A DNA stretch of 46,842 nt, from the NCBI RefSeq assembly GCF_001552255.1, contig NZ_BCQV01000037.1:1-46842 (forward strand), written 5' to 3'. Origin of the DNA: Alicyclobacillus shizuokensis NBRC 103103 (GTDB taxonomy: Bacteria > Bacillota > Bacilli > Alicyclobacillales > Alicyclobacillaceae). The position numbers and the translations under genes were made by a program. Below, in pieces: positions 1-46,842 of this stretch (the first letter of the stretch is position 1; each line of letters begins with the position of its first letter). The notes below the pieces were generated by a model, which saw only the letters and a list, made by a program, of their open reading frames with translations, was not told the DNA's origin and searched no databases.

Positions 1-150
1 CTTGGCTGATATATCCTCCTGACGGATGAAACACCTTGGTTGTGTTGGAATCGCCTCCGAGTTACGATACTGTTTCTTTCGGCTCCGTTCAAAATGATCA
101 TATCCGTTATGTCAACTAGATAGATAAGACCCGTAGTACCCTTGTTTTCT
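1..150 (-). other. Non-coding left edge, probable leader of a gene beyond the window
   Basis: No open reading frame of note lies here. Read on the minus strand it ends with CAGGAGGATATATCAGCC close to base 1, which resembles a strong ribosome-binding site for a gene starting just outside the window. That downstream gene cannot be seen, so the assignment is tentative. Confidence 0.3.
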
Positions 151-1404
151 CTACTCTGACACATCAGCCTGTTCCACTTTCCACAGATTTCGCCACTTCA
201 AGCGGCCCGACGTGCGCAAGGCGAATCGACTATACACGCGTGCGCCGATGCGAACCAACAGCCAGGCGCAGGCGATGTTGAGTACAATCGCCGCACAGAC
301 TTCCCAGACCGGTACGTCTGAAAGCGCGAGGCGCGCGGGCATGGAGAATGGGCTGACCATCGGAATGAACGAGAGCACCTTGGAGAACAGTGAATCAGGG
401 TGCGGCAGCACCGCAAACAGCTCCAAGTAAAAGACAATCAGTGTCGCGAGCACCACGGGTGAAACGGCCATTTGCTGCTCCTCTGCGCGGGTGACCAAAG
501 ATCCAGCGACGCCATAGCCAATGGCCCAGAGAAAATATCCAATCACGAAGAACACCGCGAACCAGGCGAGCGTCGAGATGGGCACACTGTGTAACAATCG
601 TCCGCCCATGTTGTCGGAAATCAACCGTACACAGCCGACAACCGTCATCCAGATGGCGTACTGGAGTAAACCGATCAGCGCTATTCCAATCACCTTTCCG
701 AACAAGATCTGCCATGGCTTCGAGGTGATGAGCATCATTTCAATAATACGGTTCGACTTTTCCTCCACCACTCCTTGCGCGACCCAGTTGCCGTACATAA
801 TGACGGTAACAAACAGCAGGATCAGCATAAAGTAGACCACAATCTCTGATTGAACGATCTGTGCCGTCGACTTTGCACCGTTCTTCCACTGATGCATGTC
901 AATTTTAATCGGTGCCCCGAGCGTCGCTTGACTTGCTTGCGGCAAGGTGGAGATCCGCGCTTGGGTCACCGACTGCTGCAGCAGCGTCTGCAGACTCTGT
1001 AATGTGCTCGGATCGATGGTTCCGTTTTCTTCAATGACGAACGAAGCGTCAGTCGTCTTGTCCCCGTTGACGGCAACCACCAGACTGACGTGATGATCTC
1101 TCATGAATGTCTGCATGTGTGTCTGATTGAACCTGCTGACTCCGGCGGTTTTTGTGGTGGATAGCCTGAAGTCAAACCGGTCGGGGGCTGCCTTCACCCT
1201 CTTTTGCAGCATGGGCGCTACAATCTGCTGTGGATCCGCAATCAGGACCTCGGTTTTGGTGTTACGCTGCAACCAGTTCAACAGCGACGGCAAGAAGGTG
1301 AAAGCAACGAGCATAACTAGTCCGATTATAGTGAATATCCAGTAACCTTTGCTTCTGGTGCGTAGTTTGAATTCACGCTCGATCCAAATCCAAAATGCCC
1401 TCAC
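151..1404 (-). CDS. ABC-2 type transporter permease (NatB/YhaP-like)
   Basis: This 417-residue membrane protein has one N-terminal membrane segment (about 22-42), an extracytoplasmic domain of roughly 140 residues, and then five or six membrane segments from about 186 to 395. That is the layout of the NatB/YhaP group of ABC-2 exporter permeases. It starts 4 bp inside the end of the upstream ATPase gene (ATGA overlap), so the two are almost certainly translated together and form one exporter. The substrate cannot be told from sequence; relatives export sodium, peptides or drugs. The gene ends 150 bp from the window edge. Confidence 0.85.
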   Translation of the reverse strand: MRAFWIWIEREFKLRTRSKGYWIFTIIGLVMLVAFTFLPSLLNWLQRNTKTEVLIADPQQIVAPMLQKRVKAAPDRFDFRLSTTKTAGVSRFNQTHMQTFMRDHHVSLVVAVNGDKTTDASFVIEENGTIDPSTLQSLQTLLQQSVTQARISTLPQASQATLGAPIKIDMHQWKNGAKSTAQIVQSEIVVYFMLILLFVTVIMYGNWVAQGVVEEKSNRIIEMMLITSKPWQILFGKVIGIALIGLLQYAIWMTVVGCVRLISDNMGGRLLHSVPISTLAWFAVFFVIGYFLWAIGYGVAGSLVTRAEEQQMAVSPVVLATLIVFYLELFAVLPHPDSLFSKVLSFIPMVSPFSMPARLALSDVPVWEVCAAIVLNIACAWLLVRIGARVYSRFALRTSGRLKWRNLWKVEQADVSE

Positions 1405-2294
1405 GCTGCTCCCCCTACCTTCTGCAAAAAGATATCTGCAAGTGACGGGCGAACCAGTTCGAAATAGGATATATCAACCCCAGCCGTAACCAAGCGCTGC
1501 AGAAGCGTGTGCGGATCGCACGCATCAATCGGGATCGAAAGGACACCGCGCTCTGTTTCCACGGCTACTCCCTCATCAAGATGTGGTCGCACATCGTCTG
1601 GGTTCGCGCGCAACCGGATCTCACGTGGTGGCTGTTCATGCAAGATCTGTTCCACGTCGCCGTACAGCACCATGTGGGCATCGTGAACGATGCCAATGGT
1701 GTCACTGAGTTCTTCGACATGTTCGAGTTGATGACTGGAGAAAATGATGGTGCTGCCTGCCTTCACCATCTCCCGGAACACCTCCTTGAACAGAGAGACG
1801 TTGACCGGGTCCAGACCACTGAACGGCTCGTCGAGGATGAGGAGCTGTGGATTGTGTATGATCGCTGCGATGAACTGCACCTTCTGCTGGTTACCTTTGG
1901 ACAGTTCCGAGATCTGTTTGTCCCGGTAGTGGGCAACTCCAAACCTATCCAGCCATATGGCGCTTGCCGCAATGGCTTCCGACCGCGTCATGCCCTGCAG
2001 ACGAGCGAACAACACGAGGTGATCCATGACCGTCATCTTCTGATATAGACCGCGTTCCTCCGGCAGGTACCCCACGTGGCCTTGAATAACCTTCCTTGCA
2101 GGTTGACCTTGCCAGAGAACATCGCCTCGATCTGGTTCTAGAATGTTGAGAATCATCCGGATGGTTGTGGACTTTCCAGCACCGTTCAGGCCAAGTAGTC
2201 CGAACACCTTTCCCTCATCGACAGTGAAACTCAGGTCCTGCACTACGTACTTGGAACCAAACGATTTGCATAGGGATCGCACTTCGAGACTCAT
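1401..2294 (-). CDS. ABC transporter ATP-binding protein (NatA/YhaQ-like)
   Basis: This 297-residue cytoplasmic ATPase energises the exporter encoded just downstream. Walker A is GLNGAGKST (residues 35-43), the signature reads LSKGNQQKV near residue 132, and Walker B is LLILDEPFSGLDP near 150-160. The LSKGN signature in place of LSGGQ is typical of this exporter group. A C-terminal domain of about 80 residues follows the nucleotide-binding core, as in NatA-type subunits. The ATG follows an AGGAAGGAGG ribosome site. Transcription probably starts from the promoter near 2422-2450, which carries a palindromic operator candidate. Confidence 0.88.
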   Translation of the reverse strand: MSLEVRSLCKSFGSKYVVQDLSFTVDEGKVFGLLGLNGAGKSTTIRMILNILEPDRGDVLWQGQPARKVIQGHVGYLPEERGLYQKMTVMDHLVLFARLQGMTRSEAIAASAIWLDRFGVAHYRDKQISELSKGNQQKVQFIAAIIHNPQLLILDEPFSGLDPVNVSLFKEVFREMVKAGSTIIFSSHQLEHVEELSDTIGIVHDAHMVLYGDVEQILHEQPPREIRLRANPDDVRPHLDEGVAVETERGVLSIPIDACDPHTLLQRLVTAGVDISYFELVRPSLADIFLQKVGGAA

Positions 2295-2421
2295 TCACTT
2301 CCTCCTTCCTGCCACAATCTGTTGCAAAATATTAACCTAGTTTTGGAATGCAATCCGGCCAGACTCGGTGATCGCAAGCTATGTTCTCGGTCGCTTCCCG
2401 CATACCGCTTAATCAATTCCT

Positions 2422-2462
2422 ATTATACCAATTATAATAAAAAATGTAAGTAGCAGCTACTT
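2422..2462 (-). promoter_or_regulatory. Promoter with palindromic operator candidate for the ABC exporter
   Basis: On the minus strand there is a -10 TATAAT (2427-2422), a 17-bp spacer and a -35-like CTTACA (2450-2445). A perfect 15-bp palindrome, AAGTAGCAGCTACTT (2448-2462), overlaps the -35 element. A repressor bound there would block RNA polymerase. No regulator gene is adjacent. Many ABC-2 exporters of this kind are controlled by YtrA-type GntR repressors, but that is only an analogy. Confidence 0.55.
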
Positions 2463-2610
2463 TCAAATTTCCACTAATAGATCTTGGACCACACCACTAG
2501 ATGTGGCAAAGGGCCGGCTCTATGATTGGAGACGGAAAGGCATATGGATATTTAGGTACATCTCATGACCCGCGGATTGCCCCACGAATTAAGCCAGAAA
2601 CGAATCGAAA
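2463..2610. other. AT-richer spacer without a visible gene
   Basis: The stretch between the exporter promoter region and the acetyltransferase stop codon is AT-richer than the rest of the window. It contains no convincing reading frame, RNA gene or terminator. The whole 2295-2610 gap therefore holds only the exporter promoter and leader. Confidence 0.5.
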
Positions 2611-3174
2611 CTAATCGGATGAAACCTCATATTCATAAAACGCCGTTGGATATGTATGGACAAGTCTTTCGTCGACTTTTCTGAAGCCTTGGTCCTCGTA
2701 AAACTGGCAGAGTTTGCGTCTGTCGGCTGCGCAGTCCAGGCGCACGTACTTCTTCTGCCGTCGCTTCGCCTCTTGTTTAGCCCAATACAACATCCTTTGT
2801 GACAGGCCAGTCTTGGCAAACACCCGACGTATGCTGAATTTGTGAATGAACACGGATTCTCCTTGAGGTACGTCCGGCCAAAAAAGCTCATCGGTCTCCT
2901 GGAGAATGATTGTGGCGGCAGGTCTATCATTCACATGACCCAAGAATAGCTGATCCAGTGAATAGTCGCGAAGCAGATTGTCAACGGACACTTGCTCAGC
3001 GCTCCACATCTCTTTCCCACTTGTCTGCAGCCAAGCCGCTGCCTCCTTCAGGATCGCAGAGAAATCTTCCAGTTCCATTATCGAGACTCGCCGCACGTGA
3101 AGATTCACGATGACCGCATCCTCCATGCTCGAGAGTAGGCTGTGGTCAGACAGGGGTATCTCGTCAAAAGTCAA
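2611..3174 (-). CDS. GNAT-family N-acetyltransferase
   Basis: This 187-residue protein carries a Gcn5-type acetyltransferase domain over its last 130 residues. It has a β-strand/FIHKF strand followed by an acetyl-CoA-binding stretch (AKTGLSQRMLYWAKQEAK), then RLDCAADRRKLCQFYEDQGF, the usual C-terminal α4-β6 pattern of the fold. It probably moves acetyl from acetyl-CoA to an amine; the acceptor is unknown. Its ATG lies 11 bp inside the end of the Nudix gene upstream, so translation is likely coupled. This segment looks lower in G+C than its surroundings, compatible with acquired DNA. Confidence 0.8.
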   Translation of the reverse strand: MTFDEIPLSDHSLLSSMEDAVIVNLHVRRVSIMELEDFSAILKEAAAWLQTSGKEMWSAEQVSVDNLLRDYSLDQLFLGHVNDRPAATIILQETDELFWPDVPQGESVFIHKFSIRRVFAKTGLSQRMLYWAKQEAKRRQKKYVRLDCAADRRKLCQFYEDQGFRKVDERLVHTYPTAFYEYEVSSD

Positions 3175-3573
3175 CGTAGAATGGGTGTGTACTTTCGTCT
3201 AGGCACATTTGAATTCGTTCGGAGAAGTTTTTCCAGGTGACCATGTGCAAGGCCTGAGCGACAGTGAAGTATCCGACCTCCAGACTTGCTTCAGATACGG
3301 CTAACTCACCGCCAACTTCCCGGGCCAGCCACAGCGTGTTGCAAACGCCTCTCGACGCATTGTGAAAGATGCCACAGAACTTTATGACTTCCACATCGAT
3401 TCCTGTTTCCTCCTTGACCTCCCGCATTGCTGCTTGTTGAATAGACTCCCCCTCTTCCACTTGCCCCCTGGCATCTCCCATCCACGCCTAGGGCTCCTTA
3501 CCAATAGGATCTTGCCTTCCGAATTCAGGACAATCACACCGGCAGATAGGATAAATTGAGGCGGCGAATGCAC
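3164..3573 (-). pseudogene. Nudix hydrolase with a one-base frameshift inside the Nudix box
   Basis: Two overlapping minus-strand frames together give one complete Nudix protein of about 135 residues. The first frame starts at a GTG at 3573 behind AGGGGAG and runs to RRGWEMPGG. The second continues QVEEGESIQQAAMREVKEETG, which completes the Nudix box (Gx5Ex7REVxEExG). The frames join at a run of five C on the plus strand (3464-3468); a sixth base restores one reading frame. Either the gene is recently broken or the assembly has a homopolymer error. Nudix enzymes hydrolyse nucleoside diphosphate derivatives, but the substrate here is unknown. Confidence 0.75.
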
Positions 3574-3634
3574 ATCTACTCCCCTCCCTTGCCGCAATAG
3601 CGTCCCGTTCTCCAGACCAACCTGCCTGAGTCCA

Positions 3635-4315
3635 CTACCCACTCAAGCGCTCATAAAATTCCAGTTTCTCCTCATCCACTGCCCTCAACCCGTATGCCTC
3701 GCTGAACACCGAGAAACACGTTTCCGGCAGGCGATTGTAGCGCAGGGAACGCCAAACGGTGGCCAAGTCCCAGTACCGGTCACCCACGCCCAATTGTCCC
3801 AGGTCGATGAACCCCCGGATGGCCCCGTCCGAAACCAGGACGTTGGGCAGCGAATAATCGCCATGACAGACCACCAGATCCCCCTCTCCCCTGCCCTGGT
3901 CCTCCTGCAGTCGAAAAGGGCACGTGTCTACCGCCAATGCGTGAATCGCGCGCAGCCCCGTGGCCAGCAGCTTCGCCAGTTTCTCGGGGGTTTGCAGACA
4001 GGCCGGGTCCGAAGCCGGCAGGCCCGGGACCTCGGACATGAGCAGAAACTGGTAGGGCCCGCGAACGCCAAAGTACAAGACGCTTGGTACCGGAAGTTTT
4101 CCCTGCAGCCAAGCGAGCCGTCTTCGCTCCGGTTGGAGACTGCCGGTGGCGCCGTACTGCACCTTCAGGTAGACGGCCTGACCCGTTGGGGGCACCAGCC
4201 GGTATACCTGGCTTGATGAATGGCCCGTTCGATTTTCGCAGATCTGCCACTCCCGAACCTTCTGCGCCAAATCGTCCGGGAGGATATGCGCAAGGCTGGG
4301 CAACGTCCACCTCAC
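3635..4315 (-). CDS. APH(3')-like aminoglycoside phosphotransferase family protein, internally shortened
   Basis: This 226-residue kinase-like protein follows the APH(3') pattern: an N-lobe with VYLKVQ, the hinge SEVPGLP, the catalytic loop VVCHGDYSLPN and the metal-binding FIDLGQLGVGDRYWDLA. Family members are usually about 260-270 residues. Between TCPF and the HGD loop only some 16 residues remain where APH(3') enzymes have about 54, so a helical part of the substrate-binding lobe is missing. The C-terminus also stops early after FYERLSG. The kinase centre is present, but aminoglycoside activity is doubtful. The start is the GTG at 4315 just after AGGAGG, which is unusually close. Confidence 0.75.
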   Translation of the reverse strand: MRWTLPSLAHILPDDLAQKVREWQICENRTGHSSSQVYRLVPPTGQAVYLKVQYGATGSLQPERRRLAWLQGKLPVPSVLYFGVRGPYQFLLMSEVPGLPASDPACLQTPEKLAKLLATGLRAIHALAVDTCPFRLQEDQGRGEGDLVVCHGDYSLPNVLVSDGAIRGFIDLGQLGVGDRYWDLATVWRSLRYNRLPETCFSVFSEAYGLRAVDEEKLEFYERLSG

Positions 4316-4382
4316 ACCCCTCCTACTGTGGATACGCTTAGTATAAAATGAAAGCGGATCATCAAACTAGGGGGCGAACTGT

Positions 4383-5366
4383 GTGCGTTATCGTGAACTG
4401 GGCAACACCGGACTCCAAATCAGCGAGGTCAGCTTCGGCACCTGGGCCATTGGTGGGGCCTGGGGCTCCGTGGCGGAGAGCGACGCCCTCAATGGTCTGG
4501 CTCGCGCCATCGACGCGGGGGTCAACTTCTTTGATACGGCGGACGTGTACGGGGACGGCCGTGCCGAGCGCCTCTTGGCCAAAGCGACCAAGGGCCGCGA
4601 GCACGACATCTATATTGCCACCAAGTTCTGTCGCGCAGGGGATATTCACGATCCGGCCACCTATTCGGAGGCCTGTGTGCGCGCCTTTTGCGAAGCCAGC
4701 CTGCGCCGGCTGGAGCGGGACACGATTGACCTTTACCAGGTACACTGCCCACCCCACGACATCATTCGTCAGGGCGCGGTCTTTGAAGTGTTGGACAAGC
4801 TGCAGCAAGAGGGAAAGATCCGCTACTATGGGGTGAGCGTCGAGACCGTGGCCGAGGGCCAGACCGCCCTTCAGTACCCCGGTGTTCGCGCGCTCCAGGT
4901 GATCTTTAACATTTTTCGGCAAAAACCGGCCACGGAGCTGTTCCCGCAGGCGGCGGCGCAAGGTGTCGGCATTCTTGCGCGGCTTCCGCTGGCCAGCGGG
5001 CTTTTGACCGGGAAGTTCAAAAAGACCGATACGTTTCCCGAAGACGATCACCGCAACTTCAACCGCGACGGCCAGGCCTTCAATGTCGGCGAGACGTTTG
5101 CGGGACTGCCGTTCGAAAAAGGCGTGGAATTGGCCGACCAGCTGCGCTGGATTGCCGCAGGCCGCGGCACCATGGCGCGCGCCGCGATGCGCTGGATTCT
5201 GGACCATGGCGAGGTCAGCTGCGTGATTCCTGGATTCAAAAATGTGGCCCAGGTGGAAGACAACCTGGCCACCTTGGATGCGCGGGGATTCAATGTGGAA
5301 GAACGGCAACGCCTGCACCAGTTTTATGAGCGCGACGTGGCGCCTTTCATTCGCGGTGCCTACTGA
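4383..5366 (+). CDS. Aldo/keto reductase
   Basis: This 327-residue NADPH-dependent oxidoreductase has a TIM-barrel fold. The catalytic tetrad can be read as Asp51 and Tyr56 (FFDTADVYG), Lys81 (ATKFC) and His121 (YQVHCPP). The cofactor-binding C-terminal part is visible in SCVIPGFKNVAQVEDN. The GTG start at 4383 is chosen because GGGGGCG lies 7-8 bases upstream and the protein then begins MRYRELGNTGLQIS, as in the family. The gene is divergent from the APH-like gene. It reduces an aldehyde or ketone of unknown identity. Confidence 0.9.
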   Translation: MRYRELGNTGLQISEVSFGTWAIGGAWGSVAESDALNGLARAIDAGVNFFDTADVYGDGRAERLLAKATKGREHDIYIATKFCRAGDIHDPATYSEACVRAFCEASLRRLERDTIDLYQVHCPPHDIIRQGAVFEVLDKLQQEGKIRYYGVSVETVAEGQTALQYPGVRALQVIFNIFRQKPATELFPQAAAQGVGILARLPLASGLLTGKFKKTDTFPEDDHRNFNRDGQAFNVGETFAGLPFEKGVELADQLRWIAAGRGTMARAAMRWILDHGEVSCVIPGFKNVAQVEDNLATLDARGFNVEERQRLHQFYERDVAPFIRGAY

Positions 5367-5384
5367 TATGACGGGCAGCCTGGG

Positions 5385-5482
5385 AACCGGTATACCGGTT
5401 GACGTTGGGCGCATCATGTATGGCCCCGGGGTCCGCTTTCCCAGAACCATTCCGTATATGGTGCGGCGGACCAGGGGCCATA
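5385..5482. repeat. Palindrome plus long imperfect inverted repeat between convergent genes
   Basis: A perfect 16-bp palindrome, AACCGGTATACCGGTT, occupies 5385-5400. It is followed by a larger structure. The arms TATGGCCCC (5419-5427) and GGGGCCATA (5474-5482) pair perfectly, GGTCCGC (5430-5436) pairs with GCGGACC (5466-5472), and an inner ACCAT/ATGGT hairpin closes the loop. It lies between two convergent genes and could end transcription from both sides, although no T-run follows. A small mobile-element relic or structured RNA is also possible. The rest of 5367-5594 shows nothing else. Confidence 0.5.
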
Positions 5483-5594
5483 GGCGTCACTTGCCGAATC
5501 CCGGATGAGCATCCCCCATACCCTTGCGGTGGCGGCGCGCCAGGACCGTGCACCCGATCCAAGCATCGCCGAAGGCCCCAGTGAAGGAGCAGGG

Positions 5595-6812
5595 TCAACC
5601 GACGAATGAAAGGATACTGTTAAAGTAGCGCCGGACACCGTAGGCCCAGTTGGGATCGGTGGCGTAGATGCCCCAGGGATTGTGCGGATCGTTCAGCCAG
5701 AGGATAGCATCCTCTCCCTTCGGAGGCGGAGTGGACAGCTTGTGGCGAATCGTGTCCGCGGCAATGTTGGCCGAGTCCGCCAGTGTCGTGTTGTAGACCT
5801 GCCAACTGTAGAACACGTTGAAAGGGTTGTTACGAATCAAAGCAGCATCCGGACCGGGTGGAACAAATGCTTGTTCCTGACCCGTTATCGCCACCAGCAA
5901 GGCCGGGTTCACGTCATAGCGATGGGCCGCCGCGCAGATGGTCTCAATGTCTGCTCGGGAGAACGTGGACCCCTGTTGCTGCACATAAGCATACAGTCTA
6001 TCCACGGATAGGTCGTGCCATCGCAAACTCGGAACAGTCACGTCCCCCGACGGCGTCGCGATGATGCGCTCCTGTTGCGCCGCCTGGCGTTTTAATTCAG
6101 CAATCTGCTCTTGTGTCAGGTGAATACGCGAACTTAACTCCTGCCGCTGTTGCATCAAGGAGGAAATGCCGCGATTCGCGAGCTGCAGCGAGGCTTGCTG
6201 CCGTCTTTCCAGGGCCAGCCGCGAGCGCTTCAAGGCCATCAGGTTTCTCCCCTTGGCGACCAGGCTTTGCAGGTTGTTCTCCTGTTCCCGTTTGTCTGCC
6301 CGCAACGCGTGTTCCAGTTGTTCAACCTCCCGCATCAGCCGATGCTCTCTCTCCGTAACGGCGGAGAGGGTCTGAACGCGGCTGAGCAAATCGGCCCACC
6401 CGGACGCTTGGAACAAAACTTGCAACAGCGGTACGTTTCCGTATTCATACGTCGCCTTGAGCATGGACGCGACATTGTGTTTGTCCCGGTCCAATTGCCG
6501 TTGTTGACGCGCTATCCGCTCGTTGAGCGCGGCTATCTTGTGTTCGAGGCTCTGGATATCCGTCTGGTTCTGTGCAATTTCCTGCGAGAGTTGAGAGATT
6601 TGCTGACGCGTCTGCGCCACTTGCCCCTGCAATTTTCCGACTTGCTGCCGCTGTTCTTCCAATCGTTGCTCCGTCTGGTTGGCTCGTTGTTGCAGTTGGG
6701 CCATCTCGTGCTGCTTGTCGCTCAGTGTGCTGGCGTCGGCCACCGCGTTGCACCAGCCACTCACGATGCACACGGCGGCTGCAGACGCTGCCAACTTTCC
6801 GGTCACTCGCAC
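5595..6812 (-). CDS. Secreted coiled-coil wall hydrolase (PcsB/CwlO-like N-terminus, lysozyme-like C-terminus)
   Basis: This 405-residue exported protein has a short signal peptide (about 1-27). A long coiled coil follows (about 30-255, rich in Q, E, L and R) with the break KATYEYGNVPLLQVLFQASGW typical of PcsB/CwlO regulators driven by FtsEX. The C-terminal 130 residues form a glucosaminidase/lysozyme-like domain: PALLVAITGQEQAFV holds a likely catalytic Glu, followed by NNPFNVFYSW and WGIYATDPNWAYGVRRYF. It should bind and cut peptidoglycan outside the membrane. Relatives of this architecture usually end in NlpC/P60 or CHAP peptidases, so the glycosidase-like end is unusual. The GTG start is likely but its ribosome site is distant. 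Confidence 0.75.
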   Translation of the reverse strand: MRVTGKLAASAAAVCIVSGWCNAVADASTLSDKQHEMAQLQQRANQTEQRLEEQRQQVGKLQGQVAQTRQQISQLSQEIAQNQTDIQSLEHKIAALNERIARQQRQLDRDKHNVASMLKATYEYGNVPLLQVLFQASGWADLLSRVQTLSAVTEREHRLMREVEQLEHALRADKREQENNLQSLVAKGRNLMALKRSRLALERRQQASLQLANRGISSLMQQRQELSSRIHLTQEQIAELKRQAAQQERIIATPSGDVTVPSLRWHDLSVDRLYAYVQQQGSTFSRADIETICAAAHRYDVNPALLVAITGQEQAFVPPGPDAALIRNNPFNVFYSWQVYNTTLADSANIAADTIRHKLSTPPPKGEDAILWLNDPHNPWGIYATDPNWAYGVRRYFNSILSFVG

Positions 6813-6990
6813 GGTGTGCTTTCACTCCCCTTCGCGGTTCCAAACTTGGCCTCATGTATATCTGTTCGTGGCCGTCGGCCTTTTCTGACCGTCCATCGGC
6901 ACATTCTGGCAACCGTCACATCTTTCCTGCCGGCCACGGACCTGCTGCAAGTGGGTGTATCCCTGTCCGCGATCGCACACCCGCTGACTT

Positions 6991-7012
6991 GCCATGAGCC
7001 ATATGGTATGGC
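6991..7012. promoter_or_regulatory. Small inverted repeat upstream of a hypothetical gene
   Basis: GCCAT (6991-6995) and ATGGC (7008-7012) form outer arms around CCATATGG (6999-7006), itself a palindrome. It lies 28 bp before the start of the next gene and could be an operator. There is no independent support. Confidence 0.25.
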
Positions 7013-7039
7013 GATCCGCACAAAAAGGGGGTGCTCAGG

Positions 7040-7339
7040 ATGGCGGTGAACTATCATCTGGCACATCGTTACCTCGGTCACTGGGTGTATTGCCACTCCA
7101 TCTACGGAATCCACCGTGGGGTATTGACACGGGTCCTGCCAAGCGGCATCGTTCTGACCCGCACCGTGTACTTGGCCAGCACGGACAATGGGCCGCGTGG
7201 CGTTCGGCTGCTGGTGTCTGCGGTAGACGAGGGGCAGAATGCGCATGGGGACATCGTGCCGGCGCAATTCTTTGGAGGCTTCTTCGTTCCGTTTGGAGGC
7301 ATCTATGGCCTCTATCCCGGGTTTGGTTTTGTCATTTGA
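7040..7339 (+). CDS. Small conserved-looking protein of unknown function
   Basis: This 99-residue product is not recognised with certainty. It contains GHWVYCHSIYGIHRGVLTRV followed by a hydrophobic, glycine- and phenylalanine-rich end (FFGGFFVPFGGIYGLYP). That pattern resembles short Bacillus proteins with a small β-barrel-like repeat and a Gly/Phe-rich tail. The ATG at 7040 is preferred over an in-frame GTG at 7031 because AGGGGG (7026-7031) is spaced 8 bases from it. Its role is unknown. Confidence 0.55.
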   Translation: MAVNYHLAHRYLGHWVYCHSIYGIHRGVLTRVLPSGIVLTRTVYLASTDNGPRGVRLLVSAVDEGQNAHGDIVPAQFFGGFFVPFGGIYGLYPGFGFVI

Positions 7340-7444
7340 CGGCCGTGGACGCCATCCAACCCGAGGGCCGCGGCCACCCGCGCAGGATTTCCCACTTGCC
7401 GGGCGAATTTCTTATGGGAAAGCCAGCTCACATTCTCATACTTC

Positions 7445-7633
7445 ATGCACACAGACATTCAGTTTGCTTGGGCATCTGCACGAAACCTGCCCGGGTGGCT
7501 CAGGGCCCATGGCATCGAGGGAAGGGTGTTGTCCGCGGTCGCCGACGGTCAGGACGGATGCAGTCTCAGCAACGTGCGCCCGATTTCCCAAGAAGATTAC
7601 CGGGACATCCTTGTTCAGGCGTACTCCGGCTGA
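7445..7633 (+). CDS. Possible small protein, unknown function
   Basis: This 62-codon frame has plausible protein-like composition (LPGWLRAHGIEGRVLSAVAD, then SQEDYRDILVQAYSG) but no clear ribosome site before its ATG. It sits between the 99-residue gene and the convergent MarR gene. It could be a real small gene, the end of a longer degraded one, or chance. Confidence 0.3.
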   Translation: MHTDIQFAWASARNLPGWLRAHGIEGRVLSAVADGQDGCSLSNVRPISQEDYRDILVQAYSG

Positions 7634-7652
7634 AGCTCACAGGCCAAGGTTG

Positions 7653-8147
7653 CTACCGCCCCGGTTCCTCGCGTTCGTCCAGCTGCTTGTGGGAGTACCG
7701 GATGGATTCGTAATACGCTTGATTCAAGCGTACCAGGTAAGCACCCAACTGTGTGAGGTCCTGCGCTGACCAATCGCTGAGTAATTGGCGGTAGCGGCGC
7801 AGACGGGACGTCTTGGCTGCGAGAAACCGCTGCCGCCCTTCTTCCGTCAGGTCGACGCGGCTAATGCGCCCGTCACGTGGGTCCGGTGTACGGGCGATAA
7901 GTCCCTTGTCTTCCAAAGCACGCACCTGCCGGCTGGCTGTGGAAATGTCCAGTTGTAGGAATTCCGCCAGCTGGCCCACGGTCAACGTGCCTTCATTGAC
8001 GAGAAAGCCCAGCATGAGGTAGGCGGACCGGTCCAACCGGTTCGTATCTTGTTGAGCCGTACGTTCTGACTCTGAGCGTCGGATGAGAATGGAGATCTGT
8101 TGTTGAATGAGGTCAATCGCTTCCATCGGTGGCAAAGGTTCTTCCAC
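7653..8147 (-). CDS. MarR-family transcriptional regulator
   Basis: This 164-residue DNA-binding protein has a winged helix at about residues 45-110. TVGQLAEFLQLDISTASRQVRALEDKGLI is the helix-turn-helix and RTPDPRDGRISRVDLTEEG the wing. N- and C-terminal helices for dimerisation flank it. It is divergent from the MFS efflux gene across a 240-bp spacer, the standard arrangement in which a MarR protein represses itself and a pump until a toxic ligand binds. The effector is unknown. Confidence 0.85.
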   Translation of the reverse strand: MEEPLPPMEAIDLIQQQISILIRRSESERTAQQDTNRLDRSAYLMLGFLVNEGTLTVGQLAEFLQLDISTASRQVRALEDKGLIARTPDPRDGRISRVDLTEEGRQRFLAAKTSRLRRYRQLLSDWSAQDLTQLGAYLVRLNQAYYESIRYSHKQLDEREEPGR

Positions 8148-8282
8148 AAGTTCTCCCCCTTATCCGTTCCCGCCGCAGTATCCTTATCATACCTTCTCGT
8201 CTTTTGGTCTGTCACCTGTCCCGTTCTGTGGAACGCTACCGGAATCGCGGTGTTCAGCGGATCGTCGATTGGCACAATTCTC

Positions 8283-8310
8283 TTGACGATTTTTATTTCG
8301 GTTGTATAAT
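8283..8310 (+). promoter_or_regulatory. SigA-type promoter of the MFS efflux gene
   Basis: TTGACG (8283-8288) and a perfect TATAAT (8305-8310) are 16 bp apart and about 80 bp before the MFS start. The AT-rich sequence around and after the -10 is a reasonable place for a MarR operator, but no clean palindrome is present. Confidence 0.7.
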
Positions 8311-8389
8311 ACATATATTGTCTTGGGTCGATTCGGGGGTGACCCACTGCACACTTATGGAATGAACAATAGATGTGGGGGGATTCTGG

Positions 8390-9631
8390 ATGCAGAGCGA
8401 TACGGCGGCGCAATCGGTGTCTAAGGGTAGGGACCAGTCTTCAGGCCATCACGGAGCTGACGGTGAGAAGATTCAGTTGTTGCGTCAGCCCATGGCCGTT
8501 TGGGCGGTCGCGTTTGCGTGCGTCATCGCCTTTATGGGATTGGGACTGGTCGATCCGATTCTGAAGGCGATTGCCTCGCAGCTGCATGCGACCCCGAGTC
8601 AGACCGAACTCCTGTTCAGCAGTTACATGCTCGTGACAGGCGTGGCGATGTTGGTCACCAACTTCGTGTCACACCTCATTGGCCCTAAGTGGACTCTTTT
8701 GGCCGGGTTGTTTTTGATTGTCGCCTTTGCGGCTTTGGCCGGTTCTTCCCAAACCATCTGGCAGATTGTCGGCTTCCGGGCTGGATGGGGCTTGGGCAAC
8801 GCGCTGTTCATCGCGACGGCCCTGGCCGTGATTGTCAGCGTGGCGAGCGGCGGCACCGCCGGCGCCATCATCCTGTACGAGGCCGCACTGGGGCTTGGCA
8901 TTTCCGTCGGGCCTTTGCTCGGCGGTGTGCTGGGCAGCATCAGTTGGCGCGGACCGTTTTACGGCGTGGCGCTTCTTATGGCTATCGGATTTATCCTGAT
9001 TCTCGTCTGGTTGCGGGGCGTGCCCAAACCGGCGCATGACAATTTGCTGCACTCGCTGGCGGCGCCCGCCATGGCATTGCGCCACAGGGGTTTACTGATC
9101 ATGGGCATCATGGCCCTGTTGTACAACTTCGGATTCTTTACACTGCTGGGTTTTTCTCCGTTCGTATTGACTCTGAATATCTACGGTCTTGGGTACGTGT
9201 TTTTTGGCTGGGGTGTACTGCTGGCCATCACCTCGGTCTTTGTGGCACCCAGGCTGCAGGCGCGGTTTGGTACGGTGCCTGTTCTCATTGCTATCCTCTT
9301 GCTGATTGGCTTGGATTTGTTGACCATTGGGTTGTTCACCACCTCCCAGACTGTGGTGATTGTGGCCATTATTGTCGCAGGAGCGTTTCTGGGAGTGAAC
9401 AATACGGTGGTCACCACGGCTGTGATGGAAGTGTCGCCGTTTGAACGGCCGGTGGCCTCTGCGGCCTACAGTTTCGTGCGCTTTGTCGGCGGGGCTGTGG
9501 CGCCGTGGCTGGCCGGCAAACTGGCGGAATGGTACAATCCGCACGTTTCCTTCTATGTTGGCGCCGCGGCGCTCGGCCTGGCCATCCTCGTTGTCTTCTC
9601 TGGTCGACGCTTCTTGTTGAAGCAAGTCTGA
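8390..9631 (+). CDS. MFS multidrug-type efflux transporter
   Basis: This 413-residue integral membrane protein has about 12 membrane segments and a charged N-terminal tail of roughly 35 residues. The segment RAGWGLGNALFIATAL and the following VGPLLGGVLGSISWRGPFY fit motif C and the surrounding loops of drug:proton antiporters. It should export small toxic molecules using the proton gradient. The ATG at 8390 is chosen over the in-frame GTG at 8375 because GGGGGGA lies 7 bases before it, while the GTG itself overlaps that site. It pairs with the divergent MarR gene. Confidence 0.85.
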   Translation: MQSDTAAQSVSKGRDQSSGHHGADGEKIQLLRQPMAVWAVAFACVIAFMGLGLVDPILKAIASQLHATPSQTELLFSSYMLVTGVAMLVTNFVSHLIGPKWTLLAGLFLIVAFAALAGSSQTIWQIVGFRAGWGLGNALFIATALAVIVSVASGGTAGAIILYEAALGLGISVGPLLGGVLGSISWRGPFYGVALLMAIGFILILVWLRGVPKPAHDNLLHSLAAPAMALRHRGLLIMGIMALLYNFGFFTLLGFSPFVLTLNIYGLGYVFFGWGVLLAITSVFVAPRLQARFGTVPVLIAILLLIGLDLLTIGLFTTSQTVVIVAIIVAGAFLGVNNTVVTTAVMEVSPFERPVASAAYSFVRFVGGAVAPWLAGKLAEWYNPHVSFYVGAAALGLAILVVFSGRRFLLKQV

Positions 9632-9662
9632 CCTAATCTGACTATCCCCCCAGACTTGGACC

Positions 9663-9707
9663 AGGGGCGACGAGGCGTGGCTTCTTCCTGCAGCGCCCGT
9701 CGCCCCT
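9663..9707. terminator. Probable bidirectional terminator hairpin
   Basis: AGGGGCGACG (9663-9672) pairs perfectly with CGTCGCCCCT (9698-9707), and an inner GGCG/CGCC extends the structure. It lies between the convergent MFS and permease genes. There is only a short T/A stretch beyond it, so termination may be partly factor-dependent. Nothing else is apparent in 9632-9783. Confidence 0.5.
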
Positions 9708-9783
9708 TATCCTATATCCACTTGGACTCCGAGAGCGCCGCTTGCAGCGTCCGGATCGACCCTCGGATGCGCATCCAGTGCGA

Positions 9784-10995
9784 CTACTCGTAGCGCAAAG
9801 CGTTCATTGGGGACATGCGCGCTGCGCGCAAAGCCGGATAGACGCCAAACACCAGTCCGACGGCCACCGCGACCACAAACGAAATCCAGATGCTGGACGG
9901 GTTGACGGGAACCGAGGTCTGAAGAAAGCGGCCGATGCCTTGAGCCCCCACGATGCCCACAACAATGCCGATGCATCCCCCCAAGAGACCGACGACGGCC
10001 GATTCAGTCAGAAATTGACCCAGGATGGAGCCTTGCGTGGCCCCCAAGGACTTGCGCAGGCCAATTTCTCGGGTGCGCTCGGAGACGGTCACCAGCATGA
10101 TGTTCATGATGCCGATGCCGCCCACCAAGAGGGAGATACCGGCGATGCCGCCCAAGAACACCTGCAGGGTGTGGCTGACGTTGGACAGGGCGGACAGCAG
10201 CGTCGCCTGGTTGGTCACGGTGAAGTCGTCACTTTCGCCAAATCGCAAGCCGTGCGCCTGACGGAGCGTCGCCTCCACCTGCAGCTGGGCTTGGGTCATC
10301 GACTGGCTATCGCGCGCTGAAGCGTAGATGGTGGTCAGGGAATCCCCGCCCAGCAGGTGGGCCTGCATGGTTTGCAGAGGAATCAGGATGCGGTCATCGT
10401 TGTTGGTCGCTCCGCTGCTGCCTTCGGAAGCCAACTCCCCCACCACCTCGAACGCCAGTCCGTCAATCCAGATGGTCTTCCCGACCGGTGACTGTGCGCC
10501 AAACAGGTTCTCGGCGGCCGTTGACCCGATGACCGCCACATAGCCGTCGTGATTGGCTTCCACGGTGTTGAAAAAGCGTCCCGCCGCCAATGACAGGTTG
10601 CGAATGGTTTGTATATCGGGGGTAGTCCCCTCCACTTGGGTCTGGTAGTTGACAGATCCATAGACAACCTGCGCACGCGTGGTCACGTCTCCTGCCACAG
10701 CGGCGAGGGCGCTGTCTTTCTGCAGCGCCTTCACGTCGCTGTCCGTCAACGACGCGGAACTCCCAAGGCCCTGGCTGATGCCATTCTCAGTGCTCTGACC
10801 CGGAGAGATCACCAGCACATTCGTGCCCAACCCTTGAATCTGCGAGGTCACGCTGGCGGTAGCCGCCTGTCCGACCCCCAGCAGCGCCACCACAGCCGCC
10901 ACGCCAATAATGATGCCCAGCAAGGTCAGGGCTGTGCGGAGCGGGTTGTGGCCCAACCCCAAAAACGCGGTGCGGAGGATGCGGTTGAGTCTCAT
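9784..10995 (-). CDS. MacB/YknZ-like ABC transporter permease
   Basis: This 403-residue FtsX/MacB-type permease has one N-terminal membrane segment (about 20-42), an extracytoplasmic MacB periplasmic-core-like domain (to about 275), then three membrane segments. The sequence VTVSERTREIGLRKSLGA is the characteristic coupling-helix region of this family. The protein does not move substrate across the membrane as a classical channel; MacB-type pumps work by mechanotransmission with an adaptor. Its start overlaps the ATPase gene by 4 bp, and the adaptor precedes both. Together they form an exporter like YknXYZ of B. subtilis, which protects against toxic peptides. Confidence 0.9.
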   Translation of the reverse strand: MRLNRILRTAFLGLGHNPLRTALTLLGIIIGVAAVVALLGVGQAATASVTSQIQGLGTNVLVISPGQSTENGISQGLGSSASLTDSDVKALQKDSALAAVAGDVTTRAQVVYGSVNYQTQVEGTTPDIQTIRNLSLAAGRFFNTVEANHDGYVAVIGSTAAENLFGAQSPVGKTIWIDGLAFEVVGELASEGSSGATNNDDRILIPLQTMQAHLLGGDSLTTIYASARDSQSMTQAQLQVEATLRQAHGLRFGESDDFTVTNQATLLSALSNVSHTLQVFLGGIAGISLLVGGIGIMNIMLVTVSERTREIGLRKSLGATQGSILGQFLTESAVVGLLGGCIGIVVGIVGAQGIGRFLQTSVPVNPSSIWISFVVAVAVGLVFGVYPALRAARMSPMNALRYE

Positions 10996-11714
10996 GCCTC
11001 CACCCCCGCTTGTGGGCCGGCTGAATGGACCACCGCTTCGTCGGACGCGATGAGACCATCACGGACGCTCACGATGCGGCGCGCGTGTCGAGCCACATAC
11101 TCCTCATGGGTGACGAGCACGATGGTTGTTCCCTCTCGGTTCAAGGAAGTAAACAGGTCCAGGATGTCGTCCGTAGTCTGGCTGTCCAGGTTGCCCGTGG
11201 GCTCGTCCGCCAAGACCACTCGCGGTTCGTTGACAATCGCGCGCGCTATCGCCACCCGCTGCTGCTGTCCGCCAGACAGTTGGTTGGGGTGGTGGTGACC
11301 GCGCAGGTGGGGATCTATCCCCACTCGGGCCAACGCTTCTCGCGCTTTGGCCAAGGCCGGTTGCGTCCGGTACCCTGCGTAAAACAGCGGCAGAGCTACA
11401 TTTTCCACCGCGCTGGTGCGCGGCAACAGATTAAAATTCTGAAAGACAAAACCAATCTTTTCGTTCCGCAACCGCGCCAGGTCCCTATCTCGCAGCAGCG
11501 ATGCCTCCACATTGTCGACGAGGACATGACCCGTTGACGGGACGTCCAGCAGGCCCATTAAGTGCATCAGGGTCGATTTTCCTGATCCGGACGGTCCGAC
11601 AATAGCCACAAATTCTCCCGCATCAATGCTCAACGTGACATCACGGACCGCCTGCACAGTTTGGTCTCCGACCCCATAGCGCTTACTGACGTGTTCCAAG
11701 CGCAGGACAGCCAT
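10992..11714 (-). CDS. MacB/YknY-like ABC transporter ATP-binding protein
   Basis: This 240-residue ATPase of the LolD/MacB group has Walker A GPSGSGKST at 40-48, signature LSGGQQQRV and Walker B VVLADEPTGNLDSQT; the EPTGNLD sequence is characteristic of the group. Its start overlaps the adaptor stop by one base (TGATG) and its end overlaps the permease start by four. The three exporter genes are therefore translationally coupled. It powers the adjacent permease. Confidence 0.93.
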   Translation of the reverse strand: MAVLRLEHVSKRYGVGDQTVQAVRDVTLSIDAGEFVAIVGPSGSGKSTLMHLMGLLDVPSTGHVLVDNVEASLLRDRDLARLRNEKIGFVFQNFNLLPRTSAVENVALPLFYAGYRTQPALAKAREALARVGIDPHLRGHHHPNQLSGGQQQRVAIARAIVNEPRVVLADEPTGNLDSQTTDDILDLFTSLNREGTTIVLVTHEEYVARHARRIVSVRDGLIASDEAVVHSAGPQAGVEA

Positions 11715-13099
11715 CAGTGGCCACCTCCGCCGGTTCCATACCCACCGTTCCCGCCGGAGTATGCGCCGAATCCGGTGGAAGTTCCGCCGTAGCCCTCCAT
11801 GGCTCGGCCGGAGAACTTGCCGCCGTAGCCACCCATAAGCGCCCCCAGTCCGCCACCGCTCATGCTCGACTGGTTCTGGCCGGTGGAGGAGGCGACAGTG
11901 ACTATGGCCACTCGTTCACCCTGTTTGAGGCCGCTCCGAATCTCCACCGTGTTGTCCCCATACAGGCCCACCTGGACGGGTACAAACGTCAGCCCATCCG
12001 GAATGCGGGTTCCTGGAAATCCGCTCCCTTCGTTCGCAGACATTGTGCCGCTGGGCTCTGCGCCTTTGTTTTGACTCGCTTGTACATACACCCCGGTCTG
12101 ACCGTGCTGTGACACAACGGCCGCCGTCGGCAACATCAGGACATTCTCGCGGCTTTGAACAGCCACACTTACGGATACACTCTCTCCAGGCAGGAGGTGC
12201 ACATCTTGGTTGTCCGGTGCGTTCACCTTGATGGTCACAGGGTACAGGGTGACCCCGTTTTCTGTCTGCGGCTGGTAACCTATGGTATCCACTTTGCCGG
12301 TCAACACGGGACCGCCTGTACCGAGCGAGATGGTGGCACTTTGCCCCTTCTTCAATTGCCCGATGTCCGCTTGGGCTACGTTGGCGGAGACCAAAAACTC
12401 ATCCGAGCCCAGGTTGGCGATGACGGAGACAGTGTTCCCGCTGCCAACGCTGGAGTTGGAAGATGAATTGGACGATGCGGAGGAGCTACTGCTGTTTGAG
12501 GTCTCCCCGCCGTTCACACTTGCAACTTGCAATACAGTGCCGCTGATGGGGCTCTTGAGTGTGCAAGCGGCTATCTCGTCTTCGATTTGGTCGACGCTCG
12601 CCTGCGCGGCATCCACATTGGCCTGCGCTTCCGCCACCGCATTGGCGTCCGGCTGCTGGGTCTGGGTTTGGCCACGGCCGTTGGTTGTGGTGGTGACCTC
12701 TTCCGACTGCGCCAGCTTCGCCTCGGCTTCCGCCAATTGGGCCTTCGCCTGCTGCAGCTGGTTTTCGTAGTCGGTATCGTCCACGTGGGCGATGACCTGG
12801 CCTTTCTTGACCTTATCTCCCACCTGGACAGAGACGGAGGTCAGAGTTCCGGTGGTGGTGATGGTTGCCTCGTGAGCGGGCACAAGGGAACCTGTCAGGC
12901 TGACTGTGTTGACCACGTTCCCCCGCTGCACAGTGGTCCAGCGGATGGATGCCGCAGAGGCGGACACAGTGTGGCGATGACCGACGACCATGTACCCGGC
13001 CCCTCCAAGCACCACGATGACCGCACCCACCCATGGCCACGGCCGTGTCCACCATCGTCGTTTTGTCTCTGGTGGTTGAACATTCGATGTCTCTGACAT
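11714..13099 (-). CDS. MacA/YknX-like membrane-fusion (HlyD-type) adaptor
   Basis: This 461-residue adaptor has one membrane anchor (about 22-42). A first lipoyl half follows (TSVSVQVGDKVKKGQVIAHVDD), then an α-hairpin (QLQQAKAQLAEAEAKL and its return), the second lipoyl half (CTLKSPISGTVLQV), a β-barrel and a membrane-proximal domain. Two features are unusual: a serine/asparagine run near residues 200-220, and a glycine/tyrosine-rich tail of about 50 residues at the C-terminus. It should link the MacB-like permease to substrate on the outer face. The ATG follows GGGAGGA. Four 11-bp repeats lie about 120 bp upstream. Confidence 0.88.
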   Translation of the reverse strand: MSETSNVQPPETKRRWWTRPWPWVGAVIVVLGGAGYMVVGHRHTVSASAASIRWTTVQRGNVVNTVSLTGSLVPAHEATITTTGTLTSVSVQVGDKVKKGQVIAHVDDTDYENQLQQAKAQLAEAEAKLAQSEEVTTTTNGRGQTQTQQPDANAVAEAQANVDAAQASVDQIEDEIAACTLKSPISGTVLQVASVNGGETSNSSSSSASSNSSSNSSVGSGNTVSVIANLGSDEFLVSANVAQADIGQLKKGQSATISLGTGGPVLTGKVDTIGYQPQTENGVTLYPVTIKVNAPDNQDVHLLPGESVSVSVAVQSRENVLMLPTAAVVSQHGQTGVYVQASQNKGAEPSGTMSANEGSGFPGTRIPDGLTFVPVQVGLYGDNTVEIRSGLKQGERVAIVTVASSTGQNQSSMSGGGLGALMGGYGGKFSGRAMEGYGGTSTGFGAYSGGNGGYGTGGGGH

Positions 13100-13196
13100 G
13101 GTACCGTCCTCCCTCTACGGGGCGGCCGGAACCTTCGCACCACGTGCTTCCCGCTTCACCCATGTGTCCGCGTCTGACGGCGGATCTTGACCAAAT

Positions 13197-13265
13197 TTTA
13201 GGAAGGACAAGGTGAAAAGTGGTGGACGATTTGTGGAGAAAATGTGGAGAATTTGTGGAGGCTGT
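13197..13265 (-). promoter_or_regulatory. Response-regulator box (four 11-bp direct repeats) and promoter for the exporter operon
   Basis: On the plus strand GTGGAC/GTGGAG begins at 13222, 13233, 13244 and 13255, exactly 11 bp apart and separated by A/T-rich bases (minus strand consensus CTCCACAAATT). OmpR/PhoB-family regulators bind such tandem repeats once per helical turn. On the minus strand the array is followed by a -10-like TAAAAT (13202-13197), so the nearest repeat falls at the -35 position, as in activated promoters. The exporter adaptor starts about 100 bp further down. The upstream neighbours are a sensor kinase and its regulator. The binding itself is inferred. Confidence 0.7.
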
Positions 13266-14674
13266 TATGATTCCGTATCCAACGATGACTCGGGAGCTGC
13301 GGGGCTGCGCGGCAGCCGAACGACGAAGGTCGTACCCGCGCCCGGTTGCGACTGCACTTCAATGGTCCCTTGGTGCGCCTCCACATACTCTTTGGCTATA
13401 GCCAGCCCCAGGCCCGTACCGCCGCTCTCCCGGGATCTGTCCTCCTGGCCACGGTAAAAGCGGTCAAAGACGTGCGGCAGGTGCTCGGGCGCGATTCCGG
13501 GACCGCTGTCACGGACCGACACCACAATGGTGTCGGTGTCCTGACCCATTGTAACTTGCACTCGGCCGCCGGCAGGGGTGTAGCGCAGGGCGTTGCCGAT
13601 AAGGTTGACAAACACCTGCGTAATGCGGTCCGGATCGACCGCCGCGTGTACGTCGTTGGACACAAGGGAGCGGAAGGACAGTTCCACCCTGTTGGCCTCC
13701 GCCTCCACCTGGAAATTGTCGACAATCCGCGCGAGGAGCGCGTCCAGCTCAGTGGACTGAATGTGCAAGGGCAACTGGCCCACTTCAGCCAGAGTGAGTT
13801 GGTGCAGGTCTTGTACCAAACGTGTCAGGCGTATCACCTCGTCGTGAATGGGTAGCAGAGTCTCCGGAGCGGCTGGTTGAACCCCTTGCTGAATTAATTC
13901 CAACTGCCCCTGCATAATCGTTAGTGGGATGCGCAATTCGTGCGCCACGTCCGCCACTAAATGTTTGCGCGCCTCCTCGGTCCTGTGCAGGCGTGAGGCC
14001 ATGTCGTTGAACGCCTGGGCCACCTCCCCGTACTCGTCGCGGGTGACGACCGGCAACTGGGTGGCCAGATCGCCCGCACCAATTCGGTGGATAGCGTTGA
14101 TCATTTGGTGCAAGGGTCGGGTAAGCCGACGCGAGAACCAGGCCCCTATCAGCAGCGCCATGCCCACCGTCAAAACCGTGCCGACGACGCTGGCGACGGT
14201 CATCGAATGCACCACAGTTTGTTTCAGCGCATACAGGGCATCCAAGCCGCGGTCGCGTATCCATAAATGGCCCACCACCTGATTGCCAACGGTCACCGGC
14301 ACTTCGACCTCGCCATTGCCGCCGAGTGGACCGGGAAGCGACCGATGGTCCGTGTCAGGATGGCCGATGAAGACAATGACATGGTTGTTGGCATCCTGCA
14401 GAATGAGTTGATCCAAGCGGCGCGCGCTGGGCATGCCCTCACCCTGCTCAAAGATCCCCGATATGTACTGATCTACACCTGTCCACGAATCGTGGTTGGC
14501 ATGATAGTAGTAGGCAAGCGATTGCGCCCATTGTGCGGCCGTACCTTGCTCGGCCGCCTGCGCGTATCTGCGGAATAGACCCCCGAAGTACGTGTACGAG
14601 ATGAGCAGGTCCACCGCCGCCAGAAACAGGACGAGACTGGCGATACCGAGGAAAATCTTGTTGCGGACCTTCAT
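13265..14674 (-). CDS. Sensor histidine kinase
   Basis: This 469-residue membrane kinase has TM1 at about 7-27, an extracytoplasmic sensor at about 28-153, TM2 at about 157-180 and a HAMP linker at about 181-233. The H-box ADVAHELRIPLT places the phospho-accepting histidine at residue 245. An N-box (VNLIGNALRYTP) and G-boxes (DSGPGIAPEHLPHVFDRFYRG, GTGLGLAIAKEYVEAHQG) complete the catalytic domain. The start overlaps the response-regulator stop by 4 bp. The pair probably senses a membrane or envelope insult and controls the exporter directly downstream. Confidence 0.92.
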   Translation of the reverse strand: MKVRNKIFLGIASLVLFLAAVDLLISYTYFGGLFRRYAQAAEQGTAAQWAQSLAYYYHANHDSWTGVDQYISGIFEQGEGMPSARRLDQLILQDANNHVIVFIGHPDTDHRSLPGPLGGNGEVEVPVTVGNQVVGHLWIRDRGLDALYALKQTVVHSMTVASVVGTVLTVGMALLIGAWFSRRLTRPLHQMINAIHRIGAGDLATQLPVVTRDEYGEVAQAFNDMASRLHRTEEARKHLVADVAHELRIPLTIMQGQLELIQQGVQPAAPETLLPIHDEVIRLTRLVQDLHQLTLAEVGQLPLHIQSTELDALLARIVDNFQVEAEANRVELSFRSLVSNDVHAAVDPDRITQVFVNLIGNALRYTPAGGRVQVTMGQDTDTIVVSVRDSGPGIAPEHLPHVFDRFYRGQEDRSRESGGTGLGLAIAKEYVEAHQGTIEVQSQPGAGTTFVVRLPRSPAAPESSLDTES

Positions 14675-15357
14675 TGGCCGCCTCCAAACCGGTAACCGAC
14701 GCCGTGAACCGTTTGAATGAACACGGGATTGGCCGGATCGGACTCGAGCTTTCTTCGCAAATGGCTGATGTGGCTGTCAATGGTGCGCTCGTAGTTCATG
14801 TAGGCGTCGCCCATGGTGGCTTTAAGCAGCTGCAGGCGGCTGTACACGACACCCGGTTTGCGGGCCAGGGTCAGGAGCAGTTGAAACTCTGTCGGGGTCA
14901 ACACGATCTCCTGATCATCCTTGACGACGCGAAACTGATTTTCGTCAATCATCAAGTTCCCGTAGCGCAAAACGCCGCTCTCTTCCGTCGGCGGCTGCGT
15001 ACGCCGGAGGACAGACCGGATACGGGCGACCAACTCCCGCAGGCTGAACGGCTTGACGAGGTAATCATCCGCCCCCACTTCCAGGCCAACCACGCGGTCT
15101 GTTTCTTCCCCCTTCGCGGTGACCATGATGATGGGCACCTTCGATTGCCGCCTCAATTCCCGGCACACGTCGAGGCCGCTCATTCCGGGCAGCATCCAAT
15201 CCAAAATGACCAGGTGCGGTCTGTCCTGCTCGACCATCTCCAGCGCCTGCGGCCCCGAGAACGCGGTCAGCACCTCGAACCCTTCCTCCTCCAGAAAGGG
15301 CTTCATGACGTCAATCACTTTCGGTTCGTCATCCACCAAGAGCAAGGTTGTCCGCAT
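14671..15357 (-). CDS. OmpR/PhoB-family response regulator
   Basis: This 228-residue regulator has a receiver domain with acidic pocket DDEP (9-12), phospho-acceptor Asp53 (LDWMLPGMSG) and the conserved Lys in MVTAKGEE near 102. A winged-helix output domain covers about 130-226 (LTPTEFQLLLTLARKPGVVYSRLQLL, then TIDSHISHLRRKLE). It partners the overlapping histidine kinase. Its DNA targets are probably the four 11-bp repeats at 13222-13265. An AGAGGG ribosome site lies in the 31-bp gap after aroA, so some transcription may come from aroA. Confidence 0.95.
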   Translation of the reverse strand: MRTTLLLVDDEPKVIDVMKPFLEEEGFEVLTAFSGPQALEMVEQDRPHLVILDWMLPGMSGLDVCRELRRQSKVPIIMVTAKGEETDRVVGLEVGADDYLVKPFSLRELVARIRSVLRRTQPPTEESGVLRYGNLMIDENQFRVVKDDQEIVLTPTEFQLLLTLARKPGVVYSRLQLLKATMGDAYMNYERTIDSHISHLRRKLESDPANPVFIQTVHGVGYRFGGGQ

Positions 15358-15388
15358 ACTGTCCCTCTTCCCGGATAATGGTGTAGGA

Positions 15389-16813
15389 TTAGGACTCTCC
15401 GTGGTAGTTTACACCGATTCCGAGTGTTTCTAGCATCGTGAAGTACCCTGGACAGGTCTTGCTCACACATCCGGGATCGAGAATACGAATACCGGGAACC
15501 CGAGCGCCAATGAGAGACAGCGACATGGCCACTCGGTGGTCGTCGTAGGAAGCCAGGCAAGCGGGCCGAATGGTGCCGGGTATGACCATAAATCCGTCCT
15601 CCCGCTCCCGGGCCTCAATGCCCAACCGGTTCAACGATTCGCAAACCGCCTGGATACGGTTGGACTCGTGGTGACGGATGTGCCCCACTCCGGTGACCGT
15701 CACCGGCGCGTCCGCAAAGGCAGCGACCGCTGCCAACGTCAGGGCCTGGTCCGACAGTTCCTTCATGTCCACTTCCAGTCCACCTTTGAGCACCGGTGGG
15801 CCCGTGACCTCAATGAATGTGTCTCCCCACTCGACACGGCAGCCCATGCGGGCGAGAATCTCCGGAAAGCGGGCATCCGGTTGACGCGTATCCCGCGACA
15901 AATTCGTGACGCGCATGCGCCCGCCGGTGACTGCTGCCAGCGCAAAGAAGTAGCAGGCGGTCGAGGCGTCTGCCTCCAAGGACAGGGGCTGGCCTTGGTA
16001 GCGGCCAGGACGGACGAAGAACCGACGAAACCGGTCATCCACATCAACCGGCACGCCCATGGCTGCCATCATGTCGAGTGTGATTCCCACATACGCGTGC
16101 TGGACAATTTCGTCGCTGACCACAATCTCCACAGGACCTTCGGCGTATGGCGCGGCAATGAGCAGTCCGCTGAGAAATTGACTGGAGACCTTGCCTGAGA
16201 TCTCAACTGGTCCCCCAGACAGTCCCCGTCCGTGAACTCGCAGCGGCAATTGACCTGGCTCACGCAGCGACTGAATATCGGCTCCGAGTGTATGTAAGGC
16301 GTCCAGAAGCGGCCGCAGCGGGCGCTGACTCAGCCTCCGGCTGCCCCGAAGCAGCCATTGTCCGGAGTGCGCCACGGCCAAGGCCCCGGGCAGAAAACGG
16401 GCACTGGTGCCAGCGGCTCCGATATACAATTCGCCTTCGCGCACGGGCCACTCCCCAGCGGCACCCTCAATACGTACGGTCTCACCGCTCACCTGGCAGT
16501 GTACACCGAGTTTTTTGAACGCATCCAGGCACCAATACGAATCGTCCGATTTCAAGATGCCGTTGATTTCGGAGGTGCCGTCGGCCATCGCGGCCATCAC
16601 CAGGGCGCGGTTGGTAAAACTCTTGCTTCCCGGGATTGCGATCTCGGCGTCGACAGGACGCTCCAGGGGTGACAAAGACACGGCAGCTATGCCGGATAGG
16701 GCAGCCCACGGGGAGCGGGCCTCCAAGTCAGCCGCTCCTGGGTCTGACCCGGAGGCGGGCATGGGGGTGAATGTGGCAAGTCGGTCGTGGCCGGATTGGT
16801 CCGCCATTCGCAT
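15389..16813 (-). CDS. aroA: 3-phosphoshikimate 1-carboxyvinyltransferase (EPSP synthase)
   Basis: This enzyme of 474 residues joins shikimate-3-phosphate and phosphoenolpyruvate in the aromatic amino acid pathway. Recognisable parts are IPGSKSFTNRALV, YIGAAGTSARFLPG, KVSSQFLSGLLIAAP, the acidic VDMKELSDQALTLAA and SYDDHRVAMSLSL. It carries an N-terminal extension of about 50 residues before the core, absent from most homologues. The ATG at 16813 is preferred over an ATG 33 bp upstream because AGAGGAG is spaced correctly for it. Glycine is retained in the AAGT loop, where some glyphosate-tolerant forms have alanine. It is not in an aro operon here but precedes a two-component system. Confidence 0.93.
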   Translation of the reverse strand: MRMADQSGHDRLATFTPMPASGSDPGAADLEARSPWAALSGIAAVSLSPLERPVDAEIAIPGSKSFTNRALVMAAMADGTSEINGILKSDDSYWCLDAFKKLGVHCQVSGETVRIEGAAGEWPVREGELYIGAAGTSARFLPGALAVAHSGQWLLRGSRRLSQRPLRPLLDALHTLGADIQSLREPGQLPLRVHGRGLSGGPVEISGKVSSQFLSGLLIAAPYAEGPVEIVVSDEIVQHAYVGITLDMMAAMGVPVDVDDRFRRFFVRPGRYQGQPLSLEADASTACYFFALAAVTGGRMRVTNLSRDTRQPDARFPEILARMGCRVEWGDTFIEVTGPPVLKGGLEVDMKELSDQALTLAAVAAFADAPVTVTGVGHIRHHESNRIQAVCESLNRLGIEAREREDGFMVIPGTIRPACLASYDDHRVAMSLSLIGARVPGIRILDPGCVSKTCPGYFTMLETLGIGVNYHGES

Positions 16814-16887
16814 CGGAGACTCCTCTCGTCGAATCATGCTCGCCATCCGCTCATTCGCGGGACAAGCTTGCTATCCCCCATTTTAGC

Positions 16888-17685
16888 CTAGTCCACCCAC
16901 ATCGTCAGCAGGCAGATCACGAGGATGCCGAATAGGAACGGCACCAGTACGGCCCGTGACGCATTCCCGCGCAGGGTCGGCAGCAGTTCCGAAAACGCGA
17001 TGTACAGCAAGCACCCGGCGAGGACGGCCATGACCCACTGCAGGCTGGCCATGATATGGGGCAACACCTCGATTCCCACACTTGATCCGATGATGCCAGC
17101 GATTCCGGGAACACAAAGCATACTGACCACACGGCGTCGTTGCCCGAGTAGCGAAGGGAATCCGGATACCAGAGCGAGCGCCCACAAAACGCCTTCTGGG
17201 AGCTTGTGGATGACCATCCCCAAGAGAAACACCCAATCTTGGTTCTCTCCCGCGGTGACGGAGGCAGCCATCGCTCCTCCCTCCAGCAGACTGTGCAAGG
17301 CCAGGGAAACCATGATGACAATGCTGCTGGCCTGGTTGAGAACGCGGGGAGTGGGTACATCGGAGGCGGCTCTTGTCGGGTCCTGGTACGGCTGCGCCGC
17401 ATCAAAGCGCCGGTCAATCAGGTGGGTGAGCGCCCACAGGAAAACCGTTCCCGTCAAGACGGCGTACGGGATGCCCGCTGCTTCCGACTGGACGGCATCG
17501 GGCAAGAAATCCACCACCACCAAGGCGCAGAAAACGCCCGCGCCAAATCCAAACACTGTCAGAATGCGGCGGCTGTCCATGTCCGCAAGGCGCCGCTCTT
17601 GCCCCAACACCCAAGCGCCGCCGGCCAGGATGGCCAGGGCGCAGACCCCGGCGGCAGCCAAGGCTGTCCACAACGGCATAGCCAT
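16888..17685 (-). CDS. ZIP-family divalent metal transporter (GufA-like)
   Basis: This is a membrane protein of about 265 residues with eight hydrophobic segments. The two metal-site helices carry HSLLEG and HKLPEG, the H-x3-EG motifs diagnostic of ZIP transporters. It probably imports zinc or a related divalent metal. The frame stays open for 300 bp upstream, but that part reads as Arg/Pro-rich non-protein-like sequence. The likely start is ATG at 17685 or 17679; the latter gives MPLWTALAAAGV directly at the first membrane helix and has AAGGTG 6 bases before it. A short upstream frame ends on the same bases. Confidence 0.85.
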   Translation of the reverse strand: MAMPLWTALAAAGVCALAILAGGAWVLGQERRLADMDSRRILTVFGFGAGVFCALVVVDFLPDAVQSEAAGIPYAVLTGTVFLWALTHLIDRRFDAAQPYQDPTRAASDVPTPRVLNQASSIVIMVSLALHSLLEGGAMAASVTAGENQDWVFLLGMVIHKLPEGVLWALALVSGFPSLLGQRRRVVSMLCVPGIAGIIGSSVGIEVLPHIMASLQWVMAVLAGCLLYIAFSELLPTLRGNASRAVLVPFLFGILVICLLTMWVD

Positions 17686-17846
17686 CACCTTGGCCAACGC
17701 GGTGGACGCGGGAGCGGCTGCGGCTGCGGCCGTCCGATGGTTCCCCACGGCCATCGAGGAACAGGGGGACCGGCGATGGGGCGGCGAATCAATCCGTGTG
17801 GCAGGCCGCAGAACGCAAGAACCGTGTCGTGCGCGATATTGGGCAT
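17685..17846 (-). CDS. Possible short upstream frame coupled to the ZIP gene
   Basis: This 53-codon frame begins at an ATG 6 bases after a very strong GGGAGGGGAGGG site. It ends with TGA overlapping the ATG at 17685 (TGATG). The product is proline/arginine/tryptophan-rich toward its end and is not recognised. It may be a leader whose translation feeds the metal transporter, or the strong site may serve a longer, different start. The 17847-18028 gap toward dnaD shows no other gene. Confidence 0.3.
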   Translation of the reverse strand: MPNIAHDTVLAFCGLPHGLIRRPIAGPPVPRWPWGTIGRPQPQPLPRPPRWPR

Positions 17847-18028
17847 TGTCATCCCTCCCCTCCCATTGCATGTAGCTGTGGCGTCCGCGGTCAGCGGCAG
17901 AGGCCCGCTTGCACGGCAAACAGGCGCCTGCGTAAACAGACGCCCGGATCATCTGCTCAAGGCGATTTGTCGCTGGGAGGGTCTTGTTTGGCAACGAGTG
18001 GGGAAAGGCGGGTCAACCCGGTTAGGGT

Positions 18029-18778
18029 TCAGGCATCAGGAAATAAATGATAAAAAGCTTCATACCGTTCGTCACGGGTTGTTGCTTGGTTCCCGCCGCG
18101 CTTGCGCTGCAGCGGGCGTGGTTTGCTGGCTGCCACTTGTTCCCGGCCCTGCTGGCGCTCTCGGTAGCTTTCTCGATAAGCCTCCAGGTCTTGGCGCGTA
18201 CGCACGCGGTGCCGCTGCCAATCGTACAAGATGCGGTCGATGTATTTGAAGCTGAACTTGTTGCCCAGAACGGCTTCGCGTAACGCCTCCATGACCAGCC
18301 ATTGCGGGTGTCCGTCCGTATCCAACCAGTGACGAATCTGTTCAAACTCGAACTCCGACAGGGGGCGGCCGAATTCCTGTTCGAACAGGCTGAACAAGTC
18401 TGTCGGGCCAACATGCGGATCGACCGCCGCTTCCTGACGGCCCCGCAACGCTTGCCACAACGGGCTGAGGTCATAATAATTGGTTCGTGTTCCATCTGAT
18501 TCTAGCCGTTCTCCGATGGACAACAGGTTTCGTTGGACGAGCCGAGCCACCGTGTCCCCGGCTTCCCGGGGGCTTAGGCCACAGCGCGCCGCCAGGTCCG
18601 CCGGCGTGAGGAAGCGTTCTTCCTGCGTCTGTACAGAGGCGATAACCTGCACCAGTACGGCAAACTCCGCCGGTGAGAGACTCAGGTCGCCGCAGTGCCG
18701 AATCAGATCGATGGGAACCGCCACAAACGGATGCGCCAAAAAATCGGCGTTATCGACAGAACGAACAGGAGGTTTCAT
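18029..18778 (-). CDS. dnaD: DnaD-family replication initiation/primosome protein
   Basis: This 249-residue protein has an N-terminal winged-helix oligomerisation domain (LSPAEFAVLVQVIASV, LTPADLAARCGLSPREAGDTV). A DDBH2 domain follows with the signature FSFKYIDRILYDW (YxxxIxxxW), then a basic tail that binds DNA. DnaD remodels DNA at origins and restart sites for loading of the replicative helicase. It follows asnS by 30 bp, as in B. subtilis. The ATG at 18778 is chosen because AAGAAGGA is 9 bases upstream; an ATG nine bases earlier overlaps that site. Confidence 0.9.
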   Translation of the reverse strand: MKPPVRSVDNADFLAHPFVAVPIDLIRHCGDLSLSPAEFAVLVQVIASVQTQEERFLTPADLAARCGLSPREAGDTVARLVQRNLLSIGERLESDGTRTNYYDLSPLWQALRGRQEAAVDPHVGPTDLFSLFEQEFGRPLSEFEFEQIRHWLDTDGHPQWLVMEALREAVLGNKFSFKYIDRILYDWQRHRVRTRQDLEAYRESYRERQQGREQVAASKPRPLQRKRGGNQATTRDERYEAFYHLFPDA

Positions 18779-18808
18779 GGCGGACATTCCTTCTTTGGCG
18801 GGACTAAC

Positions 18809-20098
18809 TTAAGGATACAAACGATACAACAGCCGTGGGAACGGAATGGCTTCCCGGACGTGCTCAAGTCCGCAGATCCAGGCAATCGTGCGTTCCAAAC
18901 CAAGGCCGAAGCCCGCATGCGGTACCGATCCGTAGCGCCGCAGATCGAGGTACCAACCGTAGCCGTCCAGCGGCAGATCATGCTCTTCAAACCGCTGCTG
19001 CAACAGGTCGTAGTCATGGATGCGTTCACTGCCGCCGATGATCTCCCCGTATCCTTCCGGCGCCAAGAGATCATCACAGAGCACCACTTCCGGCCGCTGC
19101 GGGTCAGGTTGCATGTAGAATGCCTTGATTTGCGTCGGGTAGCGCTCGATGAACACCGGACGGTCGTATTGCGAAGCCAATGCCGTCTCGTGTGGCGCTC
19201 CAAAGTCGTCCCCCCACTGGATGTCGTGACCGTGGTCCTGCAGCCAACGGATGGCCTCGTCGTACGTAAGCCGCGGAAACGGCGGACGTACCTGGGATAA
19301 TTTTGACGTATCCCGGCCAAGCACTTCCAGTTCGTGGGGACAATGCTCCAACACGTGCTGAACGATGTGGGAAACGAACTGTTCCTGCAACGCCAGGTTG
19401 TCTTCATGTTGATAGAACGCCATTTCGGGCTCCACCATCCAGAACTCAATGAGGTGGCGACGTGTCTTCGATTTCTCCGCCCGAAACGTCGGTCCCATCG
19501 AGTACACCTTGCCCAGCGCCATCGCCGCGGCCTCGCAGTACATCTGTCCGCTCTGTGTCAGATAGGCCTCCTCGTCAAAGTACTGGGTATGAAACAATTC
19601 CGTCGTATCTTCGCACGAAGAGGGGGTGAGAATGGGCGGATCCACACGCGTGAAACCTTGTTCATGCAGGAATTCAGAGATGGCCCGCTCAACTTCGGAG
19701 CGGATCTTCAGGATGGCGCGTTGTCGAGGCGTGCGAATCCATAGGTGACGGTGATCGAGGAGAAAGTCGACTCCGTGTTCCTTCAAGGTAATCGGGTAGT
19801 CGGCCGACTCCTGAACCAGAGTGACATCCGTGACGGACAGCTCGTACCCGGATTGGCTGCGCTCGTCTCGACGCACCACTCCACTCACGACAATGGAAGA
19901 CTCTTGGGTGAGACGTCTGCACCGCTCAAACAGCTCGTCTCCCACTTCGTTGCGTACAACCACGCACTGAATCAAGCCCGTGCCATCACGGACCTGGAGA
20001 AACAGGATTTTCCCACTGCTGCGTTTATTGTACAGCCACCCTTCCAGGGTGACCGTTTCTCCGACAAAGCTACCAATTTGGCCAATGCTAGTGCGCAT
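18809..20098 (-). CDS. asnS: Asparaginyl-tRNA synthetase
   Basis: This 429-residue class IIb synthetase charges tRNA-Asn. An OB-fold anticodon-binding domain ([19 protein letters not shown]) precedes the catalytic core: motif 2 around [22 protein letters not shown] and motif 3 as [15 protein letters not shown]. The ATG at 20098 gives [16 protein letters not shown], matching the start and length of B. subtilis AsnS. The GGAGG site is about 13 bases away, slightly long. It is followed directly by dnaD. No T-box leader is visible in the roughly 50 bp between promoter and start. Confidence 0.95.
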
Positions 20099-20147
20099 GC
20101 TTACCGAAGTCCCTCCGCCCCGCGTTTCCATCAGAAAGGATAACTCG

Positions 20148-20156
20148 ATTATAGCA
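20148..20156 (-). promoter_or_regulatory. Extended -10 promoter of asnS-dnaD
   Basis: On the minus strand TGCTATAAT combines a perfect -10 (20153-20148) with an upstream TG, an extended -10 element. The -35 region is poor (GATGGC), which the extension would offset. It lies about 50 bp before the asnS start. Confidence 0.6.
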
Positions 20157-20276
20157 GAAACCGTAGGTCGCCATCGAACGTCGTGTGTCGACACAAAACG
20201 ACCGTCTCCGACACCCCCGGAGCTCCCACGGCTCCATTGCGCACCAGAGAACGGTCATCGTTTCACGCAGGCAGCT

Positions 20277-20298
20277 AAAAACGGTCGACCAGCGACCG
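20277..20298 (-). terminator. Rho-independent terminator after the FtsH-like gene
   Basis: On the minus strand CGGTCG (20298-20293), a five-base loop and CGACCG (20287-20282) are followed by TTTTT (20281-20277). It starts 13 bp after the FtsH-like stop codon and separates that operon from asnS. Confidence 0.8.
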
Positions 20299-20310
20299 GA
20301 TGTCGGCGAC

Positions 20311-21849
20311 CTAGATACCAACGGTTGCGCCTTGGCCGAGTGGTTGGCGCATGGCAATCGATTCCTTGGGAGCTGGCAGCGCCTTTTGCACGCTACGGAG
20401 CCAACGCCGGAACTCGTCACCCCCGATGCTCTCGACCTCCACGATATGGAACGCAAAGTGCGCAATATCCGCCTTGAACGGTGCCAGCAGGTCCCTTGTG
20501 GCACGCTCCTGTTCCGCCAGGATATGCCGTACCTCCGTATCCAAGACGGACTCGGGGAGATGCTCCTCGTCCACGATGCCGATGCGCGAAAGCCCGCACT
20601 TGACCATGGTGCGAGCCAACTGGGAGGCTTGGACAAAGTCGTTTTGAGCCCCAGTGCTGCGGTCTCCGTAGTGGAGCTCTTCCGCCAGGCACCCCGCCAA
20701 CGCCACATTGATCTGTTGCAGCAGGTGTTCACGCGTATACAAATACCGGTCGTGCTCCGGAATCTGACGCACAAACCCAAGCGCGTTTCCGCGTGGAGCA
20801 ATGGTGATGTGAGAAACCGTCCCTGGGCTCATCAATTCACTGATGATGGCGTGCCCCAACTCGTGCACCGCGACTCGGCGCAATTCCTCGTGGGTAGGCT
20901 TGCGCCCCGTCTTTTCGCCCATCAGCACCTTGTCCACCGCATCGCGAAACATCTCCTGCGAGATTTCCGATTTCTCCTGGCGCAGCGCGATGATGGCCGC
21001 CTCGTTGACCAAGGCTTCCAACTGGGCCCCAGAGAAACCGAAAGTCTCTCGGGCAATGTGTTCCAGGTCCACATCGGGAGCCAACGGCTTACCTTTGGTC
21101 TGGATGTGGAGAATATGCAGCCGCCCGTCCTTGTCCGGCAGGTCCACCTGGATTTGCCGGTCAAACCGCCCTGGACGCAGGAGAGCCGGATCTAAGATGT
21201 CCGCCCGGTTTGTCGCGGCCATAACCAGAACCAACGGAGATTGGGTCGTCGACATTCCGTCCATCTCCGTCAGCAGCTGATTGAGCGTCTGGTCGTACTC
21301 CTGATGGCTGTACTGACCGCGTCTGCCCCCCAGCACGTCAATCTCGTCAATGAAGATAATCGCACTGTCCTTGTTTTCCTTTTTCGCCATGGTGCGGGCT
21401 CTGCGGAACAGTTCCCGCACACGCTGCGCGCCGACGCCCACATACATTTCGACAAACTCCGATCCAGCTGCCGACAAGAACACCGAGTCGGTATATGTGG
21501 CTGCCGCTTTGGCCATCAACGTCTTGCCGGTGCCCGGCGGTCCGGTCAACAAGATGCCCTTCAAGGGGCGAATGCCCAAGGACTGTATGCGGTCGCGGTA
21601 GCGCAAAAAATCCAGTGCCTCCATGAGCTCCCGTTTGGCGTGCTCTTGGCCGCCGACGTCTGCGAACGTGACCGGATGTTTGACCGGAGCCTCCCGTGAA
21701 CTGGCCAGCGGATGGCCGCGGCGTTCCAGGAGCATCCACATGAGTACTCCCAACCCAATCAAAAAGATCAGGGGCAGTACGTTGATTCGCAGATACAACA
21801 AGAACAGCGTCAGGGCGATCCCGATGCCTATCAGCCACTCCTTTATCAT
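20311..21849 (-). CDS. Short FtsH-like membrane AAA+ zinc metalloprotease lacking an extracytoplasmic domain
   Basis: This 512-residue protease has two N-terminal membrane segments (about 5-20 and 24-42) separated by only a few residues, where normal FtsH has a domain of about 70-80 residues. The AAA+ module has Walker A GPPGTGKT (103-110), pore loop YVGVGA (136-141, Tyr instead of the usual Phe), Walker B IIFIDEID (164-171) and the second region of homology ATNRADILDPALLRPGRFDR. The zinc site is HELGH (329-333) with Asp404 as third ligand, so proteolysis should be intact. Its ATG overlaps the stop of a membrane-anchored protein gene. It occupies the aspB position of B. subtilis. It may be a specialised, perhaps sporulation-linked, FtsH paralogue. 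Confidence 0.85.
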   Translation of the reverse strand: MIKEWLIGIGIALTLFLLYLRINVLPLIFLIGLGVLMWMLLERRGHPLASSREAPVKHPVTFADVGGQEHAKRELMEALDFLRYRDRIQSLGIRPLKGILLTGPPGTGKTLMAKAAATYTDSVFLSAAGSEFVEMYVGVGAQRVRELFRRARTMAKKENKDSAIIFIDEIDVLGGRRGQYSHQEYDQTLNQLLTEMDGMSTTQSPLVLVMAATNRADILDPALLRPGRFDRQIQVDLPDKDGRLHILHIQTKGKPLAPDVDLEHIARETFGFSGAQLEALVNEAAIIALRQEKSEISQEMFRDAVDKVLMGEKTGRKPTHEELRRVAVHELGHAIISELMSPGTVSHITIAPRGNALGFVRQIPEHDRYLYTREHLLQQINVALAGCLAEELHYGDRSTGAQNDFVQASQLARTMVKCGLSRIGIVDEEHLPESVLDTEVRHILAEQERATRDLLAPFKADIAHFAFHIVEVESIGGDEFRRWLRSVQKALPAPKESIAMRQPLGQGATVGI

Positions 21850-22367
21850 GACACCGCACCCCCTTGGCGCGAGGTATATTTAAAGACGTCATAGAGATGG
21901 TGCTTCCCATCATTCATTTGCACGTAGACGTACGTTTTATCCATTGTGATTGCAGCCTGAATCCCGTCTTCGGCCGCCTGCTTTTCCACGGCCGCAATCA
22001 TTTCTGTGTAGTTTCCCTTGGCCACGCCCTCGAGCAGAGCAGGCGTGAGCTTTTGATACTCCTTGACTAAACGCGTGTCGCGCGTATCCTCAATGGATAT
22101 CGAAACGCTGCTGCCCAGCGATTGCGAGACCTGGTCATAGATCTTTTGATAGGTGGTCTCCAAATCATCGACGTCACCCAGTTGGATGCGCACTGTGGTG
22201 GGCTGACCACTCTCCACCACGGCCGAACGAACACCGGAGATTCTGGACAGATGATTTTCCAACGGTCCAATCATGTTGAAGTGAAGGTATGCTTGCCAAC
22301 CGCCGAAGAGGATGGCGAGCGTGATGACGGCGATGAAGATGATTGGCACGAGGCGTACTCGCGACAC
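21846..22367 (-). CDS. Single-pass membrane protein of unknown function, coupled to the FtsH-like protease
   Basis: This product of about 173 residues is not recognised. It has one N-terminal membrane helix (PIIFIAVITLAILFGGWQAYL). The remaining 140 residues are soluble and probably extracytoplasmic: one α/β unit (SGVRSAVVESGQPTTVRIQL) followed by a helix-rich part (DLETTYQKIYDQVSQSL) and a strand pair at the end (AITMDKTYVYVQMNDGK). The start is ambiguous; the GTG at 22367 has AAAGGGG 8 bases upstream, and a GTG at 22391 is also in frame. Its last four bases overlap the FtsH-like start, which points to a stable partner, adaptor or substrate. Confidence 0.7.
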   Translation of the reverse strand: MSRVRLVPIIFIAVITLAILFGGWQAYLHFNMIGPLENHLSRISGVRSAVVESGQPTTVRIQLGDVDDLETTYQKIYDQVSQSLGSSVSISIEDTRDTRLVKEYQKLTPALLEGVAKGNYTEMIAAVEKQAAEDGIQAAITMDKTYVYVQMNDGKHHLYDVFKYTSRQGGAVS

Positions 22368-22461
22368 CAACCTCGCCCCTTTCCGAACCACCAGCCAGGC
22401 CTACCCGCAGGTTGGAATCGCACCAGGCTGGTACATGCTGAGTATACCACGCAACACCACG

Positions 22462-22974
22462 TTATGTTGACAACATATATTTCCACAAAAGTTTTCCATT
22501 TACAGCATCATAAAAAATATACTCTGAGCGTCCATTTTTCCGCTGCTTTCCATAGACTTCCCAAACCACGTGACGGCTAGCTGGCAGCGTCTTCGCCAAG
22601 GAGGATGGAACATACGCAGGCTCCGCGTCAATCGGTGTGACGCCTGCGCGCTCCGCCAACTGTTCGACCCTGCTCTTGACCAGCACTTGCGAAGCCGGGA
22701 CGGCGTAGGCGTGGCGAGGATTGTCCGTCACAAACGTGTACCACGACCGTCCGAACATGTCCCGCCCGTAAAACACTTCCTGAACGCCTGCGCCTGTGGA
22801 AAGTGCATGTCCTTCGATGCGCTCCAGGGGAGAGTGATTCAAGGCGTATTGGGCGGAAGACTGTTCGACATCCCACTCGTCGCGGACTTGGTTCCACAGG
22901 GTCATGCCTATGCTCACAAGTGCCATCAAGACGATGATGGTGCCCGTAATCACCCATATCTTACTCGTGTTCAT
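22462..22974 (-). CDS. ypmB: YpmB/TseB-like membrane-anchored cell-wall protein
   Basis: This 170-residue protein has an N-terminal membrane helix (about 6-27) followed by two similar PepSY-like α/β units (VQEVFYGRDMFGRSWYTFVTD, then VVWEVYGKQRKNGRSEYIFYD). That is the fold of B. subtilis YpmB, renamed TseB for its link with penicillin-binding protein activity and tetracycline sensitivity. Its place upstream of asnS-dnaD matches B. subtilis. It starts 4 bp after the surE-type gene ends, so the two are co-transcribed. Confidence 0.8.
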   Translation of the reverse strand: MNTSKIWVITGTIIVLMALVSIGMTLWNQVRDEWDVEQSSAQYALNHSPLERIEGHALSTGAGVQEVFYGRDMFGRSWYTFVTDNPRHAYAVPASQVLVKSRVEQLAERAGVTPIDAEPAYVPSSLAKTLPASRHVVWEVYGKQRKNGRSEYIFYDAVNGKLLWKYMLST

Positions 22975-22978
22975 CTGT

Positions 22979-23956
22979 TCACGCCCGATACAACGTTAAG
23001 ATCATTTTATCCGGTTGTTGTTTGTCTAACGACAGGCCAAAGATGACATCCTTATTCTTCAGGTTGCGGTTCAAGAAATCGACTAACTGATACAAATCGT
23101 CGGTTCGTGTACAGGTGTGCGTACCGATGATGATGCGCTCGTGCGCCCCGGCCGCCCGTGCGCCCACAGGCGGGGTGCTGGCACTTGAATCGGCCGCATC
23201 ACCTGCCAAATACAACTTTAGACTATCAATGATCTGGTGATTTGTAAAATGGTAGCGCAGCGGTGTCACGCTCACCTCACCACGCCGTACGGCCGCGACA
23301 TCGGTCTCTTCTCCCCTCGGCTCCTGCAACTCCTCCCCCATGTAGCGGTACCCTGTCCGCTCTCCGTTCTTATCCGCAACCACAAAGGAATCGCGAAAAC
23401 CGCGGACACCCAGCTGAGTAACGGCAACTCTGGTTTCCGCATGGACGGTCGATGGGAGATTGATGCTTAAAAATGTATCCTCAGGCCATGGAAACTCATC
23501 CAAATCTCGAAGGATCTGCAGCGCCTTTGCGGCCGCCTGCGCGAACGGAAACGGGGGTCCGCCTAAGGACAGCGCTACGGCCGGTATGCCTTGTACGGCC
23601 GCTTCTCCCGCGGCCGCGATTGTACCCGAATAGAGGACATCGGTGGCGAGATTGGGCCCCTGGTTAATCCCTGAGACCACCAGGTCGAATGGACTTTGCG
23701 TGGCCAACTCGGCTATCGCCCATTTCACACAGTCCACCGGTGTGCCGGCGACCGCGTATGCCGCTTGAACTCCGGGGATAGACAGGCTTCTCCGCTGTGT
23801 CCAGATGGTTGCGTGCAGAGACATGGCGTGGCTGGATGCCGACCGTTGACCATCGGGTGCCACCACGGTGACCTCTCCCAGGTCAGCCAACGCCTGTGCG
23901 AGCGCACGAATTCCCGGCGCTTGGATGCCATCGTCGTTGCAGACCAGTATGCGCAT
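22979..23956 (-). CDS. surE: SurE 5'-nucleotidase fused to a YpmA-like C-terminal domain
   Basis: This 325-residue protein begins with a SurE phosphatase domain (about 1-250): metal site NDDG (7-10), SASSHAMSLH, the loop SGINQGPNLATDVLYSGTIAAAGEA, and SVTPLRYHFTNH near its end. It removes phosphate from nucleoside 5'-monophosphates. SurE proteins are normally about 250-265 residues. Here an Ala/Ser/Pro linker (about 252-272) leads to 54 more residues containing DLYQLVDFLNRNLKNKDVIF and PDKMILTLYRA, which resemble the stand-alone YpmA (DUF4264) protein. No ribosome site or ATG lies at the junction. In B. subtilis ypmA sits exactly here, before ypmB. The ATG follows AGGAGAGGAG. Confidence 0.82.
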   Translation of the reverse strand: MRILVCNDDGIQAPGIRALAQALADLGEVTVVAPDGQRSASSHAMSLHATIWTQRRSLSIPGVQAAYAVAGTPVDCVKWAIAELATQSPFDLVVSGINQGPNLATDVLYSGTIAAAGEAAVQGIPAVALSLGGPPFPFAQAAAKALQILRDLDEFPWPEDTFLSINLPSTVHAETRVAVTQLGVRGFRDSFVVADKNGERTGYRYMGEELQEPRGEETDVAAVRRGEVSVTPLRYHFTNHQIIDSLKLYLAGDAADSSASTPPVGARAAGAHERIIIGTHTCTRTDDLYQLVDFLNRNLKNKDVIFGLSLDKQQPDKMILTLYRA

Positions 23957-24085
23957 GAGTTGTCTCCTCTCCTGCCAGCTTTCTCGTCACATACGCCCAA
24001 ATCCCTCGCTCATACTAGGAACACGCGCCACATAAGCGGACCGTCGACAACGCCGCCTGTTCATGCGCCAAGAGGAGGGTGCTGA

Positions 24086-24244
24086 ATGCCGAAACGCCAG
24101 AACCTGGATGAACGGCCGCACCAGAACCCACCCTTGCGGCCTACCGAGAATATCCGCTGGTGGCTGGAGGCGATTTTGGACTCAGAGGAAGCAGATCCTT
24201 TGCAAGCGACGCGTTCCTTGCGAGCGACGTTGTCCCGGGATTGA
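24086..24244 (+). CDS. Small acidic/basic protein of unknown function
   Basis: This 52-residue frame is preceded by a textbook AGGAGG site 7-8 bases before its ATG, which is the main reason to believe it. The product has a proline-rich start (RPHQNPPLRP), a helix candidate (NIRWWLEAILDSEEADP) and an arginine-rich end. It is divergent from surE and convergent with mtaD. No family is recognised. A GACCC/GGGTC hairpin follows at about 24247-24263. Confidence 0.5.
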   Translation: MPKRQNLDERPHQNPPLRPTENIRWWLEAILDSEEADPLQATRSLRATLSRD

Positions 24245-24289
24245 CAGACCCTGTTTTAGGGTCCGCTGTTGGTGTCGCAACGGTTGGGT

Positions 24290-25618
24290 TCACTGTGCTT
24301 TCAAGTGTGCTTCGAGGCTCCGGGCTTCATACCGAATGCGCTCGACATCAAGGGTCAGCGATTCGCGGTTGGACAATAGTTGTCGCCCGGCCACAAACAC
24401 GTCGGTTACGTCGTCCGCTCCCGCCGCGTAAACGACGTTGGAAAGCAAATCGTGGATTGGCACGAAGTGGGGGCTGTCCAAGTCCAACAGGGTGATGTCC
24501 GCCCACGCCCCGCTGGTCAGTGTGCCGTGCCCCGCCGGCAAGAACGCACACTTGGCGCCCTCCTCGGTCGCCATTCGAAAGGCGGTCGGGGCGGGCACCG
24601 CCGTTGCATCCATCGTCACACCTTTATGCAGAGTGGCCGCCAACCGCATCTCCTCGAACATATCCAGATTGTTGTTGCTTGCGGCTCCATCGGTACCCAA
24701 TCCCACCACAATGCCTTTTTCGAGCATGCGGGCCACAGGCGCAACCCCGGAGCCTAGTTTGAGGTTGCTTTGCGGGTTGTGGGCCACATGCACTCGACGC
24801 GCCGCCAGCACATCCATGTCGTCCTCATTCACGTGTACACAGTGAGCCGCCAACACCGGGTGTTCCAAGAGGCCGCACGCTTCGACCTGGGCGATCGGAG
24901 TTTTTCCGTAGGTTTGCAAGCTCTGCTCCACCTCGCCCCGGGTTTCCGATAGGTGAATTTGCAACGGCACCCCGAGTTCTCCCGCGAGATCGGCGATTTC
25001 GCGCAAATAGTCGGGCGGACACGTATATGGGGCGTGCGGCCCCAACGTGACCAAAAGGCGGCTGCTGGCCCCTTTCCACTGATTCACGAACGACCGTGAA
25101 TTCGCCACCCCGGCCGCGCGTCCGGAGTCGTCCAATCCCACTACACCCCAGCACAGAACGCCACGCATCCCGCTTTCCAGAACCGCTTGGGCGGCGTCGT
25201 GCATCTGGAAGTACATGTCCGTGTAACAGGTTGTGCCTGAGCGAATCATTTCCCAGCAGGCTAACTGGGTTCCCCAATAAATCGCTTGCCGGGTCAGCTT
25301 CGCTTCCATCGGGTACACCTTTTCTTCCAGCCACCGCATCAAAGGCAGGTCGTCTCCAGCCCCGCGGAGCAGGGTCATCGCCGCGTGCCCATGTGTGTTG
25401 ACAAGACCCGGTATGGCCACTGTACGAGGCCGGCGTATGTACTGTACCCCCGCCTCCCCACGCCAAGAGTCTGTCCTCGCTCTGTCGGCGGATACTCCCA
25501 CCTGTGCCAGTGGTGTCACCGCTTGGATAATGCCGTCCTCGATGACGATGCGCACAGGTTCGTTGTACACTTCTTGTGCTGAGCACACGGCCGCGCCCAC
25601 CTCAAGAATGGTTTTCAT
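24290..25618 (-). CDS. mtaD: 5-methylthioadenosine/S-adenosylhomocysteine deaminase-type amidohydrolase
   Basis: This 442-residue metal-dependent hydrolase of the amidohydrolase superfamily has metal site NTHGHAAM (HxH), substrate loop HLSETRGEVEQ, AAHCVHV and GTDGAASNNNLDMFEEMR. It deaminates methylthioadenosine or S-adenosylhomocysteine to the inosine analogues. It is third in an mtnP-mtnA-mtaD operon, so all three act on methylthioadenosine. The ATG at 25618 has GGTGG just upstream and lies 17 bp inside the end of mtnA. An ATG three codons earlier is also possible. Confidence 0.88.
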   Translation of the reverse strand: MKTILEVGAAVCSAQEVYNEPVRIVIEDGIIQAVTPLAQVGVSADRARTDSWRGEAGVQYIRRPRTVAIPGLVNTHGHAAMTLLRGAGDDLPLMRWLEEKVYPMEAKLTRQAIYWGTQLACWEMIRSGTTCYTDMYFQMHDAAQAVLESGMRGVLCWGVVGLDDSGRAAGVANSRSFVNQWKGASSRLLVTLGPHAPYTCPPDYLREIADLAGELGVPLQIHLSETRGEVEQSLQTYGKTPIAQVEACGLLEHPVLAAHCVHVNEDDMDVLAARRVHVAHNPQSNLKLGSGVAPVARMLEKGIVVGLGTDGAASNNNLDMFEEMRLAATLHKGVTMDATAVPAPTAFRMATEEGAKCAFLPAGHGTLTSGAWADITLLDLDSPHFVPIHDLLSNVVYAAGADDVTDVFVAGRQLLSNRESLTLDVERIRYEARSLEAHLKAQ

Positions 25619-26690
25619 GCAATCCACCCCCGGCCTTCGCTCCCGTTTTGGCTATTTCTGTCGATAAAGCGGCGGTTATCCGCTGCGCGTTGGGATGTCG
25701 GATAACCCCTCTTTCACAAATAATACCCGTGATCAGGTCGTGAGGGGTGACGTCGAAGGCTGGATGCGCGGCGGGGGTTCCCTTCGGAGCCACCCGCAAC
25801 CCGTGAAAGTGTGTGACCTCCTCGCTTCCCCGATGCTCAATCGGGATCTCCAATCCGGTCGCGACACCGAGGTCAAAGGTGGATACCGGCGCGGCCACAT
25901 AGAATGGAACGTGGTGGTAGGCGGCCAGCACCGCCAGCCCGTAGGTTCCGATTTTATTCGCGGTGTCGCCGTTGGCCGCAATCCGGTCGGCTCCCACCAC
26001 CACCGCATCGATGGCGCCTTGCTGCATGAAGTAGGCGGCCATATTGTCCGTGATCAGGGTATGGGGAATGCCTTCTTGGCCGAGTTCGTAGGCGGTCAAG
26101 CGCGCCCCCTGCAAATACGGGCGCGTCTCATCCACGTAGATGCGGGCCACCTGACCTCGCTCGTGCAGCGCGCGGACGACGCCGAGCGCCGTGCCATAAC
26201 CCGTGGTCGCCAGCGCACCCGTGTTGCAGTGGGTGAGCAGCGTCACCCGCGCTGGCTGCGGGAACAAATCCGCCCCGTAGCGTCCAATGGCGCGATTGAT
26301 GCGCAGGTCTTCTTCCGCCATCCGGTGGGCTTCATCCACGAGCGCCTGTTGCAGGGCGCTCAGGCTGGCGCCGTCCCAGTTCTGTACAACCTCGCGCATG
26401 CGTTGGGTCGCAAAGAACAGATTGACGGCCGTGGGGCGGGTTCCTTCCATTGTCTGCAGTACTTGCTCCAGTTGCCCACGGACGTCCTCTCCGCTCGTCA
26501 ACCGCATCGCCGCCAATACGGTTCCGTAGGCCGCTGCCACGGCGATGGCCGGTGCTCCGCGCACTTTCATGGCGGCGATGGCCGCGGCCACCTCCTCAGC
26601 GTCCGAGTATTCCTCCCACACCGCCTCGCGAGGGAGCTTGCGTTGGTCCAGCAGGCGCAGTGTACGGCCGGTCCATTCCAGTGCGTTCAG
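25602..26690 (-). CDS. mtnA: S-methyl-5-thioribose-1-phosphate isomerase
   Basis: This 362-residue isomerase converts methylthioribose-1-phosphate to methylthioribulose-1-phosphate in methionine salvage. Family motifs are MKVRGAPAIAVAAAYG, THCNTGALATTGYGTALG, YVDETRPYLQGARLTAYEL and VVGADRIAANGDTANKIGTY. The start is probably the CTG at 26690. AGGAGGGG lies 7 bases before it, the protein then begins with NALEWTGRTLRLLDQRKLP as homologues do, and no ATG, GTG or TTG lies in frame nearby; the next is about 20 codons inside the conserved region. mtnP ends one base earlier, so translation is coupled. Confidence 0.9.
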   Translation of the reverse strand: MNALEWTGRTLRLLDQRKLPREAVWEEYSDAEEVAAAIAAMKVRGAPAIAVAAAYGTVLAAMRLTSGEDVRGQLEQVLQTMEGTRPTAVNLFFATQRMREVVQNWDGASLSALQQALVDEAHRMAEEDLRINRAIGRYGADLFPQPARVTLLTHCNTGALATTGYGTALGVVRALHERGQVARIYVDETRPYLQGARLTAYELGQEGIPHTLITDNMAAYFMQQGAIDAVVVGADRIAANGDTANKIGTYGLAVLAAYHHVPFYVAAPVSTFDLGVATGLEIPIEHRGSEEVTHFHGLRVAPKGTPAAHPAFDVTPHDLITGIICERGVIRHPNAQRITAALSTEIAKTGAKAGGGLHENHS

Positions 26691-26691
26691 C

Positions 26692-27492
26692 TCATTTCCC
26701 CTCCTCGCTGAGTTCGCCCTGTCCGCTGACCGCGTGCGGGCATGCGCAGGTGCGGGTTCCGTCCAGTTGATCAATGACCGTGAAGAACAGGTTGCGCAGG
26801 CGCGGCACGTTGGCGGCCATTTGTTCCACCACCTCGCTGTGGGTGAGCGGTGTCGGCGACAAGCCGGTGCCGTAATTGGTGACCATGCACACCGTCGCGT
26901 AGCACAGTTCACACTCCTTGGCCAGCACCACCTCCGGGACGCTGGTCATGCCAACCACCGCCCCGCCCAACTCGGCGTACATGCGAATCTCGGCCGCCGT
27001 TTCAAACCTGGGTCCGTCCGTGCACACGTACGTGCCGCCGTCACGCACCGGGATGCCCAATTGCTCGGCGCATCCCCGCAGCCGCGCGCGCAACCGGCCG
27101 CAGTACGGATCGGACATATCGATGTGCACCACGCGGCCTTCGGAGAAAAACGTGAGCGGCCGCGAACGGGTGAAATCCAAAAAATCGTCCACAATCACAA
27201 AGGACCCGGGGTGGATGTCCGGTTTGAGCGATCCGACCGCGGTGGTGGCGAACACTTGCTCCACGCCCAGTTGCTTCAGGGCCCAGATATTGGCGCGGTA
27301 ATTGATGCGGTGCGGCGGCACCTGATGCCCGCGTCCGTGCCGTGCAATGAACGCGACGTGTTTGCCGTGAAAGCGCCCAACCGTAACTTCGCTGCTTCCA
27401 AAGGGTGTATTAATCACCTGGGTTGCCGGGTGTTCAAGCAGCGCCGGGTCATAGACGCCGGTGCCGCCGATAATGGCGTATTGTGCTTGCAT
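26692..27492 (-). CDS. mtnP: S-methyl-5'-thioadenosine phosphorylase
   Basis: This 266-residue phosphorylase of the PNP/MTAP family splits methylthioadenosine into adenine and methylthioribose-1-phosphate. Typical elements are IGGTGVYDP, the phosphate site FIARHGRGHQVPPHRINYRAN, TTAVGSLKPDIHPGSFV, the cysteine-rich GTYVCTDGPRFETAAEI and VGMTSVPEVVLAKE. The product is passed to MtnA, encoded next. It is first in the operon. A strong hairpin sits 36 bp upstream. Confidence 0.93.
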   Translation of the reverse strand: MQAQYAIIGGTGVYDPALLEHPATQVINTPFGSSEVTVGRFHGKHVAFIARHGRGHQVPPHRINYRANIWALKQLGVEQVFATTAVGSLKPDIHPGSFVIVDDFLDFTRSRPLTFFSEGRVVHIDMSDPYCGRLRARLRGCAEQLGIPVRDGGTYVCTDGPRFETAAEIRMYAELGGAVVGMTSVPEVVLAKECELCYATVCMVTNYGTGLSPTPLTHSEVVEQMAANVPRLRNLFFTVIDQLDGTRTCACPHAVSGQGELSEEGK

Positions 27493-27527
27493 GGATTCGC
27501 CCCTGTTTCCGTTGGGTATGTATCGGC

Positions 27528-27555
27528 CCCGCCAAGCCTCCGGGGAGTTGGCGGG
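27528..27555. promoter_or_regulatory. Strong hairpin between ligD-pol stop and mtnP
   Basis: The arms CCCGCCAA (27528-27535) and TTGGCGGG (27548-27555) are perfectly complementary, and inner CTCC/GGAG (27538-27541, 27544-27547) extends the stem. No T-run follows in either direction. It may terminate ligD-pol transcription or act on the mtn leader. A TATAAT (minus strand, overlapping the ligD-pol stop codon at 27565) lies just upstream and could be the mtnP -10. No SAM or other known riboswitch fits the 72-bp space. Confidence 0.45.
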
Positions 27556-27564
27556 ATGATCAAA

Positions 27565-28476
27565 TTATACGGGATTGCGGACGGATTTGGCAGTCCGGGC
27601 AAGAAGCCGCAACACTTCACGCAAATCTGCCGACGGCTGTTGCGTCATAAGGTCTCCCATCCTCTGCACCCGGTCCGGCATGTTGTCGATCCGAAACCAC
27701 TCCGGACAGGCTCCGTGCGCCAGCTCATCCCAGGTCACCGGCGCCGACACGGTAGCCTGCTCCGTCGCTCGCGCGCTGTATGGCGCAATCAAGGTGCGGT
27801 GGCGGCCAAATTGGGGATAGTCGATGTACACCTTGTCGCCCCGATCCCGCTTACGCCGCTCCAGGGTCACCCAACGCGGCAGCTGCTGCTGCAGGTATTG
27901 AGCCACGGCGCGGGTGAAGGTGCGGGTTTCGGCAAACGTGTGGCCTGCGGTCAACGGAATGAACACCTGCAGTCCGGTGGCGCCCGATGTTTTGGCGACG
28001 TGCGGGATGTTCAGGCTGCTCAACAGTTCGTGCAGCCGCATCGCCACCTCGCGCACAGGCTCAAACCCGGGCACGGACGGATCCAGGTCAAAGGCGACCA
28101 CAACAGGCTCCTGGTCGTTGCCGGCGCGGGTGAAGCCAATGTGAAACTCAAGGCAGGCCAGATTGGCCAGCCACAGCAGCGTTTCCGCGTTCTCCACCAG
28201 CACGTAGCGAATATGTGCCTGCCGTTCATCCGACCATACGGGTACGGTGCGCACCCAGTCGGGTGCCCCCGACGGGACATCGCGTTGGTAAAACGACGGG
28301 CCTTCGATGCCGTCGGGAAAGCGGATCATCGTGATCGGCCGCTGGCGCAGGTGCGGCAGCATGTACGGTGCCAGCGTGAGCAGGTAGCGTGCGTAATCCA
28401 ACTTGGTCACGCCCGCTGTGGGCCACATGAGTTTGTCGGGATTGGTCAAGAGGATTTCGCCGCTCTGCAGCCGCAT
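27565..28476 (-). CDS. ligD-pol: LigD-type primase-polymerase (PolDom), stand-alone
   Basis: This 303-residue NHEJ polymerase of the archaeo-eukaryotic primase superfamily has catalytic DLDP (Asp130, Asp132), LEFHIGF (His112), KTSGATGLQVFIPL and DKVYIDYPQFGRHRTLIAPYS. It fills or extends ends of broken DNA, preferring ribonucleotides in known homologues. The length equals that of the polymerase domain alone; no ligase or nuclease domain is attached. The ligase gene is divergent 76 bp away and Ku lies just beyond it, so the three form a split LigD/Ku repair set. Confidence 0.92.
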   Translation of the reverse strand: MRLQSGEILLTNPDKLMWPTAGVTKLDYARYLLTLAPYMLPHLRQRPITMIRFPDGIEGPSFYQRDVPSGAPDWVRTVPVWSDERQAHIRYVLVENAETLLWLANLACLEFHIGFTRAGNDQEPVVVAFDLDPSVPGFEPVREVAMRLHELLSSLNIPHVAKTSGATGLQVFIPLTAGHTFAETRTFTRAVAQYLQQQLPRWVTLERRKRDRGDKVYIDYPQFGRHRTLIAPYSARATEQATVSAPVTWDELAHGACPEWFRIDNMPDRVQRMGDLMTQQPSADLREVLRLLARTAKSVRNPV

Positions 28477-28552
28477 GCGTGTCGCCTCCGTTCGCTATAG
28501 GTGTGCGCATACCGGATGCAGGCATACAAGCAATCTATGGCAGGAGGGTGCG

Positions 28553-29440
28553 ATGACGGACGACTGGTCGGGACTGATGCCGATGGAACCGGTGCTCGTG
28601 TCCGCCCCCAGTACGGACAAGGGTGTGTTTTTCCAGGTCAAGTGGGATGGGGTGCGGATGCTGATGCAGCGGCGCGGAAACGAGGTGCGGTTGTGGAACC
28701 GCAAGGGCAGGGTGCGCACCCACCTGTATCCGGAACTGGTGGCGTGGGCCAAAGAACAGGCGCAGGATGCGTTTGTCATCGACGGCGAGGTCGTCAGCCT
28801 GGGAACGGACGGACGACCCGACTTTCGGCGTGTGTTGCGGCGCGATCTGGCCAGGCGACCACGGCGGGAGATCCCGGTTGTTTACATGGCTTTCGATTGC
28901 CTGCAGCTATCGGGACAATCGTTGCTCGAAAGTCCGTTTGAACGGCGCCAGGAAGCGCTGCGCGAGGCTGTCAGCCAGTCGGGGGTTATACAGGTATGCG
29001 ACAACTATAGCGACGGGCGTGACCTGTATGAACGCATGCAGGCTCTCGGCATGGAAGGCGTGGTCGGCAAGCGGGCGGGAAGCCGCTACTACCCGGGGGA
29101 AAAGCGGACCGATTGGCAGAAAGTCAAGTGTTGGCGCCATATCACCCTCGATGCTTTGTTTCTCACAGTGCGCGACGGTCGGCCAGCGTCGGTCCTGGTC
29201 GGGGAACGGGCGGATCTGGAGCACCCGGCTGGTGCGGTGGCGACAGGGATTCGCCAGGAGGATTGGGCCGCGCTGTGGGCCAGCGCCAGCCCGGCCCCCA
29301 CCACATCGCGACCGCGGGAGCTGTGGTCCCTCCCTCCAGGGATCCGCCTGCACATCCGCTATCTGGATTGGACGGATTCCGGGGCCCTGCGCCATCCAGT
29401 GGTCGAAGCCATTCATTGGCCAGCCTCTGCGGCGCCGTAA
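28553..29440 (+). CDS. ligD-lig: ATP-dependent DNA ligase (LigD ligase domain), stand-alone
   Basis: This 295-residue nucleotidyltransferase-type ligase has motif I QVKWDGVRM with adenylated Lys30, motif III-like VYMAFDCLQL after VIDGEVV, motif IV GMEGVVGKR and motif V DWQKVKCW. An OB-fold C-terminal part follows. It seals nicks and double-strand ends at the expense of ATP. The ATG at 28553 follows AGGAGGG and gives a protein starting at the ligase fold. It is divergent from the polymerase gene and ends 3 bp from the convergent ku gene. Confidence 0.88.
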   Translation: MTDDWSGLMPMEPVLVSAPSTDKGVFFQVKWDGVRMLMQRRGNEVRLWNRKGRVRTHLYPELVAWAKEQAQDAFVIDGEVVSLGTDGRPDFRRVLRRDLARRPRREIPVVYMAFDCLQLSGQSLLESPFERRQEALREAVSQSGVIQVCDNYSDGRDLYERMQALGMEGVVGKRAGSRYYPGEKRTDWQKVKCWRHITLDALFLTVRDGRPASVLVGERADLEHPAGAVATGIRQEDWAALWASASPAPTTSRPRELWSLPPGIRLHIRYLDWTDSGALRHPVVEAIHWPASAAP

Positions 29441-29443
29441 CCG

Positions 29444-30295
29444 CTACGAGCTGCGCTTTCGGCGCCCTCGCTTGGGCTTCACACCTTCTGTCAGAGCAGT
29501 GGTTGCGGCGGCATCTGGCTTGTTCGCACTGCGGCGAATGCTCTCCTGGAGCGCCTGCATGAGGTCCACGATGTTGGTCTCGGCCTCTTCCGCCGCCGGG
29601 GCGATAGCCACCTCCTGATTTCGCAGCTTTTTCTCAATCATGCCCAGCAGCGTCTGCCGCCGCTCGTCGGTATACTTGGCGGGTTCAAACGGCCCTGCCA
29701 ATTGGTTGACCAGCGTGATGGCCATATTCAATTCTTGGTCACTCACCGCGGGTTGGGTGTCGATGTTGGGCAACTCCTGCGTGCCTCGCACCTCGGCTGG
29801 CCAAAACAGGGTTTCCACCACCAGCACGCGGCCGTAGACGCGCACGCACGCCAGGGTTTCCGAGTTGCGCAGGACGGTTTTGGCTACCGCCACCTTGCCG
29901 GTTTCCCGCATGGCCCTCTGCAACAGTTGGTACGCCTTGACCCCGGCCGCTTCGGGTGCGAGGTAATACGTCTTGTCGTAGTACACCGGATCGATGTCGG
30001 CCAGATTCACAAAGTCTACAATGTCAATGGTGTGCGACCGGGACTTTTCGACTTGTTTCCAGTCGTCATCGTCGAAGATCACGAACTTGTTCGGCTCATA
30101 TTCGTACCCGCGGACAATCTCATCCCACTCTACAGGCCGGTCGCAATGCGGGCAAGTGCGCGTGTATTGAATCGGCGTCTTGCACTCTCTGTGCAGGTAC
30201 CGAAACTTGATGTCCTTGGACTCGGTTGCCGCGAACATCCGCACGGGCACGTTGACCAGTCCAAAACTGACCGCTCCCTTCCACATCGTGTGCAC
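29444..30295 (-). CDS. ku: Ku protein (non-homologous end joining)
   Basis: This 283-residue Ku homologue dimerises into a ring on DNA ends and recruits LigD. Characteristic parts are HTMWKGAVSFGLVNVPVRM, the CxxC pairs around TCPHCDRPVEW, YLAPEAAGVKAYQLLQRAM and a lysine/arginine-rich tail (KPKRGRRKRSS) that binds DNA. The GTG at 30295 is selected because GGGAGG is 8 bases upstream and the protein then begins like B. subtilis Ku. The neighbouring polymerase and ligase genes complete the pathway, probably used in dormant spores. Confidence 0.93.
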   Translation of the reverse strand: MHTMWKGAVSFGLVNVPVRMFAATESKDIKFRYLHRECKTPIQYTRTCPHCDRPVEWDEIVRGYEYEPNKFVIFDDDDWKQVEKSRSHTIDIVDFVNLADIDPVYYDKTYYLAPEAAGVKAYQLLQRAMRETGKVAVAKTVLRNSETLACVRVYGRVLVVETLFWPAEVRGTQELPNIDTQPAVSDQELNMAITLVNQLAGPFEPAKYTDERRQTLLGMIEKKLRNQEVAIAPAAEEAETNIVDLMQALQESIRRSANKPDAAATTALTEGVKPKRGRRKRSS

Positions 30296-30331
30296 GGCAA
30301 GCGCCTCCCTCCGGTCACCCATGCTGCACCG

Positions 30332-33181
30332 TTAGTGTACAGCGCGCCGTGGTGAACATGCATCCGACACTTGGAAGAACGTTTGGACCTTGCCAATCAC
30401 CTCCGATTCCGGCGCGTATATGGGCACCACGCCGTCCAGGGAGCGGACGAAGACGCGGCCGTACCGACTCTCGACCAAGCGCCGGTCGTAGCAGATGACG
30501 GCACCCCGGTCCGAACTCGTACGAATCAGCCGCCCGAATCCCTGGCGGAACCGCACCACAGCCTCGGGCAGACTGGCGTGCCAAAAGGCACTTTGTCCCT
30601 GCTGTTCCAGTTGCTCATGGCGCGCCTTGGTGACCGGATGTGTCGGCGGCGCAAACGGCAGTCGGACGATGACCAGGGTGCGCAGCTGGTCCCCGGGTAG
30701 GTCGATGCCTTCCCAAAACGATTGTGCGCCGAACAGCACCCCATGCGGGTGTTGGCGGAACGCCTCCAGGAGGCGCGAGCGGTTTCCGTCCAGCCCTTGC
30801 GCAAACAGTTGGTACCCGGCGCCCACGAGCGGATCGCGCACGTGGGCAGCGGTGGCCCTGAGCAGTTGATGGCTGGTGAACAGCACGAGCATTTTGCCGC
30901 GGCTGGCCATGGCCAATCGATACACCGACTCAGCCAGCCACAAAGCCGCATCGTGGGTCTCCATCTTGGCCAGCTCTGGCGCATCGTTGGGCACGCAGAG
31001 CAAAGCCTGACGCCGCAGTTGGAACGGGGACGGCACCTTCACCTCCGCCAGTCGCCCGGATTTGGAGAAGTTGGCCAGCCCCAGGCGATGGGTGACGTAC
31101 GAGAACCGGCCTTCGACGGAGAGCGTGGCGGAGGTCAAGACGACCGAGCTTTTCTTCGCGAACAGACGTTCCTCGAGGATGGGAGCGATGTCCAACGGTG
31201 TCCGGTAGAGATTCACGTTCCGCAGCGCGGATGCGCCTCTGACTTCGGCGCCGGCTTCAATCCACGTCACCCATTCCGGCGTCTCCTCCTGCGCCTTGTC
31301 CATCGTTTCGATGGCGGCCCCCAGCGCGGGAAAATAGCCGACTGCATCCAACATACGCCCAGCCAGTTCGTCGTCACTGGCCGCGGCTGCGTCGGCCAGA
31401 CGGGACAGTTTGCCCTGCGCTCGCTGCCAGAGTTGGCTGAGTTCCGCCACGGCGCCGGCATACTGAGGCCACGCCGGGTGGCTGTGTATCTGCGCCGTCA
31501 ACCGAAGCTCGTTGGCATGCGGCGGGATGATTTTAGCCAGGGCGGCAAACGCGTGGTTCAACTGCGACTCGAACTCCTGGCAGATATCCATCAATTCGGA
31601 CACGTCGGCCACGAGGCTGGTCCGTCCCTGTTCTGTGAGTCGCTCATGCAATTCGGGGAGGACACCTTGCCGACCGTGATCGCGCACTAATCGCGCCAAG
31701 AGGGCGCGTATCTGCCCGTGGCGCACCTCTTCTCCCAACTGCCGGGTGGCCTCTTCCTCCAGGTGATGGGCCTCGTCGACGATGAGCTTTTCGTACGGCG
31801 GAAGGACCCGGTTCTCGGCCTTGAGGTCGGTCATGACCAGGGCGTGGTTGGTGACGACCACGTCCGCGTCGTAAGCCTGGGCGCGCGCCCGAAAGTAGAA
31901 ACACGGTTTAAAGAAGGGGCAGCGCTTGTTGATGCAGGTTTCGCTCTCGCTTTGCACTCGCGGCCACACCCTCTGCTCGGCTCCGGTCATGGCCAATTCT
32001 TCCCGGCTGCCCGTCTCGGTCTCCGTCAGCCAGACCAACAGGCGCATGTACGCCCGCACCTCCTCCGGCACGTGCGTCCAACCGAGAAGCTCAGATTCGT
32101 GTCGCAGCTTGCGCATGCAGATATAGTGGGTGCGGCCCTTGAACACCGAGAGTTTCAAGGGTTCGGCAATGACGCTCCGCAGCGTCGGAAAATCTCGCTC
32201 AGCGATTTGGTCCTGCAGGGCTATCGTATGGGTGGAAATCACCACCCGCGTGTCGTTGCGCCTGGCGTACAGCACGGCGGGGATGAGATAGGCCAACGAT
32301 TTGCCCGTACCCGTGCCCGCTTCGGCAATCAGGTGCCGGTCCTGCTGCAAGGCGTCCGCCACGGCAGTGACCATCTTCTGCTGTCCGGGCCGGACCTCAA
32401 ATCCCGGCAAGGCGGCCGATAACGGGCTGTCCGCCGCCAGCAGCCGCTCCGATTCACTCGTCCAATCTTCGCTCGCCGTTGTCTGGCTGGGCCTATTGGT
32501 TGGGCGCGAGCTGGCCGAACGGAAGGCGAGCTGGTCAATCGTCTCGCACCCTTCTGGCAGGGCATTCGGAGCGTGTGCGGCCTGCCTATCCGCCAGTTCT
32601 GCCAGCCATTGTCCGGTGACGGCCGAATACAGGCTGGCCAACCGCACCAACGCCTGCAGCGTGAGGTGGGGTAAAGCCAAGGCCTTTTGCGACAAACCGC
32701 TGATGACACGGGCGGTGGTCAGGGCATCCGCTGGCGCTCGATGACTTTGCTCCACCTGGATGCCCAGCCGGGCAGCGGCGTCCTGCAGACGGTGGCTGCC
32801 CGCAAAGGGAAACAGGACGCGCGACAGGTCCCTTGTATCCAAGCCATCCGCGGCCGTCGGCAGCACATAGCCAACCGCCTCGCACGCGTGGGTTAGAAAT
32901 TCGATATCAAAACCAACATGGTGGCCAGCTAAAGGCTTCCCTTCGATAAAGGCCAAAAAGCGCGGCAGCACCTCTTCCAATGTGGGGGCCGATGCGAGCT
33001 CTGACATCGTCATGCCGGTCAACCCTAGTATGGATTCGGGGACCGGACGAGTCGGGCGCACCAAGCTGTGGAATTGTTCTCCAATTCCGTCCTCCGTCCA
33101 CTCCACCGCGCCGATTTCTATAATTTCATCTTGATCCGGTGACAAACCGGTGGTTTCAACATCGATGACCACAAGTTTCAC
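30332..33181 (-). CDS. dinG: DinG-family helicase with N-terminal 3'-5' exonuclease domain
   Basis: This 949-residue protein has a DEDDh exonuclease domain at about 1-165 (VVIDVETTGLSP with two acidic ligands; HHVGFDIEFL; HRAPADALTTA), followed by an XPD/DinG superfamily 2 helicase. Walker A is AEAGTGTGKS (about 287-296), the DEAHH box is near 468-472, and the C-terminal motif VI is RFRQGFGRLIRT. Four cysteines (355, 416, 421, 427) occupy positions like the Fe-S cluster ligands of E. coli DinG. It probably unwinds or degrades structured DNA. Its position downstream of birA matches B. subtilis, although panBCD are missing. Confidence 0.92.
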   Translation of the reverse strand: MKLVVIDVETTGLSPDQDEIIEIGAVEWTEDGIGEQFHSLVRPTRPVPESILGLTGMTMSELASAPTLEEVLPRFLAFIEGKPLAGHHVGFDIEFLTHACEAVGYVLPTAADGLDTRDLSRVLFPFAGSHRLQDAAARLGIQVEQSHRAPADALTTARVISGLSQKALALPHLTLQALVRLASLYSAVTGQWLAELADRQAAHAPNALPEGCETIDQLAFRSASSRPTNRPSQTTASEDWTSESERLLAADSPLSAALPGFEVRPGQQKMVTAVADALQQDRHLIAEAGTGTGKSLAYLIPAVLYARRNDTRVVISTHTIALQDQIAERDFPTLRSVIAEPLKLSVFKGRTHYICMRKLRHESELLGWTHVPEEVRAYMRLLVWLTETETGSREELAMTGAEQRVWPRVQSESETCINKRCPFFKPCFYFRARAQAYDADVVVTNHALVMTDLKAENRVLPPYEKLIVDEAHHLEEEATRQLGEEVRHGQIRALLARLVRDHGRQGVLPELHERLTEQGRTSLVADVSELMDICQEFESQLNHAFAALAKIIPPHANELRLTAQIHSHPAWPQYAGAVAELSQLWQRAQGKLSRLADAAAASDDELAGRMLDAVGYFPALGAAIETMDKAQEETPEWVTWIEAGAEVRGASALRNVNLYRTPLDIAPILEERLFAKKSSVVLTSATLSVEGRFSYVTHRLGLANFSKSGRLAEVKVPSPFQLRRQALLCVPNDAPELAKMETHDAALWLAESVYRLAMASRGKMLVLFTSHQLLRATAAHVRDPLVGAGYQLFAQGLDGNRSRLLEAFRQHPHGVLFGAQSFWEGIDLPGDQLRTLVIVRLPFAPPTHPVTKARHEQLEQQGQSAFWHASLPEAVVRFRQGFGRLIRTSSDRGAVICYDRRLVESRYGRVFVRSLDGVVPIYAPESEVIGKVQTFFQVSDACSPRRAVH

Positions 33182-33232
33182 AGATGCAGGCCCCCCTGCC
33201 TGTGGCTTGTCCCTATTGTACCAAAATGGGGG

Positions 33233-34411
33233 TCAATGGGGCGGGACGCTCGCATCTGCCCTATCCGAGTTCATGCGGGATATCAGCGTGCGCATCAGCG
33301 GTCCCTGCCGAATGGCCTCTGGCAGCGCTCCCACCACGCGCCGAGCCGCGGCCGCGTCCCCCCTCAGCCAGTGAAGAATGGCCAACGCAGAGAGCAGGCG
33401 AGCCTGGCTAGGCTGGGCGGCAATGGCTTTTTTCAGCGCGGCGACGGCCGCTCCCGGACCGGCGGTGTGCCACAGTGAAAACGCCAGTCGAATCGAATTG
33501 CCCGGTTCAGCCGGTGCTGCTTCCACCAGCTTGCAGGCGTACCCCTGGGCTTGTTGCCAGTCGTCAGACTTGACCGCCAGCCGCCACAGCAAAGACAGGA
33601 GCCCGGGATGCCGAGGGCGCTCCTCCAGGACCTGGGTTGCCACCCGTCGGGCTTCAGCGTGTTCGCCCAGATTCATGAGTGCCTGCACCAAGAGACAGGC
33701 CGTCTCCGTGTCTGGACCCGGGCCCAGCTCCAACGCTTGTTGGAAGGCGGTAGCCGCCGCCGGCCAGTCGCCCATCTTTCCGTAGCAGATCCCCAAATTA
33801 TGCCACGTGTCGGGGTAGTCGGGCAGGATAGCCACGACTTCGTTCAGGCAGTAAACGGCCTGCGTGAGTTCACCGGATTGAAAATAGACCTGTGCGGCGA
33901 TCTCGCAGGCGGCGCAGTACACGATCTCGTCAGGTTGCTGGGCCAAAATCGAGCGGACTTGGTTCAGGGCCGCCTGAGGTTGCCCGGCCAAGCGCAGGGC
34001 GGAAGCGAAGAGCAAACGGGCGGGCAGTGGATCCGGGGCAGAGGATGCCGCCTGGGCAAGCGAGGAGATGGCGTCGTCGTACATGGCTAGATCGAAATAG
34101 CCAAGCCCTCGGCGCAACGAGTCCAACCACTCGCCGCCCTCGGGGTCCAGCGGTGGCAGCACCGTGGACAACCAGTGGCCCAGGGACGCCGCTTTCTCAT
34201 CCTGCGCACGCCCACTGACTTCGTCGCAGCGGGCGGCCAGGTCCAGGATTTGATCGCAGATGTTTGACCATTCCTGTATCCTATCCTGGGCCATCTGCCA
34301 AAATTGCTCTAAACTTCTGATCACGTCGGATTTCGGACCAGCCGCCCCATGTTGCAGCCTGGATTCCATGTCCTGCAGGGCGCGCAAAACCATTTCGGTT
34401 TCTCCCGGCAT
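33233..34411 (-). CDS. Tetratricopeptide-repeat protein
   Basis: This 392-residue soluble protein begins with a helical region without known motifs (about 1-90). It continues with an array of TPR-like helix pairs from about 105 to 385 (for example DTWHNLGICYGKMGDWPAAA, then GPDTETACLLVQALMNLGEH). TPRs mediate protein-protein contacts; no partner can be inferred. It lies between birA and dinG in the place panBCD hold in B. subtilis. The ATG at 34411 is supported by GGAGGGG 6 bases upstream. Confidence 0.8.
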   Translation of the reverse strand: MPGETEMVLRALQDMESRLQHGAAGPKSDVIRSLEQFWQMAQDRIQEWSNICDQILDLAARCDEVSGRAQDEKAASLGHWLSTVLPPLDPEGGEWLDSLRRGLGYFDLAMYDDAISSLAQAASSAPDPLPARLLFASALRLAGQPQAALNQVRSILAQQPDEIVYCAACEIAAQVYFQSGELTQAVYCLNEVVAILPDYPDTWHNLGICYGKMGDWPAAATAFQQALELGPGPDTETACLLVQALMNLGEHAEARRVATQVLEERPRHPGLLSLLWRLAVKSDDWQQAQGYACKLVEAAPAEPGNSIRLAFSLWHTAGPGAAVAALKKAIAAQPSQARLLSALAILHWLRGDAAAARRVVGALPEAIRQGPLMRTLISRMNSDRADASVPPH

Positions 34412-34502
34412 GAAAACCCCTCCCATCCTCGGCTTAGGATGGGCTGATCTGACGGGGTGGATGCGGGGCACACGAAGTGTCGAGGCCGAGGAAGCGGTTG
34501 GG

Positions 34503-35540
34503 CTAAGGCTGGGATTCACCTTGGGCCAACAGCACTTCCCCACTATGAATTGGCAGCCGGACGCCGTTGTCGAGCCGCAGTTGGAGGACCCCGTCGTCAT
34601 CCAACCATTCTGCCAGTCCTTGATATGTATTGTGGCCTACGGTCACTTCTACACGTCGCCCCAGCGTCGCACTGTGGGCTCTCCACTCGTCCGCCACCTG
34701 GCGAAATGCGGACTGACCCTCGACCAGCCGGTCGTACATCGGCTCCAATTCGGTCAGGATGTCCGCTGTAAGATCGACATGGGAAATCGGCTCCCCGCGG
34801 TACGCGGCCAGCGAGGCGGCTTTGGCGTTCAGGTCGGTAGGCAGGTCGACCGGCTGTACATTGGTGTTGATCCCGATGCCGAGCACCGCGTAATCCACCG
34901 TCTCGCCGTCGGTTCGCATCTCAGCCAGAATGCCGCAGACCTTGCGCCCGTCGCAAAGGATGTCGTTGGGCCACTTGATACTCAGCGGAAACGCAGCTTG
35001 CTTTTGGATGGCGCGATATACAGCCACCGAGGTCACCAGGGTTAACTCGTGCGCCACCGCCAGGGGCAGCGATTGGCGCAGAATCAGCGACAGCCACAAC
35101 CCCCCGGACGGGGACACCCAGCTTCGGCCCCGTCGGCCGCGTCCGCCAGTTTGGACCAGGGCGTTGACCAAAGTCCCGTGTGGTGCACCCTGTTGTGCCA
35201 AGCGAAGCGCCAATACGTTGGTCGAATCGACTTCCGGCTGCCAGACCACGGGGCGGCCAAACCGCGCCTGCTCCGGCAGGCGCTGCCACAAAATGGGGCC
35301 CAGTAACAAATCCGGAACCCTCTCCAGCTGATAACCGCGACGGGTGGCGGCAGAAAACTCAAAGCCCAATTGTTCCAAACTGTGAATGTGCTTCCAGACA
35401 GCGGCGCGCGTCAGGCCCAGCTGTCGGCTCAACTGGGCGCCCGAGACACGGTGCTCCTTGGCGGCCAGAAAGGCGGCAAGGATTTGATCGCGCACAGAGA
35501 CTTCCCATAGGTTGGAAGAATAGGCGGATTCTACGCTCAT
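34503..35540 (-). CDS. birA: Bifunctional biotin-protein ligase / biotin operon repressor
   Basis: This 345-residue protein has an N-terminal winged helix (VSGAQLSRQLGLTRAAVWKH, about 31-51) that would bind the biotin operator. A biotin ligase core follows with the biotinyl-AMP loop GGRGRRGRSW (132-141), the catalytic lysine segment SIKWPNDIL and a C-terminal SH3-like domain (GLAEWLDDDGVLQLRLDNG). It loads biotin onto acetyl-CoA carboxylase and represses biotin genes. The ATG follows AAGGAGGAGG and overlaps the cca stop by 4 bp. Confidence 0.93.
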   Translation of the reverse strand: MSVESAYSSNLWEVSVRDQILAAFLAAKEHRVSGAQLSRQLGLTRAAVWKHIHSLEQLGFEFSAATRRGYQLERVPDLLLGPILWQRLPEQARFGRPVVWQPEVDSTNVLALRLAQQGAPHGTLVNALVQTGGRGRRGRSWVSPSGGLWLSLILRQSLPLAVAHELTLVTSVAVYRAIQKQAAFPLSIKWPNDILCDGRKVCGILAEMRTDGETVDYAVLGIGINTNVQPVDLPTDLNAKAASLAAYRGEPISHVDLTADILTELEPMYDRLVEGQSAFRQVADEWRAHSATLGRRVEVTVGHNTYQGLAEWLDDDGVLQLRLDNGVRLPIHSGEVLLAQGESQP

Positions 35541-36865
35541 CGCAGGCCTCCTCCTTCGCGGTGCGAAGCATGCAGGTCTGACAATCGCTGCGTCAGCCAT
35601 TGCAGCAAGGTGTACCGTTCGTTTTCGATCTCGCTGCGCAAAACGGCCTCTGCCAACAATCTCAGCGCATCCCCCACCTGCTTTCCGCGCAGACCGAGCG
35701 CGGCCACATCATGGCCGTTCACGGCCAACTCCGACAGCCGGTGCAGGGGCTGGGTACGCAGTCTGTCCCTGAACATGGCCAGCCGGTTTTGGGTGACCGG
35801 AGACAGCGTATCGAACACAAAGCACACCCAACCGACCAGGGCGGCCGGACGTTCAAACAGGGCTTCACGCCAGGCACAATCCGACCAATCGACTGGATCC
35901 TCTACGGCCAGGGACATCATGTTCTGAACGTCTCGTCCTACTTGCTTGGGCCAGGCGAAGCGGCGGATAGCCTCGACCGTCTCGTCGGTCGACGCCCCCG
36001 TCAGGCGGCTCAGCCAAAACATCCATGCGCTGACCGTCGCCCACTCGTGCTGCCAGCCCAAGTCCAGGAGCACAGTTTGCCAGCGTCGGCCAAAGCGCGC
36101 CTGCGCGGCCTCGGTCGTTCCGACGGCGGCGGCTCCTTCCCGCAGCGCGGGCTGCCACTTTGGCCACGGATGCGGATACACGGTCAGCCACGGGCCAGCG
36201 CTCCACAGGGGCCAGGCCAGCCACCACATGGTTTGCACCATGCGACGCATCTCTTGGCCCAAGCGTTCGTTGGAAACGCTTTGCAACCGTTGCGCCTCTT
36301 GATGCATCGCTGTCAGGGTTTGTGGCTCAATCGCAAAACCGAGTTGGCTGACAAAGCGCAGGGCTCGGACGATGCGCAGGCCATCTTCAGCGAAGCGATG
36401 GCGCGCATTCCCCACCGCCCGCAGGCACCTTTGCGCCAGGTCGGCCAGGCCGCCGAACGGATCGATAATGTGGCCCGAGATGTCTGCAGCCATCGCGTTG
36501 ACGGTAAAGTCGCGGCGAGCCAGGTCCTGGACGAGGTCGTCGGTGAACGTCACCCTATCCGGACGGCGCCCGTCACTGTACGCCGATTCCGTGCGAAAGG
36601 TGGTCACTTCCACCGGCCTCTTGCCTGTCCAGACGGTGACCGTTCCATGCCGCAAGCCGGTCGCCAGGGTGCGCGGAAACCATTGCTGGATGCGATCCGG
36701 ACGTGCATCGGTGGCAATGTCGTAATCGTAGACGGGTTGCCCGCGCAGTCCATCGCGGACGCAGCCGCCGACCAGATAGGCCTGGCTGCCGTGTTCAAGC
36801 AACGTCCGCATCACACCGGACACGTCATCGGGAAGTTCCGGCAAGCGGGGAAATGAGTTGGTCAT
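35537..36865 (-). CDS. cca: CCA tRNA nucleotidyltransferase
   Basis: This 442-residue class II enzyme adds or repairs the 3'-CCA of tRNAs. The head domain has VGGCVRDGL and the catalytic DYDIAT. RRDFTVNAMA, the neck EDGLRIVRALRF and a long helical body and tail follow. The VTFRTE-like site reads VEVTTFRTE. At 442 residues it is somewhat longer than B. subtilis Cca (about 397). It overlaps bshA upstream and birA downstream by 4 bp each, so the three are translated as a coupled series. Confidence 0.93.
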   Translation of the reverse strand: MTNSFPRLPELPDDVSGVMRTLLEHGSQAYLVGGCVRDGLRGQPVYDYDIATDARPDRIQQWFPRTLATGLRHGTVTVWTGKRPVEVTTFRTESAYSDGRRPDRVTFTDDLVQDLARRDFTVNAMAADISGHIIDPFGGLADLAQRCLRAVGNARHRFAEDGLRIVRALRFVSQLGFAIEPQTLTAMHQEAQRLQSVSNERLGQEMRRMVQTMWWLAWPLWSAGPWLTVYPHPWPKWQPALREGAAAVGTTEAAQARFGRRWQTVLLDLGWQHEWATVSAWMFWLSRLTGASTDETVEAIRRFAWPKQVGRDVQNMMSLAVEDPVDWSDCAWREALFERPAALVGWVCFVFDTLSPVTQNRLAMFRDRLRTQPLHRLSELAVNGHDVAALGLRGKQVGDALRLLAEAVLRSEIENERYTLLQWLTQRLSDLHASHREGGGLR

Positions 36866-37998
36866 TGGGCTCTCTCCTGACCCAAAGCCTGCTCGTACAG
36901 TCGCTCGTATTCGGCCACCTTGTCTTCAAGACAGAACAGTCGCATCGCCCGCGCTCGACCCGCCTCCCCCATGCGCAAACGCAGGGCTTCATCCGTCAAC
37001 AGTCGCATCACCAGTTGGGCCAGCCGCGAAATGTCCCCCACTGGCGCCAGCAGTCCAGTCTCTCCGTCCGCCACCACCTCGGGGATGCCACCGGCGGTGG
37101 TGCCCACCACGGGCACTCCGCTCGCCATGGCCTCGAGCGCGACCAAACCAAAGCTCTCCTTTTCGGACACGAGGAGAAAGACATCGGACGCCTGATAGAG
37201 CTCCGCGACCTCGTCCTGTTTGCCCAGGAAGTGGACCCTCTCCTGCAATCCCAGTCCGGACACCAGTTCCCGTGCCGCGCTCAACTCCGGGCCTTCCCCG
37301 ACCAACAACAGCCGACTCGGGATGCGCTGATTGACGAGGTGAAACACCTGAATCAGGTCGAGCACCCGTTTGACCTTGCGGAAATTCGAAATGTGCAACA
37401 AGATCCGTTCCCCGGGCCTGGCAAAGCACTCACGCAAGCCCGTGGCCGCGGGATGGAACACGTTCGGATCGACAAAGTTATGCACGCACTGAATCGGCGT
37501 ATCGATGTGAAACAGCTCCTGGGTCTGGCGGGCCAAGCTGTGGCTGACGGCGGTTACAATGTCGCTTTTGGTCAATCCCAGTTGAATCACGCGATACAGG
37601 CTCTTGTCCTGCGCGAGCACGGTAACATCGGTTCCGTGTAGGGTTGTCACCACGCGCACCGGGTGGCCGGGCAACATCTCCCGCGCGAGAAACGCCGATA
37701 CAGCAAACGGGAGCGCGTAATGGACGTGCAGGATCTCCAAATCGTACTGCGAAATCACGTCGGCCATCAGCGCCGCCAGGGTAAAGTCGTGGGGCGGCGT
37801 GCGCAGGACCGGATAGGTCATGGTATCGGCTTCGTGCAGGTAAATGTTCTGGTGAAACTCGCCTAAACGAAAAGGCACGTCCGTGACGATGAAATGGACC
37901 TGATGGCCGCGGTGGGCAAGAGCCTTGCCGAGTTCGGTGGCCACAGCGCCAGAACCCCCGATGGTGGGGTAACAACTGATGCCAATCCGCATCGTCAC
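36862..37998 (-). CDS. bshA: N-acetyl-α-D-glucosaminyl L-malate synthase (bacillithiol biosynthesis)
   Basis: This 378-residue GT4-family glycosyltransferase attaches GlcNAc from UDP-GlcNAc to L-malate, the first step to bacillithiol. The N-terminal [20 protein letters not shown], the central [15 protein letters not shown] and the donor-site [20 protein letters not shown] with TGGIPE-like TAGGIPEVV are typical. It overlaps mgsA by 4 bp and cca by 4 bp. The deacetylase gene bshB1, which separates mgsA and bshA in B. subtilis, is absent, so the second step must be encoded elsewhere. Confidence 0.93.
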
Positions 37999-38402
37999 GA
38001 CCCCTCAGGGTGCACCGCCTTGCGCCAGTTCAGGTCACCGCGTTCAAGCGCCCGCATCAACGCTTCCGCCGTCGCCAGATTGGTGGCGACCGGAATGTCG
38101 TGAACGTCGCACAAGCGCAGGAGAGCTGAGATATCCGGTTCATGCGGCTGGGCGGTAAGCGGATCGCGCAGAAAGATGACTAGGTCCATCGCATCCTCTG
38201 CTATCTTCGCACCAATCTGTTGGTCTCCGCCGTATGGACCGGAGAGGACGCGCTGAATGTGCAGACCCGTGGCGTCCATGATGCGCCGTCCTGTCGTGCC
38301 CGTGGCGAACAGGGTGTGCTGGGCGAAGATGTGCTGGTAGGCGACGGCGAAATTGACCAGTTGTTCCTTCTTCGCATCATGTGCAATGAGTGCGATGTTC
38401 AT
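37995..38402 (-). CDS. mgsA: Methylglyoxal synthase
   Basis: This 135-residue enzyme converts dihydroxyacetone phosphate to methylglyoxal and phosphate, a bypass of lower glycolysis. Visible active-site regions are [13 protein letters not shown] (His8 and Lys12), ATGTTG for phosphate binding, [11 protein letters not shown] and the catalytic Asp region [15 protein letters not shown]. The ATG at 38402 is spaced correctly from AGGAGTG and lies inside the dapB 3' region by coordinate order, just after its stop at 38422. Methylglyoxal is detoxified with bacillithiol, so overlap with bshA makes functional sense. Confidence 0.95.
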
Positions 38403-38421
38403 TCCGTTCACTCCTGTCCGG

Positions 38422-39135
38422 TTACCAGAGAATGTGTTCCAAACCATGGACCATGCCGCGAACGCGGCCGACCTCCGCGCAGGCGGCCAAGATGCCCGGC
38501 ATGAAGCTTTGCCGTGACAGCGAGTCGTGCCGAATGGTCAATACCTCGCCGGTGCCGCCGAACAACACCTCCTGATGGGCCACCAAGCCCGGCAGGCGAA
38601 CGCTGTGGATGGGCACGTCCCTCCCCAGTTCCCCTCGCATCTGCTCGGCGGTTCTGCGCGCGGTGCCGGACGGAGCGTCCTTCTTCCCAGCGTGATGCAG
38701 TTCAATGATCTCCGCGGCTGGCAAGAACCGAGCGGCTTCGCGGGCAAACCGCATCATCAACAGGGCCCCAATGGCAAAATTAGGGGCTGCGATCCCGCCG
38801 ATGCCCCGCTCTAAACAGGCCTCGTGCCATCGCTTGACATCCGCTTCCCCGTAGCCGGTGGCTCCAACCACCGGCCGAATACCGTTGGCAATGGCGAAAT
38901 CAACGTGCTCGACCACGCTCGTGGAATCGGTGAGGTCCAACCATACATCCGGTCGAGTTTCTAGCAACAATTCCGACTTGTCCTGAAACACTGGCCAGTC
39001 TTGCTGGGCTTGTCCGCGGCTACGCACAAGCCCTCCCACAACGGCAAAACGCTCGTCGGCACTCAGCGCTTGTGCTGCCTCCCGCCCCATTTTGCCGTGA
39101 ATCCCCGCAATCGCGACTCGAATCGGATCTGGCAT
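38422..39135 (-). CDS. dapB: 4-hydroxy-tetrahydrodipicolinate reductase
   Basis: This 237-residue enzyme reduces hydroxy-tetrahydrodipicolinate with NAD(P)H on the way to lysine, diaminopimelate and dipicolinate. The Rossmann motif is [11 protein letters not shown] (10-20), where most homologues have GxxGxMG. The substrate motif is [15 protein letters not shown] (145-159). It is about 30 residues shorter than many family members, mostly in loops. It stands between the pyrophosphohydrolase and mgsA genes, as in B. subtilis. Confidence 0.93.
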
Positions 39136-39212
39136 TTATATCCTCCTGCTTCTCTTAGCGCTGTCTTTTCAGCAAACTAGCCGTTTGTATGCACGTAACC
39201 TCCAACGCAGGC

Positions 39213-39563
39213 TCACTGGTCGGCACGGGAACGGCTCGTCTCCGCAGGTTTGATGCGGGTCCAGCGGTCGTGGTCCCGTGTCTCAAACTTGTGCATGACG
39301 GAGCGGAAAGCTTCGTCGAGATCAATCTCCAAGCGATTGGCCAGGCAGCCGATGACAAACAGCATGTCAGCCAATTCCAGGGCGATGCTGCCCTCTGGCT
39401 CGTCTGGCTTCTTCGGTTTTTCTCCGTACGCGTGGTTGACCTCCCGTGCAAGCTCTCCCAACTCTTCGGCAAGCCGCACGACCAAGGTCATCGGGGAAAA
39501 GTAGCCTTCTCGAAACTGGCTGATATAGGCATCGATGCGCTGTTGCATCTCGGTGATAGTCAC
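39213..39563 (-). CDS. ypjD: MazG-like nucleotide pyrophosphohydrolase (YpjD-like)
   Basis: This 116-residue all-helical enzyme of the MazG/dUTPase superfamily has two metal-binding helices: LAEELGELAREV (31-42; EExxE) and ALELADMLFVIG (61-72; ExxD). It hydrolyses nucleoside triphosphates to monophosphates and pyrophosphate; the substrate is not evident. Its position before dapB is the same as ypjD in B. subtilis. It is divergent from ylbJ. Confidence 0.88.
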   Translation of the reverse strand: MTITEMQQRIDAYISQFREGYFSPMTLVVRLAEELGELAREVNHAYGEKPKKPDEPEGSIALELADMLFVIGCLANRLEIDLDEAFRSVMHKFETRDHDRWTRIKPAETSRSRADQ

Positions 39564-39617
39564 GGACGTCCCTCGTTTCTGACCTGCCTTTGTCTGCTAT
39601 TATAGCGAACTCCGTCC

Positions 39618-39654
39618 CTAAAACATAAACCTTGGGCTTGGACATATGTTTTAG
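39618..39654. promoter_or_regulatory. 10-bp perfect inverted repeat upstream of ylbJ
   Basis: CTAAAACATA (39618-39627) and TATGTTTTAG (39645-39654) are perfect inverted repeats separated by 17 bases, in the divergent spacer between ypjD-like and ylbJ. The right arm includes CATATGTT, somewhat like a SigE -10 (CATACAnT), with an ACATA about 15 bp before it. It could be an operator or a sporulation promoter, or both. Confidence 0.45.
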
Positions 39655-39685
39655 TGATGTCTTGGACCTGTGGCGGTGTGCCGCG

Positions 39686-40960
39686 ATGAAGGAGATGAAG
39701 CGGTTGAAGCGATGGTGGAAAAGCGGCCAGCTCTCGACCCTGTTGCTTGGGACAGCTGTCGTCGTATTCACGATAGCTTTGGTGATTTATCCCAAGCAGA
39801 GCGTGGAAGCGGGATTAGTCGGGCTCAAGCTGTTCTGGGATGTGGTGTTCCCGTCTTTGCTGCCATTTTTCATCCTGTCGGAATTGATGCTGGGCCTGGG
39901 AATTGTACGGGGCTTCGGCGTCCTGCTGGAACCCTTGATGCGTCCCCTGTTCAGCGTCCCCGGTGTGGGCGCCTTCGCCCTCTCCATGGGGCTGGCGGCC
40001 GGCTATCCGATGGATGCCGTAGTCACAGCACGCTTTCGCGAGACTGGGATGTGCACACAAGTAGAAGGAGAACGGTTGCTGGCTTTCACCAATACAGCAG
40101 ACCCCTTATTCATGTTTGGCGCCGTGGCCGTTGGGATGTTCAAGAGTCCGGAACTGGGAGCCCTGCTTGCCGTTGCGCACTACGTTTCATCTTTCCTGGT
40201 GGGCGTCACCTTTAAGTTCTGGGGGCGTGGCAGCGACGTCACTCGTTCGCAGGCGGTTCAGGAACGCGGGAATATCCTGCGCCGCGCCTATCGTGAGATG
40301 ATGAAAGCCCGCGAGGAGGATGGCCGTGGTTTCGGCAAATTGCTCGGTGCGGCTGTCACGGAGTCGGTACAAACCCTCCTCATGATCTGCGGCTTCATCG
40401 TGTTTTTTGCCGTGCTTATCGAGATCCTGAATTTGTCTGGCTTGATGCGCGTCATCGGCTGGCCAGTGGCCTTTCTGTATCAACTGTCGGGCATCCATCC
40501 CAGCCTCATGAGCCCTACGATGGCCGGACTCTTAGAGATTGACATCGGCACAGCCCAGGCTGCGGCCTCCAGTGCACCCATGCTGCAGAAAGTTGCCCTG
40601 GTCAGCGCCATTATTGCCTGGAGCGGTTTGGCGGTTCACGCTCAGGTCGCCAGCGTCCTGACCCAGACGGATATCCGCATGACGCCCTACTTCGTGGCTC
40701 GGTTTCTGCATGCCGTTTTGGCCGCAGGAGTGACCGTCCTGTTTTGGCTGCTCGGTGTGGGCAGACCGGTGGCGCACGCGCTGGCCGACAAGGTGCCCGT
40801 ATTTGCTGCTGCCACAAGCGGGGCCAGTGGATCGCCATGGATGGTGACCATGTGGCACGGGGTCACGGCCTGGGCTTGGCTGATTGCCGCTCTGCTTGCG
40901 CTGTCGCTGGTATGGACGCTGATGCAGCGCCTGCGCCTGCTGGTAAGGCGCGCGCGTTGA
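39686..40960 (+). CDS. ylbJ: Sporulation integral membrane protein YlbJ
   Basis: This 424-residue membrane protein has about 8-10 membrane segments and two nucleoside-transporter-gate-like regions (LPFFILSELMLGLGIVRGFG; MSPTMAGLLEIDIGTAQAA). SMGLAAGYPMDAVV is typical of YlbJ and related SpoIIM/SpmA-type proteins. In B. subtilis ylbJ is a SigE-controlled gene needed for normal spore formation. The start is uncertain: ATG 39686, or a nearby in-frame ATG or TTG nine or more bases later behind AAGGAG. In B. subtilis the gene lies elsewhere, so its place here is a lineage-specific rearrangement. Confidence 0.85.
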   Translation: MKEMKRLKRWWKSGQLSTLLLGTAVVVFTIALVIYPKQSVEAGLVGLKLFWDVVFPSLLPFFILSELMLGLGIVRGFGVLLEPLMRPLFSVPGVGAFALSMGLAAGYPMDAVVTARFRETGMCTQVEGERLLAFTNTADPLFMFGAVAVGMFKSPELGALLAVAHYVSSFLVGVTFKFWGRGSDVTRSQAVQERGNILRRAYREMMKAREEDGRGFGKLLGAAVTESVQTLLMICGFIVFFAVLIEILNLSGLMRVIGWPVAFLYQLSGIHPSLMSPTMAGLLEIDIGTAQAAASSAPMLQKVALVSAIIAWSGLAVHAQVASVLTQTDIRMTPYFVARFLHAVLAAGVTVLFWLLGVGRPVAHALADKVPVFAAATSGASGSPWMVTMWHGVTAWAWLIAALLALSLVWTLMQRLRLLVRRAR

Positions 40961-41179
40961 GCGCCTGGGTGCGGTCTGTCCATGCTCTCCCTGGCGGATA
41001 TGTCGCACCGCCGTCACCATCATGTCTGGGAATCTCCCCCATCGAGCATGGGGGACTCCAGCCCCCGCCGTTCGCGTGCGCGCGAATAGCCGCCGGCGGC
41101 GCACGCAACGCCAGAGAGCGTGACACACGCGTTTGCAGCTGGATCGCCGCCAAAATCCGCCTCTATCACGTGGGCAACC
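40961..41179. repeat. Intergenic stretch with a strong hairpin
   Basis: CCCCCAT (41036-41042) and ATGGGGG (41048-41054) form a perfect 7-bp stem on a 5-base loop. Outer CTGG/CCAG (41026-41029, 41058-41061) may extend it. It could terminate ylbJ transcription, although no T-run follows, or be a subterminal hairpin left by an IS200/IS605-type element. No transposase gene or other gene is visible. Confidence 0.4.
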
Positions 41180-41296
41180 TCATGGAGTCAGGCTCAACTC
41201 AATAGCGCGTCGAGCCTCCTGGATCTGCTCTTCATCGCCCATGTCATGAGCGTATTCCAAGTGAAGGGGCAAGCGGCAAAATACCCTCAACCACAT
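41180..41296 (-). CDS. Doubtful small frame downstream of uppP
   Basis: This 38-residue minus-strand frame contains LHLEYAHDMGDEEQIQEARR, an amphipathic, protein-like sequence, and ends 36 bp after uppP. It has no ribosome site before its ATG. It may be a degraded remnant or chance. Confidence 0.2.
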   Translation of the reverse strand: MWLRVFCRLPLHLEYAHDMGDEEQIQEARRAIELSLTP

Positions 41297-41331
41297 CCGT
41301 AGGTATTTCGCCGCTTACCCGGGTGCGCGGA

Positions 41332-42135
41332 TCAAAACAGCGGTGGGAACCACCTGTGCAACGTCACCTGGTCAAGGAGAATCCAGGCTGCCAGCGCCCA
41401 TACATATACGGCGAACACGCGCATGCGAGCCTTCCGCAACAACCACAAGGTGGCTCGCACGCCGACGTATCCACTCACTGCGGCCGCTGCCATACCCAAT
41501 CCGAGATTGGACCATTCGACGTGCGCGAGAACCGACGGGGTTTCCATCAGCTCCTCCAGCTGCACTGCCGTCGCTCCCAGGATAGCAGGTATAGAGAGAA
41601 GAAACGAGAAGCGTCCGGCCGCCTGGCGGTCCATTCCCCGCCACAACCCGCCAGCTATGGTCAGGCCAGAACGGGATAATGCGGGGAGGATGGCGGCTGC
41701 CTGGAAAGCCCCAATGCACAGGGCGTCCCAAACCTGCATGTCCTCCTCCAGCTTGCCGAACGTGGGGGCACTGTCCATCCACCAGAGGATGACACCGGTA
41801 ATGACAAATTCGAGCCCCACCGTCCCACCGTGGGCAAACACGTTTTCAAACCAGTCTTCCAACAGGATGCCGGCCGCGGCTGTGGGAATCAGCGCCGCGT
41901 ACAACATGCGCGCTGTCCACGACCAAGGATGTTGGATCAGCCATCGGATGTCTCGCCGAAAGGCCGCACCCACTGCCACCAAGGTTCCCACGTGCACGCA
42001 CACCACAAACAACAGTTGCTCATTTCCAATGTGCCAGATCCGTTGCAACAGAACCAGGTGTCCTGAGCTGCTGATCGGCAAAAACTCTGTAACTCCCTGC
42101 ACAACGCCCAAGATAACGGCTTGGAGATGGGTCAT
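41332..42135 (-). CDS. uppP: Undecaprenyl-diphosphatase (UppP/BacA family)
   Basis: This 267-residue enzyme with about eight membrane segments dephosphorylates undecaprenyl pyrophosphate and recycles the lipid carrier of wall synthesis. Both active-site segments are present: QGVTEFLPISSSGH (13-26, with Glu17 and His26) and LPALSRSGLTI, where most homologues read PGxSRSG. The Ala in place of Gly is a modest deviation. The start follows GAGGAGAG. It is divergent from the YkvI-like gene. Confidence 0.92.
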   Translation of the reverse strand: MTHLQAVILGVVQGVTEFLPISSSGHLVLLQRIWHIGNEQLLFVVCVHVGTLVAVGAAFRRDIRWLIQHPWSWTARMLYAALIPTAAAGILLEDWFENVFAHGGTVGLEFVITGVILWWMDSAPTFGKLEEDMQVWDALCIGAFQAAAILPALSRSGLTIAGGLWRGMDRQAAGRFSFLLSIPAILGATAVQLEELMETPSVLAHVEWSNLGLGMAAAAVSGYVGVRATLWLLRKARMRVFAVYVWALAAWILLDQVTLHRWFPPLF

Positions 42136-42255
42136 GGCATCTCTCCTCGCTTCATCCTGACGGGGGTTGATTTATGTATATGGCTTGTCTCGACAAACAT
42201 GTCCAGGGTCTGAACCCGTGGGCTCGGCCATATGGTGTAAGGGGGGGGATGTCCC

Positions 42256-43344
42256 ATGACCGGTACACAGCGCGTGCGCGCTTTCCAGGTCGCCTGCACC
42301 TACATCGGCACAGTGGTGGGAGCTGGCTTTGCTTCGGGGCGAGAGATCTACCAGTTCTACGGCCGGTTTGGATTCTGGGGTGTATTGGCCATCCTAGCTT
42401 CTGTAGCTTTCTTCAGTTGGATTGGGTATCGCATGATGGCCTTGGGGTCCTCCTTGCAGGCTCAATCCTTTCGCGATGTGGCCATCCACCTGTTCGGCCG
42501 CTGGCTGGGGGGCGCTGTCAATCTGATTCTCCTGCTGATGCTGTTCGGCGTGAGCGCCACCATGATGGCCGGAACCGGTGAAATGGCGCGGGAGAGCCTC
42601 GGTTTGCCGTTCGCGTTGGGCGTGTGGGTGACCTTGGCTGTCACTTTTCTCACCCTGTTGCGTGGCATGTCCGGCGTGATGCGAGCAAACAGCGTCATTG
42701 TGCCCGTCTTGATTGCCGTTATCCTGACCACCGCTGTCCGGTCCGCCTGCGTTCCAAATGGCGTCCAGCGTGCGCTTGAGGCCGGTTTTCTCCTGTCGAC
42801 CCCCAAGCCCCTCACGGCGGGCATGTACGCCGTGCTGTACGTCGCCTTCAATACCGGATTGGCCGCTGGCGTTCTGATACCGCTCGGCTGCAAGGTACAG
42901 GACCGTCGGGTGCTGCAGGCGGGCGCGCGGTCTGGTGCCGTGGCGCTCGGATTCATGCTGGTAGCCGTGACGTTCACGCTCTTGGTCCATCACCCGCAGG
43001 CGATCCGTTACGCGGTTCCTATGGGATTTATCGCATCGCAATACGGCGGCTTGCTACAATGGCTGTTCAGCTTCATTTTGTGGGGCGAGATTTATTCCAC
43101 GTTGGTGGGCAACGTGTACGCCATCGGCAGTCAGATGCCCGTTCCCCGGCGATTGACTCGCCCCGATTGGGTTCGCGACCTCTACCATTTGGTTCTGTTG
43201 CTGTTGGCCGCGGCGCTCAGCAGCGTGGGTTTCACTCGCATGGTGGCGTTCGGCTATACGTTGTTTGGCTGGGTCAGCCTGCTTTTGTTGTTGGCGCTCA
43301 TGTGGCCACACCGATTTTGCCCCAATGACTGCCAAAATCTATAA
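42256..43344 (+). CDS. YkvI-family membrane protein (LeuT/APC-like transporter)
   Basis: This 362-residue protein has about ten membrane segments and the opening YIGTVVGAGFASGREIYQF, the hallmark of the YkvI group. It includes an unwound first helix like that of sodium-coupled LeuT/APC transporters. The substrate is unknown; relatives have been linked to amino acid or branched-chain compound transport by fold only. The ATG is preceded by a run of eight G. A 72-bp gap leads to the YitT gene, so the two may be co-transcribed. Confidence 0.82.
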   Translation: MTGTQRVRAFQVACTYIGTVVGAGFASGREIYQFYGRFGFWGVLAILASVAFFSWIGYRMMALGSSLQAQSFRDVAIHLFGRWLGGAVNLILLLMLFGVSATMMAGTGEMARESLGLPFALGVWVTLAVTFLTLLRGMSGVMRANSVIVPVLIAVILTTAVRSACVPNGVQRALEAGFLLSTPKPLTAGMYAVLYVAFNTGLAAGVLIPLGCKVQDRRVLQAGARSGAVALGFMLVAVTFTLLVHHPQAIRYAVPMGFIASQYGGLLQWLFSFILWGEIYSTLVGNVYAIGSQMPVPRRLTRPDWVRDLYHLVLLLLAAALSSVGFTRMVAFGYTLFGWVSLLLLLALMWPHRFCPNDCQNL

Positions 43345-43416
43345 TGGAGGTTAGAATTGGCGGATGGTACGTCTTTTCGACGCCTTGTGTTCATTCTCGG
43401 CTAAAGGAGTTTTTGG

Positions 43417-44262
43417 ATGCAGCAGCGACACCTCGGAAAAGAGATCTGGAAGTGGATTCAAATCCTGGCCGGTTCCTTGATATACTCATTGGGCCTCAAT
43501 GCGTTCTTGGTGGCCAATCATCTTGCTGAAGGCGGCTTCGTCGGCATCTCGCTGCTCTTGTTTTACAAGCTCCACTGGCCAGTCGGATTGACCTTCTTTA
43601 TCATCAACATCCCGCTTTTGTTTCTGGGAGCGCGCATCTTTGGCGTCGGATTCATCGTGAAGACGGCGGTCGGAGTCGGAGCGGTCTCATTGTTCACCTC
43701 GCTGACCAGTCAGCTCAAGGTCCCCACCCATGACCCCTTGTTGGCAGCCCTGTATGCCGGAGTCGTGACCGGCTTGGGCCTGGGATTGATTTTTCGATCC
43801 GGTGCGACCACGGGGGGCTCCGACATCATTGCCCGTTTGGTGCGCCACAGGTACGGGATCGCCATGGGCAGAGTCCTGTTCGCCATCGATTTGTGTGTCA
43901 TCGGTTTGGTCGTCATTGAGGTGGGACGCGAAGTTGCGATGTATTCGCTGGTGGCCCTGTTTGTGGCCAGTCGAGTGATTGATTTCGTCATTGAAGGTGT
44001 CAAGACGGGCAAGGCGTTGACCATCATTTCAGATCGCAACCGGGAAATCGCATCCGCGATTCACGAACGGCTGGAACGCGGGACCACCATCCTCAAGGCT
44101 ACCGGGGGATATACCGGACAAGACCGTCCAGTCGTCTACTGCGTGGTGCCAAGAGAAGAGGTTACTCGAGTTCAACAAATCGTGACAGAGACTGACCCGA
44201 GGGCGTTTGTGGTCATTAACGATGTACATGAGGTGTTGGGCGAGGGATTCACATTTGACTGA
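43417..44262 (+). CDS. YitT-family membrane protein with DUF2179 domain (YpjC-like)
   Basis: This 281-residue protein has five or six membrane segments (about 12-190), including SGATTGGSDIIARLVRHRYG, the conserved loop of UPF0750 proteins. A cytoplasmic DUF2179 domain of about 80 residues follows (GKALTIISDRNREIASAIHE, then RGTTILKATGGYTGQDRPVVYC). Function is not established; several homologues are sporulation-associated. In B. subtilis ypjC, of the same family, lies between qcrC and ypjD, so this is its positional equivalent. AAAGGAG precedes the ATG. Confidence 0.88.
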   Translation: MQQRHLGKEIWKWIQILAGSLIYSLGLNAFLVANHLAEGGFVGISLLLFYKLHWPVGLTFFIINIPLLFLGARIFGVGFIVKTAVGVGAVSLFTSLTSQLKVPTHDPLLAALYAGVVTGLGLGLIFRSGATTGGSDIIARLVRHRYGIAMGRVLFAIDLCVIGLVVIEVGREVAMYSLVALFVASRVIDFVIEGVKTGKALTIISDRNREIASAIHERLERGTTILKATGGYTGQDRPVVYCVVPREEVTRVQQIVTETDPRAFVVINDVHEVLGEGFTFD

Positions 44263-44337
44263 TCCAATACATGCGAGGTCGGCACAGGGGGACGCACGCC
44301 CCCCGTACGAATCCGATGTCGAGTTGCGGCTGCAACC
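44263..44337. other. Short convergent spacer with a weak hairpin
   Basis: GGGGG/CCCCC arms flanking a seven-base loop lie near 44286-44304, between the convergent YitT and qcrC genes. There is no T-run. It may contribute to bidirectional termination. Confidence 0.3.
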
Positions 44338-45108
44338 TCAATACCCTCCGCCGCTGTGACTCTGTTTGACGAGCCAAGCCACCACCTGATCAACCTGTTT
44401 GTCGCTGGAGAGCCCGCCTTTCGGCGGCATACCCCCACTTGGATTTTCGACAAAGCCCTTGAGTTGATTTTCATCCCAGAAGTGACCGATGGCGTAAATC
44501 GGGGGCCCGATATGCCCCTCGCCCTTCGACCCGTGGCAAGTGGCGCACGTGGACTCAAACAGCTTGTATCCGGGCATGTTGGTGTTGCTGAATTTGATTT
44601 GTGAAGCAGGCACCTGCTTCAATTGGGGCAGATTGGCGTTGCTACTGAGTTGTCCGGTTTCTGCCAAGTGCTGAACGCGCGCTTCGTTGGTCAGCCAGAT
44701 GACGAGAAAGGTCACGAGCACCATAGCAGCAGTGGCAAGCGGGCGTTTGTAGGGGTGCCGTTCTGTGGAGACATCTAGCCACGGCGTAAACAGCAGAAGC
44801 AACGTTCCGATGAGCGGCACGAGGACGACGCCTACGACAATCTGGGATCCCGGATAATACTTTAGAATTTGGTAGAGAAAAAGAAAATACCAATCGGGAA
44901 TCGGGATGAACGTTGTGTCATCCGGATTGGCCTTTGGCCCTAAATCCACTGGATTGAACACAATCCACAGCGCGAACGCAAAAAGGAATACGGCACCGAC
45001 TATCCATTCCTTGAGCAAGAAATTTGGGAAAAACGGCTCATATCCTGAATGCACCTGCAAACTGTGCCGGTACCTCGGGGTACCTGGAATGCGCTCGCCT
45101 TCAGCCAT
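44338..45108 (-). CDS. qcrC: Menaquinol:cytochrome c reductase cytochrome b/c subunit
   Basis: This 256-residue Bacillus-type fusion subunit has an N-terminal part with three membrane segments corresponding to subunit IV of cytochrome b6f. It carries the quinol-site motif PDWYFLFLY (71-79, PDWY in place of PEWY). After a linker, a C-terminal monohaem cytochrome c domain has CATCH (188-192) and a likely axial methionine in GGMPPKGG. It passes electrons from the b-type subunit to the c haem. The qcrB gene lies 72 bp upstream. Confidence 0.94.
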   Translation of the reverse strand: MAEGERIPGTPRYRHSLQVHSGYEPFFPNFLLKEWIVGAVFLFAFALWIVFNPVDLGPKANPDDTTFIPIPDWYFLFLYQILKYYPGSQIVVGVVLVPLIGTLLLLFTPWLDVSTERHPYKRPLATAAMVLVTFLVIWLTNEARVQHLAETGQLSSNANLPQLKQVPASQIKFSNTNMPGYKLFESTCATCHGSKGEGHIGPPIYAIGHFWDENQLKGFVENPSGGMPPKGGLSSDKQVDQVVAWLVKQSHSGGGY

Positions 45109-45180
45109 ATCCGTATCTCCTCGCTTTCAGGCACAATCGGCACTGCGACGTCTCGATGATGGCTCGCCTGACTCTTGTCC

Positions 45181-45852
45181 TCACAGCGGCCCTGAAATGT
45201 GTTGGGTCCGGATCATGATAAAGTGTAGGGCCAACAGGACAAGCAAAGCAGCGGGCAGAAAAAAGACGTGGATGGCGAAGAAGCGCGACAGGGTCAAAGC
45301 CCCCACATAATGGCCTCCCAACAGCAGGGTTTGAATCCAAGGGCCAATCCACGGGATGGAACCTGCAATCTGTGCACCCACGCTGGTCGCCCAATAGGCT
45401 TTTTGATCCCACGGCAGCAGGTAACCGGTGAATCCAAAGGCAAGTACGACAAAGAAGATAAGGACTCCAACCACCCAGTTCATTTCTCGGGGTTTCTTGT
45501 AGGCGCCTGTGAAAAACACGCGCAGCATATGCAGGAACATCATCACAATGACCAAGCTGGCACCCCAGAAGTGCATGCCCCGGACAACTTGGCCGAGCAA
45601 CACCTGGTCGTCAATGTACTTCACACTGTACCAGGCATTGTTGATGTCAGGCGTATAATACATGGCCAAGAACATGCCGGAGAGAATCTGGGTGGTGATG
45701 ACTAGAAAGGTGAGACCGCCGAAACAGTAAATAAAAGCTGACATCTTGATAGCCGGATTGACATGAGGCGGCACGTCATGGTCGGCGACATCGCGCCACA
45801 AAGGGGTGACATTCAACCGCTCATCAATCCAATCATACGCCTTTTTCAGCAT
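45181..45852 (-). CDS. qcrB: Menaquinol:cytochrome c reductase cytochrome b6 subunit
   Basis: This 223-residue b6-type cytochrome has four membrane helices. Haem ligands are the histidines of RGMHFWGASLVIVMMFLHML and of FAIHVFFLPA with LALHFIM. Cys43 (FIYCFGGLTF) is the position that binds the extra haem c covalently in B. subtilis QcrB. It forms the quinol-oxidising core with QcrC and a Rieske protein. The Rieske gene qcrA should lie directly upstream but is missing. Confidence 0.95.
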   Translation of the reverse strand: MLKKAYDWIDERLNVTPLWRDVADHDVPPHVNPAIKMSAFIYCFGGLTFLVITTQILSGMFLAMYYTPDINNAWYSVKYIDDQVLLGQVVRGMHFWGASLVIVMMFLHMLRVFFTGAYKKPREMNWVVGVLIFFVVLAFGFTGYLLPWDQKAYWATSVGAQIAGSIPWIGPWIQTLLLGGHYVGALTLSRFFAIHVFFLPAALLVLLALHFIMIRTQHISGPL

Positions 45853-46011
45853 TCTGTTTCATCACCTGCCCTGAGCTTCCATATCCCAGTCTTAGTGTTT
45901 CCCTTTGCCAGACTCGGCCCTCAAAACGAAATTTTCCTGCAAATAGTGGCAGACTCTAGCTCCCCAGCGCTCGACGGGAGTATGTAAACGAGATGTCTGC
46001 TGCACGCTTTC

Positions 46012-46041
46012 ATCTTATCTTTCACAACTTTCACGTGTCAA
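46012..46041 (-). promoter_or_regulatory. SigA-type promoter of qcrB-qcrC
   Basis: On the minus strand TTGACA (46041-46036) and TAAGAT (46017-46012) are 18 bp apart; the -35 overlaps the last codons of the upstream gene. Between them lie two GTGAAAG repeats including TTGTGAA, which resembles ResD-type redox sites, but this is only a likeness. The 45853-46011 remainder is an untranslated leader of about 160 bases without a clear structure. Confidence 0.6.
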
Positions 46042-46684
46042 GTTGGGATTGGTCTGCTCCAATCGGGGCTTGCCGCTGAGCATGGGCATGGGCCGTTTCC
46101 TGCCACATGCGTTCCACCGCCGCTGCGGCAACTCGCACCCAGACCTCCATGATGCGCTCTCCCTCCCTGTGCATGGACTCGGCAGTGGCCGACGAGACAC
46201 CAAGGCTGTGGAACTCGGGCCGGGATCGATAATCCATCGAGGTCATAGACAGATACATCCATGCATCCTGGTGTCGGGCAGCAGGTATTCGACGTGATAG
46301 CCACTGCCACCAATCACAGACGAGCCATTCCATGCTGTCGCTGCTCAGCCGCTGAAAGCTCCTGGGTAATTGCCTGTCGACCATCACGATGCCAAAGCGA
46401 ATACCAGGGTCTATCGAATCGTGCAGTGCGTTCTCCAGCCACTGGGGTACATCCGGCGTTTCCGGTGCAGACGTGAGGCGAAAAGTGGCCCCCAGCTCCA
46501 ACGAGGCGATCCGTCCCTGATAACGCTCTGTCAAGCGGTGGACGATTTGCTGACAGATGATGCGAGATGCACCGTACGGAATGGCCACGTCAAAGGGCTC
46601 CAGCTGCCAGGCGCCAAGCAACACGGTGTCTACATAGGGTCGAATATTTTGGTACTGATGCGGTGTCCACCACTGAAGTTCCAC
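46031..46684 (-). CDS. ypiF: DUF2487 family protein (YpiF-like)
   Basis: This 217-residue protein of unknown function begins with LQWWTPHQYQNIRPYVDTVLLG, resembling the start of YpiF/DUF2487 proteins. Its position before qcr genes is that of ypiF in B. subtilis. It has no signal peptide or membrane segment. The GTG at 46684 follows AAGGGGCG at the right spacing; an ATG 26 codons upstream would add a non-conserved leader. In B. subtilis the gene precedes qcrABC, but any role in the complex is unproven. Confidence 0.7.
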   Translation of the reverse strand: MELQWWTPHQYQNIRPYVDTVLLGAWQLEPFDVAIPYGASRIICQQIVHRLTERYQGRIASLELGATFRLTSAPETPDVPQWLENALHDSIDPGIRFGIVMVDRQLPRSFQRLSSDSMEWLVCDWWQWLSRRIPAARHQDAWMYLSMTSMDYRSRPEFHSLGVSSATAESMHREGERIMEVWVRVAAAAVERMWQETAHAHAQRQAPIGADQSQLDT

Positions 46685-46842
46685 CTTCTCGCCCCTTTCA
46701 GAGCATCCGTCATTCGGAATGCTTATTTTGACCATACCACAGATAAAAGATAGAGAACGCAATTTGGGGTTGTCTTCACCAAAATGCCTGTCAAACGTAT
46801 GCTGGGAACGATAAAGCCATAGAACACAAAAAGCACCTGGGA
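46685..46842. other. Right edge, upstream region of the DUF2487 gene
   Basis: No gene is visible. On the minus strand a TTGACA occurs near 46797-46792, but no matching -10 is found at normal spacing, so the promoter of the DUF2487 gene is not located. Confidence 0.35.

Follow-up and report, generated by a model that had tools for sequence, protein, structure and literature searches.

Several FtsH-type proteases, i.e. membrane-anchored AAA+ enzymes with a zinc protease domain of the M41 family, are available for comparison with the locus considered here. The mitochondrial m-AAA protease retains an intermembrane-space domain and the i-AAA protease has a single membrane helix; in Escherichia coli, FtsH is regulated by HflKC, and modulators of FtsH are thought to contact its outer domain. 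A recent review describes FtsH as the product of a single gene in most bacteria (PMC9020784); a survey of acidophiles gives two to three ftsH copies in Bacillota and reads them as gene redundancy (PMC10490939). The window, i.e. the whole stretch of 46,842 nucleotides of Alicyclobacillus shizuokensis NBRC 103103 DNA that was analysed, contains a short FtsH-like protease gene directly preceded by that of a small membrane protein, hereafter the partner. The conservation of this gene pair across a large bacterial group suggests an undescribed two-part protease, and among the titles and the first parts of abstracts listed by searches of an open-access library no description of the pair was found.

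The protease is an AAA+/M41 membrane protein of 512 aa with an ATG start (20311..21849; all features located by coordinates here and in the following lie on the (-) strand), delineated from the list of open reading frames, Pfam and an AF2 model, and the AAA, AAA_lid_3 and Peptidase_M41 families are all matched in Pfam. The AAA ATPase domain covers residues 99-236 (21142..21555; PF00004, 136.2 bits) and the peptidase M41 domain residues 319-481 (20407..20895; PF01434, 116.2 bits versus a cut-off of 29.9), with HELGH at 329-333 and the aspartate at 404. In 209 protease-partner pairs (208 genomes, since G524 was entered twice) Walker A, Walker B, the RPGR arginines, HExxH and D404 are found at a weighted frequency of 98-100%, the zinc-site residues checked being H329, E330, H333 and D404. 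The pore loop of the window protease reads MYVGVG, and that of the canonical FtsH encoded by the same genome MFVGVG; the tyrosine at 136 is kept in 97% of the 209 pairs and is replaced by phenylalanine in that canonical protein. The score against TIGR01241, 474.3 bits, is below the curated cut-off of 600. Two membrane helices are predicted from the secondary structure of the AF2 model (pLDDT 87.0, pTM 0.74), at residues 2-19 (21793..21846) and 25-43 (21721..21777), linked by a turn of five residues, and FtsH_ext (PF06480) is not found among the best 25 of the 34 Pfam rows. A hydropathy scan flags both membrane segments in many relatives of the protease and one in the remainder. Within the hairpin, G8 and P26 are invariant in the 58 members of alignment A6 and, with the positions corresponding to E4 and G21, are kept at 88-98% in the 209 pairs, the window protease having R at 21. 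As judged from its sequence, the window ORF encodes an intact FtsH-type motor and zinc protease on a minimal two-helix hairpin anchor, with no extracytoplasmic domain. The initial annotation had claimed that the ATPase and zinc-protease residues were all kept, that the two helices were joined by few residues and that the outer domain was missing, and it proves right on each of these points.

The partner ORF lies directly upstream and shares ATGA with the protease ORF at 21846-21849. It encodes 173 aa from GTG 22367 (21846..22367; ORF list, start conserved in the family, AF2), but may also open at GTG 22391 (21846..22391, 181 aa). The former start agrees with the family consensus MSRIRLVP and has a purine-rich stretch ahead of it; as it is the conserved start of the family, the end coordinate of 22367 given in the initial annotation is probably right. 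The AF2 model, which is confident (pLDDT 93.0, pTM 0.81), predicts a single-pass membrane protein with an outer domain: the core of the membrane helix is formed by residues 14-36 in the 181-aa numbering (22284..22352), within a predicted helix spanning residues 11-49, and the outer domain by residues 50-172 (21876..22244), in which the long helix is followed by a beta-beta-alpha-beta arrangement and then by two helices and three strands. The overlapping ORFs and this model bear out what had been proposed for the upstream gene, namely an ATGA overlap and a single-pass protein with an outside domain.

The window partner matches no Pfam or NCBIfam family over cut-off. With E values of up to 1, Pfam yields two rows for it, Toxofilin-like and RelB_leu_zip, both below cut-off, and no SPFH/Band 7 domain. 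In 58 partner relatives the Pfam and NCBIfam matches are sporadic, with three members or fewer each (among the best 25 of 38 and the best 25 of 48 families), and SPFH/Band 7 does not occur among the best 25 of the 38 weak families. HMA and copper-chaperone models are matched in three relatives (E about 0.001), in agreement with how the outer domain is folded in its first half. The lowest E value (1.1e-6) is that of a single relative to an arginyl-tRNA ligase model. None of these matches was taken as family membership. Searching the sequences of solved structures with the partner profiles yields no relative (best E 0.095 with A1, and 0.0028, to a designed protein, with A7). By profile matching, the partner is a protein without a recognised Pfam or NCBIfam family.

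In the genomes sampled, co-occurrence and linkage of the two genes are near-perfect, and their frames mostly overlap. In the host's order the partner is present in 56 of 59 genomes and the protease in as many, in one of which (G045) it is split at contig ends; the genomes that lack both (G034, G044 and G049) are 60-73% complete. In the class, partner profile A1 matches 195 of 398 genomes, and in all 40 loci taken from the 156 matches outside the order the protease comes after the partner on the same strand. In the phylum, partner profile A3 matches 235 of 348 genomes; 39 of the 40 partner loci examined are adjacent to the protease and one (L258) is 3.4 kb apart. When the phylum is approached from the protease side, through an evenly drawn sample of 149 of these genomes, the short form is found with profile A6 in 120, at 583-819 bits as opposed to 496 at most for the other M41 copies among the matches listed (at least 452 bits), and at 472 bits in G493, where it is cut by a contig end. 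Both proteins are found in 113 of these genomes, the protease alone in seven, the partner alone in none and neither in 29. All seven protease-only genomes have a divergent partner-like ORF immediately upstream (156-171 aa, with an N-terminal membrane segment), which the partner profile, searched against a small ORF set, matches with E values ranging from 3e-11 to 1.3e-3, the weak matches being those of L267, L268 and L272 (13.3, 16.3 and 18.9 bits). The protease is, in other words, far from being as common without the partner as with it, which the initial annotation had named as the outcome that would speak against its proposal; the distribution reaches far beyond the Alicyclobacillaceae that it had proposed.

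The partner is the nearest recognised upstream gene in 115 of 119 distinct phylum loci, ‘nearest recognised’ meaning that no gene of the query list lies in between, a rule on which L258 is counted as adjacent; the exceptions are L267, L268, L272 and L277, in the last of which the protease is cut by a contig end. The 119 loci (L226-L285 and L300-L358; G524, present as both L255 and L359, is counted once) lie outside the class and include the 40 phylum partner loci mentioned above and a further set of 20. When start sites were picked by script for 130 pairs, the two frames overlapped in 110, lay 0-60 bases apart in 18 and further apart in two (117 and 3416 bases); spacers of 133-423 bases are found in L311, L338 and L352. 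In view of the 3.4 kb gap of L258 and of the few spacers over 100 bases, translational coupling is not obligatory. The 683-aa frame with one TAG of G646 (L345) resolves into the two ORFs, which share a reading frame and are parted by that codon. As for named genomes, the partner is upstream in 18 of 18 short-form loci among the matches listed (80 loci, a sample), i.e. in three Alicyclobacillus, nine Paenibacillus, three Cohnella, one genome labelled Anoxybacillus sediminis and two Bacillota MAGs. Since the pair is kept across the phylum, the arrangement is far above chance.

The named loci indicate that the sampled phylum is most likely Bacillota. Of the 27 genomes behind the loci searched, four, all Bacillota, have the short form; it is missing from the other 23, among which are loci with the titles Sporosarcina, Enterococcus, Pisciglobus, Oscillospiraceae and Eubacterium. 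A sample drawn through an Oscillospiraceae locus largely coincides with the 149 genomes above, as this locus belongs to that phylum, and was not counted as independent. Three other phyla, known from locus titles only, were searched at thresholds that could miss a more divergent pair. The short form was found in none of 121 genomes of the phylum of a Chloroflexi MAG at E 1e-145 (a sample without a positive control), in none of 149 genomes of the phylum of a Streptomyces (66 match at E 1e-130, the best with 462 bits, all with frames of at least 548 aa) and in none of 116 genomes of the phylum of a Doudnabacteria MAG (60 match at 1e-130, the best with 476 bits, with frames of at least 520 aa).

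The reading that we favour, with a probability of roughly two in three, is that the two genes encode the subunits of one membrane AAA+ metalloprotease, belonging to a Bacillota subfamily of FtsH/M41 in which the outer recognition or gating part would be supplied in trans. The protease would form the usual FtsH hexamer; the partner would join it via the membrane helices and, with its outer domain, would occupy the place of FtsH_ext. One might even imagine the outer domains forming a ring over the hexamer, the fold of their first half being like that of ring-building motifs, albeit a common one. So assembled, the partner would select, or gate the access of, membrane or envelope proteins, the ATPase would pull the selected ones into the cytosolic protease chamber, and the pair would act beside the housekeeping FtsH, not in its stead. 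The undescribed two-component membrane protease of the initial annotation gains from the linkage and from the presence of a second FtsH, but not from the profile search against a small FtsH_ext set, in which no similarity to the partner is found.

Several points count against a two-subunit enzyme: the covariation described below shows no clear enrichment, the partner has no detectable similarity to FtsH_ext, the genes are far apart in L258 and more than 100 bases apart in a few other loci, the structural matches of the outer domain do not go beyond common folds, 29 of 149 genomes manage without the pair, and a conserved linkage also suits a regulator or an inhibitor. The alternative that survives best, although we regard it as unlikely, is that the partner is not a structural subunit but a dedicated regulator, an inhibitor or an obligatory substrate, made in step with the protease and holding it inactive, or tuning it, until an outside signal is sensed by the outer domain, by analogy with the control of E. 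coli FtsH by HflKC. The strict linkage and the mostly overlapping frames would be expected of such a protein, and so would its much faster divergence (median identity of 24% versus 53% for the protease), given that sensor or substrate-binding proteins often diverge fast. However, a linkage that extends across the phylum, with a partner-only genome in 0 of 149, seems to us tighter than is usual for modulators, and the protease is devoid of the outer domain, the presumed contact site of FtsH modulators.

The pattern of conservation within the partner has some bearing on a subunit role. Expressed in bits per column, conservation amounts to 1.89 for the membrane segment, and to 1.32 and 1.72 for the first and second halves, respectively, of the outer domain; the membrane segment being better kept than the outer first half agrees with contacts inside the membrane, though it is not proof of them. 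Covariation between the two proteins was calculated by mean-field DCA on the 209 pairs (208 genomes; Neff 121 at an identity level of 70%). The top inter-protein pair links partner residue 82 to protease residue 21, and pairs between the partner and the protease hairpin number four among the top 20 (3.8 expected), 25 among the top 100 (18.8) and 53 among the top 200 (37.5), i.e. a mild excess lower in the list with no clear enrichment. Numerous high pairs connect residues unable to meet, and the intra-protein pairs are noisy as well; on account of such implausible and noisy pairs, covariation was set aside as uninformative on partner-protease contact.

A different possibility is that neither gene depends functionally on the other and that a slowly changing neighbourhood holds them together. 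In the window, the upstream neighbour in TseB/YpmB position (22462..22974, 170 aa) is so named from its position, with no Pfam hit; its positional counterpart in L102 (3725-4258) matches PF17881 TseB, and blastp did not pair the two. SurE is found upstream of the pair on the same strand. Downstream, Pfam identifies an asparaginyl-type tRNA synthetase (class II D/K/N; 18809..20194) and DnaD (18029..18787). The gene order of Bacillus subtilis is ypmB-aspB-asnS-dnaD, from which B. subtilis would appear to be without the pair. No aspB lies between the TseB-position gene and the asparaginyl-type tRNA synthetase gene of the window; by that order, the pair would sit where B. subtilis has aspB, as initially annotated. 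A stem-loop resembling a terminator, with a TTTTT tail, was detected by a stem scan just beyond the stop codon of the protease (20282..20298); the intrinsic terminator claimed for the end of the pair thus has its stem and tail in place, but the scan gives seven such sites in the window versus 5.9 +/- 2.5 in shuffles, so the stem match alone is not above chance.

Of the 40 loci from Bacilli that do not belong to the order, 22 have AsnS or DnaD downstream within the stretch examined. Outside Bacilli, the pair is often part of a rimO-pgsA-pair-cinA-recA cluster. On the same strand in the 119 phylum loci are found RimO in at least 89, CinA in at least 81, PgsA in at least 66, RecA in at least 64, a RodZ-type gene in at least 61, a calcineurin-type phosphoesterase (PF00149) in at least 41 and an FtsK-type gene in at least 34; these counts are lower bounds, one or two BLAST queries having been used per gene on loci of limited length. 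Pfam was used to verify PgsA and the phosphoesterase; the identities of RimO, RodZ, FtsK, CinA and RecA come from visual inspection of their sequences. Surroundings as conserved as those of RimO, CinA, PgsA and RecA would be in line with functional independence of the two genes. Yet the pair is intact in settings as different as asnS-dnaD and rimO-pgsA-cinA-recA, i.e. it stayed joined when its neighbourhood changed at least once, and the presence and absence of both proteins in whole genomes agrees as well (113/7/0/29), which makes independence quite improbable.

Somewhat less probable still is that the partner is the split-off extracytoplasmic domain of an ancestral FtsH and the pair an FtsH in two pieces. 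The idea has the attraction that the protease is without an outer domain and that the partner supplies a predicted one. However, the comparison of the partner profile with that of FtsH_ext, built from the N-termini of canonical FtsH, gives an hhalign probability of 2.0% over 21 columns, confined to the membrane helix; the FtsH side consists of only seven rows, so that the missing similarity leaves room for remote homology. Furthermore, the partner is larger than FtsH_ext and has a membrane helix of its own.

Structure comparisons place the outer domain of the partner among common folds. Foldseek gives no match with E below 0.001, and the best VIA-align Z is 8.1. The first half resembles the ring-building motifs (alpha-beta-beta-alpha-beta) of PrgK (4oyc_A; Z 8.0, rmsd 2.6, 78 aligned) and EscJ (1yj7_C; Z 7.0, rmsd 2.7, 74 aligned), while the FliF rows (Z 6.9-7.1) have alignments reaching beyond the first half; cytosolic domains of zinc transporters, among other common folds, reach equal Z values, and the partner has no sequence match to PrgK, EscJ or FliF. 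The second half aligns with pantothenate synthetases, over their C-terminal part (3mue_B; Z 7.9, rmsd 2.2, 74 aligned). FtsH outer domains do not occur among the 50 VIA-align rows of the partner, which is not evidence of absence. Neither a ring-building nor an FtsH_ext identity was assigned from the structure search.

The full-length ftsH that the initial annotation expected elsewhere in the genome was found. Two M41 genes are detected in the genome with PF01434, namely the window protease and a canonical FtsH of 626 aa from the first ATG, the N-terminus of which matches FtsH_ext at 42.8 bits (cut-off 25.5) and served as a positive control from the same genome. A canonical-like row, with 45-52% identity to the short protease, is present in 57 of the 59 genomes of the order, the two without it (G031 and G034) being 72% and 62% complete. 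In a tree of 101 rows, a single branch (SH-aLRT 100) separates 44 short from 57 canonical sequences; the tree, a quick IQ-TREE run on the AAA and protease region, is unrooted and carries a long-branch warning that includes the short sequences L266, L254, L283 and L282. On its sequence, the window protease would best be filed as a distinct subfamily of the M41 AAA proteases and not as FtsH sensu stricto. That it could be the ordinary housekeeping FtsH with a degenerate N-terminus, as its fully intact catalytic residues would allow, is refuted by the second M41 gene with its FtsH_ext match and by the separate branch that the short form occupies across the phylum.

If the partner is a subunit, Paenibacillus, Alicyclobacillus and similar genera would have an extra route of membrane-protein quality control, and the system would reveal the role of the outer domain of FtsH, because nature has here separated the outer part from the protease. 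Whatever the role of the partner, about four-fifths of the phylum sample (120 of 149) carry a second, structurally different form of FtsH tied to a protein that belongs to no Pfam or NCBIfam family. The pair is found also in Alicyclobacillus tengchongensis CGMCC1504 (L138), one of the strains of the acidophile survey, so that one of the ftsH copies counted there is probably a distinct enzyme. More tentatively, as a conjecture that we hold well below even odds, this may be a second system of membrane proteolysis, already present in the ancestor of most Bacillota and made of an FtsH without ectodomain and an outer ring contributed by a separate, fast-evolving and exchangeable protein. Such a system could have gone unrecognised because the well-studied lineages seem to be without it, and its place next to pgsA or to a TseB-type gene would hint, perhaps, at a role in phospholipid or envelope homeostasis.

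Compared with the known systems, the short protease shares with bacterial FtsH the AAA+ and M41 domains, HExxH, D404 and two N-terminal membrane helices, and apo-FtsH is its top VIA-align row (3kds_F; Z 33.7, rmsd 3.5, 413 aligned, 47% identity). It differs from FtsH in being without FtsH_ext, in scoring under the TIGR01241 cut-off, in forming its own branch, in having a pore tyrosine for phenylalanine and in adjoining the partner gene. The same fold of motor and protease is found in the mitochondrial i-AAA (YME1, 6az0; Z 30.3, rmsd 3.7, 419 aligned) and m-AAA (AFG3L2, 6nyy_E; Z 28.9, rmsd 3.9, 423 aligned) proteases, for which, to our knowledge, no partner of this kind is known. HflKC-FtsH and Psb29-FtsH, in which a separate protein is joined to an FtsH-type protease, are work-alikes at most: the partner in the window is devoid of an SPFH domain and, unlike theirs, is encoded by a gene lying beside that of the protease.

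Outside the Bacilli, the short FtsH-like protease, an AAA+/M41 protein that lacks the FtsH_ext domain, and its single-pass membrane partner are housed in a cluster of the rimO-pgsA-pair-cinA-recA type, as found at the fetched loci L227, L255, L241 and L267 and at most loci of the phylum (inferred to be Bacillota), and a LigT-type or calcineurin-type phosphoesterase is also present in some of the non-Bacilli loci.

The arrangement of the two genes themselves varies among relatives. At L258 (4842-10282) partner and protease lie on the same strand, separated by 3.4 kb, the widest gap among the measured pairs; at L345 (4048-6096) the two open reading frames share one reading frame, with just one TAG stop codon between them. 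At L267 and L268 the proteases are clearly of the short form, despite a partner-like open reading frame that is extremely divergent (13-16 bits in the match to the partner profile).

At L285 a third protease of the M41 family, 480 aa long, is encoded on the minus strand (G458:C47:18607-20010), about 3 kb beyond the pair and on the strand opposite to it. Its N-terminal membrane segment is apparently single, and, at 495.6 bits, it is the top non-short copy among the matches listed in the protease-profile search.

In the window, at 21850-21869, the partner has a conserved C-terminal Gln-Gly-Gly, encoded by CAAGGGGGT. As the same stretch likely doubles as the ribosome-binding site of the protease gene, this conservation may operate at the level of the DNA. 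Also in the window, SurE (22979-23956) is a fusion of two families, carrying at its C-terminus a DUF4264 domain (PF14084, 67.5 bits).
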